From: an uncultured Clostridia bacterium
GTDB taxonomy: Bacteria; Bacillota; Clostridia; Christensenellales; UBA1242
Direction: 5' to 3'
Assembly (NCBI GenBank): GCA_944381205.1
Contig: CALWKG010000006.1
Location: 1 to 55,912 of the forward strand
DNA: 55,912 nt
A program made the translations under genes and the position numbers. A model generated the notes under the pieces. That model was not told where the DNA came from and searched no databases. It saw only the letters and a program-made list of their open reading frames with translations. Positions 1 through 55,912 of this stretch are shown in pieces; the first letter of the stretch is position 1; the number at the start of each line of letters is the position of its first letter.

Positions 1-120
1 AGGGTGGCAGTTGCAATAGTGGCATCACTAGTACTATTGTGGTTACTCGTATGGCTTGCATCGTCGTTACCAGCACTTCTAAACAGACAGCCGTTTAGTG
101 CAGTTACAAGCGCTGCTTAG
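1..120 (+). CDS. Type IV secretion pilin-like protein, 3' fragment
   Basis: The 3' end of a gene cut by the window edge. It is read in frame 1 and stops with TAG at 118-120. The 39 visible residues are a hydrophobic helix (VAVAIVASLVLLWLLVWLA) followed by a short polar tail ending SAVTSAA. They match the C-terminus of the next gene almost residue for residue, and the first 77 nt are identical to 411-487. It is therefore the upstream member of a tandem pilin array. Family: small two-helix pilins of Gram-positive type IV secretion systems (T4SS_pilin/VirB2-like), inferred from the complete neighbouring copy. Confidence 0.75.
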   Translation, partial: RVAVAIVASLVLLWLLVWLASSLPALLNRQPFSAVTSAA

Positions 121-138
121 CTTTTTAGTAATGTAAAA

Positions 139-167
139 TTGTAAGTTTTTTCTGTTTTGGTTATAAT
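139..167 (+). promoter_or_regulatory. Promoter of pilin gene 2
   Basis: TTGTAA at 139-144, 17-nt spacer, TATAAT at 162-167. The Shine-Dalgarno GGAGGT lies at 175-180, so the predicted leader is only about 15 nt. The promoter lies between two tandem pilin genes, so the second copy can be transcribed independently. Confidence 0.65.
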
Positions 168-188
168 TTAATTTGGAGGTAATAATAT

Positions 189-530
189 ATGTTTAATTTA
201 TTTGGTGGGCCTTTTGCGAATGCTATTTCAAACATCTCGGGTGATGCTTTTAGTTGGCTAGTACCTATTGTTTCAGTTTTAGATAATTTAATTATCCCTG
301 TAACAATAATTGTTGCAATAGCAGGTGCGATATGGATAATTATCCTAGGTGTTAGGCTTGCTAGGGCGGAAACTTCTGATAAAGCCAAAGAAGCCAAAGG
401 TGCTTTAATTAGGGTGGCAGTTGCAATAGTGGCATCACTAGTACTATTGTGGTTACTCGTATGGCTTGCATCGTCGTTACCAGCACTCGTAGGAAGACAA
501 CCATTTAGTGCGATTACAAGTAATGCTTAA
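189..530 (+). CDS. Type IV secretion system pilin-like protein (complete copy)
   Basis: A 113-aa protein with two hydrophobic segments (about residues 34-57 and 75-97). They are joined by a short charged loop, ARAETSDKAKEAKG, and followed by a short polar tail. There is no cleavable signal peptide. This size and layout fit the T4SS_pilin/VirB2-TrbC group in Gram-positive conjugation-type systems, whose products form the pilus or channel in the membrane. The ATG at 189 follows GGAGGT at 175-180 with 8 nt spacing. The neighbours are two paralogues, a VirB6-like and a VirB4-like gene, which supports the role. The 3' half has very recent sequence identity with the upstream copy (77 nt identical). 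Confidence 0.7.
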   Translation: MFNLFGGPFANAISNISGDAFSWLVPIVSVLDNLIIPVTIIVAIAGAIWIIILGVRLARAETSDKAKEAKGALIRVAVAIVASLVLLWLLVWLASSLPALVGRQPFSAITSNA

Positions 531-573
531 TTGACTCAATAGAGTTTTACTTAAAAAAATTAAAATTGTTTTT

Positions 574-612
574 AGCAAGAGCCTAGTAAAAGTACTAGGC
601 TGTTTTGCTGTG
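574..612 (+). terminator. Rho-independent terminator after pilin gene 2
   Basis: GCCTAGTA (581-588), a 4-nt loop and TACTAGGC (593-600) form a perfect 8-bp stem. Flanking AGCA/TGCT-like bases extend it, and a short T-rich run TGTTTTG follows. Confidence 0.7.
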
Positions 613-796
613 TGCAAGTTTTATATTAACCTTAATAGGTGTGTTAGGTTTAAAGATATAAAAAATTTTTCTTTATTTTTTAAAATTTTTAAAGTTGCAT
701 TGCAGTTTTATTGATTATAAGCAAATTTTTAGCGATAAGTAGATAAATTATTTAACTTTTAGCAGGATAAAAAAATAGAAATTTCCGTTATTTTAT

Positions 797-824
797 TTGA
801 AAATTATTATAAATATGCTAAAAT
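797..824 (+). promoter_or_regulatory. Candidate promoter of the third pilin-like gene
   Basis: TTGAAA at 797-802, 16-nt spacer, TAAAAT at 819-824. Transcription would start about 30 nt before the TTG start codon at 861. Confidence 0.4.
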
Positions 825-860
825 TATTTAAACTATTTAGTATAAAAGGGGATTTATAAG

Positions 861-1262
861 TTGTTTTATTTACTTAATGCTGACGCGTCAAGCAGTAGTG
901 AGGCATACGAGCACCTTTCTGGAATTTTTAACTATCACAATGTCGCGGGTTACGAATACTTAAAACCAATTATTAATTTTTTAAATCAGTACATTATACC
1001 AATTTCCGTTACTTTGCTTGTAATGGGTGCTTTTCTTGCTATTTTCCTTGGGATAGCAATGGCTAGGGCAGAAGATTCCAACAAGGCTGCCGATTTAAAA
1101 AAACGTATGTGGGGGGTAATAGTCGCAGTTTTAGTTGTGTTGGCACTAATTTGGTTATTAGGTTGGTTATTCTCGGCTCTGCCTACAATAGTTAGTACTT
1201 TTAGGGACCCTGTTATGAGCAATTTGCCTGGTGGGCTTGAAGGCTCTTCCAGTTCAAGTTAA
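861..1262 (+). CDS. Pilin-like protein, divergent third copy
   Basis: A 133-aa protein with two hydrophobic helices (about residues 47-68 and 87-109) around a charged loop, ARAEDSNKAADLKKR. That loop clearly aligns with the ARAETSDKAKEAKG loop of the preceding pilins. It has a longer N-terminus (about 30 extra residues) and a Ser-rich C-terminus (GGLEGSSSSS). The start codon is TTG at 861, preceded by AAAAGGGG at 844-851. It is the third, diverged pilin paralogue and may be a minor or tip subunit. That role is inference; the two-helix layout and conserved loop are seen. Confidence 0.65.
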   Translation: MFYLLNADASSSSEAYEHLSGIFNYHNVAGYEYLKPIINFLNQYIIPISVTLLVMGAFLAIFLGIAMARAEDSNKAADLKKRMWGVIVAVLVVLALIWLLGWLFSALPTIVSTFRDPVMSNLPGGLEGSSSSS

Positions 1263-1390
1263 TTTATTTAACTTGTAATTTTTTGAAGCAAAATAATAAA
1301 TTTCTTATTTTTTGTAAAAAAATAGTTCGTTTAAAAGGTAAATTTTTTCTTAAAGGAATAATTTATTATTGTTTAAAAGGAGAAAAAGGA

Positions 1391-3337
1391 GTGCAAAACA
1401 AGTTAAAATTTAATAATAATTTTAATTTAAGTTTTAAAAAAGATAAAAAACAACACTTTTTTTTGTCCTTTTTTAGCCTTTATTTAGTCTTAGTTTGTGT
1501 TATTTTGCCAGTCTTTTCTTTTACCGCCTGTGCCGAAAATGGTACATTTTACGTAGGTATAATGGCAACGCGTAATAACCTAGACATTGGTACCGAACAA
1601 AGCGCTAATTTTAGGGCTAAAATAAATGTATTTAGTCAAGAAATTCTCCGTGCAATGGAAGACCGTTTTGGGTTTTACGAACTTGATATATCCCGAAGGG
1701 TTAAAGATAATTTGGATATTATCTATGATTTAAAGGATAGTGAAGCGGAAGAACTTAACTCATATTTTGATGAATTTGGATATTTTACATATTGTGAGTA
1801 TAGGAGTGATTTGGGTGTTAAAAATAATGTTTTGGTACTTTCTAATAAAGAACTAAGTAAGACTTTTATAGAAGATAATATTGTTCAATTTAACCCTGAG
1901 AAAACAGGTACTTTTACCTGCTCTTTGGATTACGGATTTTGGACGTCTGAGGAGATGACTCGCCTTAGTAATGTAGATTCAGAAACAAAAGTGGAAGAAA
2001 ATGAAGTTCTACCAACAGACAACGTATACAAGTTTAGGATAGGACTCTTTGATTCTTCCAACACAAAAGCCCTTGTTTTTTTGGGTAACAAAGTAGGCGG
2101 AAGGTCTTTTGCGGAAATTTCTCAGGTAAAGGACTTTATAACAAAATTTTACAACTCAGTGTACGGTTCTATTGAAAGATTTGTTACCATTCCTAGTACT
2201 TCCATTAAGGATAGACCAGTGGCTTTTAACATAAATCATTGGATTTATAGTTTTGCTAGTAGAGGTGAAGATAGCGGAAACATCGTAAATTATTACTATA
2301 AAGACCTTAGTGTTTTCATTTGTAGATATCTTTTAACGGGTGACACTGATCCCGAAAGTTTAAAAGATATAATTTTTGATAACAGGAACACTATGTACGA
2401 CGAATACTTAAAGGCAGAGCAAAATTTATATCAAGGGGAATATGTTACTACAACAACAGATTATCGAGACTGGTTTGTTGAAGCATCTTGTCAATTTTTA
2501 TTTGGGGTAAGTAGCCTTGGCGACGCGTCCGAAGGTGGGGTGGCTGATGCCACGCAGGCATTGTATCAGGAGATGGTTGGCGACAATTTTATAAAAGACG
2601 AAAAACTTAATAATGACTACTTTAAAATATTTTTATCCGTTGTTCAAGCAAACAGCACCTTTGAAGGCGGTGACTATAATTTTGAAAACTCGCCAGTCTA
2701 TTTTTATGATAATTTTAAGTATAATGGAAAAGATGATTTAGTGTCTATGAAATTGAATAAGAGCATAATGGCTGGTTTTGCACCTGTAAGAGCATTGGTT
2801 TTTCAGTCTTGGGATATGAGTGACACACTGGACGCAGTTGTTGTTAATTTTGAATATTATCAAGAAGGCAAAACTGACGAAGAAACACAGGCAAATAAGG
2901 AAAGGGCTTGGGAAATTCTCAAAAATTACAACTTTATCGTGCGATATAGTGTAATAAGTAATGTCGGGACACCGCAAAGAGCCCAAAGTGTTATTTTAGA
3001 TAAGGAACAATTTGTAGACCAAGGGGAATTAGAAGACGGGGTACTATTTTTAGATTTGTATACTATTTTTGAAACCCATTTTAAAGACCAGTTTAAAGGA
3101 TATTCTAGTGAAGGCTTTTTTCTAAGAGATTTAAATACAGAAGCATACGAAGGTTTTGAGCCTTTTGACGGAAACTTTTATTCCACAACCTTTAATTCAG
3201 GGTCTATGGGAGTTGGGGTTTATTATGATGGTATGGTAAGAGATAACTCTATTCCAGAGTATTATTTCGAAATAATTTTTGCCGCCCCGGGTTACAATCA
3301 AGTGTTAAATTTTAAAATTACAGACATTTTTTTGTAA
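1391..3337 (+). CDS. Unrecognised secreted or lipid-anchored protein of the type IV secretion locus
   Basis: I place the start at GTG 1391, because AAGGAG (1377-1382) sits 8 nt upstream. An in-frame TTG at 1283 would add 36 residues but has no ribosome site. The 648-aa product has a positively charged N-terminus and a hydrophobic stretch (about residues 23-45). It then has FTAC with Cys47, which could be a lipobox (the Phe at -3 is atypical), followed by a long soluble, acidic, aromatic-rich domain without further membrane helices. I recognise no family. Lying between the pilins and the VirB6-like gene, it is probably an exported component of the apparatus. In Gram-positive systems that slot is often a VirB8-like or surface subunit, but no such fold can be claimed here. 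Confidence 0.6.
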   Translation: MQNKLKFNNNFNLSFKKDKKQHFFLSFFSLYLVLVCVILPVFSFTACAENGTFYVGIMATRNNLDIGTEQSANFRAKINVFSQEILRAMEDRFGFYELDISRRVKDNLDIIYDLKDSEAEELNSYFDEFGYFTYCEYRSDLGVKNNVLVLSNKELSKTFIEDNIVQFNPEKTGTFTCSLDYGFWTSEEMTRLSNVDSETKVEENEVLPTDNVYKFRIGLFDSSNTKALVFLGNKVGGRSFAEISQVKDFITKFYNSVYGSIERFVTIPSTSIKDRPVAFNINHWIYSFASRGEDSGNIVNYYYKDLSVFICRYLLTGDTDPESLKDIIFDNRNTMYDEYLKAEQNLYQGEYVTTTTDYRDWFVEASCQFLFGVSSLGDASEGGVADATQALYQEMVGDNFIKDEKLNNDYFKIFLSVVQANSTFEGGDYNFENSPVYFYDNFKYNGKDDLVSMKLNKSIMAGFAPVRALVFQSWDMSDTLDAVVVNFEYYQEGKTDEETQANKERAWEILKNYNFIVRYSVISNVGTPQRAQSVILDKEQFVDQGELEDGVLFLDLYTIFETHFKDQFKGYSSEGFFLRDLNTEAYEGFEPFDGNFYSTTFNSGSMGVGVYYDGMVRDNSIPEYYFEIIFAAPGYNQVLNFKITDIFL

Positions 3338-3363
3338 AAAGGCATACAAAAAGGTTAAAAATA

Positions 3364-3393
3364 TTGTACAAAAATAAATTAACTTGTTATAAT
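3364..3393 (+). promoter_or_regulatory. Promoter of the VirB6-like gene
   Basis: TTGTAC at 3364-3369, 18-nt spacer, TATAAT at 3388-3393. The leader would be about 50 nt and ends in the strong Shine-Dalgarno TAAGGAGG at 3435-3442. Confidence 0.6.
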
Positions 3394-3451
3394 TTGTTTA
3401 TACTACTTTAAACATTAAGACAATCAAAATTACCTAAGGAGGAAAGTAACA

Positions 3452-6307
3452 GTGTGGGATAACCTAAAAGCGATAGGACATTGGATAGATGCTATTGTTG
3501 ATTTCTTTTTTCTACTGTTTTATTTTCTTTTTAGGGCAATTTCATATATTGTTTCTTTTGTGGAAGCACTTTTTAGACGTCTTGCAGGGCTAGATTCAAT
3601 GAACATTAACGGTGTTGAAGTCGGTGGCAGTAGTGGTACAGATTTAGTTTATGGTTTGATTTTAAACAAAAGTGTTCAAAATTTATTTTGGTCAATTCTT
3701 GGTTTTTCAATAATTTTATTGGTTATTTTAACTATTATTGCACTCGTAAAGTCAGAGTTTACACTCGACTTAAAAGCGAGTGCAAAAGGTCCTATCATTG
3801 GTAGGGCTTTAAAGGCTTTAATAAACTTTTTCTTGGTGCCTATTTTTACCATAATTGCCATACTTGGTGTAAATATGCTCACACAAGCCTTAGGAGAATT
3901 GTTTATTGGCAACAATGGTGGCGGAATTGTGGCTAAGTGCTTTTTAGTGGGGGCTCATAATGCCAACCGACTGCGTCTAAACGATAGCGAGAGTACGCAA
4001 CTTTATGAGTATTTGCATAGCGGGCAGTTCCTAAATTATAGTGAAACGGGTTCTGATTCAGCACAAGGGGAAAACCCCTTTAAAGATTTTGCCACGGCGG
4101 AAGAAATGGCAAAGTTTATAGATGAGTGTTTTACCAGCGATACCCATTCAGAAGAAAGTTCAACTCAAGGTTCAACAGGGCTAATAAATCCAATTTACTC
4201 GGTAGATTATAGAAAACTTGACGATGCTTCTGCATTTTATGATTATCTAGATGACGGACATTCTTATGCCCCTTGGCATACTTTGATGTGGGGATATCCC
4301 ACAAAGCCGTCTAATTCTGGCAATTTGCCTATGTACGATACAACTGCATTTAATTATTACTACAACCCACGAGAGTTTGATTTTATCCTTGCAATAGGCA
4401 CAGCAGTAATTATTTCTTGGAATTTATTAACCGTTTGTTTGGCTCTCCTTAAACGTGCTTTCGAATTAGTTATTCTGTTTGTCTTATCCCCAGCAATGAT
4501 TTCTATTGCTCCGCTTGATAATGGCAACGCATTAGAATCTTGGCGGAAGGAAGTTTCTAAGCGAGCGCTGGCAATTATAGGCCCACTGTTTGCTTATAAT
4601 ATCTTCTTTATGTTTGTAGACGTCTTGGGAGATGTCGAAATATTTACAGTTACCACAGAAGGTGTTTTAAGTTTTGCCCAAGGTGGATTAATTGCTGTAT
4701 TTAATATATTCTTCCAATTAATCGTACTTATTGTGGCTCTTGGACTTTTAAAAACCGCATCGCAAATGATTAGTAGTTTACTTGGGATAGAAGATTTAGT
4801 CGCCAGCGGTGGTCAAATCGCAGGCAAGGCAGTTTCTACGGCTACAAAGACTGCAATGGTGGCAACAGGTGCCGGCGCTATGGTTGCGGGTACTGGTTTT
4901 AAGGGTGTAGCGGCTATTGCGAAAGGTGCTGTGAGAACTCCTGGTCGAATAAAAGACTGGAGCGCATATAGAAAACTCAAAAATCAAAGTGTAGAGAACG
5001 ATGAGTATAAACAGGCTAAGGGAGAATATAAAAATTATGACTCTCAATTATGGCTGGCAAATCAAGGGTCTATAAATTTGTCAGACGAAGAAATAAAAGA
5101 GTTGGGACAAAAAAGAAGCGAAGCCTTAGCACGTATGAAAGCGGCAAAGCAAAAAATAAAAACTGGAAACCTTACAAATAAAGAACAAGAAAGTCGTAAA
5201 GCAGATTTGAAAAGTAAAATAGATGCTATTAAGCATGGTGATTCATCTGTTGAAATGGACCCTGATGATGTCCCATATCTTGAAGAAGAGTACTCTAAGG
5301 CAGATAAAGAATCTGCAATGTATTCTCATAGAGTAAAGGAAGCCTTGGCAAAGAAAAACCAGTCAAAAGCTGCTTTTAGAAGAAGTTTTGTTGAAGAGTT
5401 TGGTAGTGATAAGAAAAACTCAGTCTTATCAAAAGCAAGTAAGGGTTTTAAAAATAAAGTAGAAGAAAGTTCAAAAGAGGGTATCCTTAGTAAAGTTACA
5501 CCAGCAAGGGTTGTTGCAGAAAAACTAGCAGGTGGTTTCGGTACTTTTTCAAATGTTTTAAATGCTGGTTTAAGGGATAATTATTCTAGGATTTATAGTG
5601 GTATTTCTGGTGTTGTTGGGGGGGATTCTGCTGCGGGTCAGGTTATGGGTATGTTGTTTACCGGCAGCGGAAGAAAAGCCCTTTGGCAAAGCGAAAGAGA
5701 AAAGAAAAGAGCGGACGACTCCAAGTCTGAAAGTGATGCAAAAAAAGCAGCCAAAGCAGATGAGCAGGCAAGAGCCGAATATAGAAAAGAATCCGGCGAC
5801 AGTGAACAACAAAGGGCTTATCAAGAAGAAAAAGTTAATATGATTAATGCCGCAAAATTACACGTTGCAAGTACAGAAGGGTTTAAAGACGAATATAACG
5901 AATTAATGAAAAACTTTGCCAAAGCAAATCTAGAAGGGAATAAAAAAGAAATAAAAAATGCAAAAGATAAACTTGAAACTTTCGAAATAGAAAATAGGGT
6001 TAATGAAAAAGCGCAAAGAGTTGTTGCATCACTTGACCAAGAAGGTGGCGAAAAATTATTTGAACAACTGCAAAATATTTATGCTACTCAACTTATGGAA
6101 GCCAACAAAAAAGCATTTAGCGAGGCAGGTGTAAAACTTAAAGAAGGAACAAAGGTTGATGCCAATATTAACTTTGATAGGTTAGAAAGGGCTATTACTA
6201 CAACTTTAAGTGATAAACTTGATACATTATCTAGTAAAATGCAACAGGTTGTTGAGGGTATAGGTTCTCTTAAAGAAGTTTTAAAACCACCTGAAAACAA
6301 TAATTAA
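3452..6307 (+). CDS. VirB6/TrbL-like inner-membrane channel protein with long charged C-terminal tail
   Basis: A 951-aa protein starting at GTG 3452, 9 nt after TAAGGAGG. Hydrophobic segments lie near residues 12-45, 75-100 and 120-145. A polar loop of about 160 residues follows (probably extracellular), then helices near 310-350, 370-395 and 408-435. This is the polytopic layout of VirB6/TrbL proteins, which line the substrate path of type IV systems. After a Gly/Ala-rich segment (about 465-490), the last ~460 residues are highly charged and Lys/Glu/Gln-rich. They are predicted to be largely helical coiled coil in the cytoplasm. Typical TrbL proteins are 300-600 aa, so the tail is unusual. 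Family assignment rests on topology and on the VirB4 neighbour. Confidence 0.65.
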   Translation: MWDNLKAIGHWIDAIVDFFFLLFYFLFRAISYIVSFVEALFRRLAGLDSMNINGVEVGGSSGTDLVYGLILNKSVQNLFWSILGFSIILLVILTIIALVKSEFTLDLKASAKGPIIGRALKALINFFLVPIFTIIAILGVNMLTQALGELFIGNNGGGIVAKCFLVGAHNANRLRLNDSESTQLYEYLHSGQFLNYSETGSDSAQGENPFKDFATAEEMAKFIDECFTSDTHSEESSTQGSTGLINPIYSVDYRKLDDASAFYDYLDDGHSYAPWHTLMWGYPTKPSNSGNLPMYDTTAFNYYYNPREFDFILAIGTAVIISWNLLTVCLALLKRAFELVILFVLSPAMISIAPLDNGNALESWRKEVSKRALAIIGPLFAYNIFFMFVDVLGDVEIFTVTTEGVLSFAQGGLIAVFNIFFQLIVLIVALGLLKTASQMISSLLGIEDLVASGGQIAGKAVSTATKTAMVATGAGAMVAGTGFKGVAAIAKGAVRTPGRIKDWSAYRKLKNQSVENDEYKQAKGEYKNYDSQLWLANQGSINLSDEEIKELGQKRSEALARMKAAKQKIKTGNLTNKEQESRKADLKSKIDAIKHGDSSVEMDPDDVPYLEEEYSKADKESAMYSHRVKEALAKKNQSKAAFRRSFVEEFGSDKKNSVLSKASKGFKNKVEESSKEGILSKVTPARVVAEKLAGGFGTFSNVLNAGLRDNYSRIYSGISGVVGGDSAAGQVMGMLFTGSGRKALWQSEREKKRADDSKSESDAKKAAKADEQARAEYRKESGDSEQQRAYQEEKVNMINAAKLHVASTEGFKDEYNELMKNFAKANLEGNKKEIKNAKDKLETFEIENRVNEKAQRVVASLDQEGGEKLFEQLQNIYATQLMEANKKAFSEAGVKLKEGTKVDANINFDRLERAITTTLSDKLDTLSSKMQQVVEGIGSLKEVLKPPENNN

Positions 6308-6372
6308 TTTAATAAAGATTTAACTAATCACTTGCATTAAAGGCAAAGAATTGTTTTTTGTAAAAATCACAT

Positions 6373-6386
6373 TAGTTTATAAACTA
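6373..6386. promoter_or_regulatory. 14-bp perfect palindrome upstream of the VirB4 gene
   Basis: TAGTTTATAAACTA is a perfect 7+7 palindrome ending 6 nt before the AAGGGG Shine-Dalgarno of the ATPase gene. It contains a TATAAA core, so it could be an operator overlapping a -10 box. No regulator is identified. Confidence 0.35.
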
Positions 6387-6399
6387 AAAAAGGGGAATT

Positions 6400-9024
6400 A
6401 TGAGATACATTCCAAGAAAAACAAAAGTTAGAATGGAATTTTTTAAGGGTATCACATTAGCGGATATTCTCGTAGCGGCAATAGGAGTTACGGGAATAGT
6501 CCTGTTTGCCCTTAGTACGTTGCCGTATAATTGGTACTTTGCTTTGGGTTGGGGTTGTTTGGTTGCAATGTTATTTATGCCAATAGAAGAAGATTTAAGA
6601 CTTTATGGCTCTTTGGGGCTATTTATAAGGTTTATCGCTTTTAAGAAAAAGTATAACAAATCTGATATTGACAAAAAGACAGGCAGATTAAAAATTAGAG
6701 ATATAGTCCCTTATGAAGCAATTATTCAGGATAAAATTCTAGATTTTAAGGAATATTACGCAATGGTTATTGGTATAAAGCCAATAGAATTTGGGCTACT
6801 AAATGACCATAAGCAAGAACTTGTTATCAGGTGCTTTGCAGATGCTATTAGAAGAATGAGTAATGACCAGTCGGCTAGTATTATTAAAGTTAGTAAGGCT
6901 ATGGTCTTTGACGACTATATAACCGGCGAAGATAAAAAATTTGACGACCTTATGGAGTTACAATACGAAGGAGAAATGACCGAACAAGAAATTGAGAGTA
7001 GGTCTAGCGTTTTTGAGGCTCGTGTTAGTCAATTAAATAATTTTAATAAAAACGAAAAGGTTTATAGGGATTTTTTCTACATAGTTGTCTACGATAAGGA
7101 TAAGGAAATGCTAGAAACCACAATTGATGGTATGGTTAGTACCCTTGGAAATTCAGTAGTTCCAATAGTATCACATAAGGTGATAGGTAAGGAGTTAGCA
7201 GCTTTCCTTAGGGCAAATTACGGTAGATATTTTGACGAAAGAGATTTAGAAACCACCCCAAGAGACCAATATCTTAACTGGGCAGTGCCAGAAAACATTT
7301 CGTTTAAAACTACAAAAACTGTCATAGATGGTCATACCTATAAGTCTTTTGTTTTAACCGATTATCCTTTGCAGGTAGGCAATGCGTGGGGTGCTCCCTT
7401 TTTCTTGATAGAAGGGGCAAATGTTTGCGTTAATATAAAGGCAATTCCAAAGGCTCTTGGTGAAAAACGTATTGATAAGTCCATTATCGAAATGGAAGGA
7501 AAAATGGCAAATATTTATAAGAGTAGTAAAAGGATTGAAAACGAAATCCAACTCAAAACTCTTAGGGATTTGTTGCAAATGTTAAAGGCAGATAACGAGC
7601 AGTTGTACGAAGTAAATACTCACATTATGTGCGAAGATTATGCAAAAAAGGAAGTCAGGGCAGTACTAAAACAACGGGGCTATAAGTATTCAGAGATGTT
7701 TGGTAGACAAGTAGATGCTTTTGTTAGCAGGAACGTATCCGCCTTGGATACAATTAAACAACACAAAAGGGATATCCCGACCACAACCCTTGCGTCTATT
7801 TTTCCGTTTATATCGGGGGCTTTGCTTGATGAAAAGGGCTTTTATATAGGATATAACGAGTACCCAGTGTTTATTGATTTGTTTAAAAGAGATAAAGAAA
7901 GGGCTAATAGTAATATTATGATTATTGGTAAGTCTGGCGGTGGTAAATCTTATGCTACAAAAACCCTTCTTACAAATCTTGCTTGTGATAATACTAAGGT
8001 TTTCGTTTTGGACCCGGAAGATGAGTACACACCATTGTCATACAATATGCAGGGTATGGTTTTGGACGTAGGTTCTTCTCAAAAGGGTAGGTTTAACCCT
8101 TTCCATATTATGACTACCCTTGACGCGGACGAAGGCGGTAGCGACGACTCCTATTCCACGCACTTGCAGTTTTTGGAAGAATTTTTTAGCATTATTTTGC
8201 CGGGTATGCCGTCCGAAGCCTTTGAAACTTTAAATGCCTTAACAATTGAAATCTATCGCAAAAAGGGGATTAATTCTCAAACTCCATTAACAAAGTTAAA
8301 GCCAGAAGATTTTCCAATTTTTGACGATTTGTATAATCTAACTAAGGAAAAGTTGAGCAAGGAAAAGGACGAATACCATAGAAGAACACTTCAAACTGTG
8401 GAAACATATATCTCAAAGTTTGCCACTGGGGGAAGAAATAGTAACTTGTGGAATGGTCCTATGTCTATTGCCACAAAGGAAAATTTTATTACCTTTAATT
8501 TTAGGTCATTGCTCGCTAATAGAAACGAAGTTATAGCAAATGCTCAAATGTTGCTTGTTTTTAAGTATTTGGATAACGAAATCATTAAAAATAAGGACTT
8601 TAACGATAAGTATAAGGCAAATAGACATATCGTTGTAGCAGTTGACGAAGCGCACGTTTTTATTAACCCAAAAAGACCTATCGCTTTGGAATTTATGGCG
8701 CAAATGGCAAAACGTATTCGTAAATACGGCGGTATGCAGATTGTTATTACCCAAAATATTAAGGACTTTGTCGGTAGTCAGGAAATTCAACGTCAGTCTA
8801 CCGCCATTATTAATGCTAGTCAGTATTCGTTTATCTTCTCGCTTGCACCTAACGATATTACAGACTTGGTAGAACTATATCGTAACGCAGGTGAAATTAA
8901 CCAAGAAGAGCAAGACAATATCTTAACCGCAGGGGTTGGTCAGGCTTTCTTAATAACCGGGGCTTTGTCTAGAACGTCTGTAAAAATCGAAGCAAACGAA
9001 GCCGTTGTCAGACTATTTTCATAG
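6400..9024 (+). CDS. VirB4-family type IV secretion ATPase with N-terminal membrane hairpin
   Basis: An 874-aa protein. Two hydrophobic segments near residues 18-60 resemble the PrgI/TrbD-type membrane piece that is often fused to, or encoded beside, Gram-positive VirB4. The central region is soluble. Walker A, GKSGGGKS, is at about residues 510-517, and Walker B, VVAVDEAH, is near 745-752. A later stretch, IVITQNIKDF, fits the VirB4/HerA motor fold. VirB4 hexamers power pilus assembly and substrate transfer at the inner membrane. Start ATG 6400 follows AAAAGGGG. It is the strongest marker that this is a type IV secretion-type locus. No VirD4 coupling ATPase is present in the window. Confidence 0.9.
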   Translation: MRYIPRKTKVRMEFFKGITLADILVAAIGVTGIVLFALSTLPYNWYFALGWGCLVAMLFMPIEEDLRLYGSLGLFIRFIAFKKKYNKSDIDKKTGRLKIRDIVPYEAIIQDKILDFKEYYAMVIGIKPIEFGLLNDHKQELVIRCFADAIRRMSNDQSASIIKVSKAMVFDDYITGEDKKFDDLMELQYEGEMTEQEIESRSSVFEARVSQLNNFNKNEKVYRDFFYIVVYDKDKEMLETTIDGMVSTLGNSVVPIVSHKVIGKELAAFLRANYGRYFDERDLETTPRDQYLNWAVPENISFKTTKTVIDGHTYKSFVLTDYPLQVGNAWGAPFFLIEGANVCVNIKAIPKALGEKRIDKSIIEMEGKMANIYKSSKRIENEIQLKTLRDLLQMLKADNEQLYEVNTHIMCEDYAKKEVRAVLKQRGYKYSEMFGRQVDAFVSRNVSALDTIKQHKRDIPTTTLASIFPFISGALLDEKGFYIGYNEYPVFIDLFKRDKERANSNIMIIGKSGGGKSYATKTLLTNLACDNTKVFVLDPEDEYTPLSYNMQGMVLDVGSSQKGRFNPFHIMTTLDADEGGSDDSYSTHLQFLEEFFSIILPGMPSEAFETLNALTIEIYRKKGINSQTPLTKLKPEDFPIFDDLYNLTKEKLSKEKDEYHRRTLQTVETYISKFATGGRNSNLWNGPMSIATKENFITFNFRSLLANRNEVIANAQMLLVFKYLDNEIIKNKDFNDKYKANRHIVVAVDEAHVFINPKRPIALEFMAQMAKRIRKYGGMQIVITQNIKDFVGSQEIQRQSTAIINASQYSFIFSLAPNDITDLVELYRNAGEINQEEQDNILTAGVGQAFLITGALSRTSVKIEANEAVVRLFS

Positions 9025-9302
9025 TAGTATCAAAAATAATAAAATCCCTGATTGCAAATTTAAATTTTTTTGCTGTCTTTTAAAAATTTTATTAAAAATT
9101 TCTCCCGTTAACACAATAAAAACGGTTTGTAGTACTTGATTTGGGAAAAAATAAAAATTTACTAATTTTATAAAGTTTTTTACCGCTACATCATAAAAAT
9201 TTTGTATTAAAAGTTATTGTTTCCATTGTATAAAAAATTTTGTTATCAGGTAGAAATCTTTGATTAAGATTTATAAAAGAATACTAAAAATTTTAGTTTT
9301 TT
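9025..9302. other. Non-coding AT-rich spacer after the VirB4 gene
   Basis: No open frame with a ribosome site, no RNA gene and no clear promoter is seen here. It leads into the terminator at 9303-9350 and the T-tract array. Confidence 0.5.
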
Positions 9303-9350
9303 AAGGATAAAAATCACAGGTAAGCCATGTATTTTTTATCCTTTTTTTAT
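9303..9350 (+). terminator. Terminator of the secretion operon
   Basis: AAGGATAAAAA (9303-9313) pairs with TTTTTATCCTT (9333-9343) across a ~19-nt loop, and T-rich sequence follows. It lies 280 nt downstream of the VirB4 stop codon. Confidence 0.6.
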
Positions 9351-9681
9351 TTATTTTTATGTGCTTTTATTAGTTTTTTTACTCATTTTTATATGCTATT
9401 TGCCTAATTATTTGTATTTTTTTACCTGTTTTTTCTACGTTTTTTACTTAAATTTTACGTAATTTTACCTTATTTTTACTCATTTTTTACTTAATTTTTA
9501 CCAATAATTTAAGTATTTTTAAGTGTTTTTTACTAATTTTTATATATTTTTTACCTATTTTTTAAGCATTTTTTATCAATTTTTATACGTCTTTTTACTT
9601 CTTTTTTAAAAAAAATTTAGATAAAAACTTATTAAATTTGCGTATAAATTAATAAAAAATCTATAAAAATTAGGGTAAAAA
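9332..9681. repeat. Helically phased T-tract/A-tract array (predicted curved DNA)
   Basis: On the plus strand, T-runs of mostly 4-7 nt begin at 9332, 9342, 9354, 9365, 9374, 9386, 9417, 9429, 9440, 9453, 9463, 9473, 9483, 9495, 9516, 9526, 9537, 9547, 9558, 9569, 9580, 9592 and 9602. Weak T3 runs fall at 9399 and 9508. The mean step is about 10.8 bp, close to one helical turn. Most runs end in A then C or T, giving a loose unit TTTTTAC plus about 4 nt. From 9608 the runs switch to A-tracts (9608, 9623, 9634, 9646, 9654, 9665, 9677) with similar spacing. Phased A/T-tracts are known to bend DNA. What binds here is not known. Confidence 0.8.
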
Positions 9682-9752
9682 GGGATTTTATAATCTGTAA
9701 AATATAACAAAAATATGGGATATTTTTGGGTATAAATTTAATATAAATTATG

Positions 9753-9794
9753 GCAAAGTATAGTAATTAATCATAGTAAATTTTAGCAAAGTAT
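9753..9794 (+). repeat. Direct repeat GCAAAGTAT, 33 bp apart
   Basis: GCAAAGTAT occurs at 9753-9761 and 9786-9794, exactly three helical turns apart and on the same DNA face. Both copies lie just upstream of the -35 box at 9824, a position typical of activator sites. Confidence 0.35.
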
Positions 9795-9823
9795 GGCATT
9801 TAGCACAAAAATAAATTTTGCTA

Positions 9824-9852
9824 TTGAAATTTATTTTGTTTTGTGATAGTAT
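9824..9852 (+). promoter_or_regulatory. Promoter of the 716-aa gene operon
   Basis: TTGAAA at 9824-9829, 17-nt spacer, TAGTAT at 9847-9852. The leader would be about 22 nt, with AAGGAG at 9865-9870. Confidence 0.6.
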
Positions 9853-9880
9853 TATTACAACAAAAAGGAGAGGTGTTGTT

Positions 9881-12031
9881 ATGGCAGGTGTACAAGATGA
9901 ATTAAGGGTAGACGAATTTAATAATTTAGTAAAAAGAGATATCCTTAATGCTTATTCACTTAAAGTTACAGGTAAAGATATAGACAAAATTGTGAGTATT
10001 AACGATTTGGATTCTCTTAATCTTTTTCCATTAGGGTATTTGGATAGTAAGTCCAGCGAAGAGCAGGCAGAGATTTTGAAAGTTTTTACCGATTGCGTAG
10101 AAAAAAATAATTTTAGGGATTTTGTCAGCCTTATAGAAGTAAATTTTCCAGAAATCTCTAATCGAAGCATTGAAGGTTATGAAGAAGCATTTAGAAGCCT
10201 ATTAGAAAAGACAAGAAATAAAGAAAATTTGACTTATTCTGAACTTTTTAAAGGAATAAAAAACGGCAATTCTAAGGTTTTAAATGTGGCAAGGAATATT
10301 TTAAGCAAAACTATTTTTAGGGGCTTGCGTGGCAAGTATGGGGAAGAAAGGGATTCTTCTAGTGCTAAACAAGTTTTGAAATATTTGTCTGGACTTTATT
10401 ATGTAAACGATAAATTTGAATCAAATGCCAATGCTTTTGAGCACATTAGTTCTGTAACTAGGCATTACTTGTTGGGCGAAAAATTTAGCCAACTTAATAA
10501 GGAAAGGCTTGAAAATATGGGCATACGTGTGAGTACAATTAATAACATATTAAATGAAGACACAATTAAATTTCTTGCAAGCATAGATAGTGATTTTGAA
10601 AAAAATGATATTAGGGATATAGAAAGGGCAGTAAAAATTGACGAGGAGATAACTTCTATTGTTGCTACTCCATACATAAGAAATTTATTAAATCTTCCAA
10701 CTGGGGTTAGAAAGATAACAAAAAATGAAGATGGGGAAACTGAGATATATACTATTAATAAGTTTAAAGGCATTAATGAATTAACGGGTAATGATTTGGT
10801 TGCTTTTGAAAAGATGCTTCAAAGAAGAAGTGACGACACAAGGGAAGACATAGTTGTAAGGCTTAAAAGTTTTTGTAAAGTAATAGAATCGGCAACTAAT
10901 AATTTGTATGAAAATTATAGCGATAAATTAAACTTAGATGATGAAGGAAAGTTAGTTGTTTCAAAAGAAGAACTTCAATCTAGATTAGTATCTTTCCTTG
11001 GTCAGTCTGGCGCCTTTGCAAAGGAAAATGTTGAAGACTTTACTTATGCGGCCCTTGATACGATAGTAAACTATGAAACAATTTTAAGTGGTGTATTTAA
11101 AGAGGAAGAATACGAAAAGATCCGTTCTCATAAGGAAAACAAGAAAGACGAAGATAATAATCTTTCTACTGCTTATGTAAAATTAGAAGGCAAGGTTTAC
11201 TCTTTGCCAGACGTGAAAATAGAAGAAGATGCAAATCATAAATTCCACTTAGCAAAAGACCAAGATATAGAATTACTAAAAAGGCAATTATCAATAGCAT
11301 ACGGAAAATCTTTTGATAAAGTTACAATAGAAGATTTTAAATTTGGGACAAATGTCTTGGCGGAAGAATTCCTTGGCGAAATTGAGAAACAAAAAATAAA
11401 GGAAGCACAAGAAAGAGAAACCAAGCAAACGCAGGAAAATGCAAATGAGCAAGATTCTAGCAGTAGTGCAAGCGAAGATAACTCAGGTTCGGAAAATAAT
11501 ACGGTAGCAGAAAACTCAAAGCAAAACAATTCTCAAAAAAGTGCATTTGTGCCACTAGATATGGTCAATGGAGTTTCGGTTTTTACAGGTAGTGACATTT
11601 ACTTAAAGGCTTTAACTGAGGCAAGAAAAAGAGTGAGAGAAGCCATTTTATCGGGGCAGGCGGAATTTGTAAAACCTCAGGTAACAAGTACTGGAACTCA
11701 AATGGGGGAAAAAGATTCTGAGCAACCTGAACAAAGAGCAGAAAAAAGAGAAGAGGTAAAGCCAGTAGTAAAAAACAATAAAAGGGTTAAATTAAGTTAT
11801 TGCGGAAATGCCTATGTAGATAGTTCTAATAGAATATGGGCTCTTAATGAAGATGGGTCACTTGGAGATGTGTATTTCGCTAAAAACCATCAGTGGTATA
11901 CTCTAAACAATAAAAGAAGAAAGGAATATTACAAAGTTAGGGAACAAGAAGATAAAGCAAGGGAAAATGCTAATAAGGATTTAGGCGATTTAAAACAAGA
12001 TGACGGTCGGGAAGAAGAACATTCAATGTAA
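9881..12031 (+). CDS. Unrecognised large cytoplasmic protein downstream of the secretion genes
   Basis: Start ATG 9881 is chosen because AAGGAG lies 10 nt upstream. An in-frame TTG at 9818 overlaps the promoter. The 716-aa product has no signal peptide and no membrane helix, and is rich in Glu, Lys and Asn. Residues 1-525 look helical and folded. A low-complexity linker rich in Gln, Ser, Asn and Glu spans roughly 510-555. Two small conserved-looking segments follow: about 560-605, and a Tyr/Trp-containing one near 640-685 with NRIWALNEDGSLGDVYFA. No family is recognised. Position suggests a substrate, regulator or accessory factor of the type IV apparatus; this is inference only. Confidence 0.7.
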   Translation: MAGVQDELRVDEFNNLVKRDILNAYSLKVTGKDIDKIVSINDLDSLNLFPLGYLDSKSSEEQAEILKVFTDCVEKNNFRDFVSLIEVNFPEISNRSIEGYEEAFRSLLEKTRNKENLTYSELFKGIKNGNSKVLNVARNILSKTIFRGLRGKYGEERDSSSAKQVLKYLSGLYYVNDKFESNANAFEHISSVTRHYLLGEKFSQLNKERLENMGIRVSTINNILNEDTIKFLASIDSDFEKNDIRDIERAVKIDEEITSIVATPYIRNLLNLPTGVRKITKNEDGETEIYTINKFKGINELTGNDLVAFEKMLQRRSDDTREDIVVRLKSFCKVIESATNNLYENYSDKLNLDDEGKLVVSKEELQSRLVSFLGQSGAFAKENVEDFTYAALDTIVNYETILSGVFKEEEYEKIRSHKENKKDEDNNLSTAYVKLEGKVYSLPDVKIEEDANHKFHLAKDQDIELLKRQLSIAYGKSFDKVTIEDFKFGTNVLAEEFLGEIEKQKIKEAQERETKQTQENANEQDSSSSASEDNSGSENNTVAENSKQNNSQKSAFVPLDMVNGVSVFTGSDIYLKALTEARKRVREAILSGQAEFVKPQVTSTGTQMGEKDSEQPEQRAEKREEVKPVVKNNKRVKLSYCGNAYVDSSNRIWALNEDGSLGDVYFAKNHQWYTLNNKRRKEYYKVREQEDKARENANKDLGDLKQDDGREEEHSM

Positions 12032-12049
12032 AAAAGGGGGAAAATTAAA

Positions 12050-12286
12050 ATGAGTGCAAAGATTGATTATAGTTTTAAAGTCTTGGAAGAAATTTTAACT
12101 TTTAAGGATTATGAAAACAGAGAACAAGTTATGGAAATTGGCAAACGTATGCTCGCCAACGTGGAAGCAAAAGATTGCAAAGAAGAATACAAGGAAATTT
12201 ATAAGGAAGCATACAGAAAGTTAGATTCTTTAAATTTTGAAGAAATGAAGGAAATTATAGAAATTTTAAAGTCAAGAGAGAACTAA
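12050..12286 (+). CDS. Small acidic helical protein, unknown function
   Basis: A 78-aa protein 18 nt downstream of the 716-aa gene, with its own AAAAGGGGG ribosome site at 12032-12040. It is Lys/Glu-rich, without membrane segments, and predicted to be helical. It is evidently co-transcribed with the preceding gene and is followed by a terminator. No family is recognised. It could be a small partner or chaperone of the upstream product (inference). Confidence 0.65.
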   Translation: MSAKIDYSFKVLEEILTFKDYENREQVMEIGKRMLANVEAKDCKEEYKEIYKEAYRKLDSLNFEEMKEIIEILKSREN

Positions 12287-12320
12287 CATAAATTATTTTT
12301 GATAAAATAATTTAATTAAA

Positions 12321-12385
12321 CCCCAATCACAAGATTAAATTTGTAGATATTTTATCTGCAACACTTGTGGTTGGGATTTTTATTG
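12321..12385 (+). terminator. Terminator closing the 716-aa/78-aa operon
   Basis: CCCAATCACAAG (12322-12333) pairs with CTTGTGGTTGGG (12364-12375), with one G-U pair in a 12-bp stem, followed by ATTTTTATTG. Confidence 0.75.
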
Positions 12386-12666
12386 TTTATAAATTAGGGT
12401 ATGGTTTTAATTTGTCTATTTATAAGTTTTTTCTTAAAATTTTATATTTTTATTGCATATGGGGTTTTATTAATATAAAGATTGACTAATTAAATATACC
12501 ATACTCGTGGTATAGATTGGTATGATAAACATTTACATTAGGGTATTAGCAAGTTTGTTATTGCAGGGGATATGACTTATGGGATTTAGAATGATGATGT
12601 TTATACGTAGGGTTTTGTTATCACCTCTGTTTTAACAAAATTTTTATGTACAATGTTTAGATTGTT
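12386..12666. other. Intergenic region between the secretion locus and housekeeping genes
   Basis: No gene is seen. The only structure noted is an inverted repeat TATACCA (12495-12501), 6-nt loop, TGGTATA (12508-12514), with a further TGGTAT a few bases on. It could be an operator; there is no T-run to make it a terminator. Confidence 0.4.
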
Positions 12667-12675
12667 TGATAAAAT
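12667..12675 (+). promoter_or_regulatory. Extended -10 of the zinc-ribbon gene (leaderless)
   Basis: TGATAAAAT is an extended -10 with hexamer TAAAAT at 12670-12675. Only 6 nt separate it from the ATG at 12682, and no Shine-Dalgarno is present. Transcription is predicted to start at or next to the start codon. Confidence 0.6.
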
Positions 12676-12681
12676 ACAGTT

Positions 12682-13377
12682 ATGAGATTAAAAGATTATA
12701 AAAAATGCCCTAGGTGTAATACAAAAGTTGCTCTTAATGAAGCCCGATGTGCAGGTTGCGGGCTTATTTTTGAAAGGCTTAATAAGGTTACAAATAGAGC
12801 AGGCAAACTAGCATTAAAAAGGAAAGAATATAATAAGGTTATTTATGTAAAAAAATTACCGCCCGATGTTAATAAAGTTAAACTTTTGTTATTCGCAATT
12901 TTTTTGGGGTTTTTGGGGGCTCAATATGCAAAAGTGGGGAGAAATAAAATGTTTTGTTTTTCCATTATATCTTTTGTGTTGTTATTTATTTACACTCTTT
13001 TAAATTGTTTAGCATTTATCCCAAAGTGGATTTTTACGGATAAGTATATCGGGCTAATTTTGATATTTATGACTTTTCCGTCAGCATTTGCGGTTATTTT
13101 TTGGTTTGCATCAATTTTCCAAATAATATTTAATAGGTTTAAGGTTCCTGTTTCTATTGACGAAGATTATATTTTAAGCGAAATATCCAATAGCGATGTT
13201 GCCAAAGATATTATAAATCAAGTAAAAAAGAGCAGGGAAGAAAACGAAAAAGCAGTTAAAACAAAGCAAAAAAGGAAGTATTTTTGTGCAAATTGTGGTA
13301 TGTATGTGAAGTTGCAAAAAGGCGACTACAACTGCCCAATTTGCAACGAAAGGTTAAGGAATGACGAAGATGAATGA
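12682..13377 (+). CDS. Membrane protein with two zinc ribbons and a TM2-like domain
   Basis: 231 aa. An N-terminal zinc ribbon (CPRCNT ... CAGCG, residues about 7-28) is followed by a hydrophobic pair near residues 70-115 resembling the TM2 domain (LGFLGAQYAKVGRNKMF). Further hydrophobic segments lie around 120-155. A second zinc ribbon sits near the C-terminus (CANCG ... CPICNE, about 203-224). Both ribbons probably face the cytoplasm. Function is unknown. The last codons overlap mnmA, so the two are translationally coupled. The ATG lacks a Shine-Dalgarno and lies 6 nt after a -10 box. Confidence 0.75.
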   Translation: MRLKDYKKCPRCNTKVALNEARCAGCGLIFERLNKVTNRAGKLALKRKEYNKVIYVKKLPPDVNKVKLLLFAIFLGFLGAQYAKVGRNKMFCFSIISFVLLFIYTLLNCLAFIPKWIFTDKYIGLILIFMTFPSAFAVIFWFASIFQIIFNRFKVPVSIDEDYILSEISNSDVAKDIINQVKKSREENEKAVKTKQKRKYFCANCGMYVKLQKGDYNCPICNERLRNDEDE

Positions 13378-14461
13378 GCAAAAAACAGTAGTAGTGGGTA
13401 TGAGTGGTGGAGTAGATAGTGCAGTGAGCGCATTAATTTTAAAACAGCAGGGTTATAGGGTTATTGGGCTATTTATGAATAATTGGGAAGAAAAGTCTGA
13501 CGATGGTGTATGCACTGCAACAGAAGATTACGAAGACGTAAAGAGGGTATGCAACACTATTGGCATACCATATTATTCTGTGAATTTTTCTAAGAATTAT
13601 TTAGACAGGGTTTTTAGTGTGTTTTTAAGTGAATATAAACGGGGTAGGACTCCTAATCCTGATGTGCTTTGCAACAGGGAGATAAAGTTTGGTCCTTTTT
13701 TAGACTATGCTTTAAGTCTTGGTGCTGATTATATAGCGACTGGACATTATTGCAAGGTTAAAGAAAAAGACGGAAAATTTTATTTAAAAAAAGCAAAGGA
13801 TAAGAGCAAAGACCAAAGTTATTTTTTAAACCAACTATCACAATATCAACTAAGCAAGGTTATTTTTCCGCTTAGTGATATAGAAAAGACCGAAGTTAGA
13901 AAAATTGCCGAGCAGAACAACTTAGTTAATGCAAGAAAAAAAGATAGCACGGGCATTTGTTTTATTGGGGAACGCAATTTTAGAAAATTTTTAAAGGAGT
14001 ATATCCCAGCCCAAAGTGGAGATATAGTTGACACTGATGGTAACGTTGTTGGCAAGCACGAAGGTGTTCTTTATTACACTTTGGGGCAACGAAAGGGTTT
14101 AAATATAGGTGGCAAATCTGGGGGAAATGGTAAAAGGTGGTTTGTGCTTGACAAAGATGTTGAGAAAAACTTACTCATTGTAAGTCAAGGCGAAGATGAT
14201 AAGTTATACAGTTCTTCACTTATTGCAACTGATTTTAATTTTATTCCGCAAGAGCCTAAACAAAAAAGTTTTGATTGTTTTGCAAAGTTTAGATATAGGC
14301 AACCAGACCAAAAGGTAAAGGTTAATATAGAAGAAAATTTCGTTAAGATTGCTTTTTATGAAAGGCAACGAGCGGTGACTCCGGGACAATATGTAGTTTT
14401 GTATGACGAAGAAGAAAACTGCCTTGGCGGTGGGGTGATAGACAAAGTTTTTTTTGACTAA
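13370..14461 (+). CDS. mnmA: tRNA-specific 2-thiouridylase MnmA
   Basis: 363 aa. It thiolates U34 of Lys/Glu/Gln tRNAs using ATP and persulfide sulfur. Seen: PP-loop GMSGGVDS near residues 10-17; a catalytic Cys in VLCNREIKFG near 101; a second Cys in GICFIGE near 198; and the C-terminal barrel with LGQRKGLNIGG. Length is normal (about 360). Of two in-frame ATGs (13361 and 13370) I prefer 13370, because AAGGA at 13356-13360 then has a workable 9-nt spacing. The gene overlaps the upstream zinc-ribbon gene by 8 nt. Both catalytic cysteines are present. Confidence 0.95.
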   Translation: MNEQKTVVVGMSGGVDSAVSALILKQQGYRVIGLFMNNWEEKSDDGVCTATEDYEDVKRVCNTIGIPYYSVNFSKNYLDRVFSVFLSEYKRGRTPNPDVLCNREIKFGPFLDYALSLGADYIATGHYCKVKEKDGKFYLKKAKDKSKDQSYFLNQLSQYQLSKVIFPLSDIEKTEVRKIAEQNNLVNARKKDSTGICFIGERNFRKFLKEYIPAQSGDIVDTDGNVVGKHEGVLYYTLGQRKGLNIGGKSGGNGKRWFVLDKDVEKNLLIVSQGEDDKLYSSSLIATDFNFIPQEPKQKSFDCFAKFRYRQPDQKVKVNIEENFVKIAFYERQRAVTPGQYVVLYDEEENCLGGGVIDKVFFD

Positions 14462-14496
14462 TAAGCAAATTTATATAGAAAAGCATAGTATGTTTT

Positions 14497-15060
14497 ATGT
14501 TAAAAACTTTAATTTTTGCTTTTTCTATAAGTATAGATGCTTTTGGGTACTCATTTGGGTTTGGAAGTAGAAAGGTTAAACTAAAATTTGCCGACTTTTT
14601 TGCGTTGAATTTGCTAAACATATTAATATTAAGTTTATTTCTAAATATTTTTCCGTATATCAAATTTTTATCAGAATATAGTTATCTAGAAAATCTGGGT
14701 AATGTGTTACTTCTTTTATTCGGATTTTTTTATTTTTTTGGAGAAATAAAAAATTTATTTTGTGAAAAGAAAGTAGACAAAAAAATTAAGTTAAAGGGCA
14801 ACAATTTCTTAAATTTTGCAGACTTATTACTACTTTTTAGTATATTTATTATAGAAAATTTGTTTTCCACCATTGTATTTTTTGCGGGATTAAGCGGAAT
14901 GTTTGCCTTTGTAATATTTACTTTTCTTTTCCATTGTATGTTTTTTGTGCTAGGGTTTTCACTAGGAGAAAATTTTGTTAATAAACTGCCGATTAACTCG
15001 GATTTTGTTTCCGGAAGTATTTTTATTTTAATCGCGTTAATTAATTTTATAACCGAATAA
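14497..15060 (+). CDS. YtaF/MntP-like multispanning membrane protein
   Basis: 187 aa, six predicted hydrophobic segments arranged as two related halves. The first half starts with SISIDAFGYSFGFGSRKVKL, which fits the Asp-containing signature of the MntP manganese exporter/YtaF sporulation membrane protein superfamily. In the second half the corresponding site reads IENLFSTIVFFAGLSG, so the usual Asp is Asn and metal transport may be altered. It lies 35 nt after mnmA in the same direction. No good Shine-Dalgarno is seen before ATG 14497. The exact substrate is unknown. Confidence 0.6.
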   Translation: MLKTLIFAFSISIDAFGYSFGFGSRKVKLKFADFFALNLLNILILSLFLNIFPYIKFLSEYSYLENLGNVLLLLFGFFYFFGEIKNLFCEKKVDKKIKLKGNNFLNFADLLLLFSIFIIENLFSTIVFFAGLSGMFAFVIFTFLFHCMFFVLGFSLGENFVNKLPINSDFVSGSIFILIALINFITE

Positions 15061-15101
15061 TTTTTTGGCGACATAAACAAGCGCAAATTATTGTAATTTA
15101 G

Positions 15102-15130
15102 TTGCAAATAACTAAAACTTATATTAAAAT
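15102..15130 (+). promoter_or_regulatory. Promoter of the XRE-yigZ-recX-acpS operon (leaderless)
   Basis: TTGCAA at 15102-15107, 17-nt spacer, TAAAAT at 15125-15130, then 6 nt to ATG 15137. No Shine-Dalgarno is present. One of the clearest leaderless examples in the window. Confidence 0.7.
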
Positions 15131-15136
15131 TTTAAT

Positions 15137-15817
15137 ATGAGTGAGAACTTTTATGACGAGAGTGAAAAGTTAAAAGAAGTAATTGCAAGTAACCTTGTAA
15201 AATATCGCAAGGCTATGAATTTAACGCAAATTGAATTGTCAGAAAAGGTTAATTATTCGGATAAAAATATTTCTAGATGGGAGCGGGGAGAAAGTGTTCC
15301 CGAAGTTACTGTTTTAAAACGACTCGCGGATTTGTATGGCATTAGTGTAAATGATTTTTTGATAGAAAAAAGTGAAGTAGATGTAAATGCCAATCAAGAT
15401 ATTAAAAAAAAGACCAAACTATTTAATAAGAAGCAAACTATTATTATTCTTTTATCAGTTATGATTGTTTGGTTAGTTGCTATTTTAGTATATTGTGCCT
15501 TTCATAGTTTTGTGCCTAATTTAAAAAACGAGGCTTGGAAGGTCTTTTTGCTTGCATTGCCGGTTAGCACGATAGTTGTTTTAGTTTTTACAAGTATTTG
15601 GTGTACAAACCTAATGAACGCAATAGTGGTTACAGTTTTAATATGGACAATGGCGATTGCTATTTATTTTTGCGTGCAGTTTGAAAGTAATTGGTTAATT
15701 TTTATAGTTGCTATTCCGGTGCAGTTTATGGACATATTGTGGTTTACCCTAAGAAAAATAAAAAGTAATGGTAAGAAGGGCTTAAAAAAAAGTAATGAAA
15801 AAAATACTAAGCAATAG
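15137..15817 (+). CDS. XRE-family regulator with C-terminal membrane domain
   Basis: 226 aa. A helix-turn-helix of the Cro/CI type covers residues about 12-70 (NLTQIELSEKVNYSDKNIS, SRWERGESVPE). About 30 polar residues follow, then four hydrophobic segments (about 97-205) and a basic tail. The family binds DNA while anchored in the membrane; the target is unknown. It overlaps yigZ by 23 nt and heads the operon yigZ-recX-acpS, so it may be expressed with them and could regulate itself. The start has no Shine-Dalgarno and is predicted leaderless. Confidence 0.8.
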   Translation: MSENFYDESEKLKEVIASNLVKYRKAMNLTQIELSEKVNYSDKNISRWERGESVPEVTVLKRLADLYGISVNDFLIEKSEVDVNANQDIKKKTKLFNKKQTIIILLSVMIVWLVAILVYCAFHSFVPNLKNEAWKVFLLALPVSTIVVLVFTSIWCTNLMNAIVVTVLIWTMAIAIYFCVQFESNWLIFIVAIPVQFMDILWFTLRKIKSNGKKGLKKSNEKNTKQ

Positions 15818-16394
15818 AGAATATAAGTTGGTAGTTGAAAGGTCAAAATTCCTTGCTTACTTATTTGAATGTAAAGACAGCGAAACTATGCAGGAAATTT
15901 TAAATAAAGTGAGAAGTGAGCATCATTCCGCAAACCACGTGTGTTTTGGCTGTGTACTTAAAGATATTAACGAATATTATTCTAGCGACGACGGCGAGCC
16001 TAGCGGAACGGCGGGATTGCCTATTTTGCAGAGCATAAGAGAATGTGACCTTATAGAAACTCTTGTTATAGTAGTTAGGTATTTTGGCGGGATAAAGTTA
16101 GGAGTTCCGGGACTTTTTAGAGCATATAAAGAAGCGAGTTTTGGAACTTTAAAAGATAATTGTGCCGAAGTAAAATTAAAAACTTTGTATGAAGGAAATG
16201 TAGACTATTCTAATTTTAATTTAATAAAAAACATTTTAGAAAAAAAAGGCATAAATCTGCAAAAAGTGGAGTTTTTGTCCTTAGTGAAGTTTAGTGTTTA
16301 TTTGGATAATGATGAGATAAAATATGTTGAAAAATACACAAAACTTACAAGAAAAACTGACCAAAAATATGTTTTTAAGGTGAAAATGCAATGA
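15795..16394 (+). CDS. yigZ: YigZ/IMPACT family protein
   Basis: 199 aa. The N-terminal UPF0029/Impact domain carries SSDDGEPSGTAGLPIL near residues 54-69 and VVRYFGGIKLGVPGLFRAY near 90-108, both hallmarks of this family. A shorter C-terminal ferredoxin-like domain follows. Family members have been linked to translation control or proline-related functions, but the bacterial role is unsettled. It overlaps the XRE gene upstream by 23 nt and recX downstream by 4 nt (ATGA), indicating translational coupling. Confidence 0.9.
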   Translation: MKKILSNREYKLVVERSKFLAYLFECKDSETMQEILNKVRSEHHSANHVCFGCVLKDINEYYSSDDGEPSGTAGLPILQSIRECDLIETLVIVVRYFGGIKLGVPGLFRAYKEASFGTLKDNCAEVKLKTLYEGNVDYSNFNLIKNILEKKGINLQKVEFLSLVKFSVYLDNDEIKYVEKYTKLTRKTDQKYVFKVKMQ

Positions 16395-16996
16395 AAATTA
16401 CAAAAATAGAAGTTCAAAAAAAAGATAAAAATAGAGTAAGTTTGTTTATAGATAACCAATTTAATTGCGGACTTTTAGCGGATTTAGTTATAAAATACAG
16501 ATTAAAAGTTAATCAAGAAATATCGCAAAGTGAATTAGAGCATATTGTTATTGATGGTGAAAAAGAAATGGCAAGGTTAAAATCAATACAATATATTTCT
16601 AAATACCAAAAATCGAAAAAACAATTAAGGGATTACCTATTAAAAAAGGGATTTGGCGATGATGCAATAAATTTTGCACTAGAAAAATTAGAAGAATATA
16701 ATTTTATAGATGACGAAAGTTATGCAAAGGCTTATGTAAAAGATAGGACAAAGCGATGCGGTAAGAGAAAACTATTTTTTGAACTAAAAAATAAGGGAAT
16801 AGACGAAAATTTGGTAAATGTTGCTATTGAAGAATATTCTAACGATAGTGAAAACTGTGTGGCGTTATGCGAAAAATATTTGAAGAACAAACCAAAAGAC
16901 TATAAAACTAAGCAAAAAACATATAGATTTTTGGTCTCTCGTGGGTTTGAAAGTGACGATATACGCAGTGCATTAAATCAGTTTTTTAAGGAGTAA
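16391..16996 (+). CDS. recX: RecX regulatory protein
   Basis: 201 aa, typical for Gram-positive RecX. It has an N-terminal basic/beta segment and three-helix repeats, each carrying S..Q/K.LR.yL-type motifs (KSKKQLRDYLLKKGF; RGFESDDIRSAL at the end). RecX binds RecA filaments and limits their activity. The start ATG overlaps the yigZ stop as ATGA. No recA gene is in the window. Confidence 0.85.
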   Translation: MKITKIEVQKKDKNRVSLFIDNQFNCGLLADLVIKYRLKVNQEISQSELEHIVIDGEKEMARLKSIQYISKYQKSKKQLRDYLLKKGFGDDAINFALEKLEEYNFIDDESYAKAYVKDRTKRCGKRKLFFELKNKGIDENLVNVAIEEYSNDSENCVALCEKYLKNKPKDYKTKQKTYRFLVSRGFESDDIRSALNQFFKE

Positions 16997-16998
16997 AA

Positions 16999-17352
16999 AT
17001 GCAGACCGGCATTGATATAGAAAAAATACAAAGATTTGATTTATTTTTAAATAACAAGGAAAAATTAATAAAGATATTTACGAAAAACGAGATTGGTTAT
17101 GCTATGAAATTTAAAAGCCCTGTTGAGCATCTTGCTGGAATATTTTGTGCAAAAGAAGCAGTTTCAAAGGCTTTAAAAACGGGTTTATATACGGGATTTA
17201 GTCCTATCGAGATAGAGATTTTACATCGTGATAATGGGGTTCCTTATGTAAATATTACAGACAAAATTTTAGAACTTTTAGGTAGTAATGAAATTGATAT
17301 AAGCATATCTCACTCGGGTGACTATGCCATTGCAATTTGTGTAATAGGGTAA
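16999..17352 (+). CDS. acpS: Holo-[acyl-carrier-protein] synthase
   Basis: 117 aa, the usual size. It transfers 4'-phosphopantetheine from CoA to the acyl carrier protein in fatty-acid synthesis. Seen: TGIDIEKIQRF at the N-terminus with the Mg-binding Asp; FCAKEAVSKAL near residues 53-63 with the catalytic Glu/Lys; and ISISHSGDYAIA near the C-terminus. Only 2 nt follow the recX stop, and AAGGAG precedes it. Last gene of the operon. Confidence 0.95.
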   Translation: MQTGIDIEKIQRFDLFLNNKEKLIKIFTKNEIGYAMKFKSPVEHLAGIFCAKEAVSKALKTGLYTGFSPIEIEILHRDNGVPYVNITDKILELLGSNEIDISISHSGDYAIAICVIG

Positions 17353-17485
17353 GGTGTATGTGTTTTTTAGTTGATTATTATATTTAAGTTATAATCAGCC
17401 CTATATATTATTTAATATTTTTAAAACTAACAATAGTAACTTGCATAAAGGCTTATGAATACCACAAAATCTGTTTGGTTTATGT
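17353..17485. other. Long 3' untranslated stretch after acpS
   Basis: No gene is seen. A segment near 17444-17475 (AAGGCTTATGAATACCACAAA) recurs imperfectly near 17652-17680, on the other side of the terminator. A small transcript ending at 17512 is possible but not demonstrated. Confidence 0.3.
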
Positions 17486-17512
17486 ACTTCGCTTTAAACG
17501 GCGGAGTTTTTT
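17486..17512 (+). terminator. Terminator downstream of acpS
   Basis: ACTTCGC (17486-17492) and GCGGAGT (17501-17507) form a 7-bp stem with one G-U pair and an 8-nt loop. A T6 run and more T-rich sequence follow. Confidence 0.65.
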
Positions 17513-17714
17513 CGTTTTTAAAGATAAGCAACGTAAAAAGACAAGTTAAAGCCTAATTACAAGTAAAGTTTGTGTGTTACTAATATTTATTGAGCATTAA
17601 TTTTATTAAACATTACAAAATTAATAAGCAAATGCAATGTTTGTTTTATAAAAGCCAATGTGAATACTACAAAAAAATCTGTTTAAAATATAAAAATAAG
17701 GGGAAAATTTTTAT

Positions 17715-17891
17715 ATGGAACAGGAGCAAAAGCCACTGGTTAACACTTATTGTTTGACTTATCATAATATGATTAAAGAGCAAAAAGAGTTAGATAGGTT
17801 AAATCTTATTTATGATGTCTTAAACTATGATGTTGCAATAGTAAAAACAAAAGAAATTTTTAAGTATAAAGATTTTTTTGTAGAGGGGTAA
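17715..17891 (+). CDS. 58-aa protein directly upstream of mazF, possible antitoxin
   Basis: ATG 17715 follows AAGGGG (17698-17703). The 58-aa product starts [18 protein letters not shown] and ends YKDFFVEG, with its stop 1 nt before the mazF start. Antitoxin genes of mazF usually occupy this place, so co-transcription and an antitoxin role are plausible. It has neither the ribbon-helix-helix of the usual EndoA partner nor a recognisable MazE swapped-hairpin motif. It could also be a remnant of a longer gene. Function unproven. Confidence 0.5.
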
Positions 17892-17892
17892 A

Positions 17893-18234
17893 ATGGTAAA
17901 AAGGGGAGAATTATACTATGCAGATTTAAGCCCAGTAGTTGGAAGCGAACAAGGCGGAATACGTCCAGTTTTAGTTGTTCAAAATGACATTGGTAACAAG
18001 TACAGCCCAACCATAATTGCCGCTGCAATCACAAGTAAATTAAATAAGGCAAAAATGCCAACGCATATAGAACTTTCTTGTAGAGAATATGGACTAGAAA
18101 AAGATTCGGTTGTACTATTGGAACAAATTAGAACTATTGATAAATCTAGACTTAAAGAAAAAATAGGAGAACTCAGCCCGTATAAAATGAGCGAAGTAAA
18201 TAGGGCTATGATGATAAGTTTGGGAGTTATATGA
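17893..18234 (+). CDS. mazF: MazF/EndoA-type mRNA interferase toxin
   Basis: 113 aa, the normal length for Bacillus EndoA-like MazF. Key features are [19 protein letters not shown] and [12 protein letters not shown] at the N-terminus (the conserved Arg and Gly-rich turn), AAITSK, the Ser/Glu-rich [12 protein letters not shown], and a C-terminal helix. It cleaves single-stranded mRNA at short specific sites when unopposed. GAGGGG precedes the ATG, and the 58-aa ORF ends 1 nt upstream. The key residues look intact, so it is probably active. Confidence 0.9.
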
Positions 18235-18371
18235 TGTGATTTTTAGGAAAGTAATTTGTTTTATGTATTTGTTGATTTGAAAGTACGTGATTGCGATTGC
18301 AGTTAAATAAAGCATACAGCCTAAATATTTTTTGCTATTTTATTAAAAATCTTTTTTTAAAAGTAATTTTA

Positions 18372-18380
18372 TGCTAATAT
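18372..18380 (+). promoter_or_regulatory. Extended -10 of the rRNA methyltransferase gene (leaderless)
   Basis: TGCTAATAT is an extended -10, with TAATAT at 18375-18380. It lies 7 nt before ATG 18388, and no Shine-Dalgarno is seen. Confidence 0.55.
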
Positions 18381-18387
18381 GTTTTAT

Positions 18388-19641
18388 ATGAAGGTTAAAA
18401 TAGAAAAGTTAAATATAAACGGAGAAGGAGTTTGCCTTTTAGATAACAAAAAAGTATGCGTGAAAAAAGTTTTGCCAAATGAATTGGTTGAAATTGAAAA
18501 AGTAAATGATAAACAAAATTTTATTTTAGGCAAATTAAAAAATGTTTTAGAACAGAGCCCTTTGCGCGTTAAAGAAAACTGCAAATTTGTTAGAGAATGT
18601 GGCGGGTGTGATTTTATGTTTGTAGATAGCATTAATGCAATTAACATAAAAAAACAGGTCATAACGGAGTATTTTAAAGATATTTATAACGGAAAAATAA
18701 TAGCCAATTTTGGCAAGAACTGCTTTTATTATCGTAATAAAGTTGCTTTTGCGGTAAACGACGGAAAAATAGGACTTAATAGACGCGGAAGTAAAGATTT
18801 GGTTGAGATAACAAATTGTATGGTGGCAAAGCCTGATATAAATGTTGTTTTGCAAGATTTAAAAAAATACATAATATTTTCTAAGGACAAGTTTATCCAT
18901 CATCTTGTGGTAAGAAGTGTGGCAAGGCATATCAGTATAGTTATTGTTAGCCCGCAAAAGCCACAAAAAGTTGAATTTTTAATAAACCTTTTAAATAAAA
19001 ACTTTTGCGAAAAATTCGGGTTGTTTTGGTGCAATAATAGGCGAAATTCTAAGGAAATTTTAAACGAAAAAATAGAAAAAATTTTCGGAGAAGACAAAAT
19101 AGAGTATTCCTTTTTAAATAAAAAGTTCTACGTAAGACCACTATCGTTTATGCAAATTAATGAAGAAATGCAAGAGGAACTTTATCTCAGGGTTATAAAA
19201 GAAATCGAAGATGAAAAGGTCATAGAAGGTTATAGCGGAACGGGGATTTTAAGTGTTTTGATGAGCAGTAAGGCTAAAAGTGTTGTATCTATTGAGATTA
19301 ACAAATCTGCTCACGAAGACGCAATCTTATCAAAGAAATTTAATAATATTTGCAATTTAACCTTTGTCAATGGGGATTGTTCAGAAGAACTTTTAAAGTA
19401 CGGCGATAAAAATTGTGTTTTTGTAATTGACCCGCCACGAAGGGGTGTTGACGTGCGAGTACTTGATAGTTTAAAGCAAAAAATGCCTAAAAAAATAGTT
19501 TATATCTCCTGCAACCCCTACACCTTAAAACAAAATATTGTCTATTTAAAAGACGAATACAAAATAGCAAAATTTGAGATTTTTGACATCTTTCCGCAAA
19601 CTTTTGAGATAGAGAGTTTTGTAGTTCTTGAAGCGAAATAA
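18388..19641 (+). CDS. RNA (uracil-5-)-methyltransferase, RlmD/TrmA/RumA family
   Basis: 417 aa from ATG 18388. An ATG at 18379 lies inside the -10 box and is unlikely. An N-terminal TRAM-like domain (KVKIEKLNINGEGVC) is followed by cysteines of a possible Fe-S site (C...CGGCDF near residue 70). The SAM-binding methyltransferase domain has GYSGTGILSVLM near 283-294, IDPPRRGVD near 348-356, and the catalytic Cys in YISCNPYT near 377. It methylates a uridine in 23S rRNA or tRNA; the exact site cannot be told. It has its own promoter. Confidence 0.85.
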   Translation: MKVKIEKLNINGEGVCLLDNKKVCVKKVLPNELVEIEKVNDKQNFILGKLKNVLEQSPLRVKENCKFVRECGGCDFMFVDSINAINIKKQVITEYFKDIYNGKIIANFGKNCFYYRNKVAFAVNDGKIGLNRRGSKDLVEITNCMVAKPDINVVLQDLKKYIIFSKDKFIHHLVVRSVARHISIVIVSPQKPQKVEFLINLLNKNFCEKFGLFWCNNRRNSKEILNEKIEKIFGEDKIEYSFLNKKFYVRPLSFMQINEEMQEELYLRVIKEIEDEKVIEGYSGTGILSVLMSSKAKSVVSIEINKSAHEDAILSKKFNNICNLTFVNGDCSEELLKYGDKNCVFVIDPPRRGVDVRVLDSLKQKMPKKIVYISCNPYTLKQNIVYLKDEYKIAKFEIFDIFPQTFEIESFVVLEAK

Positions 19642-19648
19642 AAACTAT

Positions 19649-19676
19649 TTGTTTTTTAGATAAAAAGATGTATAAT
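19649..19676 (+). promoter_or_regulatory. Promoter of lgt-divIVA (leaderless GTG start)
   Basis: TTGTTT at 19649-19654, 16-nt spacer, TATAAT at 19671-19676, then 6 nt to GTG 19683. There is no Shine-Dalgarno. Confidence 0.6.
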
Positions 19677-19682
19677 TAAATT

Positions 19683-20483
19683 GTGGAAAATTTAATTTTA
19701 GAAAGTAAAACATTTACTATTTTTGGTTACGAAATTGCTTGGTACGGGGTTATTATTGCCTTTGGTATGCTAATGGGTGTTATTTGCGCGGTAGTTATAT
19801 GTAAAACAAAAAAGTATGACATTAATATGCCCGTAACACTTGCCCTATATGCTTTGCCTTTGGCTATTATCGGGGCTAGGATTTACTATTGTGCGTTACA
19901 CGGGGTAAGTGATTTTTGGCAAATTTTTAGAATTTGGGACGGTGGTATGGCAATATACGGCGGTGTAATAGGTGGTTTTTTGGGTGTTGCGCTTGCTTGC
20001 AAAATACACAAATATTCGCTGTTGCAGGCTTGTGACCTTGCTGCACCTTGTTTGCTTCTTGGGCAGGCAATAGGTAGAATAGGTTGCTATTTTGGCGGGT
20101 GTTGCTATGGTATAGAAACTACAAACGAAGCCCTAATGCGCTTTCCATTAAGTGTTCAAATTATGACTGAAAATGGTTTGGAGTGGCACTTGGCGACATT
20201 TTTTTATGAAGCATTTTTTAACCTTATAGGCTTTGCAGTACTTATGATTTTAACCTATAAAGTGAAGAAAAGGGGAGTTGTTACTGCTAGTTATCTTATG
20301 ATTTATGGCTCAGTTAGGGCTGTGTTAGAATATTTTAGGGACCCGTCGGAAAGTTTGATGTTAGGAAATACGGGTATAAAAGCATCAATGTTACTTAGTA
20401 TTATTTTAGTAATAGTTGGCATTGTTGTGCTAACTCTTGCCATATATTTTGACAAAAAAAGAGGGGTAAATGAGCAACTTTAA
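19683..20483 (+). CDS. lgt: Prolipoprotein diacylglyceryl transferase
   Basis: 266 aa, seven hydrophobic segments. The Lgt signature region reads GQAIGRIGCYFGGCCYG near residues 127-143, and IWDGGMAIYGGVIGG near 85-99 is also characteristic. Lgt attaches diacylglycerol to the lipobox Cys of prelipoproteins in the membrane. Several lipoproteins are encoded nearby (25614, 32157, perhaps 1391). The GTG at 19683 lies only 6 nt after a TATAAT box. The gene overlaps the DivIVA-like gene by 14 nt. Confidence 0.92.
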   Translation: MENLILESKTFTIFGYEIAWYGVIIAFGMLMGVICAVVICKTKKYDINMPVTLALYALPLAIIGARIYYCALHGVSDFWQIFRIWDGGMAIYGGVIGGFLGVALACKIHKYSLLQACDLAAPCLLLGQAIGRIGCYFGGCCYGIETTNEALMRFPLSVQIMTENGLEWHLATFFYEAFFNLIGFAVLMILTYKVKKRGVVTASYLMIYGSVRAVLEYFRDPSESLMLGNTGIKASMLLSIILVIVGIVVLTLAIYFDKKRGVNEQL

Positions 20484-21231
20484 GATAGTAAAAAGGGGTT
20501 ACAGCCAACTAGAAGTGGATAGTTACCTAGAAAGATTAAAGATGGAGTACGAAGGCAAGTTGGCGGAACAAAAAGATAAAATTTTTTATCTAAAAGAGCA
20601 AGTTGAAAAACTAACAAGTAGTAGCGATAGCGAGTTAATGGCATCACTTTTAACAGCAGTAGAAAAGGCTAAAATGATAGAAAATAGTTCTAAAAATATT
20701 TATGAACTAGAAACAAAAAAACTAAATATGTTGTATTCAAAAATGGAGCATTTGCTAAACGATGGGGCAAATGATGTAAATATAAAAAACGAGTTATTAA
20801 AGTTAATTCAAGATTGCAGAAATTCTTTACAATTAAACATAGAAAAGCAAACTAAAAACATTAAAGAAAACTCCCAAGGAGACCCGGTAAAAAGGCTTTT
20901 ATCAAAAATGATGGGGATAAACCAGCCGATATCCGAACAGTCGGTCGAGATGGAAATAAAAAAAGTGCCACCGCAACCCGTACAAAGTAGCGATAAGATT
21001 GTTCAAGCAAAAAAACAGGAGATAAAGAGAACCGAAGGGAAAGATTTTGATAAATTTTTATCAAACAACAGTACATTAGACGGGTCTAATTTTGAACACA
21101 TTATGTTTTCAAGCACAGATGATACGGGCTTTGATTTAAAAGAGGCTGTAAATCCAAAAGAAAATTTGGAAGAAATTATGAAGTCGTTTGATTTTTATAA
21201 CGACATAAATGGTGACGATAAAAAGAGTTAA
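20470..21231 (+). CDS. DivIVA-domain protein
   Basis: 253 aa. The N-terminus (FKIVKRGYSQLEVDSYLERL, residues 4-23) is the DivIVA lipid-binding motif, followed by a coiled coil to about residue 130. The C-terminal half is polar and low-complexity. DivIVA/GpsB proteins sense negative membrane curvature at poles and septa and recruit partners. GAGGGG precedes the ATG, which lies inside the end of lgt. Length is greater than B. subtilis DivIVA (164 aa). The partners are unknown. Confidence 0.8.
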   Translation: MSNFKIVKRGYSQLEVDSYLERLKMEYEGKLAEQKDKIFYLKEQVEKLTSSSDSELMASLLTAVEKAKMIENSSKNIYELETKKLNMLYSKMEHLLNDGANDVNIKNELLKLIQDCRNSLQLNIEKQTKNIKENSQGDPVKRLLSKMMGINQPISEQSVEMEIKKVPPQPVQSSDKIVQAKKQEIKRTEGKDFDKFLSNNSTLDGSNFEHIMFSSTDDTGFDLKEAVNPKENLEEIMKSFDFYNDINGDDKKS

Positions 21232-22277
21232 TTAAAAACGTATAGGTAGGAGAAAAATAGGTTAGAAAATTTTTCTCCGCTTTTTTTGTTATAATCTTTT
21301 TTAAAATTATCATAAACCTGATTTAAAAAATCCAATTTATATTTATCTTCGTTTGAAGTATTTTTTATTTCGTCTTCGTAAATTGATAAATAGTTATATA
21401 TATCTTCGTCAAATTTTTCTATTTTTCTCTTTTTTTTCTGTTCTACTAAAAGAGCATTATTTGCCATAACCAAAATTTTGCTCAAAAAGTCTATTTGTAG
21501 GGATATTTCTTCCATTTTATTTATCAATTTTGCAATTAATTTTACTATGCCTATTTTAAAATTATTTAGGTCCTTTTCTTTATCAAGGCTAAAAGTTTGC
21601 TCTCTTAAAAATACTCCCAATTTATCAAAAAATTTTAGTTTATAAAAGGAAGAATAATTATGCACATATGGTAATATGTCAAGCCTAAGAAATTGTGATA
21701 TTTCTTTTTTTATTTCTTTAACGTAATTATTTGAGTTGCTGATATGTTCAGATTTTAATTTGTCTAAAATTTGCTTTGGTAGTGTGCTAGGATTAAACGG
21801 ATTTACTTTTAGGTCTTCATAAAAGGACCAATAACCATCGTCCAGCAATTTTTTTAAAGTTAAAACGTAGTTGTTAAAGGCACTTTCTTTTTGTTTTTTA
21901 AAACTTGCCGAAAGGGAATTTGATAGTAATTCTAGACTTTTTTTTATGGTTTCTTGTTTTTCTAAGTGATAGGTATATGGCTTAAAAAAGTCGCTAGAAT
22001 TTTCAAGAATAATATCATAGTCTTGTGCAGGATAAACTTTTGTGTTGCCTAATTTGTCTATGGTAATTGCTCCTATCGGGCGAGAGATAGACAAACTGCT
22101 ATTTAGGTTAAACTTAGATAGCATTTTCGTTACAGGGAAGCACAGAGTATGGACGTTACCCATCTTTTTAAAAATAGGTGGCAAAACAAAAATCTCCTTT
22201 GTAAAAAGAGAAAAATTTTTATTGTATTTTTTTTGCAAACTTAGTATAAAACTTAAATTCAGATAATTTTCAAACAT
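21228..22277 (-). CDS. Unrecognised soluble protein convergent with the DivIVA gene
   Basis: 349 aa from ATG 22277. An in-frame TTG at 22286 is an alternative; the ribosome site GGAG is only 3 nt from the ATG. No signal peptide or membrane helix is seen. The first ~110 residues look beta-rich (PIGAITIDKLGNTKVYPA) and the remainder helical and Lys-rich. No family is recognised. Its last codons overlap the DivIVA-like gene by 4 nt tail to tail, and the terminator of that gene lies inside this coding sequence. Confidence 0.6.
   Translation of the reverse strand: MFENYLNLSFILSLQKKYNKNFSLFTKEIFVLPPIFKKMGNVHTLCFPVTKMLSKFNLNSSLSISRPIGAITIDKLGNTKVYPAQDYDIILENSSDFFKPYTYHLEKQETIKKSLELLSNSLSASFKKQKESAFNNYVLTLKKLLDDGYWSFYEDLKVNPFNPSTLPKQILDKLKSEHISNSNNYVKEIKKEISQFLRLDILPYVHNYSSFYKLKFFDKLGVFLREQTFSLDKEKDLNNFKIGIVKLIAKLINKMEEISLQIDFLSKILVMANNALLVEQKKKRKIEKFDEDIYNYLSIYEDEIKNTSNEDKYKLDFLNQVYDNFKKDYNKKSGEKFSNLFFSYLYVFN
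21249..21287 (+). terminator. Terminator of lgt-divIVA inside the convergent gene
   Basis: GGAGAAAAAT (21249-21258) and ATTTTTCTCC (21269-21278) form a perfect 10-bp stem with a 10-nt loop, followed by GCTTTTTTTG. It lies wholly within the 3' coding end of the minus-strand gene. Confidence 0.75.
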
Positions 22278-22338
22278 AATCTCCAATTAGATTGTAGCAC
22301 ATTTTAGATTATTTTGTAAATAGCAGTGAAAAATTTTC

Positions 22339-22367
22339 TTTACTATTTTAGGCAAAAGGTATATCAT
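22339..22367 (+). promoter_or_regulatory. Promoter of the permease gene (leaderless)
   Basis: TTTACT at 22339-22344, 17-nt spacer, TATCAT at 22362-22367, then 6 nt to ATG 22374. No Shine-Dalgarno. Confidence 0.5.
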
Positions 22368-22373
22368 TTTTGT

Positions 22374-23330
22374 ATGTTTGATGTGGTTTTACATACAATT
22401 TTACATTCTTTATTAGACGCACTAAAAACTTTGCCTATTATATTTGTTTGTTATCTAGTAATAGAGTTATTGGAAGAAAAAATTCTTACTAAATACAAGA
22501 CAAATAAATTTTTAAAAAGTAAATTTGCTCCTGTTTTAAGTGCAAGTTTTGGGATTATACCCCAATGTGGATTTTCGGTAGTAGCAACCGATTTATATAG
22601 CAAAAAATTAATAACACTCGGCTCTCTTATGGCAATTTATTTGGCTACTAGTGATGAGGCTCTACCGATATTGCTATCTACTCCTAACAGATATTTAGAT
22701 TTATTGTTGATTATTGGGATAAAATTTGTTTATGCTGTTATTATAGGATTATTAATAGACGCAATTTTTTCTAGAAAAAAACATATAAACACGGCAGAAA
22801 ACTCACAAGCGCTAGAAGATAAGCCGATAGATGAAATTTCGCAAAATAATACAACAAAAACAACTGCGGAAGATGAAACTAAAAAAGAAGAGTTTGACAT
22901 TCACGGCTGTTGTAATCACGACTTAAAGCACAAGAATAAAAAACTGTCGCATTTATTTTTACACCCGTTGTTACATTCTCTTAAAATTTTCGCATTTATA
23001 TTTGTTATTAACATAATATTTGGATTATTAATAGAGTTTGTCGGAGAAGACGCAATATCGAACTTTATGACGTCAACAGGATTTTTTGAGCCGTTTATAG
23101 TTGCATTGGTAGGACTTATACCAAACTGTGCCGCGTCTGTTATAATAACCGAACTGTTTTTGATTGGTGGAATATCTCTTGGTTCAGTTATAGCGGGGCT
23201 TTGTGTAAACTCTGGAATTGCACTTATTTTACTTTTTAGATTAAATAAAAATATAAAGGAAAATATATTAATATTAGTGTCTTTGTATCTTTTGGGAGTA
23301 GTGCTTGGAGTGGTGATAAATTTGTTTTAA
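22374..23330 (+). CDS. ArsP_2-type putative heavy-metal/manganese exporter
   Basis: 318 aa from ATG 22374; an upstream in-frame GTG at 22326 is not supported by a ribosome site. Two membrane halves of about four to five helices each flank a central cytoplasmic loop. The loop is charged and ends in a Cys/His cluster (HGCCNHDLKHK, about residues 178-188) that could bind metal. Each half has a matching motif: FGIIPQCGFSVVATDLYSKK in the first and LIPNCAASVIITELFLIGG in the second. This fits the ArsP_2/10-TM putative exporter family. Substrate unknown. Confidence 0.65.
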   Translation: MFDVVLHTILHSLLDALKTLPIIFVCYLVIELLEEKILTKYKTNKFLKSKFAPVLSASFGIIPQCGFSVVATDLYSKKLITLGSLMAIYLATSDEALPILLSTPNRYLDLLLIIGIKFVYAVIIGLLIDAIFSRKKHINTAENSQALEDKPIDEISQNNTTKTTAEDETKKEEFDIHGCCNHDLKHKNKKLSHLFLHPLLHSLKIFAFIFVINIIFGLLIEFVGEDAISNFMTSTGFFEPFIVALVGLIPNCAASVIITELFLIGGISLGSVIAGLCVNSGIALILLFRLNKNIKENILILVSLYLLGVVLGVVINLF

Positions 23331-23356
23331 ATTAATACAAAAAGGGGGATAGTGTT

Positions 23357-25138
23357 ATGAAAAATAGAAGCGAAATAGAAACAAAATATAAATGGAATTT
23401 TAGTGATTACTTTGCAGATGATGAAGATTTTGAAAAAGAATACAATAACTTTGAACAGCAATTAAAGGGAGTAAGTTATTTTGAAAACAAATTAAATAAT
23501 AGGGATAATATTTTAAATTGTTTTAAAACTTTGGAAAATTTATCTGTAAAATTAGAAGCCCTATATACCTATGCCCACTGTAATCTAGACGTAGATGTTA
23601 CAAATACTAAAAGCCAAGCAAGGTTAAACAAAATGATTGCAAAACTGACTGAGTACGAAATCGCCACCGCCTTTGTCAGCCCAGAACTAAGCACACTAGA
23701 CGACAAGTTTTTGATAGAATTATCGCAAGACGACGATTTTAAGGATTATTCAAAGGTAATAAAAGATATTGTTAGGGAAAAGCCACATATTTTGTCAAAG
23801 ACAGAGGAAAGCCTGTTGTCAAGTTCGGGTTCTTTTAGGGATACCTTTCAGCAAAACCATTCTAACTTTGAAAGTGGAGATTTAAAGTTTAATAAGGTAA
23901 AAAATGGCAAAGGGAAGTTAATGGAGTTAAATCAAAATGTCGCTTCGATTTATTTGCGAGATAAAGATGTAGTTTTAAGGGAAAACACCTATAAGGAATT
24001 ACAAGGGGCTTATGGCAGGTTTAATAATTTTTTGTCATCTAATTATTTAGGCAGTGTTAAAAAAGACATTTTTTATGCCCGTGCAAGAAAATTTAATACG
24101 GCACTAGATTCTGCTTTATTTTTTGAAGAAGTTGATAGTGAAGTTTATAACAAACTTATAAAAAATGTGGAAGAAAACTTAAATCTAAATCAAGAATTTT
24201 TTGAAACAAAACGCAAATTATTAGGGCTTAAAACTTTTAAACTTAGTGATGTGTATTTTAATCCCTTTGTAAACAACAAAAAGTACACTTATGAAGAAGG
24301 GCTAAACTTGGTAATAAAAGCCCTAAGTGTTTTGGGTAATGACTATACTGACTATATAAAAGCAATGGCTCAAAATAGAATGATAGATGTATTCCCAAAC
24401 AAAGGCAAAATATCTGGTGCATACGAAACTATGGCTACAAAAAAAACTCCACGGGTGCTTACTAATTTTATGGGTTCAGCAAACGATGTGTCGACCCTAG
24501 CGCACGAACTGGGACACGCAATGCACAGTGTGTATTCGGATAAAGCGCAAAGCAGTTTTAATGCAGGCTACACAATATTTTTGGCAGAAATCGCAAGCAC
24601 CGTTAACGAAACAATTTTAAATAACTTTATGTTTAAAAATGCCACAACTGATAGCGAAAAAATATTTTATCTAAATGAATTCTTATCCAATTTTTACGCA
24701 ACTGTTTTTAGACAAACAATGTTTGCAAGTTTTGAAGACAACATTCATAAAAAGGTTGAGAATAATGAAGAAGTGTCATCAAAGGTGCTAAACGAAACGT
24801 ATTTAGATTTGGTTAAAAAATATTTTGGCAAAAAAGTAAAAATTTTTAACGAAGTCCAATATGAGTGGAGCAGAATCCCGCATTTTTATAGGGCTTACTA
24901 TGTTTATAAGTATGCAACAGGGCTTATTAGCGCAATAAATATTGTAGAAAATTTAAGGTTAAGTAAAATAAGTGTAGAAGACTACAAAACATTTTTAAGT
25001 TCTGGCTGTACCAAAGACCCATTAAGTTTATTAAAAATTGTAAAAGTGGATTTAACAACAAATGAGCCATTTTTAGTTGCATTTGAGTATTTTAGGGATA
25101 GATTAAACCAACTAAAAAAATTCGTAAAAAACAAATAA
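23357..25138 (+). CDS. pepF: Oligoendopeptidase F (M3B zinc peptidase)
   Basis: 593 aa, the usual length. The zinc motif is HELGH (residues about 383-387, within STLAHELGHAMHSVYS), with the third ligand Glu in FLAEIASTVNE about 25 residues on. The family hydrolyses short peptides in the cytoplasm. The ATG at 23357 has AAAAAGGGGG upstream. It is 26 nt downstream of the permease gene and may be co-transcribed. Confidence 0.93.
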   Translation: MKNRSEIETKYKWNFSDYFADDEDFEKEYNNFEQQLKGVSYFENKLNNRDNILNCFKTLENLSVKLEALYTYAHCNLDVDVTNTKSQARLNKMIAKLTEYEIATAFVSPELSTLDDKFLIELSQDDDFKDYSKVIKDIVREKPHILSKTEESLLSSSGSFRDTFQQNHSNFESGDLKFNKVKNGKGKLMELNQNVASIYLRDKDVVLRENTYKELQGAYGRFNNFLSSNYLGSVKKDIFYARARKFNTALDSALFFEEVDSEVYNKLIKNVEENLNLNQEFFETKRKLLGLKTFKLSDVYFNPFVNNKKYTYEEGLNLVIKALSVLGNDYTDYIKAMAQNRMIDVFPNKGKISGAYETMATKKTPRVLTNFMGSANDVSTLAHELGHAMHSVYSDKAQSSFNAGYTIFLAEIASTVNETILNNFMFKNATTDSEKIFYLNEFLSNFYATVFRQTMFASFEDNIHKKVENNEEVSSKVLNETYLDLVKKYFGKKVKIFNEVQYEWSRIPHFYRAYYVYKYATGLISAINIVENLRLSKISVEDYKTFLSSGCTKDPLSLLKIVKVDLTTNEPFLVAFEYFRDRLNQLKKFVKNK

Positions 25139-25178
25139 AAATTTTTCTTATAAAAATCAAAAAATATTAAAATTTTTA

Positions 25179-25207
25179 TTGACAACTTTATTGTACTTTG
25201 CTAATAT
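25179..25207 (+). promoter_or_regulatory. Strong promoter of tRNA-Asn
   Basis: TTGACA at 25179-25184, 17-nt spacer, TAATAT at 25202-25207 with extended TGC before it. The consensus match is close to ideal and the tRNA starts 31 nt later. Confidence 0.8.
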
Positions 25208-25238
25208 GATAGAGCATTTTAAAAAGATGCTCTAATAA

Positions 25239-25313
25239 TCCTCGATAGCTCAACGGTAGAGCACTCGGCTGTTAACCGATAGGTTGTTGGTTCGAATCCG
25301 ACTCGGGGAGCCA
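25239..25313 (+). tRNA. tRNA-Asn (GTT)
   Basis: A complete cloverleaf can be drawn. The acceptor TCCTCGA (25239-25245) pairs with TCGGGGA (25303-25309) with one G-U. The D-arm is GCTC/GAGC. The anticodon loop CTGTTAA has GTT at 25271-25273. The T-arm contains GGTTCGAATCC. The discriminator is G, and CCA (25311-25313) is encoded. Pair 27-43 (C-T) is a mismatch. Confidence 0.95.
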
Positions 25314-25525
25314 AGATAGGACTGCGAAAGCGGTCCTTTTTTGCGAGTCGGAGAGAAACAACAACCGTAGTAAGAACCGAAGGGCAAGCGAAGACGGGTT
25401 CTTCTAGGTAAAGCAAGGTTCGAATCCGACTCGGGGAGCCAAGATAGGACTGCGAAAGTGGTCCTTTTTTTGCGAGTCGGAGAGAAGCAACAACCGTAGT
25501 AAGAACCGAAGGGCAAGCGAAGACG
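25289..25525 (+). repeat. Tandem duplication of the tRNA-Asn 3' half with its terminator
   Basis: Copy 1 (25289-25396) and copy 2 (25417-25525) have a 128-nt period and differ at only a few bases. Each contains the tRNA T-arm and acceptor 3' side with CCA, a GAAA-loop terminator and a downstream flank. Copy 2 thus has a tRNA 3' fragment (25417-25441) without a 5' half. The flank also carries segments complementary to the tRNA: CGAGTCGGA (25344-25352) against TCCGACTCG (25297-25305), and AACAACC (25360-25366) against GGTTGTT (25282-25288). Confidence 0.85.
25318..25342 (+). terminator. tRNA-Asn terminator (copy 1)
   Basis: AGGACTGC, GAAA tetraloop, GCGGTCCT, then a T6 run. An almost identical hairpin is repeated 128 nt downstream, about 25446-25471. 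Confidence 0.85.
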
Positions 25526-25613
25526 TGACAAATTTCGTAAATTTAAAATAGTGTATTAAAGTTGAAAATACTCTAAAAGTATGATAATATTAAAAAAATA
25601 AGGGAGCAAGAAA

Positions 25614-26339
25614 ATGAAGAGAAAATTCATTATATTTTTCTTAATATTATTTATAGGTGTTGGCGTAATTTTTACTGGATGTAATACCACAGATTTAAGT
25701 TCGTTAAATGCACAAATAGCGGAGATGCAACAAGATATTTCTGATATGCAGAATCAAATAGATGATTTAAAAAAACAAAATAGCGACAAACAAAATCAAA
25801 TAAATGATTTAGAAGAAGAAAATGCAACAATTGTTGAAAAACTCATGTCTTTAAACCAAACAATTACGGATCTTCAATCAAGATTAAATGATGCAGAGGG
25901 TGATGTTTCAAGTTTACAATCACAACTAGCAATTTCTATAGCTAATTATAATGAACTTTATACCCGTGTTTATGGAGAAAGTAATGCTTATTTGGAATTA
26001 ACTGAAACATTTTGCTATTCTACAAATGGCTTAAAGCTGTTTGATTTATCTATAGTTAGTGCAGAATTTAATCAAAGCACGACAGCACATAGCGTAACAT
26101 ATTCTTTTAATAGTTATGTAAGTGGAGTTAACAGTATAGATGATGCTCGTTTGTCACTAACTTTTTTATTGTATGAACATTCCAGCAATCAAACATATGA
26201 GGTAAGTCAAGTTACTTCAAGTGGAATTAGATTTAATTTGTCTACTCCTGATGAGGCAAGAACTGGCTTGTTGTATGTATATGTAGGGAATGTGATAGGA
26301 TGCATTTACAACATTAGTTTTGACGAGATTTCGAGTTAA
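25614..26339 (+). CDS. Lipoprotein with coiled-coil stalk
   Basis: 241 aa. A signal peptide of about 22 residues ends in the lipobox FTGC (Cys23), so it should be lipid-anchored outside the membrane. Residues about 33-115 are a heptad-rich coiled coil (NAQIAEMQQDISDMQNQIDD). The last ~115 residues look like a small beta domain. Start ATG 25614 has AAGGGAG upstream. No specific family is recognised. It lies between the duplicated tRNA end and a phage gene fragment, so it may be cargo of an integrated element (inference). Confidence 0.75.
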   Translation: MKRKFIIFFLILFIGVGVIFTGCNTTDLSSLNAQIAEMQQDISDMQNQIDDLKKQNSDKQNQINDLEEENATIVEKLMSLNQTITDLQSRLNDAEGDVSSLQSQLAISIANYNELYTRVYGESNAYLELTETFCYSTNGLKLFDLSIVSAEFNQSTTAHSVTYSFNSYVSGVNSIDDARLSLTFLLYEHSSNQTYEVSQVTSSGIRFNLSTPDEARTGLLYVYVGNVIGCIYNISFDEISS

Positions 26340-26718
26340 ATTTTAAACCATTTTCAAGTGTAATCTCATTACTTAAAATCTCATATCTAGTCAGGCTTTC
26401 AGACGCATTTGAACGGCTATTAAGGAGTGTTCCAAGACTAATCTCTGGATTACCTCGCCAGTCAGTTTCTATATACGGCTTACCATCAGCATATTCTGAC
26501 AAAATTGCATTAGAAATTTCTATGGCTTGTGCCTTACTAGACACATTTGATGCGTCTAATTCAAACTCTACAATACCATTTCTTTTTTGGCTAACAATAT
26601 TGTCTGTCTGCAAAGTCTGACTAGTTAATTTGTAATAGTTATCAGAGTTAATCATGATTGAAAATTCGTTATAACTATCATTTTTATTGATTACAATATA
26701 GCAACATTTATTGAAAGA
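26314..26718 (-). pseudogene. Phage tail protein C-terminal fragment
   Basis: An open frame of 135 codons runs from 26718 to 26314 but begins just after a stop. It has no ribosome site before the only internal ATG (26655), so it looks like the 3' end of a larger gene. The end of the product, with IETDWRGNPEISLGT, ILSNEITLENGLKFNSKSR and earlier SYNEFSIMINSD, resembles the C-terminal part of Gram-positive phage tail/baseplate proteins. These typically carry a WRGNP-x-LELGD motif before a final beta segment. The resemblance is from memory of the family and not from a search. It overlaps the lipoprotein stop by 26 nt. Confidence 0.4.
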
Positions 26719-26793
26719 TTAAAAATGCACCTATGTCCATATTTACATTTTTATTGTTTTTGCTAATTTTACAATATTTTATTATTTTTTGAT

Positions 26794-26821
26794 TTGAAAA
26801 AAGGAATACATTTGATAATAT
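26794..26821 (+). promoter_or_regulatory. Promoter of the SDR gene (leaderless)
   Basis: TTGAAA at 26794-26799, 16-nt spacer, extended -10 TGATAATAT with TAATAT at 26816-26821, then 6 nt to ATG 26828. No Shine-Dalgarno. Confidence 0.65.
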
Positions 26822-26827
26822 GAATAT

Positions 26828-27709
26828 ATGAGCATAAAAAAGTGGTTAGAAAAAAATACTAGGGAATTAAATGGTGAAGTCATTGCTATTACTGGCGGAA
26901 CGGGTGGCTTAGGTAGAGAATGTGTTAAAATACTTTCACAACTCAATGCGGAGATAATTTTGCTAGATAGAAATTTAGAAAAAGGAAACAGTTTAATTAA
27001 AGAAATTAAAAAATTAAATCCTTTGTGTAAAATTAGTCAAATACCAATTGATTTGGGGGTTGTGGATAGTTTAAAAAATGGGATTAATCAAATAAAATTA
27101 TTACCACGACTTGACACATTAATTTTAAATGCCGGGGTTTTTAGAGCAGAAGGTAAAAATGGGGAATATAGGGAAGAATTTATAACCAACTTTGTTTCGT
27201 CTTTTTATCTTGCAAATAGTGTGGTTCCTTTATTAAAGAAATCACGATATGCTAAGATTGTGTGCGTGGGTAGTATTGCATACAGGTTGGCAAAATTAAA
27301 TTTTGACGACCTAGATTATCAAAAATCAGGCAAACAAATAGATATTTATGGCAATTCAAAAAGGCTACTTATGGCTTCACTTAGTTGGTTAAGTAAATTA
27401 AACAAAGATATTAATTTTTGTCTTGTACACCCCGGGGTCACTCCTACCAATATTACTAGACACTTTAATAAAGTTGTACGAGGAATAATAAAGTTGCCTA
27501 TGAAGGTGTTTTTTAATTCACCCAAAAAGTCTAGTTTGTGTGTTATAAAAGGGTTATTTGATAACACAATGCCGTTTGAACAATGGATAGGTCCAAAGCA
27601 CTTTGACGTGTGGGGTATGCCAAGTAAGAAGAGTTTAAAGGGAATAACAGAAGACGAATGTCAAAAGGCATTTAATTTGGCTATTGAAATGTGTGGTAAT
27701 TTAATATAA
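26828..27709 (+). CDS. Short-chain dehydrogenase/reductase
   Basis: 293 aa Rossmann-fold oxidoreductase. Cofactor motif TGGTGGLG is at residues 22-29, the LILNAGVF (NNAG-like) segment near 97-104, a Ser in CVGSIAY near 142, and catalytic YGNSK near 173-177. All catalytic residues are present. An acidic/Arg residue after beta2 (LLDRN) leaves NAD versus NADP open. Substrate unknown. It has its own leaderless promoter and is not in an operon. Confidence 0.85.
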   Translation: MSIKKWLEKNTRELNGEVIAITGGTGGLGRECVKILSQLNAEIILLDRNLEKGNSLIKEIKKLNPLCKISQIPIDLGVVDSLKNGINQIKLLPRLDTLILNAGVFRAEGKNGEYREEFITNFVSSFYLANSVVPLLKKSRYAKIVCVGSIAYRLAKLNFDDLDYQKSGKQIDIYGNSKRLLMASLSWLSKLNKDINFCLVHPGVTPTNITRHFNKVVRGIIKLPMKVFFNSPKKSSLCVIKGLFDNTMPFEQWIGPKHFDVWGMPSKKSLKGITEDECQKAFNLAIEMCGNLI

Positions 27710-27924
27710 AAACCGATTAAAATTAAACTTTTTATTTGTTTAATGTATCAATGAGTGGTTTTTGCAACACAGAAGAGAATTCGTATTAATATTTTGCTAA
27801 TTCTAAAAGAGATTTGTAAATTGCATATTTAAGATAAAAAACAATTAAATTTGATAATATAAAAAGTTTAAAAGAATTAAATCTGGCTTTAAGTAAAATT
27901 AACCAAAACTAGTTTTCCTGCATA

Positions 27925-27966
27925 GAAAAAAGGGAAATACTTTTTTTATAGTATATCCCCTTTAAA
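27925..27966 (-). terminator. Terminator of the glycosyltransferase gene
   Basis: Read on the minus strand, AAAGGGGATATACT pairs imperfectly with AGTATTTCCCTTT across an A-rich loop, followed by TTTTC. It lies about 30 nt after the gene's stop codon. Confidence 0.6.
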
Positions 27967-27991
27967 TCAAATTTTTTGTGCTAAAAGCAGT

Positions 27992-29158
27992 TTATTTAGT
28001 TCTTTCTACTTCGCCCTTTATTAGCAAATCGCCAATGTCCTTTGAAGCATTAGGACGGCGAATTTTCTTTATTTGCTGTTGCATTAAGTCGTATTTTTCT
28101 TGGTCCATAAAGAATTTATCTACTACTTCATATGCTTTGCTATTATTAGAGATATATTCACAAGCATTGCGTTCTTTTAAATAGACCATATTGTCATATT
28201 CTTGGAAAGGTAACTTTTTGTTTGCGATAATAGGTAAAAACTTGTTAAATGCCTCTGCGATTGCAACCCCACCTATTTTGCCTATTAAGACGTCTGACGC
28301 ACTCATAATTTCGTCTACATTATTTACAAAACCCATAACATATATATCTTTTTTTATCTTACCCAAAGATTTTAGTTTTTCTAACTCTTGTTTTAGTTTT
28401 TCGTTTCTACCACACACGCAAACAATTTGAAAATCGCTTTTGCATTTATTTAGATTTAGCACCAATTTTGCAATGTTGCCAAAGCCAACTCCACCGCTCA
28501 TCATCATAACTGTCTTTTTGTTTAGGTCTAGACCTAGGTTTGTTTTAGCGGTGTTTTTGTCTATTTTTTTAGAAAACTTTGTTTGTACAGGTATTCCAAG
28601 GGTGATGCGTTTGCTCAGGTCAAAACCCTTGTTTATTAAAACGTCATCAAAGTCATCACTTGGGGTTACAATGTAATCGACCCCAGTAAGAAGTTCAGTA
28701 TAAGGTGCTACGTCATAATCGGAAACAACAGTTACTACTCTGGCATTTAAGGCATTTTGATTTCCTTTGTTTCTTAAATCTGTCATAATAATACCAGCAA
28801 AGGTGTGCGCACAAAATACCGCATCTGGCTTGTATTCGTCTACCACTTGTTCTATATAAGGTGTGGCTGGGGTAATAAAGGTCTTTCTAAGAGTTTTGGC
28901 TGGTTTGTTAATATCTCTATTTTTCAATTTTTCAAACTGCCCATTTGCCAGTTTAATTGCAACTTTTACAAGGGTAAAGTAGCCATCGTTTACCATCCAA
29001 TTTGCACGTTTTTTCTTTTTGGTTTTGTCGCCATCTTTAAATAAATCTACTTGTTTAATTTCCGCGTCTTTATAGGCTTCTTTTATATAATTAGAAATTG
29101 CTCTACTCATTGAGTTATGTCCTTCGCCCGCAGACACGGTAAGAATTAATAATTTCAT
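27992..29158 (-). CDS. UgtP/MGDG-synthase-like glycosyltransferase
   Basis: 388 aa, GT28-type fold. The N-terminus LTVSAGEGHNSM (residues 7-17), with the Gly-rich loop, is the MGDG synthase/processive diacylglycerol glucosyltransferase signature. The C-terminal domain has a Gly-rich MMSGGVGFGN and a nucleotide-sugar-binding MSASDVLIGKIGG followed by EA. The likely reaction is transfer of a sugar from UDP-sugar to diacylglycerol for glycolipids. SD AAAGGAG precedes the ATG. The upstream minus-strand gene is a PlsC-like acyltransferase, consistent with lipid synthesis, though a terminator lies between them. Confidence 0.8.
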   Translation of the reverse strand: MKLLILTVSAGEGHNSMSRAISNYIKEAYKDAEIKQVDLFKDGDKTKKKKRANWMVNDGYFTLVKVAIKLANGQFEKLKNRDINKPAKTLRKTFITPATPYIEQVVDEYKPDAVFCAHTFAGIIMTDLRNKGNQNALNARVVTVVSDYDVAPYTELLTGVDYIVTPSDDFDDVLINKGFDLSKRITLGIPVQTKFSKKIDKNTAKTNLGLDLNKKTVMMMSGGVGFGNIAKLVLNLNKCKSDFQIVCVCGRNEKLKQELEKLKSLGKIKKDIYVMGFVNNVDEIMSASDVLIGKIGGVAIAEAFNKFLPIIANKKLPFQEYDNMVYLKERNACEYISNNSKAYEVVDKFFMDQEKYDLMQQQIKKIRRPNASKDIGDLLIKGEVERTK

Positions 29159-29177
29159 ATGTATTCTCCTTTGCCTA

Positions 29178-29206
29178 ATTGTATACTCTTTGTTTGTTTA
29201 TGTCAA
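29178..29206 (-). promoter_or_regulatory. Promoter of the glycosyltransferase gene
   Basis: On the minus strand: TTGACA (29206-29201), 17-nt spacer, TACAAT (29183-29178). The leader is about 15 nt and contains AAAGGAG. Confidence 0.65.
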
Positions 29207-29334
29207 GGTTAATAAGATATATCTGCTTTTTGATTCCATAAAAAGAACTTATGTAAAGCCCGAAATAGTTTTAAAACATATAGGATATCTTGCAAGAGGG
29301 TTAACTGATTTGATAGATTAAATTTTATACTTGT

Positions 29335-29367
29335 TAAAAAAACACCCACAAGTTAGTGGCTTGCGGG
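29335..29367 (-). terminator. Terminator of the PlsC-like gene
   Basis: On the minus strand CCCGCAAG (29367-29360) pairs with CTTGTGGG (29352-29345), with one G-U. GTGTTTTTT follows. It starts only a few nt after the stop codon. Confidence 0.65.
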
Positions 29368-29370
29368 ATT

Positions 29371-30264
29371 TTATTTGCTTGTTTTACAAATTTCAGGTAT
29401 TTTATTTTGGTCCAAAGTCGTATAAGTTAGTGGAATTTTATATGTCTTTTCGTATACTTCTTTCCACATCTTGAAATTTTTATCGGCAAGAATCTTTGCG
29501 TTTTCGTTTGCGGATTTTGAACTATCTGGGTATATAGGCGGTAATATGTGTAGGGTGTGCCTTTGTATGTACTCGCCATCAGCACCTTTTTTATCGCTAT
29601 CTTCCATTGTTATAAACATAGGCAAAATAGGAACATTGTTTTTTACTGCAAACTTAAATGCTCCTGGTTTTAGAGGACGTGGTTTTCTGTAATTATCCCA
29701 CATAGCCTGCTCTGGATAGATTAAAATTTTGTCATTATTTTTTAAAATTTGGCTAACTGCAAGTAAAAATTTTTCCATAGTTTTAAAATTACTAGAAAGG
29801 GGCAAAGTGTTGCAATTTCTAAACAACATACCATAAAAACCGGGGAAGTTAGTATAATTGCCTTCCCGTATAACTTTGTACAAAGTGTGGCCTTTAAGTT
29901 TTTTGCCTATTGCACGATGAACAATATAGTTGTCATAGACACTAAAATGATTGCAAGTTATTATGGCACCAACGTCCTTTATTTTGTCGTAATTTTCTAT
30001 TCCTTCAATTTTGTCTATTATAAGGTTGCCTTTTTTAATTTCGCCTTCATAGTATTTAATGGCTAGTTTTAGCGACATTTTGGTTTTTATTTTGTCCCAA
30101 AATTTTGTCTTTATGTACTCTATGTCGTCTGGCATTAAAACTTTTGACTCCGGATTATCCGCGACGTCAGTGTCAAATTTTCCATCTCTTTCATATTCAA
30201 CAATTCTACTATTAATCAAATTTCTGTATTCAATTTGACTATTTTCAGGTTGTTTTTTAGACAT
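29371..30264 (-). CDS. PlsC-like 1-acylglycerol-3-phosphate acyltransferase
   Basis: 297 aa. Catalytic HX4D motif NHFSVYD is at residues 105-111, followed by the acceptor-site pattern YPEQAMW near 200 and a later PILPMFITM. The family acylates lysophosphatidic acid in membrane phospholipid synthesis. It is somewhat longer at the N-terminus than usual, with ~60 extra polar residues and no clear N-terminal helix. AAGGAG precedes the ATG. It is divergent from hisS, and the two promoters overlap. Confidence 0.8.
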   Translation of the reverse strand: MSKKQPENSQIEYRNLINSRIVEYERDGKFDTDVADNPESKVLMPDDIEYIKTKFWDKIKTKMSLKLAIKYYEGEIKKGNLIIDKIEGIENYDKIKDVGAIITCNHFSVYDNYIVHRAIGKKLKGHTLYKVIREGNYTNFPGFYGMLFRNCNTLPLSSNFKTMEKFLLAVSQILKNNDKILIYPEQAMWDNYRKPRPLKPGAFKFAVKNNVPILPMFITMEDSDKKGADGEYIQRHTLHILPPIYPDSSKSANENAKILADKNFKMWKEVYEKTYKIPLTYTTLDQNKIPEICKTSK

Positions 30265-30305
30265 AATCTCTCCTTAAAACTTTGATTAAATGGTAACACA
30301 ATTAG

Positions 30306-30335
30306 TTGACAAAATCAAGTAAAGTGGTATATATA
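30306..30335 (+). promoter_or_regulatory. hisS promoter, leaderless, overlapping the divergent PlsC-like gene promoter
   Basis: TTGACA at 30306-30311 and TATATA at 30330-30335 (18 nt apart; a 16-nt alternative at 30328 exists). 6 nt then lead to ATG 30342, without a Shine-Dalgarno. On the opposite strand TTGTCA (30312-30307) can serve as -35 for the PlsC-like gene, with TTTAAT at 30290-30285. Confidence 0.6.
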
Positions 30336-30341
30336 GTTTTT

Positions 30342-31580
30342 ATGAAAACAACAGCGGTAAAGGGAATGAACGATTACTTGCCTTGCGAGGCAGATTTAAG
30401 GGACTATATGGAACAAACCATATTGCAGGTGTATAAAAAGCAAGGGTTTGAACGTATTTATACCCCAATAGTAGAGGATATAGAGAATTTGCAAAAAAGT
30501 GATGGTGGGGAAAACCTTAACTTAATTTTTAAAATTTTAAAGCGGGGCGAAAAGTTGGAGAAAGCCTTATCTTCGCGAGATTTTGATAATTTGTGCGATG
30601 CGGGGCTTAGATATGACTTAACTCTACCACTATCACGTTATTTTGCTTGTCATAAAAACGAGTTATCTTTGCCCTTTAAGGCAATACAAATAGGTACTGT
30701 TTATCGCGCGGAACGTCCGCAAAAGGGTAGAGATAGGGAGTTTAAGCAGTGCGATATAGATATTTTGGGCAGTAGCAGTGAAAATTGTGAAATAGAGTTA
30801 ATAGATACAACCGCACGGGCTTTAAATCAGGTCGGAATAAAAAATTTTACTATTAGGATTAGCAGTAGGATTTTGCTTAGAGATATGTTGGCTCATTTTG
30901 GATTTGACGCCGAAGATTTTAATAGCATTTGCATTACCTTTGATAAGTTGGATAAAATAGGCACGAGCGGTGTCGTGCAAGAATTAACAAATAAGGGCTT
31001 TAATGTGGATAACATTAATAAGTTTGCCTTGTTGCTCAATAAATTACCAAGTAGTATTGACGAGTACGAAAAGATTTTTGGTGCGTCTGATGAAAGCCTT
31101 AGGTTAAAAAACATAATAGATAAAGTTTGTCAGGCAAGTGATGGTGGTTATCCCGTAAGGTTTGACTTAACACTGGTTAGAGGACAAGGATATTACACAA
31201 GTACTGTTTTTGAGATTGAAAGTAGTGACTTTAATTGTTCTATTGGTGGTGGCGGACGGTACGATAATATGATAGGAAAGTTTTGTGGCGATACTGTGCC
31301 TGCGGTAGGGTTTTCAATAGGGTTTGAAAGAATTTATGCTATTTTAAAGCAAAACGATATAAAATTAACTTATAAAAAAATTGCAGTGATTTACGATGAA
31401 GATAATTTTGTGCAAAGTTTTATTTTTCAAAAAAGCCTACAAAAAGATTATTGTACAAAGTTGTTTGAAAGACCAAAAAAATTGGGCAAACTGCTATCTA
31501 TGCTTGAACAACAAAACTATTATGGCTTTGTAGTGGTTAGCGAAGGACGAGAAATTAGAGAGTTAAAGGGAAGTAAGTAG
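30342..31580 (+). CDS. hisS: Histidine-tRNA ligase
   Basis: 412 aa class II synthetase. Motif 2 region is YRAERPQKGRDREFKQCDID (about residues 128-147), the histidine-specific stretch is LVRGQGYYTSTVFE, and motif 3 is VGFSIGFERIYAIL. The C-terminal anticodon-binding domain is present but on the short side. It charges tRNA-His with ATP. ATG 30342 lies 6 nt after the -10 box; an in-frame TTG at 30306 lies inside the -35. No T-box leader is possible with this promoter. rpiB follows by 2 nt. Confidence 0.92.
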   Translation: MKTTAVKGMNDYLPCEADLRDYMEQTILQVYKKQGFERIYTPIVEDIENLQKSDGGENLNLIFKILKRGEKLEKALSSRDFDNLCDAGLRYDLTLPLSRYFACHKNELSLPFKAIQIGTVYRAERPQKGRDREFKQCDIDILGSSSENCEIELIDTTARALNQVGIKNFTIRISSRILLRDMLAHFGFDAEDFNSICITFDKLDKIGTSGVVQELTNKGFNVDNINKFALLLNKLPSSIDEYEKIFGASDESLRLKNIIDKVCQASDGGYPVRFDLTLVRGQGYYTSTVFEIESSDFNCSIGGGGRYDNMIGKFCGDTVPAVGFSIGFERIYAILKQNDIKLTYKKIAVIYDEDNFVQSFIFQKSLQKDYCTKLFERPKKLGKLLSMLEQQNYYGFVVVSEGREIRELKGSK

Positions 31581-31582
31581 TT

Positions 31583-32014
31583 ATGATTATATTAGGTTGT
31601 GACCACGGTGGATTTGAGTTAAAAGAAAGGATAAAAAAGTATCTTTTAAAATTAAAGCAGGATATTGTAGATGTAGGTGCTTTTACATTTGATAAAGATG
31701 ACGATTTTTCAAAAAAAGTACTTCTTATGCGCTCTGCTTTTGATAAAAATAACAGTGCAAAAATCATTGCCATTTGTAAAAGTGGTGTTGGTATGTGTAT
31801 AGGGCTTAATAAACATAAAGGGATTAGGTGCGCACTTTTAGATAATTCTTTTGCGGTAGAATTGGCACGGGCTCATAATAATATTAATGCTTTGGCTCTT
31901 AGTGGTGAAAACACTAGTTTTGTTAAGGCAAAAAAAATGATAGATGCCTTTTTAAAAACAAAAGAGTTACCGGGTAAATACCAAAAACGTATGAAGGAAA
32001 TAGAAATTAAGTAG
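31583..32014 (+). CDS. rpiB: RpiB-type ribose-5-phosphate isomerase
   Basis: 143 aa, the usual size. Seen: DHGGFELKE near the N-terminus (usually DHAGFELK), the catalytic Cys in AICKSGVGMCIGLNK, KGIRCALL, and the ARAHNNINALALSG segment. It interconverts ribose-5-phosphate and ribulose-5-phosphate. Some members act on allose or galactose phosphates, which cannot be ruled out. It follows hisS by 2 nt with AAAGGGAAG as ribosome site, so it is an operon partner. Confidence 0.88.
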   Translation: MIILGCDHGGFELKERIKKYLLKLKQDIVDVGAFTFDKDDDFSKKVLLMRSAFDKNNSAKIIAICKSGVGMCIGLNKHKGIRCALLDNSFAVELARAHNNINALALSGENTSFVKAKKMIDAFLKTKELPGKYQKRMKEIEIK

Positions 32015-32122
32015 TCTTTTAGGTAAGTTAATAACCAAAAATATTTTTTTATGTAGCACTTAAAAGATTTTTACAAATGTGACTTTCAATTAAGGGGCAA
32101 GATGTTTTTAGTAAAAAAACAA

Positions 32123-32151
32123 TTCTAATTTGTTAGGACAAGGCATATAGT
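32123..32151 (+). promoter_or_regulatory. Promoter of lipoprotein gene 32157 (leaderless)
   Basis: TTCTAA at 32123-32128, 17-nt spacer, TATAGT at 32146-32151, then 5 nt to ATG 32157. No Shine-Dalgarno. Confidence 0.5.
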
Positions 32152-32156
32152 AAAGT

Positions 32157-32834
32157 ATGAAAAAGTTTTTTAAAATTTGTACTTTGGCAATTTGCCTTAT
32201 TTTTGTACCGTGTATTTTGGTTGCTTGTGGTGGTAATAGTTTAGAAGGGGCGATAAGTTCAAATATTAGCGAATATCGTCAAAACTTTTTTTATGGTTCC
32301 AACTCTAACTATACTGCCAGTTTTACAGACGGAAAAAGGGAACAAGATTTTGTAACAAATGGGACTTCTACTCCACTTGTGGGGTTTGGGGTTTTGGTTG
32401 TTAGAGCAAAGGATACAACTAGCGACAATCTTGATTTCGAACTAAAAATAAACGAGGAGCAAATCACGGGTACACTTAGTAAAAATCCGTTTGATAATAG
32501 TTACGTGATTGATGTTGAGCGAGAAGTTAGCGCGGGGGATAAGGTTTTGCTTAAAATAAATAGTTTCGATCAAGGATACACACAACTAGATAACTTGTCC
32601 AATGAATGGGCGGTAAATCATAATAAGGCGCTTAATATTTTTGTTGAGCACAATAAGGAGAACTTGTCTAAGTATTATGTAGACAATGTTTTTTCAGGTG
32701 AAGTTTATATAAAGATAGTTGCTGATAAGTTAGATGAGGGCAATATATACTGGTACGTGTTGTGCGTACTGACAGATGGCAATGTTATGGGGAGTTTAAT
32801 AAGTGTAAAAACTGGCGAAATACTACAAAATTAG
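32157..32834 (+). CDS. Lipoprotein of unknown function
   Basis: 225 aa. A hydrophobic signal peptide ends in the lipobox LVAC (Cys24), followed by GGNS. The mature part is soluble, with no repeats and a beta-rich appearance. No family is recognised. It is a single gene with a leaderless promoter, 40 nt before hflX. Confidence 0.75.
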   Translation: MKKFFKICTLAICLIFVPCILVACGGNSLEGAISSNISEYRQNFFYGSNSNYTASFTDGKREQDFVTNGTSTPLVGFGVLVVRAKDTTSDNLDFELKINEEQITGTLSKNPFDNSYVIDVEREVSAGDKVLLKINSFDQGYTQLDNLSNEWAVNHNKALNIFVEHNKENLSKYYVDNVFSGEVYIKIVADKLDEGNIYWYVLCVLTDGNVMGSLISVKTGEILQN

Positions 32835-32864
32835 TTGCAAAAAGTTTTATTTTGGTGGTAGAAT
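32835..32864 (+). promoter_or_regulatory. Promoter of hflX (leader of 0-3 nt)
   Basis: TTGCAA at 32835-32840, 18-nt spacer, TAGAAT at 32859-32864, then 9 nt to ATG 32874. No Shine-Dalgarno. Confidence 0.55.
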
Positions 32865-32873
32865 TTTTTCACT

Positions 32874-33947
32874 ATGGATAACAATATACAAGAAAGAGCA
32901 AAAGCAGTTATAGTAGCCGTTGCTTTTAATCAAAATAATGTAGATTTTTCAAACGAATTTGCAGAACTGTCAAGTTTGTGTTATACAGCACAATTAGATG
33001 TTGTGGGTGAAATTTCTCAAAACGTAAAGGAAAAAAATCCTCGCACACTAATAGGTTCGGGCAAGGTGGAAGAAATTAAAAATTTGGTTAGTGAATTGCA
33101 AGCAGATATTGTGGTAATAGATTGCGAACTTAGTGGTTCTCAACTTAGTAATATAGAAGATACAGTGGGAGTTAGAGTTATAGATAGGTCTATGCTAATT
33201 TTGGATATCTTTGCTATGCGTGCTACCACTAACGAAGGCAGATTGCAAGTAAAACTGGCACAGTTAAAATATACCTTGCCTAGGGCGAGTAGTTTAAGTT
33301 CGTCTGCGGGTAAATTTGGTGGCGGGGTTGGTATGCGTGGACCCGGAGAAACAAAACTTGAAATAGATAGGCGAAAAATTAGGGAAGAAATCTTAAAACT
33401 AGAACGCGAAATTAAAAAATTAAAAACCCAGCAGAGTTTAAAGCAAAACGAAAGGCAAAAAAATAGAATAAAGCAGGTTGCAATAGTGGGCTATACCAAT
33501 GCGGGAAAGTCCACTCTTATGAATAGGATAACAAAGGCTGACATTTATGCCGATAATTTGCTTTTCGCAACCTTAGATACTACATCTAGAAAGGTCTGGT
33601 TGGGTGAAAACAAGACAATTATATTGGTTGATACGGTGGGCTTTATAGATAAATTACCACACGCGTTTATAGATGCTTTTAATGCAACTCTTAAAGAAAC
33701 TATTGATGCAGACCTGTTATTGCACGTGATAGATGCTTCGGACACAATGTATAAACAAAAAATTGACGTTGTGAGCAAAGTGCTTAAAGAGATAGGAGCG
33801 GAAAATAAAAAAATTATCAACGTTTATAACAAAATAGACAAAATAGAGGATTTTAGCCCTCTTTCAGATGGTATAAAAATTAGTGCAAAAAATAATCAGG
33901 GTATAGAAGAATTAAAAAAAGAAATAGTAAAAGTTTTATTCGATTAA
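32874..33947 (+). CDS. hflX: GTPase HflX
   Basis: 357 aa. An N-terminal HflX domain contains TLIGSGKVEEI. A Gly-rich linker (GGGVGMRGPGETKLEIDRR) and a helical segment follow. The GTPase domain has GYTNAGKST (about 206-214), DTVGFIDKLPH near 253 and NKID near 318. HflX binds the 50S subunit and splits stalled or hibernating ribosomes. It is shorter than many homologues (about 420 aa), mainly at the C-terminus. It has its own promoter and little or no leader. Confidence 0.92.
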   Translation: MDNNIQERAKAVIVAVAFNQNNVDFSNEFAELSSLCYTAQLDVVGEISQNVKEKNPRTLIGSGKVEEIKNLVSELQADIVVIDCELSGSQLSNIEDTVGVRVIDRSMLILDIFAMRATTNEGRLQVKLAQLKYTLPRASSLSSSAGKFGGGVGMRGPGETKLEIDRRKIREEILKLEREIKKLKTQQSLKQNERQKNRIKQVAIVGYTNAGKSTLMNRITKADIYADNLLFATLDTTSRKVWLGENKTIILVDTVGFIDKLPHAFIDAFNATLKETIDADLLLHVIDASDTMYKQKIDVVSKVLKEIGAENKKIINVYNKIDKIEDFSPLSDGIKISAKNNQGIEELKKEIVKVLFD

Positions 33948-34098
33948 TTTTGTTAACATTTTTTAGAGAAACTAAATATTATGATTTAGAAACCAAAGAA
34001 AAGAGTTTCTAACAAGTTAACCAAAGAAAAAAATACATAGTAAGTTTACTTTTATACTTGTACTTTAAGAAAAATCTTTTTTTAAGGAGAAAATACCT

Positions 34099-34275
34099 AT
34101 GAATTTTTTTAACAACAACTCTTGTGGTTCTAATGGTTGCAACTCTTGCTTATTGTTATTAATTTTATTGCTTTGCAACTGCAATGGCGGTTTAGGGCAA
34201 GGTATAGATTGTTGCACTTTAATACTTATAATTTTGCTTCTTACATCTAACAACTGCCAAGGACCTGCTTGCTAA
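34099..34275 (+). CDS. 58-aa Cys/Asn-rich hydrophobic peptide
   Basis: ATG 34099 follows AAGGAG at 34084-34089 with 9-nt spacing, and a strong terminator starts 15 nt after the stop. The peptide alternates Cys/Asn-rich polar blocks (NNNSCGSNGCNSC, CNCNGG, CC, NNCQGPAC) with two Leu/Ile stretches of about 8-9 residues (CLLLLILLLC and TLILIILLL). It has nine cysteines in 58 residues. No family is recognised. It may be a small membrane or spore-coat-like structural peptide. The ribosome site, terminator and composition support a real gene. Confidence 0.65.
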   Translation: MNFFNNNSCGSNGCNSCLLLLILLLCNCNGGLGQGIDCCTLILIILLLTSNNCQGPAC

Positions 34276-34290
34276 AACAAACCAAAGATA

Positions 34291-34327
34291 AAAAAGGGGA
34301 ATTTTAAATCCCCTTTTTATTTTTTTA
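34291..34327 (+). terminator. Terminator of the Cys-rich peptide gene
   Basis: AAAAAGGGGAATTT and AAATCCCCTTTTT form a near-perfect hairpin, with T-rich sequence after it. Confidence 0.85.
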
Positions 34328-34503
34328 TTAAAAACAGTTTTTAAGCAAAAAACAGAAAATTTTGTCTAGTTTTGGGATATTATTTGATAATTACATATTT
34401 TGAATTTTTTGACCTAAAATAATGTTGATTTTAAAATAATTTGTAGCAAAAAAAGTTTTTGAATAAAAATAAAAATTTTGGCAAGAGAAATTGCTAATTA
34501 TTG

Positions 34504-34532
34504 TTGACAATAAAAATGCTATGTTGTAAAAT
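34504..34532 (+). promoter_or_regulatory. Promoter of the 1437-aa surface protein
   Basis: TTGACA at 34504-34509, 17-nt spacer, TAAAAT at 34527-34532. The leader would be about 115 nt, long for this window. It contains a second AAAAGGAG (34553-34560) with no nearby start codon, a 14-codon ORF at 34581, and a TTGACAAAT repeat. Confidence 0.65.
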
Positions 34533-34653
34533 TATTTCGCTTTTAGGTTTAAAAAAGGAGTAATTTCTTTTAAAAAACTTATGATAAGCGTCAAATTGAC
34601 AAATTATTTTAAAATTATCGTTTGACAAATAATATAATAGGAGATTTTTTTGT

Positions 34654-37600
34654 ATGACTAGATTAAAAAAATTTGTTGTAAGTGGGCTATTGGTGCTAGT
34701 GTCGTGTTTTAGTTTTCTTGGGGTGGCAATTAGCAATTTTGCACAGTCCATTTTTTCTTACAAGTCGGCAAAAGCCGCTAGTTTTAACCCAGAAAACACA
34801 GGGGAAGAGGCTACTATTAAAAAGGGTAATGTTTTGTCTGTAAAAAGTATTCCAACTTCGGCTACTAAGGGCGAAGATTTAGACCTTCTATCAGAAAATA
34901 AAGTTACTGTAACCACCGCAGATGGTAGTGCGGTAAATGACTATACATTATATGTAGAAGTCACTAACCCTTATGGTGTTAGGATTACTGAATATAACTC
35001 AGAAGCGACAGGTTCTGGTGTTATTAATGCTACTAAGGCTACTACGTCTGACGTTGTGGTTGATGGGGCTTCGATTAAATTAAATCCTAGTGCTTCTGGT
35101 ATGTATCGAGTTAAGTATCACGTAAAGACAACTTCTACATGGACTTCCACTAGGGAATATACAATATATGTTGCAAGCGAAGTATATGATATGAAACTTA
35201 TAACCAATGATTCAATTGTTATGCCAACTACAATTAGGATTGACGGCACACATCAGGGCGAATCTTGGGCAAAAAACAAGGTTGATATTGCCTTGCCTTT
35301 ACTATATGATAACGAAGGCAAGTTAATAGAAGACCAGGATATTATTTTGGGCGATAAAGTTCAAATCAATGATGCAAATTATTACTATGTTATTAGGTAC
35401 ACTAACCTTGCAGATAGTACCCTAGATAGTGTTAGCCCAATTAATTCTGTTGTCAACACTTATGAAACATATAAGGCTTATACAATAAAATTAGTAAGTG
35501 AAGAAAATGCTTCTAGTATACAATACAAACTTAATATAACAATCAATAACAACACTCTTATCTATCCAACAGAGGTTTTAACAGATACTGCTGTTGTCTA
35601 TGCAAAAAATGCTCTTAGTTTTAATGCTAATCCGGGCAACAATGTGATTTCTTATGCTTTTTATGCAGATAAGAATTCTGAACAGGCAGACGATTACTTG
35701 TCTTATACAATTAAGGGAGATGCTCAGTATAATAGTGAAGATATAGAACTTATAGCAAGCCCAGCAAGTACTATAAGAGAAAGTGAAGCAGGTGAGAAGT
35801 ATAAGCAAAAAATCTATTTACCAGCGGTTACAGCAACCAATGCAACAGATAGCAATACTGTTTTACCTGCCTATTATTACTATACAGTTAGGGCAATAGA
35901 TAGCAACGGGATTTATCATTCCGATAAAGATTATGTTGTAATGGGTAAGGACGAAGGTGGGGTTTACTTTATCCCAATGGCAATCCCTGGTACAAGGTAT
36001 GAGATTTATTATAATGCGGTAGATTTTTATGGAAATACTGTCGAAGTAGATGATAATAATGACTACGAAATTAGAATTAGAGATAGAAAGGTTCCAGAAT
36101 ATTACTACACCAGTAGTTATGATGTTACAGATAAAGATAGTGCAACTTTGGACGATTTGTCATACAAAATTCCTAATAAAGTTTATACAACAGACGAAAA
36201 ACCATACGAACTTACCATTCCTGCTCTTTGGGCACAAGATGAAAGCGGTATAGAAGTTATGACCCGTAGCATTGTGTCTTCTGGACAAACATTTATAGAC
36301 AGTGATAAAAAGACAAGGACGTCTTCTATATATGTAACAGATAATAATGGTTCCATTAGTGGTTCGGGTACTAATATTGTAAGTGCTGGCTTTACGTTGC
36401 CAGAAGGTTATAGTTTGTTACCTAAGTATATTAATAAAGGGACAGAAGAAGAACCTAATTGGGTATTGGACGAAAATACAAAGTATATTTTAGAATTTGA
36501 CGACGTTCCAAGCACTAGCATTTATTATAAAGGTTCTGACGGACTTTATAGAAAGAAGGCTTCTAACGACGCAGAAAAAAATGAGCAAACTGACGAGGTT
36601 ATAAAAGACACCGAACTTCGTGACCTGCTTAACTCTTTAACTGTAACGGTAAAACTATATCCAGCAATATTTGGAAATGGTAGTTATAGTTTAAGACTTC
36701 AAGTAAGGGATAACGAGAATAACTCTAATACATCTTCTAGGTCTTTTAGTTTTGAAGTTACAAATAGCAAGTTTGACGAAAGTACTCCAACTGTAAAGTT
36801 TGGCAACGTAAATGTTGGTAACGCAACAAGTGAACAAAAAATTTCAATAGTGGCACCAACTGCAAAAGATAGTATAGATACTAGGTTACTTTTAAAGTAT
36901 TACTTGGTTGTAAATACTGCTGATAACCCAACCTATATAATAGTAGAACCAAACGAAGATGGCAACATTGTGTTTAATATGAGCGACAAAGTAAGTACTG
37001 CAAACAGCGAAGGTTTTTGCACCCTTGGTGCTAGTGAAGGTAGTACTCTTTATGATTTAGCAATCACTAATGGAAGCAAAGTTGATTTAGTTGCTTTTGC
37101 ATATAATGACTATGCAAACTATGGAGTAGAAATTAAAAATTATAATTCCGAAGATGAGGCTTACAAAGGAATTGCAAAGGGAACTTATAGTATAAGTGTA
37201 AGGAACACCGAAGATAGTGAGGCTCCATTGTTTGCTTTTGGTACCGAAGAAGAAGGGGTACAATCTGTACAAGAAATCACAGCCACCGATGTTGTTCAGC
37301 ACGAATGGGTTGAGGTAAGTGGGGTAACTTTCTACGACAATAGCAGTACTGCAAGGATTTTTGCAACAGTAACAGATACTTTGGGCAATGATTATCCTGT
37401 TCAAGAACTTAGTCCTACAATGGTGGTAGAACAAAGCACAAACGTTGGCGGGGAAGGTTACAATTATAAGTATACTTTTGAAGGCATAAGGTTTATGGCA
37501 AGTAATGCTGATGAAGGAAATTACTATACAGTAACTTATACACTAGTTGACGATGGGGATAATGTAGTTTCTTATTCATTTGTTCTTGTTGCTCCACAGG

Positions 37601-38967
37601 ATAAAACTCCACCTGTGATTAGCGGTATAGATGGTGGCACAAAAGAAAATCCAAAGACATTGGAGTTAGGCAACACACTCTATATTAACGATTTTGAAAT
37701 TACAGATAATAAAACGCAAAATATTGAAGATATCGACTTTTCTTTTGAAGTAACAAATAGTGACGGTATCCCTTTTGCTGGGGCTTGCAGACGTGATGGA
37801 AATTCTATCGTTTTCCGCCCAACAGAAGTAGGCTTGTATACTATAACATTTGTAGCAACAGACGAAAACGGTAATAAATCTGATGCTAGACAAATCTATG
37901 TCGAAGTAAGTGATACAATAAAACCTATTGTTACAATTCAAAATAACAACGTAGGCAAAAATATTGAAATTGCAGAAAGTTCTATTACAACAGACGACAA
38001 AAATAACCCAGTATATCCAGTTGTAGAACTTCCAGCATTTACTGTAATGGATTTGTGGCCAAATATGGATTTAGGTACAAATATTCCGTCAGACATAACT
38101 TATATCGCTACTGGATATATAACCGTTAAGTATCCAAGGGCAATAGACGGAGTGGACGAAGTTTCGTTTAATATGGACGGTAGTCTAAGAACTGATGGTG
38201 TAGAAAATGCCATTGAGTTTACTAGAAAAGACGACGGCACTTATCAATTTACACCAAAAAATAGGGGTAGTTATACTATAACTTATCACGCAGTAGATGC
38301 GAGGGGTAACGAAGCAGATACTAATGAAGATAATACTATTACTGTTCAAGTTGGCGATAGTATTTCACCTGAAATTTATTTGGTAGAAAGTTTTGATAAT
38401 TTGTTTAATCCAGATGTTCATAAGTTTGTTTTGGGCGAAGACGATACTTTAACTATTAATCCAAAAGCAAGGGTAAAAGATGAAGAAGGTTATGATTCTC
38501 AAAATATCTTCGTTTGGGACGCAGTAGGTTTTGATGTTACTAACGATGCAGAAGATAGTGATGGAAATATTTCCGATACAGAAGCAGAAAATAACTTTAA
38601 CTATGTAACAGTGACTGTTTCTATCAGTGGACCAAGTGGAAATTTAACAAGAGGAGAAACAACTGACGAAGGTTACTATGTCTATAAGTTTACACAAGCG
38701 GGCACTTATACTTTAACTTTAACCGTTGAAGATGGGGCCGGTAACAATGGTAGACTTACTAGAACATTTAATGTAGAAGCAAAACCAGTAAATACAGTAG
38801 ATACTACTACAATCTTGGGTACAATTTTAATTGTTGTTTCGGCGGTAATTCTTGCAGGTGTTGTGATTTACTTTATTAGGGGAACAAAAATGTTGCCTAA
38901 AAAAGCAAAAGCAAGTAAACCTAAAAAGCAAGACGAAAAAACAACCGATAGCGAAGAACAAAAATAA
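34654..38967 (+). CDS. Giant surface protein with Ig-like repeats and C-terminal membrane anchor
   Basis: 1437 aa. The signal peptide is about residues 1-42. The long ectodomain is rich in Thr, Ser, Asn, Asp and Tyr. Its C-terminal half has recurring PKD/Ig-like modules, each ending in a G-x-YTIT-x3-D-x-GN pattern: GLYTITFVATDENGN near 1060, GSYTITYHAVDARGN near 1206 and GTYTLTLTVEDGAGN near 1350. A single membrane helix (about 1387-1410) is followed by a Lys-rich cytoplasmic tail. There is no LPxTG. It probably serves adhesion or cell-envelope structure. AGGAG precedes ATG 34654; it is a single-gene unit ended by a terminator. Confidence 0.75.
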   Translation: MTRLKKFVVSGLLVLVSCFSFLGVAISNFAQSIFSYKSAKAASFNPENTGEEATIKKGNVLSVKSIPTSATKGEDLDLLSENKVTVTTADGSAVNDYTLYVEVTNPYGVRITEYNSEATGSGVINATKATTSDVVVDGASIKLNPSASGMYRVKYHVKTTSTWTSTREYTIYVASEVYDMKLITNDSIVMPTTIRIDGTHQGESWAKNKVDIALPLLYDNEGKLIEDQDIILGDKVQINDANYYYVIRYTNLADSTLDSVSPINSVVNTYETYKAYTIKLVSEENASSIQYKLNITINNNTLIYPTEVLTDTAVVYAKNALSFNANPGNNVISYAFYADKNSEQADDYLSYTIKGDAQYNSEDIELIASPASTIRESEAGEKYKQKIYLPAVTATNATDSNTVLPAYYYYTVRAIDSNGIYHSDKDYVVMGKDEGGVYFIPMAIPGTRYEIYYNAVDFYGNTVEVDDNNDYEIRIRDRKVPEYYYTSSYDVTDKDSATLDDLSYKIPNKVYTTDEKPYELTIPALWAQDESGIEVMTRSIVSSGQTFIDSDKKTRTSSIYVTDNNGSISGSGTNIVSAGFTLPEGYSLLPKYINKGTEEEPNWVLDENTKYILEFDDVPSTSIYYKGSDGLYRKKASNDAEKNEQTDEVIKDTELRDLLNSLTVTVKLYPAIFGNGSYSLRLQVRDNENNSNTSSRSFSFEVTNSKFDESTPTVKFGNVNVGNATSEQKISIVAPTAKDSIDTRLLLKYYLVVNTADNPTYIIVEPNEDGNIVFNMSDKVSTANSEGFCTLGASEGSTLYDLAITNGSKVDLVAFAYNDYANYGVEIKNYNSEDEAYKGIAKGTYSISVRNTEDSEAPLFAFGTEEEGVQSVQEITATDVVQHEWVEVSGVTFYDNSSTARIFATVTDTLGNDYPVQELSPTMVVEQSTNVGGEGYNYKYTFEGIRFMASNADEGNYYTVTYTLVDDGDNVVSYSFVLVAPQDKTPPVISGIDGGTKENPKTLELGNTLYINDFEITDNKTQNIEDIDFSFEVTNSDGIPFAGACRRDGNSIVFRPTEVGLYTITFVATDENGNKSDARQIYVEVSDTIKPIVTIQNNNVGKNIEIAESSITTDDKNNPVYPVVELPAFTVMDLWPNMDLGTNIPSDITYIATGYITVKYPRAIDGVDEVSFNMDGSLRTDGVENAIEFTRKDDGTYQFTPKNRGSYTITYHAVDARGNEADTNEDNTITVQVGDSISPEIYLVESFDNLFNPDVHKFVLGEDDTLTINPKARVKDEEGYDSQNIFVWDAVGFDVTNDAEDSDGNISDTEAENNFNYVTVTVSISGPSGNLTRGETTDEGYYVYKFTQAGTYTLTLTVEDGAGNNGRLTRTFNVEAKPVNTVDTTTILGTILIVVSAVILAGVVIYFIRGTKMLPKKAKASKPKKQDEKTTDSEEQK

Positions 38968-38984
38968 TTAATTTGGTAAAATGG

Positions 38985-39023
38985 AAAAACACTTAGTTAA
39001 AAACAATTAAGTGTTTTTCTTTT
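38985..39023 (+). terminator. Terminator of the 1437-aa protein gene
   Basis: AAAAACACTTA (38985-38995) and TAAGTGTTTTT (39008-39018) form an 11-bp stem with a 12-nt loop, followed by CTTTT. Confidence 0.8.
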
Positions 39024-39507
39024 GCTATGTGTAAAAAAAATAACCTGATTTGTTATTTGTGAGATTATAAAAAATTTTAATTACTTTGTTATAACTAAAA
39101 AATTAGAGATTTTAAAGCAATTATTTATTTAATAATTTCTTTTGTTAAAATGATTATTTATAAAAATATTGAGATAGTTTAATTTTAGTGTTATACTACT
39201 TTTACAATAATACTTAATAAGGTTTAAGTCAAAATATTTAATGCTAAATTATAGGTGTAATTTTGTTACTTTTTATGGCTAGATTATTGTATTTTTGTGA
39301 GTTTGTATTATTGTAATAGTCATATTAATTTGCTTTATTAGTTCACTATTCTTTTAATTACGATAATAGTATTATCAATTTTAAATCACATTAATATTTA
39401 TTCTATTGCACTATTAGGATATTATGGCATTATTTTTTTGATTTTCTGTATTTTTTTAGATAATATCGCAATAAATTATATAAAATTTAAAAACAAGGGG
39501 AAAAGAA
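39024..39507. promoter_or_regulatory. AT-rich upstream region of uvrBA with a 15-bp palindrome
   Basis: 480 nt without a gene. The only clear element is GATAATAGTATTATC (39362-39376), a perfect palindrome with 7-nt arms about a central G. A TATAAAAT box lies near 39479-39486. No GAAC-N4-GTTC LexA box of the Gram-positive type is seen. Regulation of uvrBA by the palindrome is speculative. Confidence 0.4.
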
Positions 39508-41475
39508 ATGGCTTTTGACTTACATTCTAATTTTTCACTGTGTGGGGACCAACCACAAGCAGTTGATAGCATTGTAAACGGTATAAATGAAGGACTAAGA
39601 GAACAAGTTTTACAAGGTGTTACAGGTAGTGGTAAAACCTTTACTATGGCTAATATCATAAAAAAAGCCAATAAACCAACCCTTGTAATTGCGCACAATA
39701 AAACTCTTGCGGGACAACTTTGCAATGAGTTTAGAGAATTTTTTCCAAACAACAGAGTAGAATATTTCGTGTCATATTACGACTATTATCAACCAGAAGC
39801 ATACATTGTGAAAAGCGACACTTATATAGAAAAGGACGCATCTATTAATGACGAGATAGATAAGTTAAGACATTCTGCCACAAGCGCACTTTTGGAAACA
39901 GATAATGTCATTGTTGTGGCTTCTGTATCCTGCATTTATGCGTTGGGAGCCCCACAAGAGTATTATGATATGTCAATATCTCTCAGGGTTGGCAAAGACT
40001 ATGATAGAAGTGAAATAATCAGACGTTTGATTGAAATTAGATACGAAAGAAATGACGTCGATTTTAAACGTTCTACTTTTAGGGTAAAAGGTGATACACT
40101 AGACATAATCCCTGCCAGTTATAACGAAAAGGCGGTTAGAATTGAATTTTTTGACACTACTATCGAAAGAATTTACGAATTCGATTTGGTAACAAATAAA
40201 CCAATTTGTGATTTAAACCACATAGCAATTTTTCCAGCCACACACTATGCGGTAAATAGTGAAAAGTTACTAAAAGCCCTTGACAATATTGCAAAAGATA
40301 GAGATAAAGAAGTTCAAGAATTTTTGGATAAGGGAAAGTACGTAGAAGCCCAAAGGTTAAAGGAAAGGGTAAGTTATGATATAGAAATGATGAGAGAAGT
40401 AGGTTATTGTAGCGGGATAGAAAATTATTCTAGATATTTTGACGGCAGAAAACCGGGACAAGCCCCATTTACTTTGCTTGATTATTTTAAAAAAGACTTT
40501 TTACTTTTTATTGACGAAAGTCACATAACTTTACCGCAAATTAGGGGTATGTACAATGGTGACAGACAACGAAAAACTTCTCTTATAGATTATGGTTTTA
40601 GATTAAAGGCTGCCTATGATAATAGACCGCTTGATTTTGATGAATTTAACAGTAGAATAAATCAAGTTGTTTATGTCTCTGCCACACCATCAAAATACGA
40701 ATTATCCCACGCAGAAAACGTCGCGGTGCAACTTATTAGACCGACTGGATTACTCGACCCTATGGTCGAAGTTAGACCATCTCAATATCAAATAGACGAT
40801 TTGATGGAAGAAATAAATAAGGTTATTGAAAAAAAAGGCAGAGTTTTAGTTACAACTTTGACAAAAAAAATGGCGGAAAGTTTAACTGCCTACTTGACAG
40901 ATTTTAAAATTAGGGTAAGATATATGCACTCTGATATAGATACTTTGGAAAGGTTAGAAATCATAAGTGGGCTTAGACGGGGGAGTTTTGATGTCTTGGT
41001 GGGGATTAATTTGTTAAGGGAAGGTTTAGATTTGCCGGAAGTTATGTTGGTTGCTATCTTGGACGCTGATAAGGAAGGTTTTTTAAGAAGTGAAACAAGT
41101 CTTATTCAAACTATTGGTAGGGCTGCCAGGAATAGCGAATCCAAGGTAATAATGTATGCGGATACAATCACAGAATCAATGCACAATGCCATTTATATTA
41201 CTAATAGAAGACGAGAAATCCAACAAAAATACAATGAAGAACATCACATTGTGCCAAAAACTATTGTTAAAAGTTTGCCACAAGAGTTATATGTTTCTAG
41301 CAAGATTAAAGAAAGTTCAAAAGACAAAGATAAAAAGTTAACTAGAAAAGATATTATGCAGGAAATAGACAAGTTAAGGAGTCTTATGGACAGCGCCGTA
41401 AGGACGTTAGACTTTGAAAGTGCGATAAAACTTAGGGATAGAATAGCAGAACTAAGAGTTATGTTAAATAATTAA
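39508..41475 (+). CDS. uvrB: Excinuclease ABC subunit B
   Basis: 655 aa, usual length. Helicase-like motifs: GVTGSGKT (about 38-45), [11 protein letters not shown] for the beta-hairpin region, DESH in [13 protein letters not shown], and [14 protein letters not shown]. The UVR domain is at the C-terminus ([19 protein letters not shown]). With UvrA it verifies damaged DNA and with UvrC it directs incision in nucleotide excision repair. AAGGGG precedes the ATG. uvrA follows by 12 nt. Confidence 0.97.
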
Positions 41476-41487
41476 AAAGAGGATATT

Positions 41488-44307
41488 ATGGAAGAAAATA
41501 TTGTAATTAAGGGAGCCAAAGAAAACAACTTAAAAAATATTAATTTAACCCTACCTAGAAACAAAATGATTGTTTTTAGTGGGGTTAGCGGTAGTGGAAA
41601 GTCAACTCTCGCTTTTGATACAATATTTGCTGAGGGACAAAGACGATTTGTAGAATCTTTATCTTCTTATGCAAGGCAATTTTTAGGACAAATGGGTAAG
41701 CCTAATGTCGAAAGTATTGAAGGTCTTTCCCCAGCAATTTCTATTGACCAAAAGACCACATCTCACAATCCACGTTCCACTGTTGGTACTGTTACCGAAA
41801 TTTACGATTATTTAAGACTTTTATATGCAAGGCTTGGCACTCCATATTGCCCAAATTGTAACAAGCCAATTTCTACTATGACAATAGATACGATTGTGGA
41901 TACAATTATGAGTTTTCCGCTAGAAAGTAAACTAATTCTAATTGCTCCACTTGTTAGGGGTGAAAAGGGCAGTTTTCAAAAGTTAATAGAAGATTTGCAA
42001 AAAGATGGTTTTGCCCGAGCAGAAATTGACGGCGAAATTCGTGAATTAAATGAAGATATAAAATTAGATAAAAATTTAAAACACGACATAAGTGTGGTTG
42101 TGGATAGGCTAAAAATTAGGGAAGAAAATCGTAGTCGTATTAATCAAAGCATTGAAATAGTATTAAAAATGTCAAAAGGACTTGTAAAAGCAAACATTGA
42201 TGGACAAAATTATATTTACAATAATTCATACGCGTGTAGTGAGTGTGGATTTTCTTTTGCCGAAATCTCCCCTAGACTTTTTAGTTTTAATAGTCCGTTT
42301 GGGGCTTGCGAAGAATGTGCTGGTTTGGGCTTTATAAACGATATTGACGAAAAATTGCTAATAAAATATCCAGAAAGAACTTTAAGAGAGGGCGGTATGC
42401 GTATAGCCAACTTTATGATGGAAGTATCAAATATTAGTGAAATGTATTTAAATGCCCTTTCAAAAAAATACAATTTTAGTTTAGACGTTCCAGTTAAAGA
42501 TTTGCCTAAAAAGGTAATGGATATCTTGCTTTACGGAAACAATGGGGAGCAGTTAGATTTAACTTATTCCAATTCCAAATTTTCGGGCAGTTACAAGGGA
42601 AGTTGGGAAGGAGTTGTCCCAAATTTGCAACGCAGATTTAAAGAATCAAAAAGTGAGTACGCAAAGCAGGAAATAGCAAAATTAATGAGAGAAAGCGAGT
42701 GTAAACATTGTCACGGCAAGAGATTAAATAAAGAAGCCCTATCTGTTTATATTAATAAAAAGAATATATATGACCTAACATGTATGAGCGCGGGAGAATT
42801 AAGGGATTTTTTAAAAAACATTAAGTTTAAGGAGTCTGATAGGCTGGTTGCAGAACCAATATTGAAGGAAATTATTAATAGGCTTACCTTTTTGTGTGAT
42901 GTAGGGTTAGAATATTTGACTTTAAGCCGTATGGCAAGAACTCTAAGTGGTGGTGAAGCCCAAAGAATTAGGCTCGCCACTCAAATTGGTAGTGGACTTG
43001 TCGGGGTTCTATACATTTTGGACGAACCAAGCATTGGTTTGCACCAGTACGATAACGAAAAGTTATTAAATTCGCTTAAAAAATTAAGAGATTTAGGCAA
43101 TACTCTTATTGTTGTGGAGCACGACGAAGATACAATTAGGTCAGCCGACTACATCGTAGATATCGGACCTTTTGCTGGTGTTAATGGCGGGGAAGTTGTG
43201 GCGCAAGGGAGTGTTAAGGATTTAATAAATAGTAAACGTTCTTGTACAGGTAAGTTTTTGTCTGGCGAGATGAAGATAGAAATTCCAACGGAAAGGCTAA
43301 AACCTAGTGCTTTTATTACTCTTAGTGGGGTAAAACAAAACAATTTAAAAAACATAAAGGTTGATATTCCACTAGGAGTTTTAACCGTTATTACTGGATT
43401 GTCTGGTAGTGGAAAGTCTAGTTTAATTAACGAAGTTTTGTATCCCGCACTTTCTAATAAAATTATGAAAACTTTTTTAAAGGAAGGCAAATACAAGAGC
43501 ATTAAAGGCGAAGAAAATATAGATAAAGTAATTAATATAGACCAATCTCCTATTGGCAGAACACCTAGGAGTAATCCCGCAACTTATATTGGACTATTTA
43601 CATTGATAAGGGATTTATTTGCTAGCACAAAAGACGCGCAGGAACGAGGTTACACTAGTGGTAGATTTAGTTTTAATGTAAAGGTCGGGAGGTGTGAAAC
43701 CTGCGAAGGTGACGGCGAAAAAAAGATTGAAATGTATTTTTTACCTGACGTTTATGTGCCTTGTCCTGATTGTAAGGGAAAAAGATATAATAAAGAAACT
43801 TTACAGGTAAAATATAAAGGAAAATCGATTAGTGATGTGTTAAATATGACGGTAGAAGAAGCCTTAACTTTTTTTGATAGTATTCCGTCTATAAAAAATA
43901 AAGTTCAGTCACTATATGATGTTGGGCTATCATACATCAAACTTGGACAAAGTGCAACCACACTAAGTGGGGGTGAGGCCCAAAGGGTAAAACTTGCAAG
44001 TGAACTTTGCAAGCGAGATACGGGTAAAACTTTATATATTTTGGACGAACCAACAACTGGACTTCATTCTTATGATATAAATAATCTTGTTAAAATTTTA
44101 AAAAAATTAGTGGCTAAAAACAATAGTGTTGTTGTTATAGAACATAATCTAGATGTAATAAAGGTTGCAGATTATATCATTGATTTGGGACCAAATGGTG
44201 GTGATAAAGGGGGAGAAATTGTTGCAAAAGGAACTCCTGAACAAGTTGCGAAAAATTTAGATAGTAAGACGGGTATGTTTTTAAGGAAAATCTTAAACAT
44301 AAAGTAA
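41488..44307 (+). CDS. uvrA: Excinuclease ABC subunit A
   Basis: 939 aa, normal length. Two ABC modules: Walker A at GVSGSGKST (about 32-40) and GLSGSGKSS (about 637-645), and signature LSGGEAQR near 488 and 826. Zinc-binding pairs are CPNC, CSECG...CEECAG, and CETCEGDG...CPDCKGK near 736-765. It scans DNA for lesions and loads UvrB. It forms an operon with uvrB. Confidence 0.97.
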   Translation: MEENIVIKGAKENNLKNINLTLPRNKMIVFSGVSGSGKSTLAFDTIFAEGQRRFVESLSSYARQFLGQMGKPNVESIEGLSPAISIDQKTTSHNPRSTVGTVTEIYDYLRLLYARLGTPYCPNCNKPISTMTIDTIVDTIMSFPLESKLILIAPLVRGEKGSFQKLIEDLQKDGFARAEIDGEIRELNEDIKLDKNLKHDISVVVDRLKIREENRSRINQSIEIVLKMSKGLVKANIDGQNYIYNNSYACSECGFSFAEISPRLFSFNSPFGACEECAGLGFINDIDEKLLIKYPERTLREGGMRIANFMMEVSNISEMYLNALSKKYNFSLDVPVKDLPKKVMDILLYGNNGEQLDLTYSNSKFSGSYKGSWEGVVPNLQRRFKESKSEYAKQEIAKLMRESECKHCHGKRLNKEALSVYINKKNIYDLTCMSAGELRDFLKNIKFKESDRLVAEPILKEIINRLTFLCDVGLEYLTLSRMARTLSGGEAQRIRLATQIGSGLVGVLYILDEPSIGLHQYDNEKLLNSLKKLRDLGNTLIVVEHDEDTIRSADYIVDIGPFAGVNGGEVVAQGSVKDLINSKRSCTGKFLSGEMKIEIPTERLKPSAFITLSGVKQNNLKNIKVDIPLGVLTVITGLSGSGKSSLINEVLYPALSNKIMKTFLKEGKYKSIKGEENIDKVINIDQSPIGRTPRSNPATYIGLFTLIRDLFASTKDAQERGYTSGRFSFNVKVGRCETCEGDGEKKIEMYFLPDVYVPCPDCKGKRYNKETLQVKYKGKSISDVLNMTVEEALTFFDSIPSIKNKVQSLYDVGLSYIKLGQSATTLSGGEAQRVKLASELCKRDTGKTLYILDEPTTGLHSYDINNLVKILKKLVAKNNSVVVIEHNLDVIKVADYIIDLGPNGGDKGGEIVAKGTPEQVAKNLDSKTGMFLRKILNIK

Positions 44308-44336
44308 ACTAATATGGTAATTTAAAACGTATAAAA

Positions 44337-44367
44337 GGAACTTTGTACTTCAATCAAAGTTTCTTTA
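44337..44367 (+). terminator. Possible terminator after uvrA
   Basis: GGAACTTTG (44337-44345) and CAAAGTTTC (44355-44363) form a 9-bp stem with one G-U. The T-run is interrupted (TTTATC), so termination may be weak. Confidence 0.4.
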
Positions 44368-44441
44368 TCGTCTTAATTACTTTTCTTATTTGAGTAAGTT
44401 CCATTTTATAGCCTTAATAGACTGCCATTTAATTATCTTTC

Positions 44442-44470
44442 TTGCTATTTTTGTCGTTTTGTTTTATAAT
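44442..44470 (+). promoter_or_regulatory. Promoter of the J-domain gene (near-leaderless)
   Basis: TTGCTA at 44442-44447, 17-nt spacer, TATAAT at 44465-44470, then 8 nt to ATG 44479. No Shine-Dalgarno. Confidence 0.65.
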
Positions 44471-44478
44471 ATCAATAT

Positions 44479-44952
44479 ATGAAGAACTTTTATGATATTT
44501 TGCGGGTTAGTGAAGATGCTACTCAGGAACAAATAAAAGATGCGTATATCGAACTTATTTCCAAATATCACCCAGACGTATATTCTGGGGATAAGGATTA
44601 TGCTGAAAGTTATACCGCTGTGTTGACCGAAGCATATAGTGTGTTAAAAGACCCAAAAAGAAGGGAAGAATACGATTTAACCCAAAATATCACTAAGCCT
44701 AGTCAATCAAATAGTGATGATAAAAATTTTTCGAACGAAAATTATCATAGCGACTATATCTACGAATATCAAAATAGCCACAGGGGAGTTAATTTAGACC
44801 AAGAACGTTCTCGAAAGTACTTTAAAGGAGCAAAAAGGAAAAGCAAAAATATCTTTAAAAGACTTTTTAAATCAAAATTATTTTATGCTTTATTATTCTT
44901 TTTTGGTATAGAAATGATAATAATTATATTTATTTATCTACAAGGGCAGTAA
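44479..44952 (+). CDS. Membrane-anchored J-domain protein
   Basis: 157 aa. A J-domain spans residues 1-65, with the HPD motif (KYHPDVY) that stimulates Hsp70 ATPase. A polar linker, a basic stretch (about 113-131) and one C-terminal membrane helix (about 133-153) follow. It lacks the Gly/Phe and zinc domains of DnaJ, so it is a specialised co-chaperone. It probably recruits DnaK to the membrane (inference). The stop codon lies inside its own terminator hairpin. Confidence 0.85.
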   Translation: MKNFYDILRVSEDATQEQIKDAYIELISKYHPDVYSGDKDYAESYTAVLTEAYSVLKDPKRREEYDLTQNITKPSQSNSDDKNFSNENYHSDYIYEYQNSHRGVNLDQERSRKYFKGAKRKSKNIFKRLFKSKLFYALLFFFGIEMIIIIFIYLQGQ

Positions 44953-44969
44953 AAACAAGCCCTTTTTTT
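44942..44969 (+). terminator. Terminator of the J-domain gene
   Basis: AAGGGC, an 11-nt loop and GCCCTT, followed by a T7 run. It overlaps the stop codon. Confidence 0.7.
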
Positions 44970-45092
44970 ATGACGAAGGAATTTTCAATATAAATTAGTG
45001 TTAAAAATAAATTATTTTGCTAGGAATTATTTAAATGAGTAATTTTACAATGAAGAAAAACTAAATGTTTTGTGTCATAAAATCAAAGTTTT

Positions 45093-45482
45093 TTATAGTA
45101 AATTGTTAATATTAAACCCCATAAAATAATGACTAAACTCGTTAAAACTTTTTATAATTGATATGTTTTCAACCACAAGTGATTTGTCGTCATTTTGTAA
45201 TGCGGTGCCCAGTTTTATAATGCTTTCGTCCAGGGTTCGTATTTTTTCGTAGTTAGTTAAAAAACAAAGTGTCCGCTTTGAACTTTTCCAAAAATCATTT
45301 AATTTGTTATAATTGTCAAGGTTTTCTTGCGAGTTAATAGTGTCGCTTTCGATTAGGCTTTGTGATAGATTTTGGCTTAGTATAAGTAGGTTGTCGCTTG
45401 TATTGTGCAGTATTAATTCCTCTACAATACAAACACTAACAATTATTAATATAATACAAACAATAATTATGTTTCTTTTCAT
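45093..45482 (-). CDS. DUF4363 family protein
   Basis: 129 aa. One N-terminal membrane helix (residues about 4-24) and a helical extracytoplasmic part with WKSSKRTLCFLTNYEKI, a pattern typical of DUF4363. It overlaps the upstream DUF421 gene by 4 nt (ATGA), a pairing commonly seen in spore-forming Clostridia. The function of the pair is unknown. SD AGAGGT precedes the ATG. Confidence 0.75.
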   Translation of the reverse strand: MKRNIIIVCIILIIVSVCIVEELILHNTSDNLLILSQNLSQSLIESDTINSQENLDNYNKLNDFWKSSKRTLCFLTNYEKIRTLDESIIKLGTALQNDDKSLVVENISIIKSFNEFSHYFMGFNINNLL

Positions 45483-46186
45483 AGGTTTACCTCTACATTA
45501 AAACTTTGTGCCTTTTTATGTTTTTCCTGATAAAAAATTTCACCATTAGTGTTTATCGTTAGTATTAGTACGTCAGAAATACTTTTAGTATTTTGTTTTT
45601 TTATAATGCTATTTAAAAAATCTACATCTAAATTTAGATTTTTTAAGTTGTCGTTTACAATTTTTCCGTCATTAATCAAAATAACGTTTAGGGTTGTCTC
45701 TGCCGTTTTAACTTTCAAATCTTCTTTTGTAGCAGGTGATAGATTTTGTTTTAACAAAACACTTATAACCCCATTTGTTTCAACAATGGCATAGGCAACG
45801 TCTTGTAGGTTAAAGCATTGGACAGCCCTTAGACCTTCGGTTAAGTCGTTAAGTGTCATATTTAGTTGCTGTAAAGCCTTATAATTAATTCCGTTTTTGT
45901 CTATTACGATTATTGGTCTGCCGTTTAAAATCTTTCTAAATGTAATGCTTTTTTTGTTAAGTATGGTGAGCAAGTGATGTAAGACAACCAGTGTAAGCAG
46001 TGGTATTATGCCAAAAACTAGCGGAATAGAAACATCGCTCATAGGGATACAAGCCAAATCGGCAATAATAAAAGTTACAACCAATTCAAATGGTTGCATA
46101 TCTCCGATTTGTCGTTTGCCCATAAGGCGCACTGCGATAAGTACAATAATATATATAATAATAGAACGCAAAACAAGAGTTATCAT
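45479..46186 (-). CDS. DUF421 (YetF-like) membrane protein
   Basis: 235 aa. Three N-terminal membrane helices are followed by a cytoplasmic domain. The conserved block AVRLMGKRQIGDMQPFELVV near residues 18-37 and the GRPIIVIDKNG segment near 100 identify the DUF421/YetF family. It is translationally coupled to the DUF4363 gene. Function unknown. A ribosome site is weak (AGAAGA). Confidence 0.85.
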   Translation of the reverse strand: MITLVLRSIIIYIIVLIAVRLMGKRQIGDMQPFELVVTFIIADLACIPMSDVSIPLVFGIIPLLTLVVLHHLLTILNKKSITFRKILNGRPIIVIDKNGINYKALQQLNMTLNDLTEGLRAVQCFNLQDVAYAIVETNGVISVLLKQNLSPATKEDLKVKTAETTLNVILINDGKIVNDNLKNLNLDVDFLNSIIKKQNTKSISDVLILTINTNGEIFYQEKHKKAQSFNVEVNL

Positions 46187-46706
46187 ATAAATATCTTCTG
46201 TAAAAAAAGACTATTTATGTGTAGAAAATTAATTTTTAATGTAAGCAATACTCTTATAAGTAAATCAAAAAAACGATAAATATCTTAGAAACAATAATCT
46301 AGATAAAAAATTCTTATTAGCATATCAAAAAAGTAAAATTTTAACAGTCAGTATGTTTGTTTTTCGTTTTTTTTATAATTTAAGACATAAATCATTATTA
46401 TGTTAACATTGTTTTTTGTTATTTTGAACTTGATTTTTGTGATTTTTCAAAAAAATCTCCCTACTTTGTAGATTGACACCCATAAGACTTATTGTTATTT
46501 GTACTATTTATTATGGCTTCCTTTGCTAGCAATGTTTTTATTGTTAATTAGGAAGATATCAGGTTGCGACATATATCATTTTTCTAAAATTCCACGTGTA
46601 AAAAAGATAAAATTAAACGGGAAACGGAATTTTGTATACTGCCGATAATTTTTTAATCCTATTTAATTCAAACCTTGAAAAAATTGATTGAGCAATCTTA
46701 CAAATC
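46187..46706. other. Intergenic region between the DUF421 and flippase genes
   Basis: 520 nt with no supported gene. AAAATTCC near 46591 and GGAATTTT near 46627 could pair over a ~35-nt loop. No T-run follows directly, and no RNA family is recognised. Confidence 0.4.
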
Positions 46707-48224
46707 TTATTTGTTGTTTTTTTGTACTTTTTTGTTAAATAATTTTTTAAATTCAAACAAAGAGAAGTTATAAAGATTAAAGATTAGCCCAAAAGTTAGG
46801 TAAAAAACCATCGCAAATATACAGGCAAACATTAGGGAAAAGAATAATTGTACGATGTTGCTAAAAATATTAAAACTCCATTTTGCAATTAGGATAGAAG
46901 GCAGTGAACACAGTATGGATTTTAAAAAGTAGATTAAGTTAAAGAAATTGTCCTTTAATTTTTTATTCAACATTAAAATGTTTAAAAAACTTGCTAATCC
47001 CAAACATAAAATCATACCATAAGTCAAAGCCATTATCCCCAGGTAATTCGTTAAAAATAATACAAAAACAAATAAAATTATGGCACTAATTAAGTAATTA
47101 GCAAATCCCTTCACCTCTAAGTTTAACGCATTTAGGCAAGATGTTGTAATAGAACTAACACAAATTGGGACTATTAACATACAAGCACGCGAGAGATATA
47201 TACCGCTTTGAGTGTTGTTGTAAAAAAATTGACCTATTGGAACTCCAAGGGCAAAGTAAAGCGGAATAAATAAAAATGATATAAATATAGCAAATTTTAT
47301 GGAAAAATTTATTCGTTTTTTTATTTCAATATAATCCGCTCTTATAATCGCAGATGACAAATCCGGTATTATTGTCATTGCCAGTGACCCTGTCAAAGTA
47401 GATGGAACATATAGAAGTGGGAAGGTCATACCTACTGCAATCCCCAATATAGATAGGGCTTGCTCATTTGTATAGCCAATAGATACAAGTTTTAGTGGAA
47501 TGATTACAGAAATAACCGGCATAAGCAGGCTAGATAAAACTCTAACTATGGTAATAGGAGTAGCACTCTTTACAACTAATTTAAAGTTGTTTTTTGGATT
47601 TTTAAATTTTCCGCCCTGTTTTAGATAAATAATTAAAACAATTATGCTAGATACAACGCAGGATATTACGTATGCAATACTTGTTAAAAATACTTTTTCT
47701 AATGCAAAGTTAAAAACACCTAAAAATAAAATGGTCAGGGTCATTCTGATAACCTGCTCAATAAATTCAGTTACCGCACCCAAAAAGTACTTTTTATGTC
47801 CCCATAAATTGCCCCGCAACACTGAATACACGCACGAAAAAACCAAAGTTGGCAGTAAAATAAATAATATTGTCAAACATCTTTGGTCGGTAAATAATTT
47901 TGCAAACACATTGTGAAAAATCAATACAATCAAGTTTATTGTAATAGCGGTTATAAACCCTAAAATTATAGCACTAGTGGTCACACTAAACTCATTTTTT
48001 CTATCTGAATTTCCAATTTTAGCAGTTTCTTTACTCACAATTAAAGGTAACCCGCTAGAAATAAATGTTTCTAACACCATAAATACAGAAAAGGCGATTT
48101 GATAAACTCCCAAGCCTTCTGCTCCTACCAAGCGTGACAAGAAAATTCTAAACAAAAAGCCCATTAGTCTAGTAAGTACAGAAAAAGAAGTTAGTACCAT
48201 AATTGCTTTAAAAAGTTTTTTCAA
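46707..48224 (-). CDS. SpoVB/MurJ-like polysaccharide or lipid flippase
   Basis: 505 aa from TTG 48224. AGGAG at 48237-48233 gives an ideal 8-nt spacing to this codon; the in-frame ATG at 48242 would add six residues but lacks a ribosome site. About 13-14 hydrophobic helices are present. The start MKKLFKAIMVLTSFSVLTRL and the following FRIFLSRLVGAEGLGVYQIA are the SpoVB/PST-MATE (MVF) family signature. The likely role is flipping of lipid-linked cell-wall or polysaccharide precursors, possibly in spore cortex formation if the organism sporulates. Confidence 0.82.
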   Translation of the reverse strand: MKKLFKAIMVLTSFSVLTRLMGFLFRIFLSRLVGAEGLGVYQIAFSVFMVLETFISSGLPLIVSKETAKIGNSDRKNEFSVTTSAIILGFITAITINLIVLIFHNVFAKLFTDQRCLTILFILLPTLVFSCVYSVLRGNLWGHKKYFLGAVTEFIEQVIRMTLTILFLGVFNFALEKVFLTSIAYVISCVVSSIIVLIIYLKQGGKFKNPKNNFKLVVKSATPITIVRVLSSLLMPVISVIIPLKLVSIGYTNEQALSILGIAVGMTFPLLYVPSTLTGSLAMTIIPDLSSAIIRADYIEIKKRINFSIKFAIFISFLFIPLYFALGVPIGQFFYNNTQSGIYLSRACMLIVPICVSSITTSCLNALNLEVKGFANYLISAIILFVFVLFLTNYLGIMALTYGMILCLGLASFLNILMLNKKLKDNFFNLIYFLKSILCSLPSILIAKWSFNIFSNIVQLFFSLMFACIFAMVFYLTFGLIFNLYNFSLFEFKKLFNKKVQKNNK

Positions 48225-48296
48225 GTGTTTTTCTCCTAACATTTTTAATACATATTTATTGTAGAAGTTAATTCATAATGCAAAAAAGGAGAAAAA

Positions 48297-48599
48297 ATGC
48301 AAAGTATAGATGTCTTAGAAAAATATCTTACCTATGAAGTGGTAAAAATTAAAGAAAAAACAACGGTGCAAGATTATTCTCGTAAAGAAAATATACCATT
48401 AGTTAACATTATTTGTGAAAGTCAGGATTTAGATGTAGGGGACATAATAATTTTAAAAAATATAGATAAGCATCTGCACATTGTCCTTCCACTAGAAACT
48501 TTATCTAGTATTGCAAAAAAATATAATGTGAGCGAAGAAGATATTAAGAGTTTTAATCATATTGAAAAAGTTTTTATCGGACAACATTTGTATATATAG
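48297..48599 (+). CDS. Small LysM-domain protein
   Basis: 100 aa. The C-terminal ~50 residues form a LysM module (HIVLPLETLSSIAKKYNVSE ... IGQHLYI). The N-terminal half looks like a degenerate LysM (YEVVKIKEKTTVQDYSRKEN). There is no signal peptide, so despite the peptidoglycan-binding fold it may act inside the cell or in spore layers. AAAGGAG precedes the ATG. It is divergent from the SpoVB-like gene. Confidence 0.75.
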   Translation: MQSIDVLEKYLTYEVVKIKEKTTVQDYSRKENIPLVNIICESQDLDVGDIIILKNIDKHLHIVLPLETLSSIAKKYNVSEEDIKSFNHIEKVFIGQHLYI

Positions 48600-48650
48600 T
48601 TGCAAAAGTGATTAATAATAGTTATAATAATCATTGGAGTTTATTAAATT

Positions 48651-49778
48651 ATGATTGAAATTAAAGAAGTAATAAACAAAAATGATATAAAAAAATTTGT
48701 GGATTTTCCACATAAATTATATAAAAACAACCCGCACTTTGTTCCTTTTTTAAATGTGGACGAAATTAATAAGTTTGATGCAAAAAAAAATGAATCCTTT
48801 GAAGATTGCGATACAAAATGTTTTTTAGCATATAAAGATGGGGAATTAGTTGGTAGAATAGCTGGAATTATTCAAAAAGCCTATAACGAAAAAGCAGGGC
48901 AAAAAAGGGTTAGATTTTCCAGATTTGATTGTATAAACGATACCGAAGTATCTAGGGCCTTGTTTAGTAAAGTAGAGTCTTGGGCAAAAGATAAGGGAAT
49001 GGAAATTATCCACGGACCTATGGGGTATAACGATTTAGATAGAGAAGGGCTTTTAATAGAAGGCTTTGACCAAATGTCTACTTTTGAAGAACAATACAAC
49101 TTTCCGTATTACGCAAATTTAATTGAAGATTACGGCTTTAAAAAAGAAGTTGACTGGGTAGAATTTAGGCTTTTTGCCCCAAAGGGTGTTAACGAAAGGA
49201 TAGAACGTATTGCCAATATCGCTTCAAAAAGGTACAAACTAAAACTAGTTGTTCCTACCACTATTAAAAGTTTTATAAAACTTTATAAGGACGATTTTTT
49301 TGATACACTTGATGCAGCCTATTCAAATTTATACGGGGTAGTGCCTTTTAAGTCGGAAAAAATGAAAAATGCTGTAATTTCCCAATTTAGTCTTATTTTA
49401 AGCAAAGATTATGTCGTTGGTGTTGTAAACGAAGAGGGCAAACTTATTGCTTTTGGATTGGCATTTCCGTCATTATCAGAGTCTGTAAATAAGAGCAGGG
49501 GCAAACTTTTACCTTTTGGTATTTTCAGGATATTAAAGCAGATAAAGTCGCCTAATTCAATAGACCTTGGACTAATTGCAATAAGACCTGAATATCAAAA
49601 TAAAGGTGTAAATGCTATGATTTTGTCCTATCTTATAAAGGGAATGATAAGTCATGGTATAGAGTATGCCGAAACAAATCTTATGCTAGAATATAACACC
49701 AAAATCCAAAGTCAGTGGAGTATGTTTGATTATATCCAGCACAAACGTAGAAGGAGTTATTATAAGGAAATAAAATAG
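48651..49778 (+). CDS. GNAT-superfamily protein (YghO-like)
   Basis: 375 aa. The N-terminus, with FVDFPHKLYKNNPHFVPFL, and the following block HGPMGYNDLDREGLLIEGF (about 122-140) are characteristic of a widespread family annotated as N-acetyltransferase/YghO. The C-terminal acetyl-CoA-binding-like segment is LGLIAIRPEYQNKGVNAMIL, and the protein ends QHKRRRSYYKE. Substrate unknown. Confidence 0.78.
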   Translation: MIEIKEVINKNDIKKFVDFPHKLYKNNPHFVPFLNVDEINKFDAKKNESFEDCDTKCFLAYKDGELVGRIAGIIQKAYNEKAGQKRVRFSRFDCINDTEVSRALFSKVESWAKDKGMEIIHGPMGYNDLDREGLLIEGFDQMSTFEEQYNFPYYANLIEDYGFKKEVDWVEFRLFAPKGVNERIERIANIASKRYKLKLVVPTTIKSFIKLYKDDFFDTLDAAYSNLYGVVPFKSEKMKNAVISQFSLILSKDYVVGVVNEEGKLIAFGLAFPSLSESVNKSRGKLLPFGIFRILKQIKSPNSIDLGLIAIRPEYQNKGVNAMILSYLIKGMISHGIEYAETNLMLEYNTKIQSQWSMFDYIQHKRRRSYYKEIK

Positions 49779-49811
49779 GATTTTCTAAAACATCTTTTAT
49801 ATTTAGAGTTT

Positions 49812-49851
49812 AAAAAAGTATAGTCTATGATTTCAAAAACTATACTTTTTT
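49812..49851 (+). terminator. Terminator of the GNAT gene
   Basis: AAAAAGTATAGT and ACTATACTTTTT form a 12-bp stem with a ~14-nt loop, ending in T-rich sequence. Confidence 0.8.
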
Positions 49852-50003
49852 ATACGGGTCTTAGTTGGAAATTAAAAAACATTTACATTTGACCCTAAAA
49901 AATTATTAGAATTTATTTTTAATAAATTCATAATAAAAATTTTATGTGTATTTATAAAAATTAGTATAGTAAGGCTAAATTACTAAGTTTAATTACATTA
50001 ATT

Positions 50004-50047
50004 AGATAAAAAAATACGAAGATTTTTTTCTTCGTATTTTTTAAATT
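50004..50047 (-). terminator. Terminator of the 1025-aa surface protein (bidirectional form)
   Basis: AAAATACGAAGA (50011-50022) and TCTTCGTATTTT (50029-50040) make a 12-bp stem. T-runs flank it on both strands. Confidence 0.8.
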
Positions 50048-53000
50048 TTACTTTGTTTCTTTTTGGCCATCTTCTTTGTTTAAGTCTTTTAAATGTTCTT
50101 GTTCTTTTGCTCGTTTAATTTCTCTGCGTTCTTCTATTTTAGCATTGTTTTCATCTTCTAGATATACTATCGCGGAGTTAATATACTCTATTCTATCTAT
50201 TAATTTATTAGATTTTTTAGTAAACTCTTTATACAATTTGTTGTCAGTGTCTTCATTAGTTTGAGTATTTTGTTCGTATTCCTGCTTTAATACTTCGTAT
50301 TCTTTTTGAAGATTTTCAAGTTCTAATTTTAATCTACTTAAATTTTCTTCTCTTTTTAATTTTAAATTTGTTTTAAGGTTTAATTCGTTAACGTCATCAG
50401 TTGTCTTACTGTACTCAGTTTTTTCAAGTTTTTCGGTTTGTTTCTTCTTAGGTATTCTCCTAATTAATACACCCGCTATTGCAAATATAAGTGCTAGTAC
50501 AAGAAGTATTGAAGATGCTAAAATCCAAATATTTACAGGCAACTCATCTGGGTTTGTAGTATCTTCTGTTTCGTCATCAGTAGTAATTTCAATAACGTCT
50601 GACACAATAGTAGTTTCATTTGCTGTAATATTTGCGTAATCTTCCTCATCAACTTGTTGTACTGTTAAATCGTCAAAGTAAGCGCTACCAGATGTGGAGT
50701 TATCTTCCGTTCCCAGTCCAAGTAAAACTTTTACAGTTATAGAGTCCTTCGCAAGTAAATACATAGAATATTTTGTATAGCCGTTAGTTTCGTTATTTGC
50801 CTGTGTTACGATGTTTACAAATTTGTTTGTGTTTTCATTATCTTCGTCTACAACCACTTTGCCATCGCTATCAATATTAACAATTTCAAAGTAAGCCCCG
50901 CCATTGCCTTCAATAATATTAGTTTTTATCCAAACAGAAATTTCATAATAATTGTCTGCGTTTAGGGAATAGGAGTAGTCAGAAATAACTGTTTGATAAC
51001 CATCTATATTGTTTATTTGTAAAACTTTGTCATCAGGAGCATTTGGTCTAGTAGTGGTAGAAATTACAGAAAAGTTGCTTTCGGAAGACTGATAATCACT
51101 AAAACCTGCAAAGGAAGAAAAACTGTTTGTAGCAAAATCAACGTAACAGCAGTTGTCACCAGTCATATCTTTGATGGTGAGTTCTTCTTCAACGGTTACG
51201 TTATCAACACTATCAAAGAACGCAAAAGCATTTTCTCCGCCATTAACCCCAAGTATCAATTTGTAGTCTGTTAGGGAAGAAATACCATTTTTCACGTAAA
51301 TGTATTGCATTTCCCACTTGCCATTTGTAGTAATATGTTCCAAACTTGCAACTACTTTGCCATCTTTGTCAACAAGTCTAATAAAAGCACTTGCGTTTTG
51401 AGTATTAACCCCAACCTGTATTTTAGATATATTATTGCTCTCGCTATTGTTGTTCGACCCAAACCCATCAATACTATCGCTTGTGAAATAGGCTTCACTC
51501 TGGTTGTTGTTTCTTATCATAAGAACATTTTCATTAGGGGCACCATAAGGATAGTAAGCATTATTGTATCCCGGGTTTATTGGATTCCCAAAGTTTTTGG
51601 AGTCATTAACAAAAAATTTATCTTCAACCCTAATTATCCCACCTTGGTCGCCAGACTTTGATGTAAAAGTCCAATCTTGCGGTTTAAGAGGATAGATAAG
51701 GTTGTAATCTTGATTGTCGCTAAGGTTAAAATCCCCATTAGAGATATTTTCCACATTAGAATAAGCACTAGAAAAATCTAGGATATTAGTTGTGCCAATT
51801 TCGGCAGATGAAATTGGTGTTAAAGTAATGTCATCTATTATTGCCCAACCAGAACCATTACCTAATGATATTTCAATCCCAAAACTACTTTCTTTATCTA
51901 TAGCACCTTTTATATACATAGTTATTTTTGAAAAACCATTAATGTTTTCGATGCCGTCATCGGACTTTTGATTTGTTATTTCCAGTGTAGAAATATAGTT
52001 AGTGTCGTCTTCTGACAAATCTCCATTATCTGGGACAAGTTTAATCGTTACCCCATCACCAGAAAGATTTCCCGTTTTTAGTAATAGCGATAATTGGTAA
52101 AAAGAGTGCTGTGGTATTGTTATTAGATTATTGTCGGCATTTTTAACAGTGGAAGTTGCGCTTTCTTGATTTAACAGCAGTAGGGAATACTGATTTCCGT
52201 AAACAAATGTTCTTGCTGGGTAACCAGTTACGTCAGGGAATGCCGTTTTTATTTTACTGTTTATTTCGTCTGTGGATAAAACATTTACACTATCATTTTG
52301 GCTATTAGTTTCAAAACCAGACAAATCTCCGCTTTCAAAGTTGCTGTTTTCAAAACTATTGGCATTTGGCCTATTGTCACTCAAATCTATTTTAACAAGA
52401 TTTGTGCTTTCTAGTGTGCTCTCAAAGTCTTGGTTTGAGATTTCATAAATTTTAATATTGTCATAAAAAACTGCTTTTAAGGTTTGGTCACTACCATTTG
52501 AACTATTAAATCCAAGATTTATTACAAGGTTGTTTTTAGACAAGGAATCGGTTGCAATAAGCATTTTGTATTCTCTCCAACCTTGATATTGAATGTTGCT
52601 AAAAGCAGTGTAAGATTGGGTATCAAAACTCATTCGAATACTGCCCGATGCGTTGCTAGTCGTTTTGGCATAAAGGGAAATTTCGTAAAATTTATCCGCG
52701 TATAAACTAACACTTTTGCTTTGTGCTTGGGCGTGAGAAGATGCCTTAGATGCAAACATAAGCATATGGTAATCAGTTGCATCGTTAATTTGTTCTGCTC
52801 TTTCTGGATTAGTGGATAATCCGTAGGAGTTATTATCCTTAAAATCGTCTTCGTTTACACTTATAACTCCACTTACAACACTTGCGTCTTTGGTAATTGT
52901 CCAGCCATCATCGTCGGTTAGCAAATAAGGGGTGCCAGTTTCATTTCCCCTAGAATAACTGGTAAAGTTGCCATTTTCGATAGAAATATCCGCCTTTTCA

Positions 53001-53125
53001 TAATAAAAGTATGCCTGAGCCTTAAAAAAGCCTAGCACACTTGCAAGGTTAGAAAACGCAAATAAAGACACCGCAACTAAAATTGCAATGATTATTTGTT
53101 TTGTTTTGATAGATATTGTTCTCAT
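50048..53125 (-). CDS. Giant surface protein with repeated carbohydrate-binding-like modules and C-terminal anchor
   Basis: 1025 aa from ATG 53125, chosen because GAGGA lies about 7 nt upstream. The signal peptide is about residues 1-33. The ectodomain contains several ~150-200-aa beta modules. Each opens with an N-G/S-N/D-F element (ENGNFTS, ENSNFESGD, SNGDFNL) and carries FYQLSLLLKT- or YEISVWIKT-type strands, as in galactose-binding/CBM4_9-like folds. One membrane helix lies near 860-885. A ~140-aa charged coiled-coil cytoplasmic tail follows, with no LPxTG. A role in glycan or surface binding is inferred from the fold resemblance only. Confidence 0.7.
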   Translation of the reverse strand: MRTISIKTKQIIIAILVAVSLFAFSNLASVLGFFKAQAYFYYEKADISIENGNFTSYSRGNETGTPYLLTDDDGWTITKDASVVSGVISVNEDDFKDNNSYGLSTNPERAEQINDATDYHMLMFASKASSHAQAQSKSVSLYADKFYEISLYAKTTSNASGSIRMSFDTQSYTAFSNIQYQGWREYKMLIATDSLSKNNLVINLGFNSSNGSDQTLKAVFYDNIKIYEISNQDFESTLESTNLVKIDLSDNRPNANSFENSNFESGDLSGFETNSQNDSVNVLSTDEINSKIKTAFPDVTGYPARTFVYGNQYSLLLLNQESATSTVKNADNNLITIPQHSFYQLSLLLKTGNLSGDGVTIKLVPDNGDLSEDDTNYISTLEITNQKSDDGIENINGFSKITMYIKGAIDKESSFGIEISLGNGSGWAIIDDITLTPISSAEIGTTNILDFSSAYSNVENISNGDFNLSDNQDYNLIYPLKPQDWTFTSKSGDQGGIIRVEDKFFVNDSKNFGNPINPGYNNAYYPYGAPNENVLMIRNNNQSEAYFTSDSIDGFGSNNNSESNNISKIQVGVNTQNASAFIRLVDKDGKVVASLEHITTNGKWEMQYIYVKNGISSLTDYKLILGVNGGENAFAFFDSVDNVTVEEELTIKDMTGDNCCYVDFATNSFSSFAGFSDYQSSESNFSVISTTTRPNAPDDKVLQINNIDGYQTVISDYSYSLNADNYYEISVWIKTNIIEGNGGAYFEIVNIDSDGKVVVDEDNENTNKFVNIVTQANNETNGYTKYSMYLLAKDSITVKVLLGLGTEDNSTSGSAYFDDLTVQQVDEEDYANITANETTIVSDVIEITTDDETEDTTNPDELPVNIWILASSILLVLALIFAIAGVLIRRIPKKKQTEKLEKTEYSKTTDDVNELNLKTNLKLKREENLSRLKLELENLQKEYEVLKQEYEQNTQTNEDTDNKLYKEFTKKSNKLIDRIEYINSAIVYLEDENNAKIEERREIKRAKEQEHLKDLNKEDGQKETK

Positions 53126-53298
53126 AAAAAATCCTCGTAAATAATATTTTTTGCACACTTTGTTTTTTGAGCAAAATACAACTATTGCATTATATAATAT
53201 AACCGATTAAATTGCAAATAATTTTTGCCCTTTATGGCGGTTTTTATTCTAAAATCCAATATATTATTTTTGAATAAAAATTGAGCATAATAACTAAT

Positions 53299-53655
53299 AT
53301 GAAACACAAATTTCTATTGTTTGTCTTGTGCGCGTTGCTAGTGGGGGCGGTAAATGGCTTTTTTGGTGGCGGGGGTGGTATGTTGTGTATTCCTATCTTA
53401 AAAAAAGTACTTAATTTATGTGATAAAAATGCTCACGCAAGTACGATTTTTATTATGTCTGTTATTAGTATCCCAACTTTGATTATTTATTTGTGCCTTT
53501 TACCAGTTGATATAGTTGTAACAACTTATGTCACAATAGGCTCAATTATCGGTGGTGGAATTGGAAGTCTTATCTTAAAAAAAATAGACAACAAAAGTTT
53601 AAATTTGTTTTTTGTTATCTTATTGTTAGCCTGTGCAATACGATGTTTTGTCTAG
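53299..53655 (+). CDS. TauE/SafE (TSUP) transporter, N-terminal half-protein
   Basis: 118 aa from ATG 53299; an in-frame TTG at 53281 has no support. Four hydrophobic helices are present, and the TSUP repeat signature is GFFGGGGGMLCIPIL (about 19-33). The full family is ~250 aa with two such repeats. Here only one is present, and the second is encoded by the gene at 53832. A CATAAT box 7 nt upstream suggests a near-leaderless mRNA, but no good -35 is seen. The substrate (sulfite, sulfonates or other anions) is unknown. Confidence 0.75.
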   Translation: MKHKFLLFVLCALLVGAVNGFFGGGGGMLCIPILKKVLNLCDKNAHASTIFIMSVISIPTLIIYLCLLPVDIVVTTYVTIGSIIGGGIGSLILKKIDNKSLNLFFVILLLACAIRCFV

Positions 53656-53831
53656 AAAAACAAACAACCTTAATAATAAAATTTGAGTGATTAATGAGGT
53701 TTTTATAAAGAATAAATTAGATTTTAATTCAAAAAAATAGAAATAAAAGATTATTTTTTATTGCTATTCAAATCTTCTTGATAAAAAAAAGTAAAACAAG
53801 TTGACAAAATACAACAAAAAAGGGGAATAAA

Positions 53832-54185
53832 ATGCTTTTTATATTAATAGGATTAATTTCGGGAATTTTAAGCGGTATGGGACTAGGTGGAGTATTGATA
53901 CCACTATTAAGTTTGCTTTCGGTTACACAAAAGTCAGCCCAATTAATAAACGTTATAGCCTTTATTTTAATGACTATTTTGGTAACTTACATTAATGTAA
54001 AAAATAAGTTAGTAGAGATTTTTCCGTCCATAATATTTGCCTTTTTTGGAGTACTGTCGTCTTTGTTTTTTTCGTTTGTTGCGTGCTTAATTGATGAAAA
54101 AATTTTAAGGACTTTATTCGGGTTTTTTTTGTGCTTTATGGCATTAACTCAACTAATATCTTTTGTCTTAAAGTACAAAAAATAA
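53832..54185 (+). CDS. TauE/SafE (TSUP) transporter, second half-protein
   Basis: 117 aa with four hydrophobic helices and the repeat signature LISGILSGMGLGGVLIPLLS near residues 6-25. It has its own ATG and an AAGGGG ribosome site, 176 nt after the first half-gene. Together the two would form the usual two-repeat transporter as a heterodimer (inference). Confidence 0.75.
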   Translation: MLFILIGLISGILSGMGLGGVLIPLLSLLSVTQKSAQLINVIAFILMTILVTYINVKNKLVEIFPSIIFAFFGVLSSLFFSFVACLIDEKILRTLFGFFLCFMALTQLISFVLKYKK

Positions 54186-54192
54186 AAACTTC

Positions 54193-54221
54193 TTTACAAC
54201 CTTTAAAAAATCGTGTAGTAT
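54193..54221 (+). promoter_or_regulatory. Promoter of the ferredoxin gene
   Basis: TTTACA at 54193-54198, 17-nt spacer, TAGTAT at 54216-54221. A short leader with AGGAGG at 54236-54241 precedes ATG 54251. Confidence 0.65.
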
Positions 54222-54250
54222 ATTTGTGTTAGTTTAGGAGGCTAAGAATT

Positions 54251-54418
54251 ATGGTTGATAAGGAAAAATGTATTGGCTGTGGCGCTTGTGAGGGTGCTTG
54301 TCCTGTGGGTGCTATTACCATAAAAGATGGAAAGTCAGAGATTGATAAGTCCAAGTGCATTAAATGTCACACTTGCGAGGGGATTTGCCCTGTGGAAGCA
54401 ATTAAAATAGAAGACTAA
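54251..54418 (+). CDS. 2[4Fe-4S] ferredoxin
   Basis: 55 aa. Two CxxCxxCxxxCP motifs: C7, C10, C13, C17 (CIGCGACEGACP) and C36, C39, C42, C46 (CIKCHTCEGICP). This is a clostridial-type low-potential electron carrier. AGGAGG with good spacing and its own promoter suggest high expression. Confidence 0.95.
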   Translation: MVDKEKCIGCGACEGACPVGAITIKDGKSEIDKSKCIKCHTCEGICPVEAIKIED

Positions 54419-54452
54419 GCATTGTTTTGTTATTGTATAAAAGGGGAATATT

Positions 54453-55912
54453 TTGGAAAAGTTAGCAATTATTGATTTGGGTTGTAGTAAAATTGATTTG
54501 ATTATTGCGTCTTACTCGCCAGAAGGAAATTTTGTTATTGAGTATGAAAAGAGTGAAAACGTTCACCTTATAGAAGACTTTGATGGCGAGGCAATGTTAA
54601 GAACAAGTAAAAGTAATGAGGCTATTTCGGTATTAAAAACATACAAGGTGCTTTGCGGAGTAAAAAGAGTTTCCAATATCATTGTCTACACAACTGAATG
54701 TATAAAAAATCTAAAAAATTATCGCAGTTTTGTTGATGAAGTTTACAACAATGTTGGCTTTAAGGTTAGTATATTAAGCCAAGATGAAGAACTATCCGCA
54801 CTATATACGGGGATAATAAATTCATTAGATATCCCAAAGGGAGTGATTGTAAACATAAGTGGGGATTGCGTGCGATTTGTCCAGTACAATAGACGTAACA
54901 TTTTAAATAAAGCAGAGATAATGCTTGGCACCTACGAAATCGCCAAAATAATGGAGCAAGAAAAAAATACCGAAAAGGCTTTAAATCTTATGAAGGAAAA
55001 GTTTTTAGAACAATTAAGAGGTATTGATTGGCTAAAAAGTGTTGAAGATGAATTTGCCTTTATTGGTACCGGGAATGCGTTTTTTAGTTCGGGTATTTTG
55101 GCACGTAAGATAAGAAAATATCCTGTTGATTTGCCACATAATTACGAACTTTCTTTTGACGAGTATAAAAAGGTTTTTGACCTTATAAAAACTTTTGAGA
55201 TAGATAAAACAAAAAGAATAAAGGGTGTTTCTGGCGATAGGGCAGACGTGTTTGCCAGCGGGGTAGCAATAATAGGCGCTTTGTTTGAGGTTTTAAATAA
55301 TAGGACTTGTGTGCTTTCCGCTCGCGGTATGAAAGAAGGCTTTATTTATTCTAACATTCCAGCGATTAATCTAGACAAACCAATACCTGATATCTTAGGG
55401 TTTAGCCTTGATAGTATAGAAGAGTACTATGACGCACCGATGATGCAAACTGCAAAGCATATATGTGACTTGTCACTAATATTGTTTAGGCAACTAAAAG
55501 TTTTGCACAAATTGCCAAGAAATTATATAAAGGTTTTAAGGATTGCATCTACCCTTTATGCTTGTGGCAAGCGTATTAGTTTTTATAATTACGAAAAAAA
55601 TAGTTTTGAAATCGTTCTAAACTCGGATATACTTGGTGCTACACATAGGGAAATTGTGCTTGCCGCGTTTGTTTGTGCTAGCCAAAATTTAAACGATTTT
55701 AGCCTTGCAGAATGGATAAAGTATAAAGATTTGTTAGTTGACGAAGACCTAGATGCAATGCGCAAACTAGCCCTAATTGTCAGGCTTGCAAAGGCTCTTG
55801 ATTTTTCGGGTAGAGCAATTGTTCAGGATATTAGTTGTGATATTTTGGGCGATTCAGTTATAATGAAAACCATTATAACGATGAATGCTGATATTGAAAT
55901 TAAAGAAGCCCT
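54453..55912 (+). CDS. Ppx/GppA phosphatase family protein, 3'-truncated by the window
   Basis: At least 486 residues. Start TTG 54453 follows AAAAGGGG. The N-terminal actin-like ATPase-fold domains (LAIIDLGCSKIDL ... GVIVNISGDCVRF ... TGNAF) fit exopolyphosphatase/guanosine pentaphosphate phosphatases. The C-terminal part is an HD-like helical domain (LRIASTLYACGKRISFYN, THREIVLAAF). The usual DIGSNS-type phosphate loop reads DLGCSK, so activity may differ. The family hydrolyses polyphosphate or pppGpp. The gene runs off the edge. Confidence 0.8.
   Translation, partial: MEKLAIIDLGCSKIDLIIASYSPEGNFVIEYEKSENVHLIEDFDGEAMLRTSKSNEAISVLKTYKVLCGVKRVSNIIVYTTECIKNLKNYRSFVDEVYNNVGFKVSILSQDEELSALYTGIINSLDIPKGVIVNISGDCVRFVQYNRRNILNKAEIMLGTYEIAKIMEQEKNTEKALNLMKEKFLEQLRGIDWLKSVEDEFAFIGTGNAFFSSGILARKIRKYPVDLPHNYELSFDEYKKVFDLIKTFEIDKTKRIKGVSGDRADVFASGVAIIGALFEVLNNRTCVLSARGMKEGFIYSNIPAINLDKPIPDILGFSLDSIEEYYDAPMMQTAKHICDLSLILFRQLKVLHKLPRNYIKVLRIASTLYACGKRISFYNYEKNSFEIVLNSDILGATHREIVLAAFVCASQNLNDFSLAEWIKYKDLLVDEDLDAMRKLALIVRLAKALDFSGRAIVQDISCDILGDSVIMKTIITMNADIEIKEA

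Follow-up and report, generated by a model that had tools for sequence, protein, structure and literature searches.

A phased tract array next to a VirB4-type gene

The intergenic gap behind a gene for a VirB4-type ATPase of a type IV secretion system (T4SS) contains a long run of regularly spaced T- and A-tracts, which raises the question of whether this array serves the secretion genes or acts more generally. The window, i.e., the whole stretch of 55,912 nucleotides that was analysed, is contig C6 of a 998,863-base assembly with 31 contigs and 94% completeness. The features around the array are as follows.

6400..9024, + strand: VirB4-type T4SS ATPase, 874 aa, left neighbour of the array; kept in every same-genus and same-family genome sampled
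9040..9700, no strand: approximate lineage-specific stretch, of which about 9040-9550 is without recognisable counterpart in relatives (gap comparison)
9332..9607, + strand: T-tract array of 23 T4-T7 runs on a 10.79-bp lattice over 25 turns, residual SD 0.51 bp (tract positions, Fourier analysis, lattice fit)
9608..9681, + strand: A-tract continuation of five A5-A8 runs that keep to the phase of the T lattice, displaced upstream by about 1 bp (phase analysis)
9824..9852, + strand: candidate sigma-70-like promoter of the downstream gene, TTGAAA-17-TAGTAT with TG before the -10 (consensus match only)
9881..12031, + strand: ORF of unknown function, right neighbour, with ATG at 9881 and the longest frame from 9818; no Pfam match (ORF list, Pfam scan)

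The 23 T4+ runs (4-7 nt) between 9332 and 9607 have a mean step of 10.8 bp. Nearly all centre-to-centre steps are 10-12 bp, and two wider gaps, of 31-32 and 21 bp, are the positions of weak tracts. The Fourier power of these runs at 10.8 bp was 21.0 of a possible 23, compared with a maximum of 9.6 in 2000 dinucleotide shuffles, and none of 2000 run/spacer permutations reached the observed value. Five A4+ runs follow at 9608-9681, and the seven A-tracts within 9325-9720 share the phase of the T lattice, with a coherence of 0.85 and an offset of -0.8 bp. The stretch 9332-9681 is thus made of A/T runs phased at the helical period beyond chance. The preliminary description had reported about 350 bp of phased tracts, T-tracts first and then similarly spaced A-tracts up to 9681, and had proposed a Fourier comparison with shuffled sequence. 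Its coordinates and run counts were accurate, no shuffled sequence gave an equally strong peak at 10.8 bp, and the spacing is real and stronger than it had claimed. Two observations were absent from that description: about ten like arrays lie in other intergenic sites of the same genome, and the equivalent gene junction in relatives is without the array.

Absence of the array from the same junctions in relatives

The T4SS genes left of the array were found in all same-genus and same-family genomes sampled, yet a T-array in the gap after VirB4 was found at none of 38 relatives' VirB4 loci, including those with 91-94% identical VirB4; one distant relative among these loci has an A-run of six tracts. 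In this genome the gap measures 793 bp; for the three closest relatives (VirB4 identity 91-94%) the range is 170-337 bp. Three other junctions with arrays were compared. At dapA/dapB, this genome has a 242-bp gap that holds an array, and the gaps of genus relatives are mostly 57-173 bp long and array-free; the exception is one relative whose 358-bp gap shows weak phasing only. The murF/ddl gap of this genome measures 335 bp and holds a 21-tract array; that of most relatives is array-free at 85-283 bp, and one relative has an 8-tract run of period 10.0. An array also occupies the junction between rsmA and a gene for a 361-aa protein, two genes that are neighbours in relatives; of the nine relatives compared, eight have no array at this locus and the last has only an incoherent 5-tract run. 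Between-species conservation of the arrays was found at none of the four junctions examined. Array presence is lineage-specific, and the array is independent of the T4SS. A T4SS-specific function was rejected because relatives lack the array at the same junction. The preliminary description had tied the array to type IV secretion, and had named loss of phase in close relatives with the same gene order as evidence against its reading; the absence of the array in relatives with the same T4SS genes goes against a locus-specific role.

The VirB4-type T4SS operon (window 1-9024) is itself maintained across the whole family of ~1-Mb genomes. The named records among the VirB4 relatives were mostly uncultured Clostridia and Christensenella-like gut genomes. 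No relaxase family was matched among the 19 window ORFs scanned, and the operon is possibly a domesticated secretion system. Elsewhere in the window, tRNA-Asn lies at 25239-25313, and its 3' end starts a 129-bp tandem duplication (25289-25525, 97% identical), possibly an integration-site remnant.

The lineage-specific presence at four junctions would also suit a MITE- or REP-like mobile repeat that had spread by insertion into numerous intergenic gaps, and a 14-nt inverted repeat flanks 9036-9694. However, this inverted repeat (at 9036/9681) was found at none of the other arrays searched, so we treated it as chance and rejected a MITE, and the arrays share little sequence beyond their phasing. 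Insertion of a mobile repeat is very unlikely.

A family of arrays across the genome

Like arrays were located by blastn of the whole genome with the window array, followed by reading of the stretches around the matches. These stretches, together with small contigs, came to about 432 kb, making the count of eleven a lower bound. Long coherent arrays of 8-28 tracts, essentially all intergenic, were found at at least eleven sites, approximately counted:

C6, 9.3 kb (the window array)
C10/C28, one array over two contig ends
C15
C5, 23.6 kb
C5, 57.0 kb
C3, 48.4-49.0 kb
C2, 46.2 kb
C2, 94.0 kb
C9, 28.5 kb
C19, 2.8 kb
C8, 34.4 kb

The density is about one site per 90 kb in a ~1-Mb genome. The neighbours are mostly housekeeping genes (RsmA, DapA/DapB, MurF-like/Ddl, YajC, dUTPase, peptidase U32). 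The main result is this family of lattice-locked arrays across the genome, which extends the known A-tract periodicity to discrete, extreme elements.

The largest array region (C3:48402-49022) spans ~600 bp in several blocks upstream of a gene for a giant Big_2-domain surface protein. At the rsmA/361-aa gene junction, two contigs end within one array (C10:1-208 and C28:3-268) with similar but different unit series, suggesting that the assembly broke at the array and that length variants may coexist. Two further runs, at C4:56.1 kb and C1:68.9 kb, were dropped as arrays; they lie inside ORFs and have other periods (11.2 and 11.5 bp). In the window, seven in-phase T-tracts with a 10.8-bp period (22302-22402) span the start of an ArsP_2-like ORF at 22326.

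The array gaps are convergent, divergent and co-directional, and some lie within presumed operons (dapA/dapB, murF/ddl). In co-directional gaps the T-rich strand is the coding strand in some and the template strand in others. This mixed orientation relative to genes fits a DNA-level rather than an RNA-level role. An RNA-level function as a U-tract terminator was rejected on the mixed orientation, the lack of a stem-loop terminator and a promoter count not above shuffles; Rfam gave no match other than tRNA.

The same gene contexts bear on local transcription control, in which upstream curved DNA would stimulate or silence the next gene as an enhancer, an UP-like element or a nucleoid-protein silencer. 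Phased A-tracts upstream of promoters act so elsewhere, as in the Mannheimia lkt repeats (PMC2697988) and C. perfringens plc (as cited in PMC2697988), and the candidate promoter lies ~145 bp downstream of the A-tracts. Against this, the arrays occur in gaps of all three kinds with either strand T-rich, a sequence similar to the candidate promoter is retained in relatives without the array, and the promoter count was not above shuffles. A consistent position just upstream of a promoter (UP-like, UCS) was not found, contexts and orientation being mixed, and the array sites gave no positional support for a silencer or enhancer. We consider local transcription control improbable.

Lattice, tract exchange and spacers

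Three tests indicate what the arrays preserve. The first is the lattice, which was fitted in 11 arrays with the C10 and C28 contig ends counted apart. The fitted periods were non-integer, 10.64-10.85 bp with a median of 10.78, and tract positions were locked to the lattice across 13-30 turns. The variance of tract positions showed no increase from lag 1 (0.74 bp2) to lag 16 (0.73), whereas a random-walk null gives 2.06 at lag 16, and successive steps were anticorrelated (autocorrelation -0.46). When the period was set off 10.8, arrays of at least 10 tracts vanished from the stretches read, save in bands overlapping or aliasing 10.8.

The second test is the exchange of tracts. A- and T-tracts share one 10.8-bp helical lattice, irrespective of the strand on which the A's lie. 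A-tracts in place of T-tracts were displaced by -1.75 bp (upstream) from the midpoint of the flanking T-tracts, with 31 of 33 offsets negative (p = 1.5e-4 against a null restricted to available positions); this pool included two runs later placed in or near ORFs only where the T-A-T spacing fitted. T-tracts in the same position, used as a control, had a mean offset of 0.0. The displacement is close to the curvature optimum of a wedge model, about -2, and in that model such a shift would hold the bend in plane, with A- and T-tracts placed so that their bends add up. Such an offset is not expected of a directional protein site.

The third test is the spacers. Their identity was 0.44 between distant units of one array and 0.42 between arrays. 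Identical spacers were shared by 23% of adjacent units, compared with 3% of distant units, and repeated adjacent spacers included ATCTA (four times), CACCG (three times) and GCTG (three times). Local duplication thus occurs, and old units diverge yet keep their phase. Some units are products of local tandem duplication, and part of the structure is mutational. Taken together, the three tests give good support to the conclusion that the arrays preserve curvature rather than a repeated word.

The duplications raise the possibility of a neutral minisatellite, in which an ~11-bp T-rich unit has spread by slippage and tandem duplication and the phasing is a by-product of unit length. The frequent identity of adjacent spacers agrees with this, as do the different unit contents of the C10 and C28 ends inside one rsmA array, which suggest length variants, and the sporadic exact 11-bp T5 tandem repeats in other genomes. 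However, the period is non-integer and locked over 13-30 turns without drift, there are no arrays of other unit lengths in the stretches read, A-tracts replace T-tracts at a bend-preserving offset, and phase persists between distant units that are no more alike than units of different arrays. A neutral minisatellite accounts for the local duplications, not for the lattice or the offset, and as a full explanation it is unlikely.

The spacers and the tract exchange also bear on oriented protein-binding repeats, i.e., iterons, a centromere or the transfer origin of a T4SS element. The repeated unit of T5-7 with A/C-containing sequence and the closeness to VirB4 had favoured this reading, and the preliminary description had likened TTTTTAC plus ~4 nt to an iteron. 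That likeness is not supported, as the spacers are not conserved, A- and T-tracts are interchangeable and the arrays occupy about eleven loci. About ten more arrays lie at unrelated, mostly housekeeping chromosomal gaps in either orientation, contrary to the suggested centromere or replication origin. The transfer origin fails on the same dispersal, on the lack of a relaxase family among the 19 ORFs scanned and on the absence of the array beside VirB4 in all relatives examined. Oriented binding repeats are extremely unlikely.

Modelled shape of the arrays

A4T4 repeats are bent and T4A4 repeats are straight, and this behaviour was used to set the sign in an AA/TT wedge model with AA roll and tilt. 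Absolute angles from these wedge values are rough, and contrasts are more reliable. In this model, the end-to-end distance of 9330-9608 was 0.20 of the contour with the helical repeat set to 10.85 bp, compared with 0.86 for shuffles at 10.5. The predicted summed bend was ~500 degrees for the window array and ~600 for longer arrays; arrays of 200-320 bp would have a one-sense bend of ~360-600 degrees in total, i.e., about one to one and two-thirds turns. In model scans of the window, the array ranked first for curvature in three of four settings, and in the fourth (280-bp windows, repeat 10.5) it was level with a region near 46.27 kb. The strong bending proposed earlier is borne out by the model, which ranks the array with the window's most curved DNA, and by the bend-preserving shift at which A- and T-tracts swap. 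The best-fitting helical repeat was 10.7-10.9 bp, ~2-3% underwound, as in negatively supercoiled DNA. The phase lock, the tract exchange at a bend-preserving offset, the lineage specificity, the intergenic placement and the independence from the T4SS are probably the outcome of selection for curvature, acting on an underwound helix.

Distribution in other genomes

A three-tract pattern gave 165 matches at period 10-12 and 22 at 14-16 in this genome. Other members of the order were enriched (103/5, 138/45, 116/29 and 160/18), and many others were near parity. A stringent four-tract pattern matched 53 times in this genome. Of 248 other genomes from the phylum, 222 had no match, and the maximum was 7, these being an exact 11-bp tandem repeat. 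A member of the order with 50% GC has a weaker T-array with G+C-rich spacers and a coherence of 0.63. Outside the arrays, the intergenic DNA of this genome, like that of its relatives, showed only the usual weak 10-11 bp signal. A possible early stage of such arrays was observed in an unrelated member of the phylum, where (TTTTTATGTGT)n forms a perfect 11-bp tandem repeat (5614-5705 of contig C2 in that genome).

No match to HU (PF00216) was found in this assembly, and nearly all same-genus relatives have one. HU-negative genomes lean to more phased tracts, but the tests were inconsistent (p 0.01-0.17) and the second-ranked genome has HU. Synteny also suggests that the HU gene lies just past the end of contig C26, and HU loss is therefore not claimed as a driver.

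Proposed role of the arrays

We regard the arrays, with about even confidence, as lineage-specific, curvature-selected curved-DNA elements that would organise the chromosome by pinning plectonemes or by being wrapped by a nucleoid protein or topoisomerase. The cellular role, pinning or wrapping, is less certain than the selection for curvature. Arrays probably originate as a few phased tracts; tandem duplication of ~11-bp units would account for part of their growth, after which selection would keep them in phase. Acting through DNA shape, an array would fix plectonemes (supercoiled loops) by their tips or, alternatively, offer a ready-made wrapping surface to a nucleoid protein or topoisomerase, and about one site per 90 kb would thereby help to organise the chromosome. 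The lack of between-species conservation at the four junctions speaks against an organiser role, as it would be odd for an essential organiser.

Related structures are known from other systems. The bent DNA of kinetoplast minicircles has many in-phase A-tracts within a few hundred bp and is strongly curved, with one bend per minicircle. Unlike it, the present arrays are dispersed on a bacterial chromosome, have more turns and mix T- and A-tracts. In prokaryotes, ~11-bp A-tract periodicity and clusters have been described (Tong and Mrazek, PMC3940949), including an intergenic periodicity in E. coli (PMC516772), and a contribution of A-tract curvature to compaction of the nucleoid has been proposed for bacteria in general (PMC3940949; PMC516772). 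The present arrays resemble these in their phased A/T runs and similar period, and the E. coli signal is likewise described as concentrated in noncoding DNA. However, that periodicity is statistical with short clusters, whereas here up to 28 tracts per gap and up to 30 turns occur at about eleven discrete places. The C. elegans periodic An/Tn clusters (PATCs; PMC7725773) are also long noncoding stretches whose An/Tn runs follow the helical phase, but they are eukaryotic and counter germline transgene silencing, a context that does not exist here. The Mannheimia leukotoxin promoter repeats are helically phased A-tract tandem units that are thought to curve DNA and vary in number between strains (PMC2697988); they comprise two to three units at one promoter, in contrast to ~8-28 tracts at about eleven sites that are not promoter-linked. 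The predicted mechanism is that of Kim et al. 2018 (PMC6301789), in which intrinsic curvature sets the location of supercoil tips. Pinning of plectonemes by curvature was shown there in vitro for other sequences and at promoters, and for the present arrays it is a prediction.

A wider proposal is more tentative, and we hold it as possible rather than probable. Some lineages of Christensenella-like reduced Clostridia may evolve dispersed, discrete, superhelix-coding arrays of 200-300 bp, selected over their whole length for one bend on an underwound lattice. These would serve as built-in anchors for supercoils or as nucleosome-like wrapping sites, in place of nucleoid proteins or in support of them, and would arise afresh at different gaps in each species.

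The chromosomal function of bacterial A-tract periodicity is a long-standing question, because the periodicity usually gives a weak and diffuse signal. In this genome, a small number of strong, discrete, lineage-specific elements carry it, and their lattice can be read. Array-free species provide natural controls, and the arrays can be dephased or placed in single-molecule assays. Furthermore, if the locked period reflects the helical repeat in the cell, the arrays would record the supercoiling density under which this lineage evolved.
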